Source: a virus. From it: 35,468 nucleotides of DNA. Below, piece by piece: positions 1-35,468 of the stretch; the first letter of the stretch is position 1; every line of letters begins with the position of its first letter. Below the pieces are notes generated by a model. The model did no database searches, was not told the DNA's origin, and was given only the letters and a program-made list of their open reading frames with translations. The position numbers and the translations under genes are program-made. Location of the stretch: positions 1 through 35,468 of the IMG/VR virus record IMGVR_UViG_3300042452_000116. One strand, given 5' to 3'.

Positions 1-69
1 TGTAGGCGAGAGCCGATAGTGGTTGTGCCTATGCCAAGATTTCCCGAAGCATTTAAGGTCATAGCTTGT
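1..69. repeat. Fibre repeat arm 1 (identical to 34979-35047)
   Basis: These 69 bases are identical to 34979-35047. They encode the AMTLNASGNLGIGTTTIGSRL segment of the fibre on the minus strand. After base 69 the two copies diverge. Confidence 0.95.
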
Positions 70-2675
70 ATAAAGGAGATGGCATTACCTGCGGTTCCGG
101 ATGGGGCGTTATACCAAATATGTTGCCCTGTTGTTTGTCTATAAAATGTAGCTGCTGCAGTGGTTAAATAGATTGGTACTCCTCCTGAATTTACAAATGT
201 ATTATTCCAAAAAGTTGATTGTTTATTTGTAGCATCATCACTAAAAGAACTTACTGAACCTAATTGAAAAACACGAAGCCCACTATTCCACGCACTAGGT
301 GTTACTCCTAAGCCAAGATTTCCCCTTGTATCCAACCTCATTTTTTCAGTAAGGCTACTAGCAGTTCTAGTACTAAATACCAAATAACCTGTTGTAGCAG
401 GATTTTCTAATACTCCATCTATAGCAGCACCAGCGGTAGGAGTAGTTCCATTCAACGCTCCTATTTCAATACGTTGTCCAGCAGCTCCAACTGATGTAAC
501 ATCTAAATCTCTAATTGCTTGAATAGCTCCTACGCTAGAATTTCTGAATATACCTTGCGTTGCAGTAATACTCGATGTCAAACTAACAGTTCCCCCACTA
601 GATATAGTCATAGCCACACTAGAAGCTAAATCTTCAATAGAAGAATCGCCTATTGTACTTGCACCTGTAAACTTAGCTAATCTGTTTGTAGTACCTGTTC
701 CCGTTACAGGATTGGTTAATACGGATTGATATTGCGGTATATTCAATGTAGCACCGACTAACGTTGCTGCACCACTTGTACCTGTTGTCGTTAATGTAAG
801 CGCATTTTGTTTGTTATTAAACGTCGTCCAATCGGTAGAACTTAAAGCCCCTCTATTGGTAGCTGAAGCCGTTGGTATATTCAACGTAAAAGTTCCACTT
901 GTTGTAATGGGTGAGCCACTAACACTAATATCAGTACCCGTAGTGCCTGTTGTTAAAGCTACTGAAGTTACACTACCACTGCCACCTGAAGCAGCGATTG
1001 TAAAGTTAGGATACGTTCCTGTTATGGTGATATTTGAACCTGCCGTTAAAGCAACAGTTTGGTCAGGCGCACTATTTGTAATTGTAAAATTCGGATATGT
1101 TCCCGAAGTACTAATCCCTGTTCCCGCAGTTAACGCCACTACTTGGTCAGGTGCGGTGTTTGTAATTGTTAAAGTACCACTACTTGTAATTGGCGAACCT
1201 GATATTGATATGCCTGTTCCTGCCGTAGCTGCTACACTTGTTACAGTACCTACGCTGAAAGTTCTATCCGTAGATAAATCTTGCGCCGTTCCGTTGATGG
1301 TAATTGTTCTTGTTGTAGGTACGCCACCCAATCCAGTTAATGTATATGTAGGAACATTTAAAACACCTGTTGAACTTGAATATGTCGCCGCACCACTTGA
1401 ACCTGTTGTAGTTAAACTTATCGCTGCACGTGCCAACGCATCGGTGTATTGCGTAATTGTTGAACTGATTACACCTGTTGTTGATGAATAGGAAATACCT
1501 GTACCCGCGCTCAAAGCGGCTCTTGCTCTTGCGTCTGTGTAATATAGGTTACCGCTTTCAGTAACTTGTGCCGTAGTATAATCGCCACTAACCGCTACTA
1601 CCGCACCTGTTCTACCAAATACCGAAGTAACGGCATCCGTGTTATTATCAGTCCAACTCGCAGTTATCGTTCCTGCATCTTGTTGTGTTAACGTCAGCGT
1701 CTTTGTAGTCGTTCCCGTAACCGCAGCGCTTACAATCATATTGTTATAAGCACTATCCCAATTAACTTGTGATGCCGTTGTTGGTAATGAATATCCGCTT
1801 GCAAAAGTCAATCCCAAAGTTCCGCTCGTAGTTACAGGCGAACCTGTTACACTAAAGCCTGTTGGTGCGCTTAAAGCAACCGAGGTTACAGTACCGCCCA
1901 AAGATGGCGATAAATTAGTAATAGTGAAATTGGGATAAGTACCCGAAACAGATATACCTGTACCCGCAGTCAAAGCAACAACTTGGTCAGGTGCGCTATT
2001 TGTAATTGTTACAGTACCACTTGAAGTAATAGGATTAGTCGGTGCAATTACTAAAGAAATACCTGTACCCGCAGAAAAGCCAACCGAAGTCACCGTACCT
2101 ACGTTGTAAGTTCTATTGGCTGATAAATCTTGTGTAGTTCCGTTAATCGTAATAGTTCGTGAAGTAGGAACGTAACCACTTAAATCAGGTGCATAGTTGG
2201 GAATGTTTAACGTATTGCCTACTAAAGTGGCTGCACCCGAAGTTCCTGTCGTTGTTAAAGTTATAGCACCTTGATATTGTGGAATATTTAAAGTATTCGA
2301 ACTAAACGTAGCTGCGCCTGAAGTTCCAGACGTTGTTAAACTTATTGTTCCTTGTCCGCCAATGTCGCTCAATACTTCGCTGCCTGTTCTAAAATTAACA
2401 ATATTGCTGGCATTAAGAACTAAAAATTTATCCGTATCTACCGAAGCATTTGTTACACTTGTTAAAGTTAAATTATTTGAAAAAGTTTTAGCACCACTGA
2501 TTGTTTGTGTAGTAGTTAACGTGACGTATGTATCGCCAATATCACCTTCAATAATATTTGCAATATCGTGTACAGTACATTTATAGGAATAACCCGAAGA
2601 GGGGTCGCCAACTAACATTAAATCGGTTAAACTCGGTACTCTCGATTGTAATTCGTTTATTTTCTTATTCGCCAT
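1..2675 (-). CDS. Tail fibre / receptor-binding protein, N-terminal part (truncated at window edge)
   Basis: The start is the ATG at 2675 (MANKKINEL), after an A-rich leader, and the frame is open to base 1 without a stop, so about 891 residues are visible. The protein is low-complexity and rich in Thr, Ser, Gly and Val. It has repeats of the type GTVTSV, APDQVVALTAGTGIS (three versions) and TITINGT-QDLS, then a GNLGLGVTPSAW module and a GNLGIGTT segment at the edge. Such repeats are typical of long beta-structured fibres in Bacteroidetes phages. The gene follows head and connector genes. Its likely continuation is the reading frame at 34180-35468, because 1-69 is identical to 34979-35047 and joins in frame. 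Function as a fibre is inferred from composition and position; no receptor is predictable. Confidence 0.8.
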   Translation of the reverse strand, partial: MANKKINELQSRVPSLTDLMLVGDPSSGYSYKCTVHDIANIIEGDIGDTYVTLTTTQTISGAKTFSNNLTLTSVTNASVDTDKFLVLNASNIVNFRTGSEVLSDIGGQGTISLTTSGTSGAATFSSNTLNIPQYQGAITLTTTGTSGAATLVGNTLNIPNYAPDLSGYVPTSRTITINGTTQDLSANRTYNVGTVTSVGFSAGTGISLVIAPTNPITSSGTVTITNSAPDQVVALTAGTGISVSGTYPNFTITNLSPSLGGTVTSVALSAPTGFSVTGSPVTTSGTLGLTFASGYSLPTTASQVNWDSAYNNMIVSAAVTGTTTKTLTLTQQDAGTITASWTDNNTDAVTSVFGRTGAVVAVSGDYTTAQVTESGNLYYTDARARAALSAGTGISYSSTTGVISSTITQYTDALARAAISLTTTGSSGAATYSSSTGVLNVPTYTLTGLGGVPTTRTITINGTAQDLSTDRTFSVGTVTSVAATAGTGISISGSPITSSGTLTITNTAPDQVVALTAGTGISTSGTYPNFTITNSAPDQTVALTAGSNITITGTYPNFTIAASGGSGSVTSVALTTGTTGTDISVSGSPITTSGTFTLNIPTASATNRGALSSTDWTTFNNKQNALTLTTTGTSGAATLVGATLNIPQYQSVLTNPVTGTGTTNRLAKFTGASTIGDSSIEDLASSVAMTISSGGTVSLTSSITATQGIFRNSSVGAIQAIRDLDVTSVGAAGQRIEIGALNGTTPTAGAAIDGVLENPATTGYLVFSTRTASSLTEKMRLDTRGNLGLGVTPSAWNSGLRVFQLGSVSSFSDDATNKQSTFWNNTFVNSGGVPIYLTTAAATFYRQTTGQHIWYNAPSGTAGNAISFIQAMTLNASGNLGIGTTTIGSRL
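288..499. repeat. Fibre repeat arm 2 (near-identical to 35257-35468)
   Basis: These 212 bases match 35257-35468 with two substitutions that I can see, both nonsynonymous on the minus strand (Ser to Asn in the STRT segment, Pro to Leu in the ENPATT segment). Between arm 1 and arm 2 the two copies are unalike in sequence and nearly equal in length (218 against 209 bases). Confidence 0.93.
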
Positions 2676-2697
2676 ACTTTTATTTTAAATAGCAATC

Positions 2698-3144
2698 TTA
2701 ACTTGGATATGCATACGTTGTAGGAATTACACAACGATTTGCAGTATAAGGTAAATCAATCGTAATATCGGCACGAACACCTGCAAGTAAATCAGGGGTA
2801 TCTTCGGTAAAAAACGTAAGCGTAGCGTTTAACCCTTCGTCAAACTCAAAATTATTGTATCTAAGCTGCGCGATAATATCTTGGCAGATTTGTAATTGGT
2901 CACTCAACACTTCGGTTTCGTTTGTATCTTCTGGCAGCATCCTATCAAAGAAGTACAACGAGAAATTCAAAACAACGCTTTTTTCTTGTATGTTACCACC
3001 TGATAAGTCAAAAAACAAAGATGGGTACAGGTTTTCCGTACCCCTCGAAAGGTAATCACTTAGGTCGCCGAAGTACACGCTTTTTATCTGCTCGTGCGCG
3101 TTCGCTAAGTTTGTTATTGTCGTTATTAAATTGTTCAGCGTCAT
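2698..3144 (-). CDS. Putative tail/head-tail completion protein (148 aa)
   Basis: I do not recognise a named family. The protein is soluble and acidic, begins MTLNNLITTITNLANAHEQI, and has a central part with NFSLYFFDR and LQICQDIIAQL, followed by a hydrophobic strand-rich end (ADITIDLPYTANRCVIP). Size, beta-rich pattern and position after the connector-like gene at 3201-3791 and before the fibre fit small tail-terminator or head-completion proteins. That assignment is inference from position. The start is the only upstream ATG in frame. Confidence 0.6.
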   Translation of the reverse strand: MTLNNLITTITNLANAHEQIKSVYFGDLSDYLSRGTENLYPSLFFDLSGGNIQEKSVVLNFSLYFFDRMLPEDTNETEVLSDQLQICQDIIAQLRYNNFEFDEGLNATLTFFTEDTPDLLAGVRADITIDLPYTANRCVIPTTYAYPS

Positions 3145-3200
3145 TTTCTTGTTTTTGTAAGAAGATTTTTAGCTTCTTTTGATTTTTCAACGAGTAGGTT

Positions 3201-3791
3201 TTATTCGCCACAACAACGATTTATGTTACCTTGATATTTTTCTTCAAACGTCATTCCTTTGCAATTATCATCATCGCCTAACCATATTGAAGTAGTATAA
3301 GCTTGTCGGTCGGGAATGATTGTATCGTAAGCAGTTCCGGGATTATTGTATTCGGGGAACGTACTAAAACCGCTTCTATCTAAAAGATATTTTACTAATC
3401 TTTGTTTATAGAACTCGGCTCTTACTTTATATCTATCAGCTACATCAATCAATTCTGTTGCACTTGGGTTTTCTTGACCTTCACCTGATTTTCTTATCAA
3501 TCCTTTATTGTAAAATTGATAACTTAATCCCATTGGTAGTTCGCTCATAACATAATACACCAATGTAGGAGCAATGTAAGTATCTAATAAATTGCTTTCT
3601 ACCTGTGTGAGATTGTTATTCTGTATTCCATCTTGCAACCTTTCGTATAAAGCCGTTCCGAGTGCTGGCAAAATGTACATATCTTGCGCAGTCAATATTT
3701 CTGGATTAACCAATTTTTCATCGGTATTAAAATGCAAGCCTGTTCTTTCTTTTATTGTTTCTACTGAAATAAATAATATGTTCCTGCTCAT
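3201..3791 (-). CDS. Head-tail connector-like protein, DUF6712-like (196 aa)
   Basis: A helical protein with the order VETIKERTGLHFNTDEKLV, ILTAQDMYILPALGTALYERL, YIAPTLVYYVMSELP and a stretch with RAEFYKQRLVKYLLD. This pattern (helices around a PALG motif and a YYV...E helix) matches small proteins that follow the portal in Bacteroidetes phages and that resemble gp6-type connector adaptors. It begins 3 bases after the portal stop, so it is translated from the same message. The C-terminus has an odd Cys pair (RCCGE). Family name is from memory and not tested. Confidence 0.6.
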   Translation of the reverse strand: MSRNILFISVETIKERTGLHFNTDEKLVNPEILTAQDMYILPALGTALYERLQDGIQNNNLTQVESNLLDTYIAPTLVYYVMSELPMGLSYQFYNKGLIRKSGEGQENPSATELIDVADRYKVRAEFYKQRLVKYLLDRSGFSTFPEYNNPGTAYDTIIPDRQAYTTSIWLGDDDNCKGMTFEEKYQGNINRCCGE

Positions 3792-3794
3792 TGT

Positions 3795-5777
3795 TTATTT
3801 TTTAACTACTACTACTGCGTTCCAAGTGTGTCTGCATTTAGGGGAGTGTATTCCTGTATTTGGAATCGTCCACCATCCACCTGCGCGGGCAAATACATCA
3901 TATCCTAAGCGTGCAGAGATTTGTTCAATCTCGCCACGCGTATAAACCCTATTTAACGACATCAATCGCTGGCAAAAAGGGCGTGAGGTATTTATGTTTC
4001 TATCCTTTGCATCGGTTCTTAAATAATCCCACGAATACTCATAACGAACTAAAAACGTCGTTTTAACAGGCTCGTCAAGTATCTTGCTCAAAGGTTTCAA
4101 CACTTTACTGATTTTTGTTTCAGCGTCATAAGAAAGAATATCCAAAGCAACCAGCTTGTTAATTCTGTTTATTACTTCGTTTTCTTCTACCTCTAAAGCC
4201 TTAGCAATATCCTCGGGTGGGATACGCTTGTTTTTAGCGATTGTATCGATGATTTTTTTATCAAGGGTATCATCTATCAATTCATCTCTAAAAGCCAATT
4301 CTTGCGCCTCTAAATCGCCTTTAAACACATTTCTGCGCGCCACAACTTTATACTTGTTGTTATCTTCACCAAATTGTGTGAAAATGTTTAACGTACTATC
4401 AATATCGTCAAACTTTTGCTCATAACTTTCTTCGCCAAGCCACGTACTAATAGCTTCTTCATCTAAACCATATCCTTGTTTTAACATTGATATAGCTTGC
4501 TCACGGCTAATTTTACCTTTGTTGAACTCACGAATAATACGTTGGAAGTTCTGCCATTCCCGACCTTTCATTCCCTTTAAATGCTCGTTCACCATCGCTT
4601 GCGTAGGCTCTGGAGTAACTACGTTGGTATATTGGCTTGCATCAATACCAATCTTTTCAAGTATCCATTCTTTAGGCGCGTTAGCAGCGATAATGGCTTC
4701 GCTAAACTCAAAGCTAATCGGTTCAACAGGTTTAATATAAAGGTCAGCCGTAGCGCCGTTAATCTTTGCTAATTTATTGAAGATAGCTTCTAAAAATTGT
4801 TGCTTATCGTTTACATACGTGTTTTTAAACACTTCGTACCCATCGCGAATTTCGGAACGAGTACCGAGTGAACCTTCAATCAATACCCCGAACAATGAAG
4901 GCGTAGTAATTTGATGCCCTGCAAAAATGTTTTGCTGAATCATCTTATCGACTTGGTTAAAATCTTCTTTAGTCAAATCGGAAGCACCCAAATCTTCTAC
5001 CGCAGGTTTTTTAGCAATATCCGAAACAAAAGAAAGTATAAACTTTTTACCATCCGAACCCGAAAATCTATCTGTAAATCTTCTTTCGATATTTCTCTTT
5101 TCATCGGGCGAAGGCTCACCATTCGGCAAAGTGATTAACTTACTTGCACTAAAACCTGTTTGTGCGTTACCTAAAACGTGGCGAGATACTTCAACATCAC
5201 TTTCAATGTAATTCAACGCACCCATATAAGAGGGAAGTGCGTAGGTGTCTAATCCTGGGCGATATTCTTTAATGTAAAGAATTTGCTTGCCTACTTTGTT
5301 TCCTGTATTGTAAGCAGCAATTACCTCAACTTCTTCTTTTCTATCTTGCCAATTATTTTTATACCAAAACTGCGTGTTGTCTTTATTAGAACGAATTTTA
5401 GTATAGTCAATGTGCGATAAACTTGCAATCCTTTCGCCTACCTTGCTCCAAATAACTTCTAAATAAGCACCACCAAAAAGTTCAATATCAATAGACACCT
5501 TACGCGTTAAATCAGTCAACGTTTCGTATTGGTTCGGTTTCTGCATAAAAGCTTCTGCCGCTGCATCTGCTTCTTTCGTTGCCCATCCATTTCCTGTAAT
5601 GTAGTTCACCTTGCCACGCACAATTGCGTTATGCTTTGCACTCTTATTGTATAAACTAAGCAGATAGCTTGGGTAATCGTTACGCTCGCCAAACTCGATA
5701 TATCCTTGCCCTTTTCTTTCCCGATATTCGGGTTGCTTTGCCTCGGCAAAACTTAATATTACTAAATTATCCATCAT
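3795..5777 (-). CDS. Portal protein with winged-helix and MuF-like C-terminal extension (660 aa)
   Basis: The first ~450 residues look like a portal. The N-terminus has the YPSYLLSLYNKSAKHNAIVRGKVNYITGNGW segment, the middle has SDVEVSRHVLGNAQTGFSAS and a region with EGSLGTRSEIRDGYEVFKNTY. Portals of this length are usually 400-550 residues. Here a further segment near 510-570 (RIPPEDIAKALEVEENEVINRINKLVALDIL) reads as a winged helix-turn-helix. The last ~85 residues (SRPFCQRL, GGWWT, CRHTW) resemble the Phage Mu F-like minor head domain, with two conserved Cys. The portal forms the DNA entry ring at one capsid vertex. The start could also be Met2. It overlaps the 125-aa gene by 4 bases. Confidence 0.8.
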   Translation of the reverse strand: MMDNLVILSFAEAKQPEYRERKGQGYIEFGERNDYPSYLLSLYNKSAKHNAIVRGKVNYITGNGWATKEADAAAEAFMQKPNQYETLTDLTRKVSIDIELFGGAYLEVIWSKVGERIASLSHIDYTKIRSNKDNTQFWYKNNWQDRKEEVEVIAAYNTGNKVGKQILYIKEYRPGLDTYALPSYMGALNYIESDVEVSRHVLGNAQTGFSASKLITLPNGEPSPDEKRNIERRFTDRFSGSDGKKFILSFVSDIAKKPAVEDLGASDLTKEDFNQVDKMIQQNIFAGHQITTPSLFGVLIEGSLGTRSEIRDGYEVFKNTYVNDKQQFLEAIFNKLAKINGATADLYIKPVEPISFEFSEAIIAANAPKEWILEKIGIDASQYTNVVTPEPTQAMVNEHLKGMKGREWQNFQRIIREFNKGKISREQAISMLKQGYGLDEEAISTWLGEESYEQKFDDIDSTLNIFTQFGEDNNKYKVVARRNVFKGDLEAQELAFRDELIDDTLDKKIIDTIAKNKRIPPEDIAKALEVEENEVINRINKLVALDILSYDAETKISKVLKPLSKILDEPVKTTFLVRYEYSWDYLRTDAKDRNINTSRPFCQRLMSLNRVYTRGEIEQISARLGYDVFARAGGWWTIPNTGIHSPKCRHTWNAVVVVKK

Positions 5778-6151
5778 CGTACTATAAATGTATTATTTGG
5801 TTGATATTTCGTATAGGCAAACGCAGTGGCTTCGCTCAATCGCATAATGCCTGTTTCTAATTTACTTGTCGCCAGCGCAGGGTTTGTGTTTGTAGTTGAG
5901 GTTTGCTCGTAAATTTCGTATTCCCATTCGCCACTATCATAACCTGTAAAGTAAGTGTTCGTAACAATAGAAAACTCATCGTACCTATCCTTATAAGTAG
6001 AAATATTAGCTGCCTGCAATAAAACAAAGCTTCTTACAATATTGCTACCCCTATGTGTAAACACAAAAAGATAGTTAGGGTTTGTTAAGGTTTGTTTTTC
6101 CTTAAGCGTCAATATGATAGTGTTAGTTTGCCCTTTTGTGAGATATATCAT
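5774..6151 (-). CDS. Unknown structural-region protein (125 aa)
   Basis: Not recognised beyond its place. It is strand-rich, starts MIYLTKGQTNTIILTLKEK, and has YLFVFTHRG, SIVTNTYFTGYDSGEWEYEIYEQ and a C-terminal ETGIMRLSEA. This looks like a small beta-sandwich, as in many phage proteins between capsid or tail-tube genes and the portal. It overlaps the portal start by an ATGA and follows a hairpin terminator, so its expression may be lower than that of the upstream tube and capsid genes. Confidence 0.6.
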   Translation of the reverse strand: MIYLTKGQTNTIILTLKEKQTLTNPNYLFVFTHRGSNIVRSFVLLQAANISTYKDRYDEFSIVTNTYFTGYDSGEWEYEIYEQTSTTNTNPALATSKLETGIMRLSEATAFAYTKYQPNNTFIVR

Positions 6152-6182
6152 ACCACTAAATAGAATTAACGTGAGATTTTAC

Positions 6183-6212
6183 CAAAAAAAAGCCACCCCG
6201 AAAGGGATGGCT
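6183..6212 (-). terminator. Rho-independent terminator-like hairpin after the tail-tube gene
   Basis: On the minus strand a 9-bp stem (AGCCATCCC with GGGGTGGCT, one G-U pair), a TTTC loop and a run of eight T follow the stop of the 170-aa gene at 6247. It lies before the 125-aa gene start at 6151, so it would act as a partial terminator or as a 3' end stabiliser for the highly expressed genes upstream. Confidence 0.75.
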
Positions 6213-6246
6213 CTAATCTACCTACCTATTACGAACTACGAAAGCA

Positions 6247-6759
6247 TTAGGAAACCAAACCTGCAATAATCCCGCTATTGACTTCGGGTGCAAGTTCTTT
6301 TTCGCCGCCTGTGAAAGTTAGCGTATATCCGCTTCTATCACCTTGAGCAGTTCCAGTGGCAGCAGTACCACCTGTTACATCTAATCCTGTGTAGCGACCT
6401 ACTAACCAATATTTGTCGTTAGCATCTTGCACAACAGCCATTAGTGTATTTTTAGCCAACAACAAGATTTCATTTCTTGTATTGGCTTGCAATTTATTAA
6501 GAACAATTGAAAGTTCTTGAGCATAAAATACAGTACCATTTTCAACTGAAGCAGTTACAGTTTCAGTCAAAGCACCTGTATTTTTTACCAATTCGTATTT
6601 GTAGAATACTTTACCCGCTGCTTTCGTGATAGCAGAAACGACACCAGAAGCTTCGGTAACTGAACTCACGTTAGCATAAGCAATCAGCCACACGGCTTTG
6701 ATACCGCCTAAACTTTCGCGACAATCGAGTGTGTATCCTTGTGTTAAAGCACAAGCCAT
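6247..6759 (-). CDS. Putative major tail (tube) protein (170 aa)
   Basis: Begins MACALTQGYTLDCRESLGGIKAVWL and contains Ala/Thr/Val-rich strands, a SIVLNKLQANTRNEILLLAKN segment, a DANDKYWLVGRYTGLDVTGG segment and ends FTGGEKELAPEV. The DxNxKYWLVG-type strand and the TGG stretch resemble tail-tube proteins of siphoviruses. It stands alone between two hairpins, directly after the major capsid gene, as expected for a protein needed in many copies. A head decoration protein is the main alternative. Confidence 0.55.
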   Translation of the reverse strand: MACALTQGYTLDCRESLGGIKAVWLIAYANVSSVTEASGVVSAITKAAGKVFYKYELVKNTGALTETVTASVENGTVFYAQELSIVLNKLQANTRNEILLLAKNTLMAVVQDANDKYWLVGRYTGLDVTGGTAATGTAQGDRSGYTLTFTGGEKELAPEVNSGIIAGLVS

Positions 6760-6788
6760 TTTATTTTATTTTAAAAAGTTATTAAAGA

Positions 6789-6814
6789 GTGGGTAACCCC
6801 GAAAGATTACCCAC
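6789..6814 (-). terminator. Hairpin between major capsid and tail-tube genes
   Basis: A perfect 8-bp inverted repeat (GTGGGTAA with TTACCCAC) with a 10-base loop lies between the capsid stop at 6824 and the next start at 6759. T-rich sequence follows on both strands (CTTTTT on plus, TCTTTAAT on minus), so the hairpin could act in either direction. In the operon direction it is probably an attenuator or an RNA end stabiliser. Confidence 0.55.
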
Positions 6815-6823
6815 CTTTTTAAA

Positions 6824-7771
6824 TTACAGAGTGAATTTTACTACCTCGTCAGGGAACGCAAAGTTAACGCCCATCTTGAACTCGCTTACGAAACGAACTT
6901 GGTCAGCTTCTTTAGCGTAGAACAACTCGAAACGCTCTTCTTCGTTCAACAGGTCAGTACCGATGAACAGGTTAGAAAGGCGCATAGCGTACAACTTGTT
7001 AGTTCCGTTCAGTCCTTGTACGGCAACAACTTTGATAGTTGTAGCAGGCAGAACAAACTCGGTATCAGCCTTAACATCAATTGAATAATTGAAGCTATTA
7101 GCAGCACGCAGAGCAATCAAATAAGTACGGAAAACGTCCATACCGCAGAAGATAGTCATATCTTCTTTACTTACTACTTGTGCAGGAATAGCTTGGTAAA
7201 TAGCATCAAATACTGCGATAACATTCGAAGTAGTAATTGAAGAAGCTACTGAACCAATGTAAGGGTTAGCGTTAGCTTGAACGGGACCAGAAGCAGCACC
7301 GATAAGCTTAATCAAACCATCAAACTTGTTGAGGTTTACGTTACCGCTCACGGTATCGCCTTGCCACAAAGCAGTTTCAAGTTGAGAAGCAATCTTCTCG
7401 GCTTTGCGATTGGTGTAATCTTCAGCGAATACGATTGAATCGTAACGGCTACCAGCAGGCAGCGCTTTTTGAAGATACTTTGCTTCCAAATCTTTAGGGC
7501 AAAGTGATTCGTTAATCTTAATCTTTCCAACAGTTACAGTACGCTGCGTGAAAGTGGTAGTACCTGAAGCGTTGAAGCCGCAAGATGAACCGCTTTGGAA
7601 AATCGCATCGGTATCCATAATGTTGATTGTTTCGGCAGATTTAACACCTACCATTACGTTACCTTGGTCTTTAATCAAACCAGCGGTTTTGCTTCCGAGT
7701 ACGGAAGATGATACCAGCAGAGCTTCGTTCTCTTTGGTATAGTTAGCTAATGCATCTACATTAAAAGCCAT
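6824..7771 (-). CDS. Major capsid protein (315 aa)
   Basis: Begins MAFNVDALANYTKENEALL and contains an N-terminal helical part, TINIMDTDAIFQSGSSCGF, a RTVTVGKIKINESLC strand region and DSIVFAEDYTNRKAEKIASQLETALWQGD, a spine-helix-like pattern. These are followed by NLNKFDGLIKLI and AIYQAIPAQVVSKEDMTIFCG. This is the usual layout of the short HK97-fold capsid proteins of Bacteroidetes siphophages. It follows the scaffold-like gene and is followed by a hairpin. Codon use and an A-rich leader without Shine-Dalgarno fit a strongly expressed gene in a Bacteroidetes host. No N-terminal delta domain is obvious, and the separate scaffold-like gene could supply that role. Confidence 0.75.
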   Translation of the reverse strand: MAFNVDALANYTKENEALLVSSSVLGSKTAGLIKDQGNVMVGVKSAETINIMDTDAIFQSGSSCGFNASGTTTFTQRTVTVGKIKINESLCPKDLEAKYLQKALPAGSRYDSIVFAEDYTNRKAEKIASQLETALWQGDTVSGNVNLNKFDGLIKLIGAASGPVQANANPYIGSVASSITTSNVIAVFDAIYQAIPAQVVSKEDMTIFCGMDVFRTYLIALRAANSFNYSIDVKADTEFVLPATTIKVVAVQGLNGTNKLYAMRLSNLFIGTDLLNEEERFELFYAKEADQVRFVSEFKMGVNFAFPDEVVKFTL

Positions 7772-7799
7772 TGTTATTTAATTTTAATTGTTTGAAAAA

Positions 7800-8351
7800 T
7801 TATTTCTTAGTGTACAAATTAAGAAAACGTGATACTTTGTCGTTCTTGCTTTCGAAGTGCTTTTCAAAAACTTCTTTAGGTTGTGTAGGTTCTACCGAAG
7901 GAGTTTTAGTCAGTTCGATAACTACATCGGTCAGTTCTTGAATAGCTTGTGAAAATTTAGCAGATTGTTCAGCCATCATAGCTTTTTCATCTTCTTTTTT
8001 CTTTCCGTAGTCGGCGAGTTGTGCTTCCATTTCGGCAACTTTCTTTTTCAAAAGTTCAACTTCGTTTACGGGTTCTTCAACAGGAACTTCAGGGCTTTCA
8101 ATTTCTACGATTGTAGAAGCTTCGTCAAGAGTAATCATTGTACCATCGGCAAGTTTATGCTCGCCAGCAGGTGCAGGGATTTCGTTACCAGCTTCATCAA
8201 CAATAGTAATCTTTCCGCCAAGTTCAAGTTTATCAATCATTACTTTTGCTCCACCTTCGAGTACATACTCGGCAAGAGCAACGGCAGCTACCTCGGGTTT
8301 AGCCTCGGCGAACATAGCCTTGATTTTTAAAAGTGCTTCTTGTGCAGTCAT
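7800..8351 (-). CDS. Scaffold-like / head assembly protein (183 aa)
   Basis: An N-terminal helical segment (ALLKIKAMFAEAKP) is followed by a short beta part with GGKITIVDEAGNEIPAPAGEHKLADG, an acidic linker (EIESPEVPVEEPVNEV), a coiled coil with VELLKKKVAEMEAQLADYGKKKEDEK, and a C-terminal tail ending KVSRFLNLYTKK. A coiled coil with a basic C-terminal helix, placed between protease and major capsid, fits a scaffold. The predicted cleaving enzyme is the XkdF-like protein just upstream. Assignment is by architecture and position, not by a catalytic motif. Confidence 0.6.
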   Translation of the reverse strand: MTAQEALLKIKAMFAEAKPEVAAVALAEYVLEGGAKVMIDKLELGGKITIVDEAGNEIPAPAGEHKLADGTMITLDEASTIVEIESPEVPVEEPVNEVELLKKKVAEMEAQLADYGKKKEDEKAMMAEQSAKFSQAIQELTDVVIELTKTPSVEPTQPKEVFEKHFESKNDKVSRFLNLYTKK

Positions 8352-8400
8352 AAAATTTATTCATAAATAGTTATAAACATTCTAAGTTACCATATAGACA

Positions 8401-8430
8401 AAAAAAGGGAGTGTAGAAACACCCCCCTTT
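8401..8430 (-). terminator. Terminator-like hairpin between protease and scaffold genes
   Basis: On the minus strand AAAGGG...TGT pairs with ACA...CCCTTT around a TTCT loop, with one or two imperfect pairs, and is followed by TTTT. It lies 24 bases after the protease stop and about 50 bases before the scaffold start. It is one of three hairpins in the scaffold-capsid-tube stretch. Confidence 0.6.
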
Positions 8431-8453
8431 CCTAAAACCAAACTATGAAAAAG

Positions 8454-9341
8454 TTAATCCACTTGCTTCAAAATTTCAATAATATCCGACATCATTTTTT
8501 CTTCTGCCGTTAATGATTTAGAATAATTAAAGATACCTTCAACTGAAAACCCTCTTACCTTCCCTTCTTTAATCATATTCCAAACTTCTTCATTTTCAAC
8601 TTTGAAAGAACCGAACCAAGAACCATCTTTTACCTCCTCAAAACCTTTCATCGGTTTGATACCTCTTTTTTCATCTACAATCCAGCTTTCAAACATCGTA
8701 ACGCCATCCATCACTTGACCGCTATCGTGCATCAAATTTACATTATTCTGGTATCCTTTCTTGAAATACTTTTGCGCTATCTTTTTAATAGTATCAGCGG
8801 TAAACACTACATAATATTCGCCGTTGCCATCGTTGCGGTAAATAGGCGTATCGGCTAACATCAAAGCACCTGTGATAATTCTTTCTTCTTCGTCTTGAAT
8901 AGAAAAGCTTTGCTTATCAATTTGTTTAAGTTTGCTTTCTGCCCAACTTAGCGCACTTGCACCACCCCACGCATCGTACATCAATTGCCCGCAGCCATCG
9001 CCATAGCCTTTTGAGGTTTCTGCGTTTTCTTTATGACGCGATAAAAATGAGTACATTCTTCTAATCGTTTCCACGCTGATAGGTTCGCCCTTTGCTAATT
9101 GGTTGGCTCTTTGTTTTCCGACAGGTGTACCGCACGAACCCCATCCGTTTTCTTCTGCCCAATCTAATGCGTTTTGAGCATTGTTTTTAACGGCATCGGG
9201 ATAATCCGAATAACTATCTTGAAAAGCTAAAAAGGCTTTTTCTATTGCAGGTCTATCAACTAAAGCAACGAAATCAACTTCTACGTTGCTATCCATATCC
9301 TCGCTAATATCTAATCTGTATATTGGTAATTCTTTTTCCAT
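8454..9341 (-). CDS. XkdF-like prohead protease (295 aa)
   Basis: The N-terminus (LPIYRLDISEDMDSNVEVDFVALVDRPAIEKAFLAF) and the second half (YVVFTADTIKKIAQKYFKKG, NVNLMHDSGQVMDGVTMFESWIVDE, SWFGSFKVENEEVWNMIKEGKVRGFSVEGIF) match the XkdF family of head maturation proteases. A conserved His in NLMHD and the GFSVEG strand are visible. Between about residues 45 and 145 is a Trp/Gly/Cys-rich insert (ENGWGSCGTPVGKQRANQLAKGE, LSRHK, GDGCGQLMYDAWGG). I know this insert from Bacteroidetes phage head proteins; its function is unclear. It would cut the scaffold or capsid during maturation. It sits directly upstream of the scaffold-like gene. Confidence 0.75.
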   Translation of the reverse strand: MEKELPIYRLDISEDMDSNVEVDFVALVDRPAIEKAFLAFQDSYSDYPDAVKNNAQNALDWAEENGWGSCGTPVGKQRANQLAKGEPISVETIRRMYSFLSRHKENAETSKGYGDGCGQLMYDAWGGASALSWAESKLKQIDKQSFSIQDEEERIITGALMLADTPIYRNDGNGEYYVVFTADTIKKIAQKYFKKGYQNNVNLMHDSGQVMDGVTMFESWIVDEKRGIKPMKGFEEVKDGSWFGSFKVENEEVWNMIKEGKVRGFSVEGIFNYSKSLTAEEKMMSDIIEILKQVD

Positions 9342-9357
9342 AATCTTAAATAGCGTT

Positions 9358-11676
9358 TTATCCTAATCTTGCCGCTCTGTTAATACGGCGTATTCTTTCT
9401 TGTGAGTTAGTTACGTCACTTTCAATAACATAAGCGCGATTTGTTACATTTCCCATTTCTTGAATAGTTGTTGAATCTAATTGCGTTCTTGTATTTACTA
9501 ATGGTGCTGCGGGTGCAATTGGAGCATTTGCAGGTTGACCAATAGCTTGTGTTGTTACACCACCACCCCCAGGAATTTTAATTGAAGCAATTTGTTTAAC
9601 ACGCGCGATACCTGATAATACCGCAGGTGCAGCCATCAAATAAGGATATGCAGGATTCGCAATTGTTATAGGGTTTTTTGCAGCTTGCCTAAAGATTGTT
9701 GATGCCGAAGTAAAAGTATCAATTGTTGCTTGTGCTATTGCTAATGCTTTTCCAGCTGCTGTATCTCTACCAGCTAATTCCGATAACCCTGATAAAACAC
9801 CACTTGCTGATTGTGCAAGTTGTATTTTATTTTGATATACTTCTTCGTCTAATGCCATTTCAGCATTATCCAATTCTTTTTTTCGTGCTAAATATGCATT
9901 TCTATCAATTATCCCTTTATTGTAATTTTCTTCATTTATCCTTTGTTGTTCTTGTATTGCAAATTGTCTTATTTCAATTTCTTTAGTTACATCGTTTTGT
10001 AGATTTTGTAAATTTAGTAAACGAAGTTCATCAACTTTAAATTGAAAAGAATTTAATTGCGCTAATGCAAGTTGTTCTTTTTCTTGAGCAAAAGAAGCAT
10101 CAATATTTTTATCAATTTCGTTTCTCTCTTTTTTTCTTTCAAAATTAGCTTCATCCGTAATCTGTTGTAATTCTCTTAATTTTTCTTGACGCTTTTTTTC
10201 ATCTTCTAATTCCTTATCGAAATCTTTTTTTCTTTGCTCTGCCGCCTTATCCGATGCCTGTTTATTGATATTTTGTATTGATAATTGAAAACCTGCGCGC
10301 TGGTTTTTTAACTGTAATAATTGATTATCTAATTCTTTTATCGTCTTTTGTCCTTCTTCTTCAACTCCTTTCGGGTCAAAAACTAATTTAGCAATACCAC
10401 CAAATACCTTTTCTTCTAATCCGAAATCTTTCCCTAATGCCTTGCCTACATAGTCAACTGCTTTCAATAATGCCGTAATTGGTACAGTCAAAAATTTTAG
10501 TATGCCCTCTAAAATTTCTTTATTTCTTTTAGATGCTTCAATTTGTCCTTTTAAAGTTATTTGTTGTTGCTTTATACTTTCTTCTGTCGCAGCAATTACT
10601 TGGTCAGTTTGTTTGATTTTAATATCTAAAATCTCTTTTTCACTTTTTCCTTGTAACTTTAAAATATTTTCTTGACCGCCTATTGCATTTAACTTTTCCT
10701 TTTCGGCTTCTAAATTTGCTTGTGTTTTTTTGTTAAGTTCGTTTTGTTCTTCACTTACCCCGCTTACAGCTGCTTTTATTTCATCCCAATATGCAACTAA
10801 TGCGCCAACTGCAATAACAATAGCACCGATACCTGTTGAACCAATAGCAAGACGAATAGCTTTGAAAGCATCAACAACAACAACCTTTAATCGTGCAAAA
10901 TCTTTAGCACTATCAGTTATCGCACTTAACCCTTGCGATAAAGCAAGTGCCGATTGTACTTTCACAAGTGTCTTTTGTAAATCTTCACTTTCTTCACCAA
11001 CCAAACCAATAGCACCTTGCACGGCAGCAATACCACCAGCAGCAGCACTCAGCGCACCAGCAAACGCTTGAAACTTTTTTCCTGGGTCAAACAATTGTGC
11101 CGTTTCTGCTGCTTCTTGTACTGCATCCTTTAATCCTGCAACTTTTTTTGCCGCTGCAATTGCTTCGGCTGAATAATCACCAAATTCTTGTTGTGCTTTA
11201 ATTAATTCAAGATTAGCTTCTTTCAGTTGTTGTTTAATAGAGCCAACTGATTTATTTGCAGTATCGCCATCTAATTTTATACTTTTATCCGATAGTTCGC
11301 TAACGCTTTGATTCAGTTCATCAATCTTTGCTTTTGCATCGATAGCTTCTTTAGAATATTCGCCAAAGTTTATTTTGGCATTATCTAATTCAATATTAGC
11401 TTTATTAATTTTGTCTTTAATATCACTAAAGGCTTGTGATGCTTGTTTACCATCAAAAGTTATTTTCTTACCTGTAGCTTGTTCAACTGCGGTTTTTATT
11501 TCATTAACTTTTTTAGCAGCCGTTTCTGCTTCCTTAGAATATTGACCAAAGTTATCTTCTGCCTTTACTAATTCAGCGTTAGCTTCCATTAGTAGGTCTT
11601 TCATTTCGCCAATAGTATTGACAACTTTATCTTGTCCTTCAATCTGTATCTTAAAACCAATTAATTCTTGTGCCAT
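9358..11676 (-). CDS. Tape measure protein (772 aa)
   Basis: Sets tail length and helps DNA passage in siphoviruses. The first 200 residues carry three copies of a 61-residue unit with ELxxAxxxFGxYSxEA (starting near 31, 92 and 153). Next come Ala/Gly-rich hydrophobic segments (residues ~205-300, with FAGALSAAAGGIAAVQGAIGLVG and GSTGIGAIVIAVGALVAYW), a second hydrophobic segment near 390-410, long charged coiled coils (residues ~470-600, KKDFDKELEDEKKRQEKLREL), and a C-terminal Ala/Pro region with APANAPIAPAAPLVN. This is the classic plan of a tape measure. From the usual relation of about 1.5 angstrom per residue, the tail would be near 110 nm; this is an estimate only. It overlaps the 711-aa gene by one base. 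Confidence 0.85.
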   Translation of the reverse strand: MAQELIGFKIQIEGQDKVVNTIGEMKDLLMEANAELVKAEDNFGQYSKEAETAAKKVNEIKTAVEQATGKKITFDGKQASQAFSDIKDKINKANIELDNAKINFGEYSKEAIDAKAKIDELNQSVSELSDKSIKLDGDTANKSVGSIKQQLKEANLELIKAQQEFGDYSAEAIAAAKKVAGLKDAVQEAAETAQLFDPGKKFQAFAGALSAAAGGIAAVQGAIGLVGEESEDLQKTLVKVQSALALSQGLSAITDSAKDFARLKVVVVDAFKAIRLAIGSTGIGAIVIAVGALVAYWDEIKAAVSGVSEEQNELNKKTQANLEAEKEKLNAIGGQENILKLQGKSEKEILDIKIKQTDQVIAATEESIKQQQITLKGQIEASKRNKEILEGILKFLTVPITALLKAVDYVGKALGKDFGLEEKVFGGIAKLVFDPKGVEEEGQKTIKELDNQLLQLKNQRAGFQLSIQNINKQASDKAAEQRKKDFDKELEDEKKRQEKLRELQQITDEANFERKKERNEIDKNIDASFAQEKEQLALAQLNSFQFKVDELRLLNLQNLQNDVTKEIEIRQFAIQEQQRINEENYNKGIIDRNAYLARKKELDNAEMALDEEVYQNKIQLAQSASGVLSGLSELAGRDTAAGKALAIAQATIDTFTSASTIFRQAAKNPITIANPAYPYLMAAPAVLSGIARVKQIASIKIPGGGGVTTQAIGQPANAPIAPAAPLVNTRTQLDSTTIQEMGNVTNRAYVIESDVTNSQERIRRINRAARLG
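11077..11676 (-). repeat. Threefold 61-residue repeat at the tape measure N-terminus
   Basis: Three units with the same spacing begin ANAELVKAEDNFGQYSKEA, ANIELDNAKINFGEYSKEA and ANLELIKAQQEFGDYSAEA at residues 32, 93 and 154, each followed by a K-x-DG / I-K-x-DG turn. They are diverged at DNA level, so the duplication is old. Confidence 0.8.
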
Positions 11677-13811
11677 TATTCGTATGTTAATTCAATTACT
11701 TTTAAAAATTCGCATTTCGTAGAGTTAGGCACGGAAGGATTGTAGTCAATAACTTTATTTAATCGCCATAGTGAGCCATCGATATAAATATGTTTTGAAA
11801 AATCAAGTGAGAAAATATCGGTTAACTTTAAATAAATATAGCACGTCAATAATTTGCTATCCTTATCCGTTATTTCAGCAACGTATGAACTCCAAAACAC
11901 GTTATACATATTAGCCGTAGGGTATTGATTTGTTAGCGTGTAATAAAGTTCTTTTGGTACTCCAAAATTCAAATCACTTGTTGGTGTATCTGGATTGTCT
12001 AAGTGACCACCCCAACCATAGGTCGTAAGTGCAGAACCTACATTACCGCCAGAATTTCTAATATGCCAACTGGAAACACCTGTTATTTTACGCACTTGGA
12101 AAATACGGATATTGCTTTCCATTGTATCTTCCGATTGTGTATTTTGTGTATTTGTTAGTTTAAAGATTGTAGGAAAGCGTTTATCCTCGCCTTGATAACT
12201 TACGATAGGAGTAGGACTGAAAATAAGTTCAGCGGTTTGCTTATCGGTACTAAATTCAAAACCAGTATCCTCTATATAGTCGCCGTATGTTTGTGCATAC
12301 CTTTTACTGTAATCTTCATTATAAAAGTCGTTATCTGGTTTGTATTTGTACTCAAAATACCTGCCATTAAGTTCACCCATTGGAGTAAGCTTAATTGCTT
12401 TTGCTCTATCGACTTTATACGTCCAATCTAAATTTTGTGTTGCTTCATCATCTAATAAAAGAAGATTTTGATTATCAATTAAAAGTTCTTCCTCTAAGTC
12501 GTTTATTTGTAAGAAATGAAATGCACTTTGGTAAAAGTCAACATAAGGTTCAATCTTTAAATGCTTTTCCTTTACGCTATCTTCTATTATGTAAAGGTTC
12601 ATTAACTTAATAACGGATGCAACAAAATCTTTTTGAAATATACCTTGCGGCAAAGTATCGTTAATGGCTATCGTATCGTTATAACCTAAGTTAACATATT
12701 GCGGTGTAGCAGAAGTAAAGTTTAATGAACCTTGGTCAATTCTAAATTGTTCTACATCGGTATTAACATTTACAATTAATGTATTATTTAATGCAAATGT
12801 TATATTTGGAATATCAATTGTAATATTAAAAGGATTACCGCCAACAGCATCGCCTATATAATTATAAATTACATTTCCATCTTTAATTACTTCAATAGAA
12901 AATATAGTACCCGAAGTTACAATTTCACCTAATAAAGTAAATGTTAATGTACCAGTAAAATTTGTAGCTGAATTATATGTAAAGATTGTATTAAAGGTAT
13001 TGATAGTAAAACTACCAAGAGTTTGAGGTGTCCATACAAGGTAATTTGAATTACTATATGTATCTACATTCGCCGCTGCTAATAACCCAAGTGAACTATA
13101 TTTTTTTAATAATTTTTGATTATTAGGAATAACTAATCGCTTGAAAAAATCAGTATTAAAGAAATTGCTTTCCCAAGTGTAACCAGCGTTCGTGATAATT
13201 TTATCCATATACTCACGTACGAACAAAGCAGGGCGAAAAGCGGTAAAGTGCCAATTCTTTTTATTAGAATGTGATACTTGCCCGTAATCAACTAACGGAT
13301 AGTAATAACCCATTCCACTTGCCGTGTTTCCAGATGCTTGCTCCCACGAATTAACAATGTTATCATAATTCCAAACGTGGTCGTACTGCGAAAAATCTAA
13401 GTTTTCAAGTTTCTTCGTTCCCAACGCGTTTACAAAACCACCCAACTCACCAAATACAACACATTCGTATTCTATCGTACCTCTATCGATTGTGATTTCT
13501 AAAAGTCGAATAACACCTTTGAAGATTTGTATTTTATCTACATAGATAACACAAGCTGCGGATTTGAACGCGTTAAAGTTGTAACCCACATTATCCTGCA
13601 AAGGGTTATGGAAGTTGGCGCTACTGAACTCGAATATATGACCGAATAATTTGTTGTTAACTGCATTTCCGGGGAGTATGATAGTTTTAGAAAAGTTAGT
13701 ATTACGCGCAGCAAAATCTGTAATATCGTCAATAGCATACGTAAACTCGGAAGATAAATCTTGACTTAAATCTAACCTATTATCCTCTATGTAAATTTCG
13801 GTATTTATCAT
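11676..13811 (-). CDS. Large tail-tip / baseplate-like protein (711 aa)
   Basis: Starts MINTEIYIEDNRLDLSQDLSSEFTYAIDDITDFAARNTNFSKTIILPGN, a pattern I associate with tail-tip proteins of Bacteroidetes siphophages. The N-terminal third is strand-rich (CVIYVDKIQIFKGVIRLLEITIDRGTIEYECVVFG) and resembles distal-tail or hub domains. The middle is a beta-rich Asn/Thr-rich region, and the C-terminal part has YIYLKLTDIFSLDFSKHIYIDGSLWRLNKVIDYNPS. It lies beside the tape measure and the 402-aa protein, with which it overlaps by 4 bases. The exact role (hub or receptor-binding) is not determined from the sequence. Confidence 0.6.
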   Translation of the reverse strand: MINTEIYIEDNRLDLSQDLSSEFTYAIDDITDFAARNTNFSKTIILPGNAVNNKLFGHIFEFSSANFHNPLQDNVGYNFNAFKSAACVIYVDKIQIFKGVIRLLEITIDRGTIEYECVVFGELGGFVNALGTKKLENLDFSQYDHVWNYDNIVNSWEQASGNTASGMGYYYPLVDYGQVSHSNKKNWHFTAFRPALFVREYMDKIITNAGYTWESNFFNTDFFKRLVIPNNQKLLKKYSSLGLLAAANVDTYSNSNYLVWTPQTLGSFTINTFNTIFTYNSATNFTGTLTFTLLGEIVTSGTIFSIEVIKDGNVIYNYIGDAVGGNPFNITIDIPNITFALNNTLIVNVNTDVEQFRIDQGSLNFTSATPQYVNLGYNDTIAINDTLPQGIFQKDFVASVIKLMNLYIIEDSVKEKHLKIEPYVDFYQSAFHFLQINDLEEELLIDNQNLLLLDDEATQNLDWTYKVDRAKAIKLTPMGELNGRYFEYKYKPDNDFYNEDYSKRYAQTYGDYIEDTGFEFSTDKQTAELIFSPTPIVSYQGEDKRFPTIFKLTNTQNTQSEDTMESNIRIFQVRKITGVSSWHIRNSGGNVGSALTTYGWGGHLDNPDTPTSDLNFGVPKELYYTLTNQYPTANMYNVFWSSYVAEITDKDSKLLTCYIYLKLTDIFSLDFSKHIYIDGSLWRLNKVIDYNPSVPNSTKCEFLKVIELTYE

Positions 13812-15016
13812 CGATATTGTGAATTGATTTGATACGCTAAATCTATATCTAATTCTAAATTAAATGTTTTATCGGCAAAGCGTTTCTTTTCTGTCCAAGT
13901 GGTTGTTTGAATGTTTATCGGTACGAATTGATTGTTGCGTTCTAAATAAACTTCTGGCGACGCGATTAACTCTTTTAGCCAATTGTAATCGGTAAAGTTT
14001 ACCCAATCGCTGATTAGCTTGTAAGTTATTTTTTGTTTTGTACTAAAAGGAATTGAACCGCCATACAATCTACCATAGGCATCAACCATATCCATTGCCG
14101 TTGTAGCTGCTTCGTATTCATATTGTAAACGCTCAAATGAATTGCGCTCTACGTTCCTTGTTTGCCTGTTTACTAACGTAAAATTAAATGTTTCATACCC
14201 ACCAACGGCGTTTAAGAAATGCAAAGGAATAATATCGTATTGCGTACAATTTAAAGTAACTCGGATAACGTCGGTTTGCACTCCTGCAATCTTTGCCTTT
14301 ACATCGTAGTACGTTGTGGCATCGCTAATAACTGAAGAACCTAAATAAGTATTTATACCGCGCGGTGAAATATCCAATAAGGCAAAATCTTCCCACGATT
14401 GCGTTCCGCCTGTGTAGTTTGTACTTGTTGTTCCGTTCACACGCGTAATATCTAAAGAAAGGCTTTTAGGTGTGTTTTCTGCATCGCTCAAAAACGAAGT
14501 GTACAATCTGCCTGTATTAATTAAGCTTTTTGGAAACGTAACTTGAGTTTTATCTCTGTTTGTAAGATAATAGCCAGAATAAGCAGTATCGTATCTTGCA
14601 GGCGAAAGAAAAGCATCCGAAGTAGGATTGTAAAGATAATCTTGAATGTAATTGTAACCAAACGCACTTTGTTCTTCTAAGTTCGTATAAGTAGTGCCGC
14701 CGTAATCTTCGCCAAACTTTAATTCATACTCAACGTAAATATCGTTGCCTGTATAAGAGATTGCGTTATTAGTGCTGATATTCGGCTTAAAATAAGAGTT
14801 CCAATAGTTTCTAATTATTGGTGCTACGTTAAAAATTCCCTTTTCGGTACTCGGTTGCGGAAATGATTTTAACCTTGCTACTAAATTTGTATTTATGTAC
14901 ACATCGCACACGTATTTGAAATTCGGTACTGCTCTGTTAGTTGAGGTTACAACAAAATAAAGCGCGCTATGCATCGAACTATAATTCGCAGGTGTACTAT
15001 TTATTGTTATTGCCAT
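13808..15016 (-). CDS. Tail protein, unknown (402 aa)
   Basis: Not a named family to me. It starts MAITINSTPANYSSMHSALYFVVTSTNRAVPNFKYVCDVYINTNLVARLKSFPQPS, then FNVAPIIRNYW, a long beta-strand pattern and GGYETFNFTLVNRQTRNVERNSFERLQYEYEAA. The IPLHFLNAVGGYETFNF segment is typical of a protein that many Bacteroidetes phages place just before the large tail-tip protein. It ends 4 bases into the next gene, so both are translated from one message. A role in the tail tip or as an adhesin is inference. Confidence 0.6.
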   Translation of the reverse strand: MAITINSTPANYSSMHSALYFVVTSTNRAVPNFKYVCDVYINTNLVARLKSFPQPSTEKGIFNVAPIIRNYWNSYFKPNISTNNAISYTGNDIYVEYELKFGEDYGGTTYTNLEEQSAFGYNYIQDYLYNPTSDAFLSPARYDTAYSGYYLTNRDKTQVTFPKSLINTGRLYTSFLSDAENTPKSLSLDITRVNGTTSTNYTGGTQSWEDFALLDISPRGINTYLGSSVISDATTYYDVKAKIAGVQTDVIRVTLNCTQYDIIPLHFLNAVGGYETFNFTLVNRQTRNVERNSFERLQYEYEAATTAMDMVDAYGRLYGGSIPFSTKQKITYKLISDWVNFTDYNWLKELIASPEVYLERNNQFVPINIQTTTWTEKKRFADKTFNLELDIDLAYQINSQYR

Positions 15017-15710
15017 TTAATTGTATTGCTTTGATATTTAACGTGATTTCTTTTCCTATAATCTTTGATACAGAACTGATGAATTGCTCGTTGAACGAAT
15101 ATTGTATTGCATTATCAAAATATCCTGTTTTCTTTAATCCTTTCTTTTTTATGTTTACCGCTACGGCGTAAGCTAAACTTTTTTGATTGTTGGCTTGGCT
15201 TACCATCTTAGATAGCGATTGCCGTTTGGCTTGTCGCTTCGTTATGGCTACGTCGCCCTTTATATTGTTTCTTTTTATCCAATCAAAAATATTTTGCTGC
15301 ATTTTTTTTCCAATCAAAATGCCGCCTTTCTTATTTAATATTTTTTTAAACTTATATGGCGAAGTGCTATTCTTGCTTACTGAATTATCGTATCCTTGTA
15401 CGCCTTTGTTTACAAAGTCATAATACTTTGATGCTGGCGAACCTTTCGGATACCCAATATCGATACTTAATTGATTGCCATTTCTAATAACTGCGCTTTG
15501 TTCTAATTCATCACTTAAAGCGCCTGTATCGACTTTACCCTGCGCTTCTAAATTTTCCTGAACCTTTAATACAAAGTTCGCTGCACTAATCGTTAAATAA
15601 TATTCTAAGGAATTTAATTTAGTAGCTTTTTCAAAAAAACTTTTATCCTGTCCTAATTGGTCAAGGAAAGATAAAACCTCGGCTTGTAATTGTTTAATAC
15701 TTTTTGCCAT
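14997..15710 (-). CDS. Minor tail / tail completion-like protein (237 aa)
   Basis: A basic, Lys/Asn-rich protein. Residues 1-60 are helical (IKQLQAEVLSFLDQLGQ). A short strand pattern follows (VDTGALSDELEQSAVIRNGNQLSIDIGYPKGSPASKYYDFVNKGVQG), which looks like the HK97 gp10 type of tail-completion protein (a VDTG, YYDFVNKG pattern). The rest is Lys-rich with KKGLKKTGYFDNAI. It starts 16 bases inside the tail chaperone end, so translation is coupled. Assignment by pattern; gp10-like is moderately likely. Confidence 0.55.
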   Translation of the reverse strand: MAKSIKQLQAEVLSFLDQLGQDKSFFEKATKLNSLEYYLTISAANFVLKVQENLEAQGKVDTGALSDELEQSAVIRNGNQLSIDIGYPKGSPASKYYDFVNKGVQGYDNSVSKNSTSPYKFKKILNKKGGILIGKKMQQNIFDWIKRNNIKGDVAITKRQAKRQSLSKMVSQANNQKSLAYAVAVNIKKKGLKKTGYFDNAIQYSFNEQFISSVSKIIGKEITLNIKAIQLNGNNNK

Positions 15711-15957
15711 ACGCTTTCCTTAATTGCTCGCTTTCGTATTCGCCTTTCGCCTTGAGGTAAGCAAGGTCATTAAGGTACTGAAGTGTAGGGATTTCATATG
15801 CTTGTTCCAGCGTGACCTTTTCGAGTGTAGCAACCAACTCGGTTTGGTATATCCATCCATAGTATCGCATAAAGTTTGATACACCGCCTCGGCTTGATAA
15901 CGGCTCATCTTCTTCGCCATTTCCGCTATCAAATAATCCTTCGAACTCTTTATCCAA
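15694..15957 (-). CDS. Tail assembly chaperone, minus-one frame C-terminal extension
   Basis: This is not a stand-alone gene but probably the C-terminal part of a fused chaperone. The frame is open from the T9 run at 15975, where it continues LSSIQKLDKEFEGLF, and ends at 15694. It has a credible helical composition: RYYGWIYQTELVATLEKVTLEQAYEIPTLQYLNDLAYLKAK and a charged end EYESEQLRKAYGKKY. Joining after residue ~160 of the upstream frame gives about 253 residues. The alternatives are programmed minus-one slippage, as in lambda G-GT, or a base-count error in the homopolymer. Confidence 0.65.
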   Translation of the reverse strand: MDKEFEGLFDSGNGEEDEPLSSRGGVSNFMRYYGWIYQTELVATLEKVTLEQAYEIPTLQYLNDLAYLKAKGEYESEQLRKAYGKKY

Positions 15958-16454
15958 TTTTTGTATACTTGATAAAAAAAAACCACACTTCCGAGAATTG
16001 CGGTGATAGGTGCTTCGAGCATATCCTGCGCATAATCCTCGTGCCTACTCGCATCGTACTTATCTAACCTCCACCCGAGCAAGGTTTTCTTCATCGGCAT
16101 AACCATACAGGCAGCAATCTTATGTAAGTTGCCGTTTACGTCTTGCCCGAAATGCTTTGTTTCAATATAACGCGCTGCGGGTATCTTACGCACGTCATAA
16201 ATGCACTTATACCTCTTGCCGTTTATTTTTATGTACTTTTGTGGCTCGGGTTTAATCTCTTCGTGGATAAAACTAATCGACTTTAACAAAGGGTTTAAAT
16301 CTTTAATCGGTAAGCTATCGATTTCATTTTCAGTCATACGCATACAAATCGCGGCTGATTGAATTGCGATATCTAATTCGTTTAACTCCTTAGATTTTAG
16401 AAACAACTCATTGAGTTGCTGCCATTGAAATACGGATATGTCTTTCCACGTCAT
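15720..16454 (-). CDS. Tail assembly chaperone, zero-frame product (244 aa; N-terminal 160 residues common to both frames)
   Basis: Residues 1-160 are common to both reading options. They are helical with VFQWQQLNELFLKSKELNELDIAIQSAAICM and a short YIKINGKRYKCIYDVRKIPAARYIETKHF strand part, as in tail assembly chaperones of siphoviruses. At 15974-15982 (plus coordinates) a run of nine T on the minus strand lies in frame as GTT TTT TTT TAT. After it the zero frame continues for 84 codons, but that part (HSKRSRWNKHMKSLHFSTL) looks like random translation, while the minus-one frame looks like real protein. The product after the run is therefore uncertain. Confidence 0.65.
   Translation of the reverse strand: MTWKDISVFQWQQLNELFLKSKELNELDIAIQSAAICMRMTENEIDSLPIKDLNPLLKSISFIHEEIKPEPQKYIKINGKRYKCIYDVRKIPAARYIETKHFGQDVNGNLHKIAACMVMPMKKTLLGWRLDKYDASRHEDYAQDMLEAPITAILGSVVFFYQVYKNWIKSSKDYLIAEMAKKMSRYQAEAVYQTLCDTMDGYTKPSWLLHSKRSRWNKHMKSLHFSTLMTLLTSRRKANTKASN
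15974..15982 (-). other. Candidate minus-one slippery site (T9 run)
   Basis: Nine consecutive T on the minus strand, in frame as G-TT TTT TTT T-AT. This contains the heptamer T TTT TTT that fits X XXY YYZ. Both frames are open on both sides of the run. A downstream stimulatory structure is not obvious by eye. Confidence 0.6.
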
Positions 16455-16554
16455 ACCTATAAATAGATTTTGTTTTGAAATTGTCTTTGAATTATATGAA
16501 AAGGAAATAAGTCAAAATATCCCCTTTTTGAGTTGTATAGTAATCCTTGGTAAC

Positions 16555-17706
16555 TTAGGCAAAAGAATATTTGCCTTGCCCTGTATTTCGCGTGTAATGC
16601 TGCCACGCTAACGCTAACGCCATCACGCAATCGTCGTGAAAGCCTTGCGGTGCTGAATACTTAACCCCTGTTGCGGTGTACTGATATTCAAATATTTCAA
16701 GTTCTTCCGTGATATGCCCTTGTGGAAAGGTTATCTTTCTTTGCTGAATAGCCGACGCCAAACCCTCCATCAATTGCTGCTTTGAGGTCGAAGTGAACTT
16801 AAACCCTGTTACTGGTAAGCCATCACGTTGCAAATCTTCGAAGATAGGGTCGCCCGCGCCTGTACTGTCAATCAGCGTGGGTACTTTGGGTAGCTGGTTT
16901 ATGACTTGCTTGGTTTGTCGCCAATCCTTTTGGAAACGCTCGAAATGACACACCGAGCCATTCCTATCCAATCCAATAATCACGGTATAGTCAACCGACT
17001 TCGCTAAATCGATACCAAACGCAATAGGAGCCTCATTAGTCGCCTCAAATGTACATTGCTTGATGTAGGTACTCCCGAACGGATTAGCCGCGTTTTCGGC
17101 AGGATTAGCCATATATTCCTGTTCGAATACAACCTCGGGTAGCTGGGTTCGGGCGTCGTCTATTTCGTTCTTATCCAAATGCGGGTTATCGTAGGTTGTG
17201 AACTTGAAAGATTGCCAATCGGGTTCGCCGTTCTTTAAGAATAGGGAATAAAAGAAGTTCTTGCCCTTGGGTGTTGAAATGAATAGCGCACGCCCTTTGT
17301 AGTCGGTTAAGGTAGGGCGAATAGAGTTAAGCCATCCGTTTTCTAAGTCGGGGATGAAAGAGGCTTCGTCAATAACTCCAAAGTGAAATTTCCTACCTCG
17401 AAGGTTATCTAAGCGTTCGCCTGTAAAAAAGTAAACCGCACCGCCATTCGGGAACTTAATTGATAATTCAGATTTGTTGGCTTCGAAAGGAACGGCTTTG
17501 GCTAATTGGTCAAAAAACACGCGCGCCAAATTATAGGTAGGTGTAACGTAGAATACTTGCTGCCCTTGTAAGGCATTGATAATGATTTCTATTTGTGAAA
17601 GTTCTGACTTACCGAAGCGTCTGCCAGCCATTACAACGCGAAACCTTGATGAACTATCAAGGATTACTTGTTGGTTTTTATGTGGTGTTGGCAGTTCAAT
17701 TCTCAT
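16555..17706 (-). CDS. terL: Terminase large subunit (383 aa)
   Basis: Packages DNA into the prohead. The ATPase has Walker A AGRRFGKS at residues 27-34, Walker B GVIDE with catalytic D113-E114, and the coupling motif STP at 144-146. The RNase H-like nuclease has D233 (GIDLAKS), D280 (LIDSTG) and D358-D359 (HDDCVMALALAW). 383 residues is short for the family but all core motifs are present; the adenine-binding and hinge parts are compact. It overlaps the small subunit gene by 4 bases (ATGA). A 100-base gap follows before the tail chaperone and may hold a promoter; I cannot assign one. Confidence 0.92.
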   Translation of the reverse strand: MRIELPTPHKNQQVILDSSSRFRVVMAGRRFGKSELSQIEIIINALQGQQVFYVTPTYNLARVFFDQLAKAVPFEANKSELSIKFPNGGAVYFFTGERLDNLRGRKFHFGVIDEASFIPDLENGWLNSIRPTLTDYKGRALFISTPKGKNFFYSLFLKNGEPDWQSFKFTTYDNPHLDKNEIDDARTQLPEVVFEQEYMANPAENAANPFGSTYIKQCTFEATNEAPIAFGIDLAKSVDYTVIIGLDRNGSVCHFERFQKDWRQTKQVINQLPKVPTLIDSTGAGDPIFEDLQRDGLPVTGFKFTSTSKQQLMEGLASAIQQRKITFPQGHITEELEIFEYQYTATGVKYSAPQGFHDDCVMALALAWQHYTRNTGQGKYSFA

Positions 17707-18065
17707 AGAATTGTTTTCCCATTTACAAACACGACTTCAATACGGCTATCGCTGCTTACTTGTTGCGTTTCTTTTGGCTTTCCGTAAACCCTTGTCAATA
17801 ATGTTTCTACCGAATACAAGCTACCTTTCTCTAAACTTTTACGCATAGCATTGGCGATTGTCTTTTCTAATATCGTTGCCTTAGGGTTATCCCAAACCTC
17901 TTTTAATTCATCAACACCCATTTGGAGCATTACTTGAATAGTATCGTTTATCTCACTTAGCTTATACCCTTGCTCTCTAAGTAGCGTTACGTACTTCTTA
18001 GGTCTGCCATTTGGGTTTCTCACTTCCCCCTTTTTGGCTGGTATTAAATTGTGTTCGTTTGCCAT
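17703..18065 (-). CDS. terS: Terminase small subunit-like (120 aa)
   Basis: A small basic protein directly upstream of terL and overlapping its start. The N-terminus has the NPNGRPKK motif, an AT-hook-like stretch seen in DUF5681-type proteins. It is followed by helices (LREQGYKLSEINDTIQVMLQMGVDEL, TILEKTIANAMRKSLEKGSLYSVETLLTRVYGKPKE). This order is common for small terminases of Bacteroidetes phages. The DNA-binding role in recognising the packaging start is known for the family and inferred here. Confidence 0.7.
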   Translation of the reverse strand: MANEHNLIPAKKGEVRNPNGRPKKYVTLLREQGYKLSEINDTIQVMLQMGVDELKEVWDNPKATILEKTIANAMRKSLEKGSLYSVETLLTRVYGKPKETQQVSSDSRIEVVFVNGKTIL

Positions 18066-18085
18066 TTTTCTAATTTCCCTCTAAT

Positions 18086-18859
18086 TTATTCTAAGCCTTT
18101 GAATGCTTTTAAGGGGTAAAACACTAAGCTATTTCTATACCCGCCCTCTTTGGTTGGGATGATAGGTGTTACTCCGTGAACATTTCGCCAAGCGGGATAA
18201 ACCAGCATTGAATTGTCGCGGCTATCCATTGTTGCACCATAATCGGGTACGGTAGTGTTACCCCCTGTTGCATTTTCTTTCTTTGCAATTATTACATTTA
18301 CACATCCTTCTAAATTTCCTGCGTCGCGATGAAAGGGTGCAGGTATATTGAAGTTTGAGATAGAACTTGTAAATAGTTTTCCAAAACGCCATTTCTTAGG
18401 AATATTAGTTTCTATAATGTTTAATTGCCTTTCGTAAATATTTGGTGTGATTTCTTTTACAAGTTGCTCTGCTTCGCTACACGCCAATAGCATTGCTTTG
18501 ATGAATGTTTGTGCGGTTTTCACTTGGTGTACGCTTGACATTGATGGATAAGGTCTGCGCATATGTGGTTTAGGCGGGCAAGAACCAATGATTGTGCTAT
18601 ATTGTTTTACTTCAGCTTCAGCGTTTCTTAATCCCGAAGAACGACGCATTTCGCTTTTCGGAACGCGTTCGGATAGCAATTCGTTATTGGCTATCTCGAT
18701 GTATTGTTTTAACTTCCCACCGATTTCCCTAATGTAAAAACCTATCGGTTCGTTCTCATAATAGAAAATAGCATCTTCGGTGATATTTGGTTCTATAGTT
18801 CCACAAATATCGCCAATTTGAACATTGTGTTGTTGTTGAATTAAATCAATTCTTTCCAT
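18086..18859 (-). CDS. TET/JBP-family 2-oxoglutarate/Fe(II) dioxygenase (257 aa)
   Basis: Predicted to oxidise the methyl group of a modified pyrimidine in DNA (5-methylcytosine to 5-hydroxymethylcytosine in the TET family). The C-terminal half holds the double-stranded beta-helix signature: H177 and D179 (PFHRDAG), H228 (AWRNVHGVTP) and R242 for 2-oxoglutarate, with a GGNTTVPDYG turn and FYPL end. The spacing and the H-R-D form match phage TET/JBP enzymes. The N-terminal half (residues 1-170) is not recognised; it has a YYENEPIGFYIREIGG strand and a MSSVHQVKTAQTFIKAMLLA helix. It overlaps the TAGT gene by 14 bases and follows it in the operon, just before terminase. The active site appears intact; substrate identity is inferred. 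Confidence 0.85.
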   Translation of the reverse strand: MERIDLIQQQHNVQIGDICGTIEPNITEDAIFYYENEPIGFYIREIGGKLKQYIEIANNELLSERVPKSEMRRSSGLRNAEAEVKQYSTIIGSCPPKPHMRRPYPSMSSVHQVKTAQTFIKAMLLACSEAEQLVKEITPNIYERQLNIIETNIPKKWRFGKLFTSSISNFNIPAPFHRDAGNLEGCVNVIIAKKENATGGNTTVPDYGATMDSRDNSMLVYPAWRNVHGVTPIIPTKEGGYRNSLVFYPLKAFKGLE

Positions 18860-19682
18860 ATAATTTATTTCTTAATGTTTTAATATTTGTATCGGATGCA
18901 AATATTCTAATATGCGTTCCTTTTTCCCATCCTGTTTTGTTAGCGAAATTTACAATAGGATTGTATTTTCGAACCAAATACGAGCATTCTTTTCTCCTTT
19001 GTGATAATCTTTCTTCTGTTGAGCCAAAACCACCAGCAGTATATCTTTTGAAATATGGTACTGTCCAATTCAATACTAAGACATTATTATGTTGTAGAAT
19101 ATTTTCTGCAGTCCATGCAACATCATCAATTAGTTGAGCGTTTGTATCAAATTTATAGTGTGATTTTTTCACTAACCAAAATCTGCCATCTGCTAAACCT
19201 CGTGTGATAAATTTATTTCTTAAATTCATCGGATTGTCGTGCAACCCGAAGCCTATCAAATGTATTTTATTCAACTCTGCTAAATCTATCAATTTAGGAA
19301 ATATCTCAAACATTTCTTTTAAGCTGATAGTGTTTTCTTTTTTTAACCTATATTTTTTTTGATTTGAAAAGTTTATATCCAATGTATTTGTTCTGCTACA
19401 AATTAGTTCCTTTGGGTATGAATATATTTTTTGAAAATCATCACACATGAAAACCGCCCATTCTCCTGTATTCATCATTTCTAAAGCCGTGTTTCTTTGA
19501 TATGCTAACCCTTTGGCGTTATTAGTTATTATAGGAGTTCCATGCAAAGTATTGCCGTTTCTAAATTTTTCATAATCAGTTTCGTTATGTATTAAAACGT
19601 TATGCGCAATATTATTTTCATATAAGGCTTTCGAAGTTGTAGCAGTTTCATATCTATTATAGAAAAATGTAAAAACTTTCAT
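18846..19682 (-). CDS. TET-associated glycosyltransferase, TAGT / GREB1-like (278 aa)
   Basis: Predicted to transfer a sugar to the hydroxymethyl base made by the TET-like enzyme. I place the start at 19682, where ATG overlaps the ParB-N stop by an ATGA; a longer frame to 19751 has a poor N-terminus. GT-A features: an N-terminal FTFFYNR strand and TTSKALYENNIAHN helix, AYQRNTAL at 60-67, an acidic pair DD at 81-82, GFGLHDNPMNLRNKFITRGLADGRFWLVKKS at 144-174, DD at 186-187 and YFKRYTAGGFGSTEERLSQRRKEC at 210-233, then NKTGWEKGTHIRI. This series matches the GREB1/TAGT family known beside TET/JBP genes. Acceptor and sugar donor cannot be told from the sequence. Confidence 0.8.
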   Translation of the reverse strand: MKVFTFFYNRYETATTSKALYENNIAHNVLIHNETDYEKFRNGNTLHGTPIITNNAKGLAYQRNTALEMMNTGEWAVFMCDDFQKIYSYPKELICSRTNTLDINFSNQKKYRLKKENTISLKEMFEIFPKLIDLAELNKIHLIGFGLHDNPMNLRNKFITRGLADGRFWLVKKSHYKFDTNAQLIDDVAWTAENILQHNNVLVLNWTVPYFKRYTAGGFGSTEERLSQRRKECSYLVRKYNPIVNFANKTGWEKGTHIRIFASDTNIKTLRNKLYGKN

Positions 19683-20263
19683 AGCTTTTCTTTTTCTGCT
19701 TTCAATTTCTCGATTAGAAAACCACCTATATATAATTTTTGTTCGCGCCAAAACTTTACAAGTTCTTGCGCCTCTTCATAATGCTCAGGTTCAAATTCAA
19801 TTTGTATTGCTTTCCTAACTGAACCTGCCATATCATCCAGTTGTTCAGTAATATCAACTTCGTCTAATATAGAGTAATCTAATTCTTTTGCCGTTTCAAA
19901 GTTTGGTAAATCAATTCCCCAATTTTCAAGTTTATCATCATCCCATTCATTTGCAAGATTATCCCAATCCCAAAATCCGAAAGCCACATTGTCTTTAATG
20001 ATAAATTCCTTTTGTTGTTCTTCGGTAAGGTTTGATGCTTTTATGATTGGTATTTCTTTTAATCCCGCTTCTAAGCACGCTTTTAGACGCATATTGCCAC
20101 CCAAAACAATCATATCGTCATTGACTACGATAGGGCGTATCTCAAGCATTTGCGGGAACTCTTGGATTGACTTAACAAGTTTTTGGAACTTGTCGTCTTT
20201 AATAACTCTTGGGTTATTAGGGTTGGTTTGTACTTTGCTTATCGCAATTGTTTGTATTTTCAT
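19679..20263 (-). CDS. ParB N-terminal domain protein (194 aa)
   Basis: Residues 1-80 carry the ParB/Sulfiredoxin-like fold: IAISKVQTNPNNPRVI, then IRPIVVNDDMIVLGGNMRLKACLEAGLKEIPII, where GGNMR at 55-59 stands for the ParB GExR box. A second part, EFIIKDNVAFGFWDWDNLANEWDDDKLENWG, is a motif I know from ParB-N proteins linked to DNA methylases in Bacteroidetes phages. The C-terminal part is an acidic-to-basic segment with EFEPEHYEEAQELVKFWREQ. No methylase catalytic motifs (DPPY, ENV or PCQ) are present. The gene overlaps its neighbours by 4 bases on both sides (GT2-like and TAGT), so it belongs to the modification operon. Confidence 0.75.
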   Translation of the reverse strand: MKIQTIAISKVQTNPNNPRVIKDDKFQKLVKSIQEFPQMLEIRPIVVNDDMIVLGGNMRLKACLEAGLKEIPIIKASNLTEEQQKEFIIKDNVAFGFWDWDNLANEWDDDKLENWGIDLPNFETAKELDYSILDEVDITEQLDDMAGSVRKAIQIEFEPEHYEEAQELVKFWREQKLYIGGFLIEKLKAEKEKL

Positions 20264-20880
20264 AAAAAATAACTATTTGTAGATTGATATTTTCCTGTTT
20301 CTTGCGCCCATAGTTTATCGCACTTCATTAAGCCTTCGTCTTTCATTCTTCTATATGGAGTATCTTGCCCAACGTCGTGACCGATATGCTCGGCGGTTAA
20401 CCCGCTTAAATAGTAATTCAAATGTCCTGTCTGTTGTAATCTAAAAGAATAATCTCTATCCTGCATTCCATAAGGGTCGTACACCTCGTTGAACTTTCCT
20501 ATTGTTTCAATTGCTTTCATAGGTATTAATACATTACCGAATACCGCATCGGCTTTGTGAATAGGAATCCCATCTACATAGGTTCTTTCTCCGAGACCTT
20601 CGACGCAATGAATACCACACATTCCTGTATTTGGAATTGTAAGCATAGCCTCAACCATCCGTTGCAGCCAATTTTCAGGCATTAAGATATCGTTTGCCAT
20701 TGTTACAATAGCATCGTACTGATAGCTTCTACTTATGCCGTAATTGATAGCACGCGAGATACCGAGCATTTCAACTTCAATAAAGTCAAAATGAAAACCC
20801 GCATTGGCAAAGTTTCTGTTCTTTACTCTTTGCGTGTGTTCTTTGCGTTCGTAGTTTAATAAGATTACATTAACGAGCAT
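20260..20880 (-). CDS. Family 2-like (GT-A) glycosyltransferase (206 aa)
   Basis: A nucleotide-sugar-dependent glycosyltransferase. The N-terminus VNVILLNYERKEHTQRVKNR, the SRAINYGISRSYQYDAIVTMANDILMPENWLQRMVEAM segment (the ND-x pair takes the place of the DxD metal motif) and FGNVLIPMKAIETIGKFNEVYDPYGMQDRDYSFRLQQTG (an acceptor and catalytic-base region, QDRDY) follow the order of GT2. The start is set at the ATG at 20880; a TTG upstream at 20889 would add three residues. It overlaps the acyltransferase gene by 11 bases. In the modification operon it may extend or attach the sugar; surface-sugar modification is the alternative. Confidence 0.75.
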   Translation of the reverse strand: MLVNVILLNYERKEHTQRVKNRNFANAGFHFDFIEVEMLGISRAINYGISRSYQYDAIVTMANDILMPENWLQRMVEAMLTIPNTGMCGIHCVEGLGERTYVDGIPIHKADAVFGNVLIPMKAIETIGKFNEVYDPYGMQDRDYSFRLQQTGHLNYYLSGLTAEHIGHDVGQDTPYRRMKDEGLMKCDKLWAQETGKYQSTNSYFL

Positions 20881-21346
20881 TGCTTCCAATTTCTTTTACT
20901 GGCACGCCAGCGTATTTGTGATTAGGTTGTAATATCGATTTTTTTCCTACAAACGCTGAAGCACCAATCATACACCCCTCGGGTATTCTTATCTTTTGGT
21001 GCAGCACCGCATTAAGCCCTATGTTGCAATTCCTTTCAATGATAGTATGCCCCCCGACCTTTGCGCCACAACTTAATGTAACATTTTCAGCTAAAATAGC
21101 ATCGTGACCGACGTGCGCGCCTTTCATAAGATAACAACCTTTGCCAATGATGGTTCTTCGTTGCGTTCCGCTATCTACCGTGACCAATCCTGTTAATCTT
21201 GTGCCACTCATAATCGTAACTAAACCCTCGCAATGCTCGTATCCTTTCCACTCTGCGGGTGCGCCAATAATACAATAAGGACCTATATAAACATCGGGTT
21301 CGATAATTACATTCGGGTAAATGATTGCAGTAGGGTGTATATACAT
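20870..21346 (-). CDS. Left-handed beta-helix (hexapeptide-repeat) acyltransferase (158 aa)
   Basis: Contains a series of hexapeptide turns, IHPTAIIYPNVIIEPDVYIGPYCIIGAPAE, IIGKGCYLMKGAHVGHDAILAENVTLSCGAKVGGHTIIERNCNIGLNAVLHQKIRIPEGCMIG and ends with KYAGVPVKEIG. Order and the KGAHVGHD segment (the usual catalytic His in LpxA-like enzymes) point to an acyl or acetyl transferase acting on a sugar or amino-sugar. It overlaps the upstream 54-aa gene by one base (TAATG) and the GT2-like gene by 11. Possible role: acylation of the sugar put on DNA, or of a nucleotide-sugar. No other gene in the window makes nucleotide sugars. Confidence 0.75.
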   Translation of the reverse strand: MYIHPTAIIYPNVIIEPDVYIGPYCIIGAPAEWKGYEHCEGLVTIMSGTRLTGLVTVDSGTQRRTIIGKGCYLMKGAHVGHDAILAENVTLSCGAKVGGHTIIERNCNIGLNAVLHQKIRIPEGCMIGASAFVGKKSILQPNHKYAGVPVKEIGSNAR

Positions 21347-21510
21347 TAGTTCATCAATTTAAGATAGTCAATTTCAACACTTTCCTTGTCCTCGATAGTT
21401 TCTTTCCTTTCGATTGTGTTTATTATACTTCTTATGAGCCTTTCCTTTTCTTCGCTTCCCAAATGTTTGCTTTCCAATAGTTCCAGATTTAGCCATAACT
21501 CAACGACCAT
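21346..21510 (-). CDS. Small helical protein (54 aa)
   Basis: Starts at ATG 21510 (MVVELWLNLELLESKHLG). The long upstream extension in the same frame (basic, KQKRKPKKHTRRYSH) is better explained as the out-of-frame reading of the 45-aa gene that overlaps it. The protein is charged and helical (EEKERLIRSIINTIERKET). It overlaps the 45-aa gene by 11 bases and the acyltransferase start by one base. No function recognised. Confidence 0.5.
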   Translation of the reverse strand: MVVELWLNLELLESKHLGSEEKERLIRSIINTIERKETIEDKESVEIDYLKLMN

Positions 21511-21637
21511 TTTTCTTTTTAAATTTTCCCTGTGCGAGTATCGCCTTGTATGCTTTTTCGGCTTTCTCTTTTGTTTCAAATACACACGCACCGCTACCGA
21601 TACGCCACTTGCCGTTTTTACATTTTAATACTGGCAT
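21500..21637 (-). CDS. Small Cys-containing protein (45 aa)
   Basis: Starts MPVLKCKNGKWRIGSGACVFETKEKAEKAYKAILAQ. I recognise this form (two Cys, IGSGAC, then a KA-x-AYKA helix) as a recurrent small protein of Bacteroidetes phages without known function. It begins 20 bases before the end of the GT-B gene and ends overlapping the 54-aa gene. Composition favours this frame over the longer frame that overlaps it. Confidence 0.65.
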   Translation of the reverse strand: MPVLKCKNGKWRIGSGACVFETKEKAEKAYKAILAQGKFKKKNGR

Positions 21638-22610
21638 AAAGTTGTTTTCTTTTTTCGTTTACTTTAGTTAGGTCATAGTTTGCAGTTGCCCATTCGTACA
21701 ACTCCAATCCCTTTTCCTGCCTATAAATAGCATCTTGCGTGATTTTTTTAATATGTTTATACCAATCGGTCTGTTTATCAACCGCTATGATAGGCGCACC
21801 TTTATACGGATGCACGTTACTTACAATGGCTGGTATCTTCTTACAAGCTGATTCCAATAACTTTAAATTCGATTTCATTGAATTAAACGTAGTACATAAA
21901 AGCGGAACGATTGTACAATCAGCATCGTTATAGAAGTTCATATACTCCGTTACAGGTAAAGCAGCGCGTATATGCCCTAATTTAAACCCGCAAGTAAAGG
22001 ATTGTATCATATTGTGCCATACGTGGGCATAATACTTTTCGTCAGGGTTAAAGCCACAAAAACAAAACTCAACTCGGTTTTTTAATTCCAAAACTCTTTT
22101 TAATGGATTGCGCAAAATGGCTACGTCTTTTTCATGTGTTATACTACCCGCGTAAACAAAACGAACTTTCTCGCTTTCTGTTCTTATATCGGTAAATTGG
22201 TCGTTGCCAAAAGGTAGAGCGTTCGGTAAAATCTCTACATTCTTATTAAACGGCAAAATCATATCGCGCAACCGCTCGTGTGTCGTAGTAACTAAATCGG
22301 CTGCCTTTATGTGTTCAATGATTGTTTCAGTTGGGTAGTTTTTAATAATGTGGTGGCTATCCAATACCCAATAATCGTCAATATCTACTATTAATTTAAA
22401 GCCGTATTTTTCTCTGTACTCTAAAATGGTTTGTAATTCAACACCTAAAATAAAGCGATTGATTAAAAGAATATCGTAGTTATCTTTTAAGTTTTCTTCG
22501 CTTAATATGTCTGTAAATAGAGCATACGTTTTTGGTAGATAGTAAATAGGTAGCATCAACCTATGATATCCGACACCTGAATTTTGTTGCGTTATTGCGA
22601 GTATTCTCAT
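21618..22610 (-). CDS. GT-B glycosyltransferase, GT4-like (330 aa)
   Basis: A two-domain glycosyltransferase. The N-terminal part has MRILAITQQNSGVGYHRLMLPIYYL, NYDILLINRF and FKLIVDIDDYWVL. The C-terminal nucleotide-sugar domain has VRFVYAGSITHEKDVAIL, FCFCGFNPDE and YNDADCTIVPL followed by SNLKLLESACKKIPAIVSNVHPY, which is the GT4-like signature with the acidic residue in LLESACKK. The retaining type is implied by the family. It overlaps the 106-aa gene by 4 bases and lies in the modification operon. Acceptor unknown. Confidence 0.75.
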   Translation of the reverse strand: MRILAITQQNSGVGYHRLMLPIYYLPKTYALFTDILSEENLKDNYDILLINRFILGVELQTILEYREKYGFKLIVDIDDYWVLDSHHIIKNYPTETIIEHIKAADLVTTTHERLRDMILPFNKNVEILPNALPFGNDQFTDIRTESEKVRFVYAGSITHEKDVAILRNPLKRVLELKNRVEFCFCGFNPDEKYYAHVWHNMIQSFTCGFKLGHIRAALPVTEYMNFYNDADCTIVPLLCTTFNSMKSNLKLLESACKKIPAIVSNVHPYKGAPIIAVDKQTDWYKHIKKITQDAIYRQEKGLELYEWATANYDLTKVNEKRKQLYASIKM

Positions 22611-22927
22611 TTTTTTGGTCGCCCTCTTTTTTTCTTTTCTTGTACAATTTCTTGTACATCATTTTGTACAATCGGTTGTGCAGGTTCTTCTACCTGTTGA
22701 ACATTCTGTTGTGCAAACGGCTCGTAATAATGTATCAATCTTTTTAACATATCAAATACGCACTCGCCACACCAATAGGTTAAATGAAATTGCCCATCAA
22801 TGTATTCGCGATACATTTGCTCGTACCTGCCTAATACATCAAAAGGAATGTTACGAGTAAAGCCGTGCTTGACTGCTTCAAAATTGATAATGTGTTGTTG
22901 GCAAAAATCAATGTCGTTTTGTTTCAT
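22607..22927 (-). CDS. Small protein with C-terminal AT-hook-like motif (106 aa)
   Basis: The N-terminal 70 residues are mixed helical with a CGEC pair (residues ~54-57). A Gln/Val/Glu-rich linker (QNVQQVEEPAQPIVQNDVQEIVQE) follows, and the protein ends KKKRGRPKK, an AT-hook-like minor-groove motif. No enzyme domain is recognised. It sits between a membrane protein gene and the GT-B gene and overlaps both. A DNA-contact role for the tail is inference. Confidence 0.6.
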   Translation of the reverse strand: MKQNDIDFCQQHIINFEAVKHGFTRNIPFDVLGRYEQMYREYIDGQFHLTYWCGECVFDMLKRLIHYYEPFAQQNVQQVEEPAQPIVQNDVQEIVQEKKKRGRPKK

Positions 22928-23165
22928 ATAAATTATTTAAAAAATTTCTAAGGAATGGTGCAATCACTCCAGCACCGAACATACACAAAGTTGCTTCAGT
23001 TGCCCATATTGGTAGGATATAAAGAATTAAACCTACCCACGCAGTAAGGCAAAGCGTACAATTAAACGGCTTAAAGTTTAACTTCCACTTTTGCGGGAAA
23101 TTGTTTTGAACGATGAAATAGAAGCTAAAGAAGTTAGCTGCTAAAATGACTTCAAAGATTTTCAT
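22908..23165 (-). CDS. Two-segment membrane protein (85 aa)
   Basis: An N-terminal hydrophobic stretch (VILAANFFSFYFIVQ) is followed by KPFNCTLCLTAWVGLILYILPIW and a third hydrophobic part CMFGAGVIAPFLRNF. The CxxC within the second segment (NCTLCLTAWVG) is a feature I have seen in small membrane proteins beside Bacteroidetes phage late operons. Function unknown. It overlaps the sigma-like gene by 14 bases and the following gene by 20. Confidence 0.6.
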   Translation of the reverse strand: MKIFEVILAANFFSFYFIVQNNFPQKWKLNFKPFNCTLCLTAWVGLILYILPIWATEATLCMFGAGVIAPFLRNFLNNLYETKRH

Positions 23166-23655
23166 TATTCCTGATTTTATATTTCATCAATATTTTTGCT
23201 TTGCGTATCGTTTTAATCAATGAGCGGTAAGGTATTTTAGTTTCTCGGCTGATTGCTAAAAGATTTTTTCCATTGCTGGCATAAAGCTTCAAAAGTTCCA
23301 ATTCGTACCAATGCAAAATACCTAATCCGTTTTCAAGTTTGTTTAAAAGTTCTTCGTTGTATTCTTCTTTTGGTATATCGTAAGTTAACGGAATTTCCTG
23401 ATAAATTTGACGGAATTTTTTATAAAAATTACTGCGGTCACTCTTTGCCATATTAAGAATGGTACGCACAATAAAGTACTTTAAATAGCCGCCATCGTAC
23501 ATTTCAAACAACTTGATTTCATCCATTTCACAAAGTACAAGAAACACCTCTTGCCGTAAATCGTCCTGTAATTCGTAGGGCTGCATCTTACCGATAGCTT
23601 CATTAATATCGCTACTTAGGTACATTTCTTGTATGACGAAATCACGTTTATTCAT
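23152..23655 (-). CDS. Sigma-70-like transcription factor (167 aa)
   Basis: The N-terminal part (LQDDLRQEVFLVLCEMDEIKLFEMYDGGYLKYFIVRTILNMAKSDRSNFYKKFR) resembles sigma region 2 with a DLRQEVFL and a YFIVRTILNMA segment. The C-terminal part (LHWYELELLKLYASNGKNLLAISRETKIPYRSLIKTIRKAKILMKYKI) reads as region 4 with a helix-turn-helix. It is the first gene of the minus-strand unit, facing the control region, so it may direct transcription of the late genes. I set the start at the ATG at 23655; another ATG at 23682 would add nine residues. Confidence 0.65.
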   Translation of the reverse strand: MNKRDFVIQEMYLSSDINEAIGKMQPYELQDDLRQEVFLVLCEMDEIKLFEMYDGGYLKYFIVRTILNMAKSDRSNFYKKFRQIYQEIPLTYDIPKEEYNEELLNKLENGLGILHWYELELLKLYASNGKNLLAISRETKIPYRSLIKTIRKAKILMKYKIRNNENL

Positions 23656-23727
23656 TGAAAAACACCATCTAATATAATACATATTATTCCTCTTATTATT
23701 CTTATACTTATTCTTTTTCTTATTATT

Positions 23728-23782
23728 ATAGGGTATCTGGTAGAGTATTCCATACCTATTGCATAGGTATTAAATACCCTAT
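23728..23782. promoter_or_regulatory. Nested inverted repeat (outer 9-bp arms)
   Basis: ATAGGGTAT at 23728-23736 is complementary to ATACCCTAT at 23774-23782. Inside it lies the 19-bp palindrome at 23752-23770, so the set is nested. This could form a hairpin in RNA or, as DNA, a compound operator. Confidence 0.7.
23752..23770. promoter_or_regulatory. Operator-like palindrome 1 (8-3-8)
   Basis: ATACCTAT, spacer TGC, ATAGGTAT: perfect 8-bp arms. The form fits a dimeric DNA-binding protein site. Confidence 0.65.
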
Positions 23783-23807
23783 AAATCATTCATTTTCAAT
23801 ATACTAT

Positions 23808-23826
23808 CTTATTGATAATCAATAAG
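23808..23826. promoter_or_regulatory. Operator-like palindrome 2 (8-3-8)
   Basis: CTTATTGA, spacer TAA, TCAATAAG: perfect 8-bp arms with the same geometry as palindrome 1 but a different sequence. It lies 37 bases after palindrome 1, about 115 bases before the DUF932 start. Confidence 0.65.
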
Positions 23827-23942
23827 TTATAAAAAACACGAAAAAAATGTAAAGAAATATTTTTTTATGTGGAAAATAGGTTTTATTTTTATGCCCGATA
23901 AGGGCAACAAAAACCCGATTACTAAACACCAAAAACAAAAAA

Positions 23943-24815
23943 ATGGAAAACATTAACCAACGAGTTTTTGACCTACTCGAAAAAACAGGTCTAAATTGGG
24001 AAGTATCAAAAGAACCTTTAATTAGTTCAATTGATAATGCACCAACGGAAGCATACGGAACATTTAAAAAAACATCACGCCAATTTTTAGGTATGGTTCG
24101 TGACCGCTATGCAGTATATCAAAATTATCAACTTGCAGAAAGTATTATTATGGCTGCTGATAGTATTAACGTTGATTACAGCGATGGTGGCGAAATGAAA
24201 GGCGGTCGCAGAGTATTTTTACAAGCAAGTTTGCCCGATGAATTTATTGGCAAAAGCAACGTAAAAAGAAACTTAACCGCGTTGAATTCTCACGATGGTT
24301 CAACTTCTATTGCTTTTGGTAGTTCCAACACAGTTGTTGTATGCGAAAATACTTTTTTTAGAGCATACCGCGATTTAACTAAATTTCGCCATTCAATATC
24401 TGCTCCTGAAAAAGTTAAATCATTGGCAATGGATATGAATGCTGCAATATTAGCAGACGAACAACTTATGAATAATTTTAAGCGGATGGCTGAAGTTCCT
24501 TTGCGTGATGAAATGATTGAAAAAGTTATACGTAAAATATTTAATGTATCAGGAAATACAAAGCAAGAAGAAATCAGCACACGTAAGACAAACATTATTC
24601 AAAGTTTTGCTGATGCTTTAGATACTGAAATTAAATTAGAAGGTGCTACGATTTGGGGGTTGTTCAATGCAGTAACAAGATATACTAATCACATTGCTGC
24701 ACCAGCCAATCCATCCGCAAAGCAAGATTATTTAATGGTTGGAACGGGATATCGCCTTTCCAATTTAACATACGAAATGTTAATGCAAGAACTTGGCGAA
24801 GAAGTTTTTGCATAA
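23943..24815 (+). CDS. DUF932-family protein (290 aa)
   Basis: First gene of the early unit. It has the family pattern: GTFKKTSRQFLGMVRDRYAVYQNYQLAESII, DGGEMKGGRRVFLQASLPDEF, SHDGSTSIAFGSSNTVVVCENTFFRAYRD and a C-terminal TIWGLFNAVTRYTNHIAAP, ending GYRLSNLTYEMLMQELGE. DUF932 proteins are common early genes of phages and plasmids; their molecular role is not settled. The start is the ATG after an A-rich leader (CCAAAAACAAAAAA), with no Shine-Dalgarno. Expression probably depends on the control region upstream. Confidence 0.8.
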   Translation: MENINQRVFDLLEKTGLNWEVSKEPLISSIDNAPTEAYGTFKKTSRQFLGMVRDRYAVYQNYQLAESIIMAADSINVDYSDGGEMKGGRRVFLQASLPDEFIGKSNVKRNLTALNSHDGSTSIAFGSSNTVVVCENTFFRAYRDLTKFRHSISAPEKVKSLAMDMNAAILADEQLMNNFKRMAEVPLRDEMIEKVIRKIFNVSGNTKQEEISTRKTNIIQSFADALDTEIKLEGATIWGLFNAVTRYTNHIAAPANPSAKQDYLMVGTGYRLSNLTYEMLMQELGEEVFA

Positions 24816-24821
24816 ATTAAA

Positions 24822-24846
24822 CGAGGGGTGCGCCTCGGTAACGCAC
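24822..24846 (+). ncRNA. Candidate H-type RNA pseudoknot
   Basis: Stem 1: CGAGG (24822-24826) with CCTCG (24833-24837). The loop contains GTGCG (24828-24832), which can pair with CGCAC (24842-24846), with a 1-base first loop and a 4-base last loop (GTAA). It lies seven bases after the DUF932 stop and 16 bases before a 27-aa ORF. It could affect translation or stability of the downstream messages. Confidence 0.4.
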
Positions 24847-24861
24847 ACTTAATTAAAAACT

Positions 24862-24945
24862 ATGAAACCACAAACAAAATTACTAATCGCACTCTTGGTT
24901 ATATGCTACATTGTTGGTAAATTACAAGACCAAATTTCTCTTTAA
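24862..24945 (+). CDS. Micro-ORF, single-span membrane peptide (27 aa)
   Basis: MKPQTKLLIALLVICYIVGKLQDQISL: a short basic start, one hydrophobic segment (LLIALLVICYIVG) and a polar end. It lies in the gap between two larger genes, directly after the pseudoknot candidate, with an A-rich leader. A second hydrophobic micro-ORF occurs at 25340. Function unknown. Confidence 0.45.
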   Translation: MKPQTKLLIALLVICYIVGKLQDQISL

Positions 24946-24963
24946 CCTTTAAAACTAAACACG

Positions 24964-25191
24964 ATGAAACTACAATTAAACTTTTCCGCAGAAACTGCCG
25001 ATTATTTATTATGCAATCCGAACTCACTTTTTAAAGTTCAGTTCGTAGGTGCAACTACAACAGGCGAAATTATTTTGGAATTTGATGCTATTAAACCTGA
25101 ATGGTTAGCAATGGGTTTATTCCTTGCTGGTCAATCTTATACAATGAAACAAGTAAAAAATCTATTTGATGAGAACCGTGTACCCGCCTGA
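24964..25191 (+). CDS. Unknown early protein (75 aa)
   Basis: A small soluble protein, MKLQLNFSAETADYLLCNPN then VQFVGATTTGEIILEFDAIKPEWLAMGLFLAGQSYTMKQVKNLF. It reads as a small alpha/beta domain. The leader AACACG before the ATG has no Shine-Dalgarno. Not recognised. Its end overlaps the 29-aa frame. Confidence 0.6.
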   Translation: MKLQLNFSAETADYLLCNPNSLFKVQFVGATTTGEIILEFDAIKPEWLAMGLFLAGQSYTMKQVKNLFDENRVPA

Positions 25192-25258
25192 CCCGCCAAA
25201 GGATTTCAATGAGTGGATTAAATACATTTACTCATTATTGAATACTCCGTGTCGTTAA
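25169..25258 (+). CDS. Possible overlapping micro-ORF (29 aa)
   Basis: MRTVYPPDPPKDFNEWIKYIYSLLNTPCR begins 22 bases before the previous stop, in another frame. The PPDPPKDFNEWIKYIYSLL pattern is protein-like and could be a small helix, but evidence is composition only. Confidence 0.35.
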   Translation: MRTVYPPDPPKDFNEWIKYIYSLLNTPCR

Positions 25259-25287
25259 GGAGTTTAATCTGCAACGAATTAGAAAAG

Positions 25288-25320
25288 GGGGGTGGTTTAT
25301 TGGGTTTTGGCGCCACCCCC
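25288..25320 (+). terminator. GC-rich hairpin in the early operon
   Basis: GGGGGTGG (25288-25295) pairs with CCACCCCC (25313-25320): 8 bp, all G-C but one. The loop is 17 bases. No T run follows (TAACGCTAAAAC), so it is probably an RNA processing or stability element, not a simple terminator. Confidence 0.45.
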
Positions 25321-25339
25321 TAACGCTAAAACAAATTTT

Positions 25340-25420
25340 ATGATAACACTGATTGTAATTAACTTACTCATAATTGCCTGCTTATTTCTGCTGGCTATCA
25401 TCTACGCTTTAAAAAACTAA
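25340..25420 (+). CDS. Micro-ORF, hydrophobic peptide (26 aa)
   Basis: MITLIVINLLIIACLFLLAIIYALKN is almost wholly hydrophobic with a basic end, like a single membrane span. It ends 3 bases before the ERF gene start, so it may be coupled to it. Resembles other phage micro-membrane peptides only in form. Confidence 0.4.
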   Translation: MITLIVINLLIIACLFLLAIIYALKN

Positions 25421-25423
25421 ACT

Positions 25424-26023
25424 ATGTTAGCAAAAATTCAATCGCTTGTAAAAGCACCGAAAGGTCAATTAAATAAATTCGGCAACTACAAATATCGTTC
25501 TTGCGAGGATATTGTTGAAGCCGTTAAACTCGTAATCAATCCGCTTGGCTATTACCTTACTTTAATGGATGAAATTGTTTTGATTGGTTCAAGGGTTTAT
25601 GTAAAGGCAACCGCTACGCTTTCGAATGGCGAGCAAACGTATTCAGCTACCGCATACGCTCGTGAAGAAGAAACCAAAAAAGGTATGGATGCAGCGCAGG
25701 TAACAGGCGCAGCAAGTTCATACGCTCGTAAATATGCACTTAACGGATTGTTTGCAATTGACGATACAAAAGATGCTGACGCTACCAATACCCACGATAC
25801 ACCAACAGAACAAGAAAAAACATTATTAATTAATTTAATTCCACAAACCGACCTATCGACAACCGAAGCGCATTTGGCTTTGAGTTCAATTAGTAATTGT
25901 TCCGATTACAAAACATACCAATCTATTCAGCATCGCCTTGAAAATAGAAAGAAGCCAATCGACCAAATCGTAAACCCCACCCAAAAGGATATTACTACAC
26001 ACCTCAAAAAAGCAGTAAAATGA
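25424..26023 (+). CDS. erf: ERF-family single-strand annealing protein (199 aa)
   Basis: A recombinase that anneals single strands. Residues 1-120 have the ERF core: LAKIQSLVKAPKGQLNKFGNYKYRSCEDIVEAVKLVINPLGYYLTLMDEIVL, VYVKATATLSNGEQTYSATAYAREEETKKGMDAAQVTGAASSYARKYALNGLFAIDDTKDAD. The TGAASSYARKYAL stretch is the usual signature. The C-terminal part is variable. It is followed with a 4-base overlap by a 157-aa gene. In a phage without its own recombinase or polymerase genes this may serve in replication-linked recombination and genome concatemer formation. Confidence 0.9.
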   Translation: MLAKIQSLVKAPKGQLNKFGNYKYRSCEDIVEAVKLVINPLGYYLTLMDEIVLIGSRVYVKATATLSNGEQTYSATAYAREEETKKGMDAAQVTGAASSYARKYALNGLFAIDDTKDADATNTHDTPTEQEKTLLINLIPQTDLSTTEAHLALSSISNCSDYKTYQSIQHRLENRKKPIDQIVNPTQKDITTHLKKAVK

Positions 26024-26493
26024 ACATTACTACCTACACCGATTTAAGCCTATTTGAGACCTCAAAAGCAGAACGCCTATCATTTGCCCAAGGTGTCGTA
26101 AATAACGCAAAGGAAGGCTTAATAAACCCTTTAAAGCTACATTTGCAAGTTAAGTGCTTAGAAGATTTGATTAAGCAAATAACCAGCAATCCTGATTACA
26201 AAGAACTGACGTTGGATGAAGCGTACAAATTTGGGAAAACATTTGAGCAATACAACGCTAAATTCGAGATAAAAGAAATGGGCGTTAAATATGATTATAG
26301 TGTTTGTGGCGACCCGATAATGAACGACCTATTAGAACAACAGGCTGCGCTTGATATGCAAATTAAAGAACGTCAAAAGTTCCTAAAAACGATTCCTGCT
26401 GCTGGTTTGCAAACCTTAATCGAAGATGAAGTCATTACTCTGTATCCGCCTGTAAAAACATCTACCACCTCAATAAGCGTTAATTTAAAATGA
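26020..26493 (+). CDS. Unknown protein downstream of ERF (157 aa)
   Basis: Helical and charged: FETSKAERLSFAQGVVNNAKEG, LQVKCLEDLIKQITSNPDYKELTLDEAY, FEQYNAKFEIKEMGVKYDYSVCGDPIMNDLLEQQAALDMQIKERQKFLKTIP. The DPIMNDLLEQQAALDMQIKERQKFLKTIP segment recurs in phages after ERF/RecT-type genes. Overlaps ERF by 4 bases and the 76-aa gene by 4. Likely works with ERF; inference. Confidence 0.6.
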   Translation: MNITTYTDLSLFETSKAERLSFAQGVVNNAKEGLINPLKLHLQVKCLEDLIKQITSNPDYKELTLDEAYKFGKTFEQYNAKFEIKEMGVKYDYSVCGDPIMNDLLEQQAALDMQIKERQKFLKTIPAAGLQTLIEDEVITLYPPVKTSTTSISVNLK

Positions 26494-26720
26494 AAAAAGG
26501 TAAGTCCGAACTACCAATCCTAATTGATGGTTTAACAATACTTGTTTTTATCCGTTGGTGGTACACACCCGAAATACGACCAACCTTTGATAATCCTTAT
26601 GGCGAGCCTTACGATTTCACTTATGAGATAGTTTGGCACGATGCACCTGAAGAAATAAACGAAGAACAAATTATGGACGAGATTGATAAAATAAGTATAT
26701 TTGATATTATGGATTGTTAA
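26490..26720 (+). CDS. Unknown acidic protein (76 aa)
   Basis: MKKGKSELPILIDGLTILVFIRWWYTPEIRPTFDNPYGEPYDFTYEIVWHDAPEEINEEQ, an acidic protein with two aromatic strands. The pattern resembles small phage proteins with a short beta-sheet. Not recognised. Confidence 0.5.
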   Translation: MKKGKSELPILIDGLTILVFIRWWYTPEIRPTFDNPYGEPYDFTYEIVWHDAPEEINEEQIMDEIDKISIFDIMDC

Positions 26721-26736
26721 CCTCAAAATAAAAGCT

Positions 26737-26865
26737 ATGTTAGCGAACATTCAAAAGGTCGGAAATTCGTACAGAGTACGAGTACAGAAAAACGGCAAAC
26801 GTGTAAGCAGAAATTTCACGAGCCGAAAGCAGGCATTGGAGTTCCGTAAGAAACTCGGTGTTTAG
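26737..26865 (+). CDS. Small AP2/integrase-arm-like DNA-binding protein (42 aa)
   Basis: Begins MLANIQKVGNSYRVRVQKNG and continues with KRVSRNFTSRKQALEFRKKLGV. Three short strands followed by a helix, with basic residues, as in AP2-like and Arm-DNA-binding domains at the N-terminus of tyrosine integrases. Here it stands alone: no catalytic domain follows. Too short for most gene callers; I support it from its composition and from the A-rich leader. It ends 9 bases before the tRNA-like element. Function could be to bind DNA or RNA. Confidence 0.5.
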   Translation: MLANIQKVGNSYRVRVQKNGKRVSRNFTSRKQALEFRKKLGV

Positions 26866-26873
26866 TAATGGTA

Positions 26874-26939
26874 AGCTGGTTGGTGTAATTGGTAGCACCT
26901 TTCTTTGAAAACGCGCAGGTTCGAATCCTGCACCAGCTT
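26874..26939 (+). tRNA. Degenerate tRNA-like element (anticodon arm shortened)
   Basis: The acceptor stem is perfect (AGCTGGT with ACCAGCT, 7 bp), the T-arm is perfect (GCAGG-TTCGAAT-CCTGC) and the D-arm is GTGT-AATTGGTA-GCAC, with T8, A14 and GG. Between D-arm and T-arm only 16 bases remain (22 or more expected), with CTTTGAA, which could be a Gln(TTG) loop but has only a poor stem. The molecule is about 66 bases long. A working tRNA is doubtful; a tRNA pseudogene, a tRNA-mimic RNA or a trace of a host attachment site are the options. Confidence 0.4.
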
Positions 26940-26966
26940 CTCTTTTTTAACTTAAAACAAAACAAA

Positions 26967-27221
26967 ATGGAAAAGAAAATCTACTGCGGTAGCGGTAAAA
27001 AACGAAGCGACAATTGGATTAGTGCATCAATTAATCTCGACAAGATTAAAGAGCATATTCAAGAGTACAACGGAAGCAAGTTTATTAAAGTAAACATCAA
27101 CGTAAAAGCCGAACCCGACCAATACGGCAAGGACGTAAGCATTTCGGTTGATACTTGGAAGCCAGAAGAAAAACCTAAATTTACAAACGATAATACACCA
27201 CCTAACGACTTACCCTTTTAA
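26967..27221 (+). CDS. Small protein with SSB-like C-terminal tip (84 aa)
   Basis: Start at ATG 26967 (MEKKIYCGSGKKRSDNWISASINLDKIK). Codons upstream in the same frame run into the tRNA-like element and are not used. It has the strands KFIKVNINVKAEPDQYGKDVSISVDTWKP and ends PPNDLPF. An acidic tail ending in a hydrophobic pair, like the DDIPF tip of SSB, is suggestive of contact with replication proteins. Stops one base into the ninG start. Function by analogy only. Confidence 0.55.
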   Translation: MEKKIYCGSGKKRSDNWISASINLDKIKEHIQEYNGSKFIKVNINVKAEPDQYGKDVSISVDTWKPEEKPKFTNDNTPPNDLPF

Positions 27222-27598
27222 TGGCAAAGCTAACCCCACTACCCAAGCTACTTAAAAAAGCGCAAACAATATACAATGCTCATATTCGAGAACGCGATAA
27301 AAAGTTAGGTTGTATTTCGTGTGGTGCAGAAGTAGAACAAGCTGGGCATTATTTTTCGCAAGGGCAACACTCTGCTTTACGATTCGGATTACCTCACACA
27401 TTGGCTTATCATAACACCAATGGGCAATGCATACGTTGCAATATGTTCCTGCACGGCAATTTGATTAAGTATCGACAAGGATTAGTCAATCGCTATGGCG
27501 AAGATTTTGTGAAGCAATTAGAAGCTGAAGCGGAAAATAACAGGCTAAAAAAATGGAGTAGGGATGAACTTGAAATCATAATCGAAACCTACAAATAA
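27221..27598 (+). CDS. ninG: NinG-like recombination protein (125 aa)
   Basis: Two Cys pairs, CISCG and CIRCN, flank AGHYFSQGQHSALRFGLPHTLAYHNTNGQ, and GNLIKYRQGLVNRYGEDFV follows. This is the lambda NinG (Rap, structure-selective junction endonuclease) pattern. Overlaps the preceding stop by a TAATG. With ERF it suggests a recombination module. 125 residues is shorter than lambda NinG (about 204) because the N-terminal part is reduced. Confidence 0.85.
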   Translation: MAKLTPLPKLLKKAQTIYNAHIRERDKKLGCISCGAEVEQAGHYFSQGQHSALRFGLPHTLAYHNTNGQCIRCNMFLHGNLIKYRQGLVNRYGEDFVKQLEAEAENNRLKKWSRDELEIIIETYK

Positions 27599-27777
27599 TG
27601 CAAAACCCAATAGTAAATGTTGCTTTGAATACTTTATCAAAGACACAAGCGGAAATGTATAACGCAATAGAAAACTTGTTATTTGATTTCAAAGCAGATG
27701 AATTAACAACGGATGAAGCTATACTTGAACTTGTTTACATAATCAAACATTACACTAAAGATGAAACACTCAAGTAG
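27598..27777 (+). CDS. Small acidic helical protein (59 aa)
   Basis: Starts in a TAATG overlap with NinG: MQNPIVNVALNTLSKTQAEMYNAIENLLFDFKADELTTDEAILELVYIIKHY. Helical and acidic. Its end overlaps the next start by 17 bases. No family known to me. Confidence 0.6.
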   Translation: MQNPIVNVALNTLSKTQAEMYNAIENLLFDFKADELTTDEAILELVYIIKHYTKDETLK

Positions 27778-28117
27778 TTTTTATTACGACCTTGATTTTG
27801 GCGAACGAACTGAAGATTGGATAAACGACTTATTCAGCGATGGCAAAAAGGTTGAAATCAAGACAGACCGAATGGCGCACATTACAAACAACGTTTACGT
27901 TGAAGTTTATTCCAGAGGTAAGAAATCAGGCATTTCAACTACACAAGCAAGTTATTGGATATTCAAAATAGAAGAAAAAGATTATTCTTTAATTGTTAGT
28001 GTGGAAAAGTTGAAGGATATTTGTAGGGTTATGTATCAAATTAACGGCTTAACAAAGGGTGGCGATAGCAATACGTCACACGGAATCTTAATACCAATAA
28101 ATTTAATTACACAATGA
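27761..28117 (+). CDS. Putative PD-(D/E)XK nuclease-like protein (118 aa)
   Basis: The pattern FYYDLDFGERTEDWINDLF, KKVEIKTDRMAHITNNVYVEVYSRGKKSGISTTQASYWIFKI contains a core E-I-K (VEIKTD, residues ~33-35), a strand NVYVEV, and a helix with the last STTQASYW. It is a good match for restriction-endonuclease-like folds, in which E-x-K carries the active Lys. Overlaps its neighbours (4 bases with the next). In the early unit it may trim or cut host DNA or branched DNA. Assignment by motif only. Confidence 0.55.
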   Translation: MKHSSSFYYDLDFGERTEDWINDLFSDGKKVEIKTDRMAHITNNVYVEVYSRGKKSGISTTQASYWIFKIEEKDYSLIVSVEKLKDICRVMYQINGLTKGGDSNTSHGILIPINLITQ

Positions 28118-28554
28118 ACACACACGAACAAGCGAAACAATTAGTAGAAAAGTACTGCCAGCTTTACAATTTAGAACCAAAGAACTTAAAAAGAAAATCA
28201 TCGTATCCTGTAAAGGTTATTATCAAAAACGGAACGTACGTTAACACCGCATCAATGCGAATGGCGTTAGGATACTTTTTGTTTATGCATTTTCCTTTAC
28301 GTATTAAAGAAGTAGCCGTAATGGTCGGGTATGCAGACCACTCAACGCTAAGTTGCCAGCGCAAACAAATAGCATCTTACATAGAAAATAACGATAACTA
28401 TTTTATGCCTTATTACGCAGCATTATTTAATTTAGCAAAGGAACTTGGTATATCTACCGAGTATAAAAGAGCCTGCACGCAAACAATACCTTTTATGCGC
28501 TATGAAACTGACGCTTCTTTTTTAGAAAATATAAAATACTATGAAAATGCCTAA
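28114..28554 (+). CDS. DnaA domain IV-like DNA-binding protein (146 aa)
   Basis: Residues ~45-90 (SMRMALGYFLFMHFPLRIKEVAVMVGYADHSTLSCQRKQIASYIEN) match the helix-turn-helix of DnaA domain IV. The D-H-S-T pattern stands for the G-x-R-D-H-[ST]-T signature. There is no AAA+ ATPase. It would bind DNA at an origin or regulate it. Followed, with a 14-base overlap, by a replisome-organiser-like gene; together they form the replication start module. Confidence 0.75.
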   Translation: MNTHEQAKQLVEKYCQLYNLEPKNLKRKSSYPVKVIIKNGTYVNTASMRMALGYFLFMHFPLRIKEVAVMVGYADHSTLSCQRKQIASYIENNDNYFMPYYAALFNLAKELGISTEYKRACTQTIPFMRYETDASFLENIKYYENA

Positions 28555-29161
28555 GAGATTTACTGACACCGATATTTGGGAAAAGGAATGGTTTATGAGT
28601 TTATCGCCAACCGATAAATGTTTAGTAAAATATGTAAGAGATAAATGCGACCTTGCAGGGGTATGGAAACCGAATTACACGCTTGCTTCGTACGTAATCG
28701 GCGACAAAGTAGATGAAAAACGCTTAGTGAGTATTGATAACGGAAAGCAGTTTGAAGCTTTGCACGATGGTAAAATACTCTGCATTGACTTTGTGCGCTT
28801 TCAATACGGAACGGAACTGAACCCGAGCAGTCCGATACATAGAAAGGTTATTGATATTCTTTCGCGTTATGAAATAGAACACGAAACAAAAAACGTAACG
28901 GCACGCGGGTTTGTTAAGCCAACGATTGAAGATATCAAAATTGAAATGATGAATAAGTGGGATGAAAAGAACGCCACGTATCAAGCCAATAGATTTTACG
29001 ATTATTACGAAAGCAACGGATGGTTCGTAGGTAAAAACAAAATGAAATCGTGGCGGCACGCAGTAAGCGGATGGATGGCACGCACGAAAATAGAACCCAC
29101 GAAGGAAAGCATCGCACACAAACTTGAACTAATAGGAAACAAAAAATTTAGCGAACTATGA
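28541..29161 (+). CDS. Replisome-organiser / initiator-like protein (206 aa)
   Basis: A phage replication protein. The N-terminal part (DTDIWEKEWFMSLSPTDKCLVKYVRDKCDLAGVWKPN) and the VRFQYGTELNPSSPIHRKVIDIL part resemble the winged-helix of DnaD/O-type initiators. The C-terminal RFYDYYESNGWFVGKNKMKSWRHAVSGWMAR is the usual end motif of such proteins. There is no ATPase or helicase motif. Met3 (28547) is an alternative start. Likely role: bring host helicase to the phage origin. Confidence 0.7.
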   Translation: MKMPKRFTDTDIWEKEWFMSLSPTDKCLVKYVRDKCDLAGVWKPNYTLASYVIGDKVDEKRLVSIDNGKQFEALHDGKILCIDFVRFQYGTELNPSSPIHRKVIDILSRYEIEHETKNVTARGFVKPTIEDIKIEMMNKWDEKNATYQANRFYDYYESNGWFVGKNKMKSWRHAVSGWMARTKIEPTKESIAHKLELIGNKKFSEL

Positions 29162-29694
29162 ATAATCCAGCATTTGAATACCTAAGGCAATTCAAAAAGA
29201 TAAGCGAGGATACCGAAGCATTGGTAACAAAGTTTATCAAAAAGAAATACCCCGAACTCGGAATGAAAGAACTCGTACAGATATTTGAAAACGGCATCGC
29301 AGGCGAATATGGTAAAGTTTATTCAGCCGACCCCGAAACAATTTTGGATTGGATTAGGAAACACGTTACGAATAAAGGGCAGCAACGAAGCTACTACGAA
29401 CAACCATTACTAACGGCTGACGTTTCAATGTACGATAACCGATACCCCGAAAAGCAAGAGGATTGGAATAAAGAAGTAAACAAAGCGTTTACGGCTTTTT
29501 TGAATGGCGTTAGCACAACACAAATGCACCCGCATATTTACGACAGGTTAATGGTGGATAGTAAGATACCTTTGAACGCTTATCTAAGGCACTATACAAC
29601 AGACGTAACTATTGCCAAACAAAAAACATTGAGCGATTATTTTAACGCCTGTAAACAAAAAGGATTCACCTACATTTATTTTATTAAGCAATGA
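29158..29694 (+). CDS. Unknown replication-module protein (178 aa)
   Basis: Follows the initiator with a 4-base overlap. Features: FEYLRQFKKISEDTEALVTKFIKKKYPELGMKELVQIFENGIAGEYGKVYSADPETILDWIRKH and PEKQEDWNKEVNKAFTAF. No Walker A is present, so it is not a DnaC-like loader of the usual kind. By position (after an initiator) it could be a loader-accessory protein. Not recognised. Confidence 0.6.
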   Translation: MNNPAFEYLRQFKKISEDTEALVTKFIKKKYPELGMKELVQIFENGIAGEYGKVYSADPETILDWIRKHVTNKGQQRSYYEQPLLTADVSMYDNRYPEKQEDWNKEVNKAFTAFLNGVSTTQMHPHIYDRLMVDSKIPLNAYLRHYTTDVTIAKQKTLSDYFNACKQKGFTYIYFIKQ

Positions 29695-30002
29695 CCGCAG
29701 CCGATAAATACAAAGTGTTTACTGAAATCACTAACAACTCATTCGTTGAAATCAGTTTAACGTATGCAAGAAGTTATGAGAAAAACCCGAAAGCGTTTAT
29801 TAGTTCTTATAAAAACTACAACTCTATTCGCTTAGTATGTGATTGGATTGTGTACACGTATAAATACATTGGTGCGTTCGATGAGTGTAAAACACTCGGA
29901 AAAGATTTTACCGAATGGGCAAACCGACAAGACGTAGAAGATAAATACAAAAAGAATTTAGCTGACTTTATGCTAATAATATATTCAATCCTAAAACAAT
30001 GA
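29691..30002 (+). CDS. Unknown early protein (103 aa)
   Basis: Helical: TAADKYKVFTEITNNSFVEISLTYARSYEKNP, YNSIRLVCDWIVYTYKYIGAFDECKTLGKDFTEWANRQDVED. 4-base overlap with each neighbour. No family recognised. Confidence 0.55.
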   Translation: MTAADKYKVFTEITNNSFVEISLTYARSYEKNPKAFISSYKNYNSIRLVCDWIVYTYKYIGAFDECKTLGKDFTEWANRQDVEDKYKKNLADFMLIIYSILKQ

Positions 30003-30202
30003 AATGCAAAAAATGTAAACAGGTTAAACCTATTGAAGAATACGCTTTATTTAAAGGATACAGAAACAAAGAATGTAGAGTATGTGCTAAGGGTTCAAGC
30101 ACATTCTTTCTGCATCCAGAAAGCTTTTATAACTTATTCGTAGGTCAAGAGGAATGGCGGCATATGTACTTTGAAAGAACAATAACTATTAGAAATAAAT
30201 AA
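29999..30202 (+). CDS. Small zinc-ribbon protein (67 aa)
   Basis: Two CxxC pairs in MKCKKCKQVKPIEEYALFKGYRNKECRVCAKGSS form a treble-clef or zinc-ribbon site. This resembles the start of HNH-type proteins, but the H-N-H residues that should follow are absent, so it may be a truncated or structural form. Confidence 0.6.
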   Translation: MKCKKCKQVKPIEEYALFKGYRNKECRVCAKGSSTFFLHPESFYNLFVGQEEWRHMYFERTITIRNK

Positions 30203-30212
30203 AACAAATAAT

Positions 30213-30461
30213 ATGCAAACGGCAGTAGAATGGTTACACGACAACTTAACTAAAATATGGTATGATGTTAAATCATCAAAAGAATTACTTGAACGAGCCA
30301 AACAAATCGAGAAGCAACAAATAATAGATGCTTATAGTTTGGGATATGGAATTGGTTACGATGATGCAAAATTTAATACTGTTAAAAGTAATGAAGCAGA
30401 ACAACACTATAACGAAACTTTTACTTCAACTCAACAAAACGAAAACCCATCTGCCACATAA
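30213..30461 (+). CDS. Last gene of the early unit (82 aa)
   Basis: Starts MQTAVEWLHDNLTKIWYDVKSSKELLERAKQIEKQQIIDAYSLGYGIGYDDAKFN: helical, with a likely start-proximal EWLHDNL motif that I know from many small Bacteroidetes phage proteins. The C-terminus is Thr/Ser/Gln rich. Its last 41 bases overlap the convergent gene ending at 30421. No terminator is seen between the two units. Confidence 0.6.
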   Translation: MQTAVEWLHDNLTKIWYDVKSSKELLERAKQIEKQQIIDAYSLGYGIGYDDAKFNTVKSNEAEQHYNETFTSTQQNENPSAT

Positions 30462-30672
30462 ATCGTGCGGTCTTGCTGCTTTCTTTACTGACTTTAGTTT
30501 CCGACCAATCAGGGTGCTTCAAATGAAAATGCTCGTGCAATAGGTAAAGCATATACCTATACCCTTTTAGCCTTTCGTCTATTTCCATCGTATTTTCTTC
30601 GGTATAAGCAATGCCATAGGCACGCTCTTTGCCTAGCTTACGATGAACTACTTGGTGTATCTTCTTCGGCAT
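30421..30672 (-). CDS. Small predicted zinc metallopeptidase-like protein (83 aa)
   Basis: Contains H46-E47-x-x-H50 (LLHEHFHLKHPDWSE) with a possible third ligand E58. The rest (RKLGKERAYGIAYTEENTMEIDERLKGYRYML) looks like a compact HExxH domain such as ImmA/IrrE or SprT-like proteins, but at 83 residues it is short. Last gene of the minus unit, overlapping the plus unit tail to tail. Could act on a repressor or a host factor; inference. Confidence 0.6.
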   Translation of the reverse strand: MPKKIHQVVHRKLGKERAYGIAYTEENTMEIDERLKGYRYMLYLLHEHFHLKHPDWSETKVSKESSKTARFMWQMGFRFVELK

Positions 30673-30871
30673 AAAAATTTGAAGTATAGATTTCTTGAAT
30701 ACCTATGTGAATAATATACAAACTCATTTTACGAATCATACGAACCAACTCCTTTTCTTCTTCGTCAAGCATTGCGTAGTCGTATTCCGTTAGCGCATTT
30801 AGCGCATTGGTACACGCTGCAATATCTTCGTGCGGTGTTATGTTCAGCGGTTCGATGATGGTTTCTTCCAT
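30638..30871 (-). CDS. Unknown acidic protein (77 aa)
   Basis: MEETIIEPLNITPHEDIAACTNALNALTEYDYAMLDEEEKELVRMIRKMSLYIIHIGIQEIYTSNFYAEEDTPSSS: helical, acidic, with Ser-rich end. Overlaps both neighbours. Not recognised. Confidence 0.55.
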   Translation of the reverse strand: MEETIIEPLNITPHEDIAACTNALNALTEYDYAMLDEEEKELVRMIRKMSLYIIHIGIQEIYTSNFYAEEDTPSSSS

Positions 30872-31065
30872 CAGTAATCAGTTTTAATACGCGGTATGCC
30901 GCGGCTTCTCGAAAATTCGATAATATCTTTTTCTACTTCGGCACGCGATTGCTTTCGGTATTTATCACAAAGAGGCTCGAGGATAGTCAACTTTTCTATC
31001 GGCGTTAGCACTTTCATCATTTCTTGAATCTGCTTTTTGATAATCGGTAAATCTTTGTGCGTCAT
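30871..31065 (-). CDS. Unknown small protein (64 aa)
   Basis: Begins MTHKDLPIIKKQIQEMMKVLTPIEKLTILEPLCDKY and continues EVEKDIIEFSRSRGIPRI. Its first 101 bases overlap the preceding gene in another frame. An internal Met near residue 16 would halve that overlap. Composition is protein-like over the whole length. Confidence 0.45.
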   Translation of the reverse strand: MTHKDLPIIKKQIQEMMKVLTPIEKLTILEPLCDKYRKQSRAEVEKDIIEFSRSRGIPRIKTDY

Positions 31066-31240
31066 AAATAGTTTGTATTTTTTCTAAGTAAAGTAATGCA
31101 TCCATCAATTCTTCTTTCAAGTGTTGTATCCACTCATCCAAAGATAGGTCTTTCCTATCCATAGTCGTTCCGTACTTCTTAAAACCGCGTTCTTCGCGTT
31201 CAATGAATTCGGCAAATAATTTTCCTAATAGCTGGCTCAT
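30965..31240 (-). CDS. MazG-like NTP-pyrophosphohydrolase fragment / small helical protein (91 aa)
   Basis: Residues 1-57 (FIEREERGFKKYGTTMDRKDLSLDEWIQHLKEELMDALLYLEKIQ) match the KYG..W..H..EELxDALxYL pattern of MazG-like pyrophosphohydrolases, with E-E-x-x-D ligands. The last ~33 residues (TIYDAQRFTDYQKADSRNDESANADRK) do not look like a real C-terminus and overlap the next gene. A role in nucleotide clean-up is inference. Starts by an ATGA overlap with the exonuclease. Confidence 0.55.
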   Translation of the reverse strand: MSQLLGKLFAEFIEREERGFKKYGTTMDRKDLSLDEWIQHLKEELMDALLYLEKIQTIYDAQRFTDYQKADSRNDESANADRKVDYPRASL

Positions 31241-31953
31241 CTTGAATGGTATTTACCGCAATCCTTGCATTGGTATTGTATCTGCTTCGTTCCTGCTGCG
31301 GTTATTTTTGTTTTACTGATATTAACATTATTAGAGCCACATTCAGGGCAGGTTCTCTTATCGCCTGTTTCTAATACTCCGTAATGCGTTTTAGGCGTAT
31401 CGTGCAATCTTAATTCTTTGTGAACCTGTTCTAATAACCTAACGTCTTGTTTGCAATAGTCAATCATTTTAGCCATTGACTTGTCGCACTTGTTAAGTAC
31501 AATATCCTTCCACAAATTAAAATCGGTCTTAATCTTTCTGCCTATACCTAAAAAAGAAGCAATGTAATCGAGCCTGTTTGAATTGAAACGAAATTGCCTA
31601 CGCGAAAGTTTTAACGTATCAATCGTGGTGTACTTAGGAAATAACTCTACCCTATGATACAGGCATCTAGTCCTTATCCAAGGCAAATCAAATTTATCGC
31701 CATTATGCCCGACCAATTCATCGGCTTCGTTAGCGACCTTAATAAATTCCTGTAAAAGTTTTTTGTCGGATTGGTTTTTATCCCAACTTAGAGCGTGTAC
31801 CTGCTTTTCATCTTCCCATTTGTAACAAATACAAATGATGGCTCTTTCTTTTATGATATTCGAATAGTCAATTTTTTGTTTGTACCCCGCTGACCAAAAC
31901 AAACCGATATTCGGCGATGTTTCAATATCGAAGTACAGGCGCTTTCGTTTCAT
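31237..31953 (-). CDS. DEDD-type 3'-5' exonuclease, YprB-like, with zinc ribbon (238 aa)
   Basis: RNase H-like exonuclease. Motif I YFDIETSP (D9, E11), motif II VGHNGDKFDLPWIRTRC (N84, D86, D89), motif III DYCKQDVRLLEQV (D165, D170). The C-terminus has a zinc ribbon with two Cys pairs (C202, C205, C229, C232). The type fits YprB/RNase_H_2 proteins. It stands between the lysis genes and small genes and may act in DNA turnover or processing; unlike most, it is not near a polymerase gene. I see all metal residues. Confidence 0.8.
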   Translation of the reverse strand: MKRKRLYFDIETSPNIGLFWSAGYKQKIDYSNIIKERAIICICYKWEDEKQVHALSWDKNQSDKKLLQEFIKVANEADELVGHNGDKFDLPWIRTRCLYHRVELFPKYTTIDTLKLSRRQFRFNSNRLDYIASFLGIGRKIKTDFNLWKDIVLNKCDKSMAKMIDYCKQDVRLLEQVHKELRLHDTPKTHYGVLETGDKRTCPECGSNNVNISKTKITAAGTKQIQYQCKDCGKYHSR

Positions 31954-31975
31954 ATATGTAGATAGGTATTAGTGA

Positions 31976-32446
31976 CTATTTTGCCAACTCAAAGTGCATC
32001 CAGTCGTAATCTTTCTCTACTCCATACGAAATAAAATCATTCGCGTAAAAAATTTCTATCATTGCTTTATAGTCGGGTTTGCTGAATTGTGCGATAGGTT
32101 TTTTAACTCGTAAGCCGTTTTGTGCAGGGTTTAAATCAATAGCGATTCCCCACGCGTGCCTGCTCCACCTTGTTTTTGAACCGCGCATAGTTCTCACGTT
32201 TACACACCCACCGAAAAGGTCAATACCTAAGCGTTGCAGTTCATTTAATCCGTAGTGGCTTAAAAGTTGCGTAAATACGTTTGTGAAGTTATCCGCAGCA
32301 AGTTCGTGGCATTGCATCTTTTGAACCCTGACCTTAGTATCCCACGCTATCCGCATTGGGTAAGGCAAAGCGATTATCGTAAAGTTATCAGGATTGCCAG
32401 CCGTGCCGTATTTGCTAATTATTTGAGCATCGCTGAGAAGTGCCAT
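31976..32446 (-). CDS. M15-family (VanY-like) endolysin (156 aa)
   Basis: Zinc L-alanyl-D-glutamate or D,D-peptidase that cuts peptide links in peptidoglycan. Ligands: H97 and D104 in SRHAWGIAIDLNP, H151 in YDWMHFEL. The MRGSKTRWSRHAWG context is the M15_4 form used by many phage lysins. No signal peptide, so it needs the holin for release. Overlaps the spanin gene end by 28 bases. Confidence 0.85.
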   Translation of the reverse strand: MALLSDAQIISKYGTAGNPDNFTIIALPYPMRIAWDTKVRVQKMQCHELAADNFTNVFTQLLSHYGLNELQRLGIDLFGGCVNVRTMRGSKTRWSRHAWGIAIDLNPAQNGLRVKKPIAQFSKPDYKAMIEIFYANDFISYGVEKDYDWMHFELAK

Positions 32447-32919
32447 TCGATAAATTTTATTACAGGTTTTCTAATGGCAAAACCAAAAATACCGCATAAA
32501 AGCAAAATAAGCCAATTTAAGCGCGTTTTAGCTTTGTCCTTCCATTCTGCTATCTGTGCCAATAAAGTTGCTCTATTAGCTTCTAATTGCGTTATACGCG
32601 CGGTCAAGCTTTCAATCTTTGCCCTATCTTCAACCTGCACAACTTTCGTTAAGGTTTTTGTCTTATGAATTACTACGGGTTTATACTCGGCTATGTACGT
32701 AGTATCATTTAATCGTATCGTATCAGTAATATATTCCGAAGCTAAAAAAGTATCAATAACGATTACACTATCTTTTGTATAAATCGTATCGGGGATTATC
32801 GGAAACCGCTCCGAACAAATAGAAGAAAGGCGACCTGCTTGTGCAAGTCGCGCTTCCATCTTACTAAGCTTTTTTTCAGTCGAACAACCAATTAAAAGCA
32901 AAAGAATTAAATACCTCAT
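32419..32919 (-). CDS. One-component spanin (u-spanin)-like lipoprotein (166 aa)
   Basis: The N-terminus MRYLILLLLIGCSTEKK is a lipoprotein signal with a lipobox ending at C12. Residues ~15-130 are periplasmic, with a strand-rich middle and a coiled coil (DRAKIESLTARITQLEANRATLLAQIAEWKDK). Residues 135-149 (WLILLLCGIFGFAIR) form a C-terminal membrane span with a basic end. Outer-membrane lipid anchor plus inner-membrane span in one chain is the u-spanin plan. Position beside holin and endolysin agrees. Confidence 0.75.
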   Translation of the reverse strand: MRYLILLLLIGCSTEKKLSKMEARLAQAGRLSSICSERFPIIPDTIYTKDSVIVIDTFLASEYITDTIRLNDTTYIAEYKPVVIHKTKTLTKVVQVEDRAKIESLTARITQLEANRATLLAQIAEWKDKAKTRLNWLILLLCGIFGFAIRKPVIKFIEWHFSAMLK

Positions 32920-33146
32920 TCTTTGGTAAATAATTGCCCTTGACTATTTGTTAAAAAGTTCTTCAACAAATACGACAATCCTGCCGTTAAACCTACAATC
33001 GCTGCCGCTTTTACTTCTTCGTTTTCGGGCAAACGACCGCCATCAAGGATTGCAATTAACCCTGTGAGCGCAGTACCAAAAAAAGCCACTACAAAGCCGT
33101 TAACGGCATCCCGCACGTTAAGACCTAAAAAAGTTGAATTTGTCAT
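32916..33146 (-). CDS. Holin-like membrane protein (76 aa)
   Basis: Two hydrophobic spans, VNGFVVAFFGTALTGLIAIL and AAAIVGLTAGLSYLLKNFL, with a charged link (DGGRLPENEEVK) and a polar tail. Size and spans fit a class II holin, next to the spanin and endolysin genes (4-base overlaps at both ends). Confidence 0.7.
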   Translation of the reverse strand: MTNSTFLGLNVRDAVNGFVVAFFGTALTGLIAILDGGRLPENEEVKAAAIVGLTAGLSYLLKNFLTNSQGQLFTKE

Positions 33147-33394
33147 TCTCTGTCTTGTTTATTTTGTAATTGAATAGAAAGCTGGTTTAATTGCTGCGTA
33201 ATTAAATCTAACTTTTTAGAAATTTGGTCAGTTAGCATATCTAACCTGTTTGAAATTTGGTCGTCTTGTTTTTCAACAACCTTTACCCTAATCTCAAGTT
33301 CTTTTAATTTTAAAGAAACTTTTACATAAATGCCAATCAAGCCACCTATGATTAAGATAGCTTGACCAGCGATAAATAACATTACTTGTGTCAT
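33143..33394 (-). CDS. Membrane-anchored coiled-coil protein of the lysis region (83 aa)
   Basis: One N-terminal span (MLFIAGQAILIIGGLIGIYVKV) followed by a coiled coil with Q-x-x-x-L/I repeats (ISNRLDMLTDQISKKLDLITQQLNQLSIQL). Topology is like antiholin/holin accessory proteins. 4-base overlaps with both neighbours tie it to the holin. Function inferred. Confidence 0.65.
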   Translation of the reverse strand: MTQVMLFIAGQAILIIGGLIGIYVKVSLKLKELEIRVKVVEKQDDQISNRLDMLTDQISKKLDLITQQLNQLSIQLQNKQDRE

Positions 33395-33801
33395 TTCGAA
33401 TCTATCAAACTGAATAATGCAGGGTAATATTCATCCGTTTCTATACTTTCAAGGTGTTCGAGTTTAAGGTCTGCACCCCACAACTCGCTAACGTTAATAT
33501 CTTTTTCAGCCGTTAGTAACTCCAAATGCTCTTTGTTAAAGTCGGCGATTTTCTCTTTTGGTATTTCAATCATACCTTCTTTTTCTTCGCCAAACTTTTT
33601 GTAAAGTTCAGTTTTAGCATCTTCGTAAAGTTTCAGTTCTTCACTTACTACTTTGTTCAAACGCTGCAAATAAACCTTTGTCTTTAAAGACATTTTTTGC
33701 TTCAACATTCCTTGTGAGAGTACTTCGGTACTTTCCCCTTGTCTTGTTACTCCGTTCAGTTCGTAATAGAGGGCGATTACTTCGTGTAGTTTCAAATTCA
33801 T
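33391..33801 (-). CDS. Unknown protein upstream of the lysis genes (136 aa)
   Basis: Begins MNLKLHEVIALYYELNGVTRQ, then LSQGMLKQKMSLKTKVYLQRLNKVVSEELKLYEDAKTELYKKFGEEKEG, and a C-terminal SLWGADLKLEHLE-like part. It is helical and acidic. This form recurs in Bacteroidetes phages near fibre and lysis genes. Function unknown. Confidence 0.6.
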   Translation of the reverse strand: MNLKLHEVIALYYELNGVTRQGESTEVLSQGMLKQKMSLKTKVYLQRLNKVVSEELKLYEDAKTELYKKFGEEKEGMIEIPKEKIADFNKEHLELLTAEKDINVSELWGADLKLEHLESIETDEYYPALFSLIDSK

Positions 33802-33827
33802 AGGTTTTTATTTTAAATAGATTTTTT

Positions 33828-34160
33828 TTAATTATTTTCCCACGGCAACGGCAAGTGAACAATTGGTGGGTTAATAAGGTTTTCAAGCTGCGAATCAATC
33901 TGTGCTTTTAACGAAGCTACGTCATAAGCATCTTCTAACCAAGAAACAACTTGTTCTTTAGTCAAATCGGGGTATGCCGTAAAATCTGTTTCCGAAGGTT
34001 CAGGGCAAGAATAAGCCTGATAGATTTCCGTAGCAAAAGTTTCATCGTTTACTTCGGTGCTACCTGTATAGCGCCAATGTACTACTTTTACTACGTCTTG
34101 CAAATCGCCTTCCTGTGGCGCAGTGTCTAATTGAAGAATAACCCAATTGTAATTTGTCAT
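33828..34160 (-). CDS. Unknown protein, possible fibre chaperone (110 aa)
   Basis: Starts MTNYNWVILQLDTAPQEGDLQDVVKVVHWRYTGSTEV, with TEIYQAYSCPEPSETDFTAYPDLTKEQVVSWLED near the middle, and ends PPIVHLPLPWENN. This is a recurrent small protein placed right after phage fibre or tail genes; the TKEQVVSWLE stretch is typical (DUF7936-like in my memory). Position after the fibre stop (20 bases) suggests fibre assembly; inference. Confidence 0.6.
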   Translation of the reverse strand: MTNYNWVILQLDTAPQEGDLQDVVKVVHWRYTGSTEVNDETFATEIYQAYSCPEPSETDFTAYPDLTKEQVVSWLEDAYDVASLKAQIDSQLENLINPPIVHLPLPWENN

Positions 34161-34179
34161 TTTATTTTGTTTTTAATTA

Positions 34180-35468
34180 TTAAGCTAATGTTACTAAAGC
34201 AACTTTATAAGCAACTCCACCTACCTCTACTTCTAAATAATCGTTATCGTCAAATACTACTGAACTTGCTACTTTAGAACCAAGTTTCCAGTTAGCCGCA
34301 GTACCGCCCGAAGGTGCAGAAGTTCTTATATCACCGTTTACGTGAAGTTTAGCCGATGCAGTCGTAGTACCTATGGCAACATCTCCCCCACTTGTTATTC
34401 TCATTCTCTCCGTAGCCGCATTAGTACTTGTACCAGCACTTCCCGCTGCACTTGTATAGAATGTAATAGGCCCACCTGCTGCATTACCTGTACTTGCTCC
34501 ACCTCTGATACGAAACTCTGCTCCTGCTACGTTTGTACCTGAACCTCCTGAGCCTGAGATTATTCCTGTGCTGGGGGAAGCTGCGGTTTCGCCATTGCCT
34601 ACAAATAACCCACCCCCATCAATAGTAAAATTACCGCCACTACCCCCTAATTGATTTAATCTTACCTTAAACCCTGCAAAGTTATCAATATTTAAGCCAT
34701 TTGGCTCTAATCCAGCTGCAGCATTTCCTCTACTAAATCTAACAATATTAGTAGCACCAGCGGTAAAATCAATATAATTTTGAGCAGTACCACCAGCAGC
34801 TTGATTATTAATAAATAATCCAGAACCCGAAGCAGAACCCTGTAATCTTGCTGTTCCATTTACTTCTAAAGTATTTGAAACTGATGTAGTATTTATTCCA
34901 ACATTTCCACTAACAACCAACCCATTTGTTGGTGCAGCAGTAGAAGCTGAGTAGCCGATAGCTGCATTTCCGTTGACTTGTAGGCGAGAGCCGATAGTGG
35001 TTGTGCCTATGCCAAGATTTCCCGAAGCATTTAAGGTCATAGCTTGTGTAAAGCTGATAGCGTTACCTGCCGTTCCTGATGAAGCTTGATAAAAAGCAAA
35101 TGATTGGCTATCTATTTCAAATCTTGATGCAGTTCCATTTGCACTATATCTATATGCTCCTGAAGTATATGCAACATTTCTCATTAAATCTATATATCCA
35201 CTTCCTGACCAAACGGCATTACCTAAAGCACCAATTTCAAAAGCTTTACCATCCGCCCACGCACTAGGTGTTACTCCTAAGCCAAGATTTCCCCTTGTAT
35301 CCAACCTCATTTTTTCAGTAAGGCTACTAGCAGTTCTAGTATTAAATACCAAATAACCTGTTGTAGCAAGATTTTCTAATACTCCATCTATAGCAGCACC
35401 AGCGGTAGGAGTAGTTCCATTCAACGCTCCTATTTCAATACGTTGTCCAGCAGCTCCAACTGATGTAA
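34180..35468 (-). CDS. Tail fibre / receptor-binding protein, C-terminal part (5' end outside window)
   Basis: The frame is open at the window edge (TSVGAAGQRIEIG...) and stops at 34180, giving about 429 residues. It contains GNLGLGVTPSAW, AMTLNASGNLGIGTT, GNVGINTTSVSNTLEVNG and GDVAIGTTTASAKLHVNGDI modules, each a short repeat ending in a LxVNG strand. It ends with DYLEVEVGGVAYKVALV. No S74-type autoproteolytic chaperone domain is recognisable at the end. If the ends of the window overlap through the shared arms, the complete fibre would be about 1,157 residues (2675 to 1 joined to 34978 to 34180). A TTG inside the frame near 35424 is not a credible start, because the frame continues upstream. 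Confidence 0.8.
   Translation of the reverse strand, partial: TSVGAAGQRIEIGALNGTTPTAGAAIDGVLENLATTGYLVFNTRTASSLTEKMRLDTRGNLGLGVTPSAWADGKAFEIGALGNAVWSGSGYIDLMRNVAYTSGAYRYSANGTASRFEIDSQSFAFYQASSGTAGNAISFTQAMTLNASGNLGIGTTTIGSRLQVNGNAAIGYSASTAAPTNGLVVSGNVGINTTSVSNTLEVNGTARLQGSASGSGLFINNQAAGGTAQNYIDFTAGATNIVRFSRGNAAAGLEPNGLNIDNFAGFKVRLNQLGGSGGNFTIDGGGLFVGNGETAASPSTGIISGSGGSGTNVAGAEFRIRGGASTGNAAGGPITFYTSAAGSAGTSTNAATERMRITSGGDVAIGTTTASAKLHVNGDIRTSAPSGGTAANWKLGSKVASSVVFDDNDYLEVEVGGVAYKVALVTLA
34979..35047. repeat. Fibre repeat arm 1, second copy
   Basis: Identical to bases 1-69. It lies inside the C-terminal fibre fragment, and the shared frame allows an in-frame join of the two window ends. Confidence 0.95.
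35257..35468. repeat. Fibre repeat arm 2, second copy, ending at the window edge
   Basis: Matches 288-499 with two substitutions. The window stops inside this repeat, which suggests the sequence was cut or assembled at a repeat or at an overlap of a circular or permuted molecule. Confidence 0.93.

Follow-up and report, generated by a model that had tools for sequence, protein, structure and literature searches.

A conserved T9 run and alternative, overlapping C-termini predicted for a structural gene of Bacteroidota phages

Introduction

Frameshifting in phage tail assembly genes is well known. The window analysed here, an entire viral record of 35,468 bases, carries next to its large terminase gene an open reading frame that contains a run of nine T residues: a second stretch of protein-like sequence continues from the run in the minus-one frame, and the original frame also stays open for a long distance beyond it. 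This arrangement raises the question of whether one gene makes two products by slippage at the run and, if so, what the two C-termini are, which machinery slips and what the products do.

Results

Organization of the gene

The gene lies on the minus strand, so that its run reads A9 on the plus strand and T9 on the coding strand (GTG GTT TTT TTT TAT CAA). The coordinates, run length, direction and 84 open codons past the run given in the initial annotation were all confirmed on the window sequence (Table 1). Unshifted decoding would yield a 244-aa product composed of a shared 160-aa N-terminal domain and a helical C-terminal part. A slip back by one on the U UUU UUU heptamer within T9 would instead join the 160 shared residues to 93 minus-one residues, giving a fused product of 253 aa that ends in the minus-one C-terminal domain. 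The minus-one extension starts with LSSIQKLDKEFEGLFD..., continues through an acidic linker into the C-terminal domain (SNFMRYYGWIYQTELVA...LNDLAYLKAK) and terminates at the stop codon 15694-15696, while the 0-frame stop lies 254 nt after the slip. When the minus-one frame was shuffled synonymously, the 0-frame stayed open for at least 85 codons in 5e-5 of the trials.

Table 1. Features of the frameshift gene and its neighbours in the window
Feature	Position	Strand	Description
0-frame ORF	15720..16454	(-)	244 aa, ATG at 16454
N-terminal domain, residues 1-160 of the 0-frame ORF		(-)	common to both predicted products
Residues 161 to about 206 of the 0-frame ORF		(-)	conserved helical C-terminal part, predicted unshifted product only
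Residues about 207-244 of the 0-frame ORF		(-)	unconstrained tail
T9 slippery run, GTT TTT TTT T	15974..15982	(-)	U UUU UUU in 0-frame phase; place and phase kept in all relatives reaching the run
Minus-one-frame extension	15694..15975	(-)	93 aa; predicted fused product 253 aa
Dual-coding stretch	15837..15974	(-)	conserved in both frames over about 46 codons, with synonymous change suppressed in each
Large terminase gene, immediately upstream	16555..17706	(-)	phrog_2, 1.7e-51
Next gene, 237 aa	14997..15710	(-)	weak HK97-gp10-like (tail completion) match, E 0.095, below cut-off
Tape measure protein gene, three genes downstream	9358..11676	(-)	phrog_24676, 1.8e-15

A family of three clades with an invariant run

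The window's own gene, used as a DNA and as a protein query, gave no match in the phage collection. Among its best 80 viral relatives, and leaving aside one weak-edge locus (L062), T9, or T10 in one subclade in which both frames are intact, was found wherever the locus reached the run. A second clade was entered through a locus in a Chitinophagaceae metagenome-assembled genome (L082, 48% identity), which led to 80 further viral loci, and T9 was present in 76 of the 76 loci examined there. The third clade surrounds the isolate Nonlabens (Persicivirga) phage P12024S, which was found solely via a fold match, and most of its members show 25-33% identity. It also carries T9 in the same phase, with T10 at a single locus where the extra T comes from the preceding TTT codon. 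In P12024S itself the two halves carry separate annotations as hypothetical proteins (gp38 and gp39) and belong to the unnamed families phrog_32199 and phrog_38404. Profile comparison joined the window and P12024S clades through both halves (E 1.8e-17 and 4.5e-10), and on these profiles the two clades are one family. Relatives down to about 20-30% identity keep T9 (T10 in the one subclade) with the phase unchanged. The Chitinophagaceae locus and the Persicivirga isolate point to hosts in the Bacteroidota. Flavobacterium phage 6H gave a weak fold match and lacks T9 at that place. A scan with the C-terminal domain alone returned at least 547 relatives, some of them on the same contigs as the best 80 viral relatives of the window gene, with T9 in all 73 that were examined. 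One 63,203-base contig (IMGVR_UViG_3300043436_001856) holds two copies of the gene region about 31 kb apart (L119 and L134), perhaps representing a concatemer or two phages.

Codon usage at the site is equally rigid. All of the 161 distinct loci use TTT for both Phe codons of the run, and Phe codons elsewhere in the gene are divided between 169 TTC and 145 TTT (163 and 174 in the P12024S clade). Long runs are otherwise scarce: 158 of the 162 coding-strand runs of nine or more T in 1.14 Mb of family loci are this very site.

Homopolymers are a classic place for sequencing errors, and the initial annotation had raised the possibility that the run was miscounted by one base; one continuous frame would then really be present, unless the gene is a pseudogene. 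Two sequences agree with such a reading. A record in the family has T10 in this context, which would unite both halves in one frame (L424, on the same record as L299), and a 243-aa uncultured-phage protein, BFVD A0A6J7WJY4, matches the N-terminal and minus-one domains in a single chain. The former lies about 7 nt from a contig end and is probably an assembly-edge error; the latter represents a natural in-frame fusion unless its run length is in error. Against them, at least 119 occurrences of the site context in one collection have T9, this one has T10 and none in this gene has T8, the lone T8 context match being a sequence unrelated to the frameshift gene. The isolate carries the same run, and both frames are under purifying selection, as described below. 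Run length and both frames recur unchanged across independent samples and hundreds of contigs; the counts rule out a miscounted run, and we regard a miscount or a pseudogene as extremely improbable. Comparison with relatives, which the initial annotation had proposed as a check, placed a conserved slippery run at the same position in every relative that reaches it, and its suggestion of a programmed -1 change at T9 is strongly supported by the invariant run, its phase and the two conserved frames.

Dual coding past the run

The 0-frame beyond the run had been dismissed as nonsense. For its first 46 codons or so this description proved wrong, since the frame there encodes a constrained, conserved protein; it stood for the remainder, which looks unconstrained as protein. 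The sequence after the run (VFFYQVY.NWIK.SKDYLI.EMM.K..TRYQAE..YQ.LC..MDG) is recognisable in loci at about 50% identity. In an AlphaFold model of the 0-frame product (18 sequences; mean pLDDT 84.6, pTM 0.77), the last shared helix is predicted to run on into the post-run residues and to be followed by two more confident helices, up to residue 198. The C-terminal half modelled alone gave a weak prediction (pLDDT 58).

Synonymous variation was examined at four-fold degenerate sites. In the minus-one frame, differences amounted to 0.025 in the first ~46 codons against 0.151 after codon 52 (independent sequence pairs of the window's clade, p 2e-9), and to 0.052 in the overlap against 0.187 after it in the independent second clade (p 8e-9). 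The 0-frame behaved in the same manner, with 0.126 in the overlap against 0.245 upstream in the window's clade (p 1e-5) and 0.082 against 0.188 in the second clade (p 4e-8). The overlap of the P12024S clade is also depleted, with 8/231 for the minus-one frame and 15/212 for the 0-frame against 148/708 upstream; the 1/86 seen after the overlap makes the four-fold comparison with that stretch uninformative. Position-by-position rates indicate that the 0-frame dominates over the minus-one acidic linker and the minus-one frame dominates later. Because four-fold changes are suppressed in both frames, and in view of these rates, about 46 codons code in both frames, as judged from the substitution pattern.

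Beyond the end of protein conservation the 0-frame of the window remains open for about 38 further codons (15836-15720) that are unconstrained as protein. Its stop position is nearly constant in close relatives and very variable in other clades, at 50-257 nt after the run. Synonymous shuffling puts the chance of the frame staying open past the conserved stretch at about 2e-4, so that it is open for longer than expected.

One start or two

The minus-one domain could in principle be a separate protein made from an internal start, with no fusion, as gp39 of P12024S is annotated. That annotation begins at a minus-one-frame ATG, and several relatives have an ATG there (NFM). The ATG column is not conserved, however, being occupied by M, L, I or T, so that no conserved start codon exists, and conservation of the minus-one frame begins at the run itself (FFLS..LDK.F.GLF). 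TTC, which would be permitted if no slip were required, is never used at the run. We therefore consider a separate internal start very unlikely. Read upstream from the run, the frame of the C-terminal domain closes after 2-27 codons. The conservation of both halves across clades bears out the initial view that the 0-frame before the run and the minus-one frame after it are both real protein, and the comparative evidence shows that the run, its phase and both frames are under selection. A single gene that would give two isoforms from one start, with alternative and overlapping C-termini, is strongly supported by these comparisons.

Putative role in tail assembly

Genes of the G/GT type are flanked by those for the major tail protein and the tape measure protein, usually adjoining the latter; their products bind the tape measure and tail tube proteins and are absent from virions, and the ratio between them matters. 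In the gene described here two ORFs overlap, and the later one, in the -1 frame, is joined to the first at a slippery sequence, as in that type. Its position differs: it directly follows the large terminase gene and lies three genes away from the tape measure gene; no firm identification of a major tail gene was made in the window. No Pfam or PHROG profile of a known chaperone family matched, and sequence comparison with the PDB gave no match to a solved structure. VIA-align with the 0-frame model returned short helical matches only (Z at most 3.4), with no chaperone in the fold list, which does not exclude one. In Foldseek one weak match, at rank 43 (E 0.72), carries the name of a chaperone.

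These results make it conceivable that the gene encodes some other frameshifted structural protein, for example a minor extended virion protein such as T7 10B, since it is not beside the tape measure gene and shows no detected chaperone homology. No capsid-like match was obtained, however; the neighbours are the terminase and tail-completion or tail genes, and an unsystematic look between the window's tail genes noticed no second chaperone-like frameshift gene. On balance we regard a different structural role as unlikely. The assignment to GpG/GpGT-type tail chaperones in the initial annotation fits the mode of working but is not proven. Because the gene is not beside the tape measure gene and matched no known chaperone family or fold, we have not filed it as a proven member; it would work like a G/GT chaperone, with membership unproven, and its job is likely to be helping to build the phage tail. 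Our preferred reading, which we consider quite probable, is that of a Bacteroidota siphophage structural gene that would give two products from one start by a -1 slip, acting like lambda gpG/gpGT. By analogy with that pair, the major, unshifted form would coat or bind the tape measure protein, and the minor, fused form would recruit the tail tube protein.

The gene order in 9358-17706 (terminase, frameshift gene, gp10-like gene, two large genes and tape measure, with protease, capsid and portal genes further downstream) is unusual for a siphophage. It is kept in L082 to the point where that locus ends, at the protease, and partly in P12024S. The gp10-like gene begins with an ATG that overlaps the minus-one frame at its end. 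In the stretch separating the terminase from a sigma-factor-like gene (18846-22610), ORFs were read by eye as glycosyltransferases, a hexapeptide acyltransferase and a ParB-like protein, and by eye L082 has ORFs similar to this set. Long low-complexity ORFs at 811-2586 lie on the plus strand, opposite to the structural genes, and are possibly the antisense reading of a repetitive protein.

Ribosome or RNA polymerase

Programmed -1 ribosomal frameshifting is marked by an X XXY YYZ heptamer in the 0-frame phase and by a stimulatory RNA structure or an upstream SD-like element. U UUU UUU is present in the 0-frame phase in every locus, and the preceding codon is always xTT. No recurrent RNA structure was detected downstream of the run by z-scores in 26 loci at several offsets. 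The frame might alternatively be changed by RNA polymerase, adding a U at T9. Genes that work in this way have nine or more A or T in a sense-strand run, and their mRNA is expected to gain or lose U there. In favour of such transcriptional slippage, beside the lack of a recurrent structure, the sense strand always has at least nine T; the codon after Phe-Phe always begins with T (TAT, TGT, TTA or TAC, and TGC in L284), and the coding strand has hardly any other T9 runs. In many bacteria transcription slips on runs of nine A or T, and such runs are selected against (PMC1088944; PMC5009743). On the other hand, the ribosomal heptamer is always there in the correct phase, and the phage tail chaperone shifts known so far have been described as ribosomal (PMC5009743). 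The T after the heptamer is not decisive, because the minus-one frame conserves Leu or Phe there. We regard the two mechanisms as nearly even, with slippage by RNA polymerase at slightly less than an even chance.

Discussion

No earlier description of this gene was found in the open-access literature searched. What sets the gene apart from known -1 tail genes is the length of its dual-coding stretch, together with the T9 signal and the large size of the family. DNA that appears to code for both C-termini at once is present in at least several hundred phages, in a phylum whose phages are poorly understood, and among them is a cultured isolate whose gene has been split into two 'hypothetical proteins'; the present results give a means to annotate such genes. 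A broader reading would see in this very large unannotated phage family tail-assembly isoforms with two C-termini drawn from the same ~46 codons, their ratio being set by RNA polymerase slippage at T9 and not by ribosomal frameshifting followed at once by a stop; we put it forward tentatively, as somewhat less probable than its opposite. The gene offers a clean system for telling ribosomal from transcriptional slippage, and the isolate P12024S makes the matter testable.

In the known systems compared here, the unshifted form ends soon after the slip, whereas here each of the two predicted forms has a conserved C-terminal part to itself. As in lambda gpG/gpGT (PMC5009743), two overlapping frames would be connected by -1 slippage towards the end of a gene in the tail region, and a short and a fused form would have a common N-terminal domain, the minus-one part being a small C-terminal domain. 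Unlike lambda, slippage would take place on T9 or T10, the gene comes after that for the large terminase, homology is undetectable and the unshifted form runs 50-257 nt past the run with about 46 codons conserved; because the 0-frame past the run is conserved protein for that length, each form would have a C-terminal part of its own. The frameshifted chaperone genes of actinobacteriophages (PRFect/SEA-PHAGES set) similarly use a programmed -1 shift to make two chaperone isoforms, and two isoforms are predicted here, yet the distance from the slip to the 0-frame stop averages 26 nt in that set (PMC10885494) against 254 nt in the window. Predictors that weigh stop distance would likely miss the present gene, and this difference explains why such genes would escape them. 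Bacterial genes with 9A/9T slippage, namely IS elements, Thermus dnaX and Shigella mxiE, also join two frames at a sense-strand run of nine identical A or T (PMC1088944), whereas here there is an in-phase ribosomal heptamer too, in a gene of a phage structural region with two conserved C-termini. P12024S gp38/gp39 is a true homologue, sharing the position and phase of T9 as well as the minus-one domain; its 0-frame extension is shorter than that of the window, the stop lying 77 nt after the run in the near-identical locus L164.
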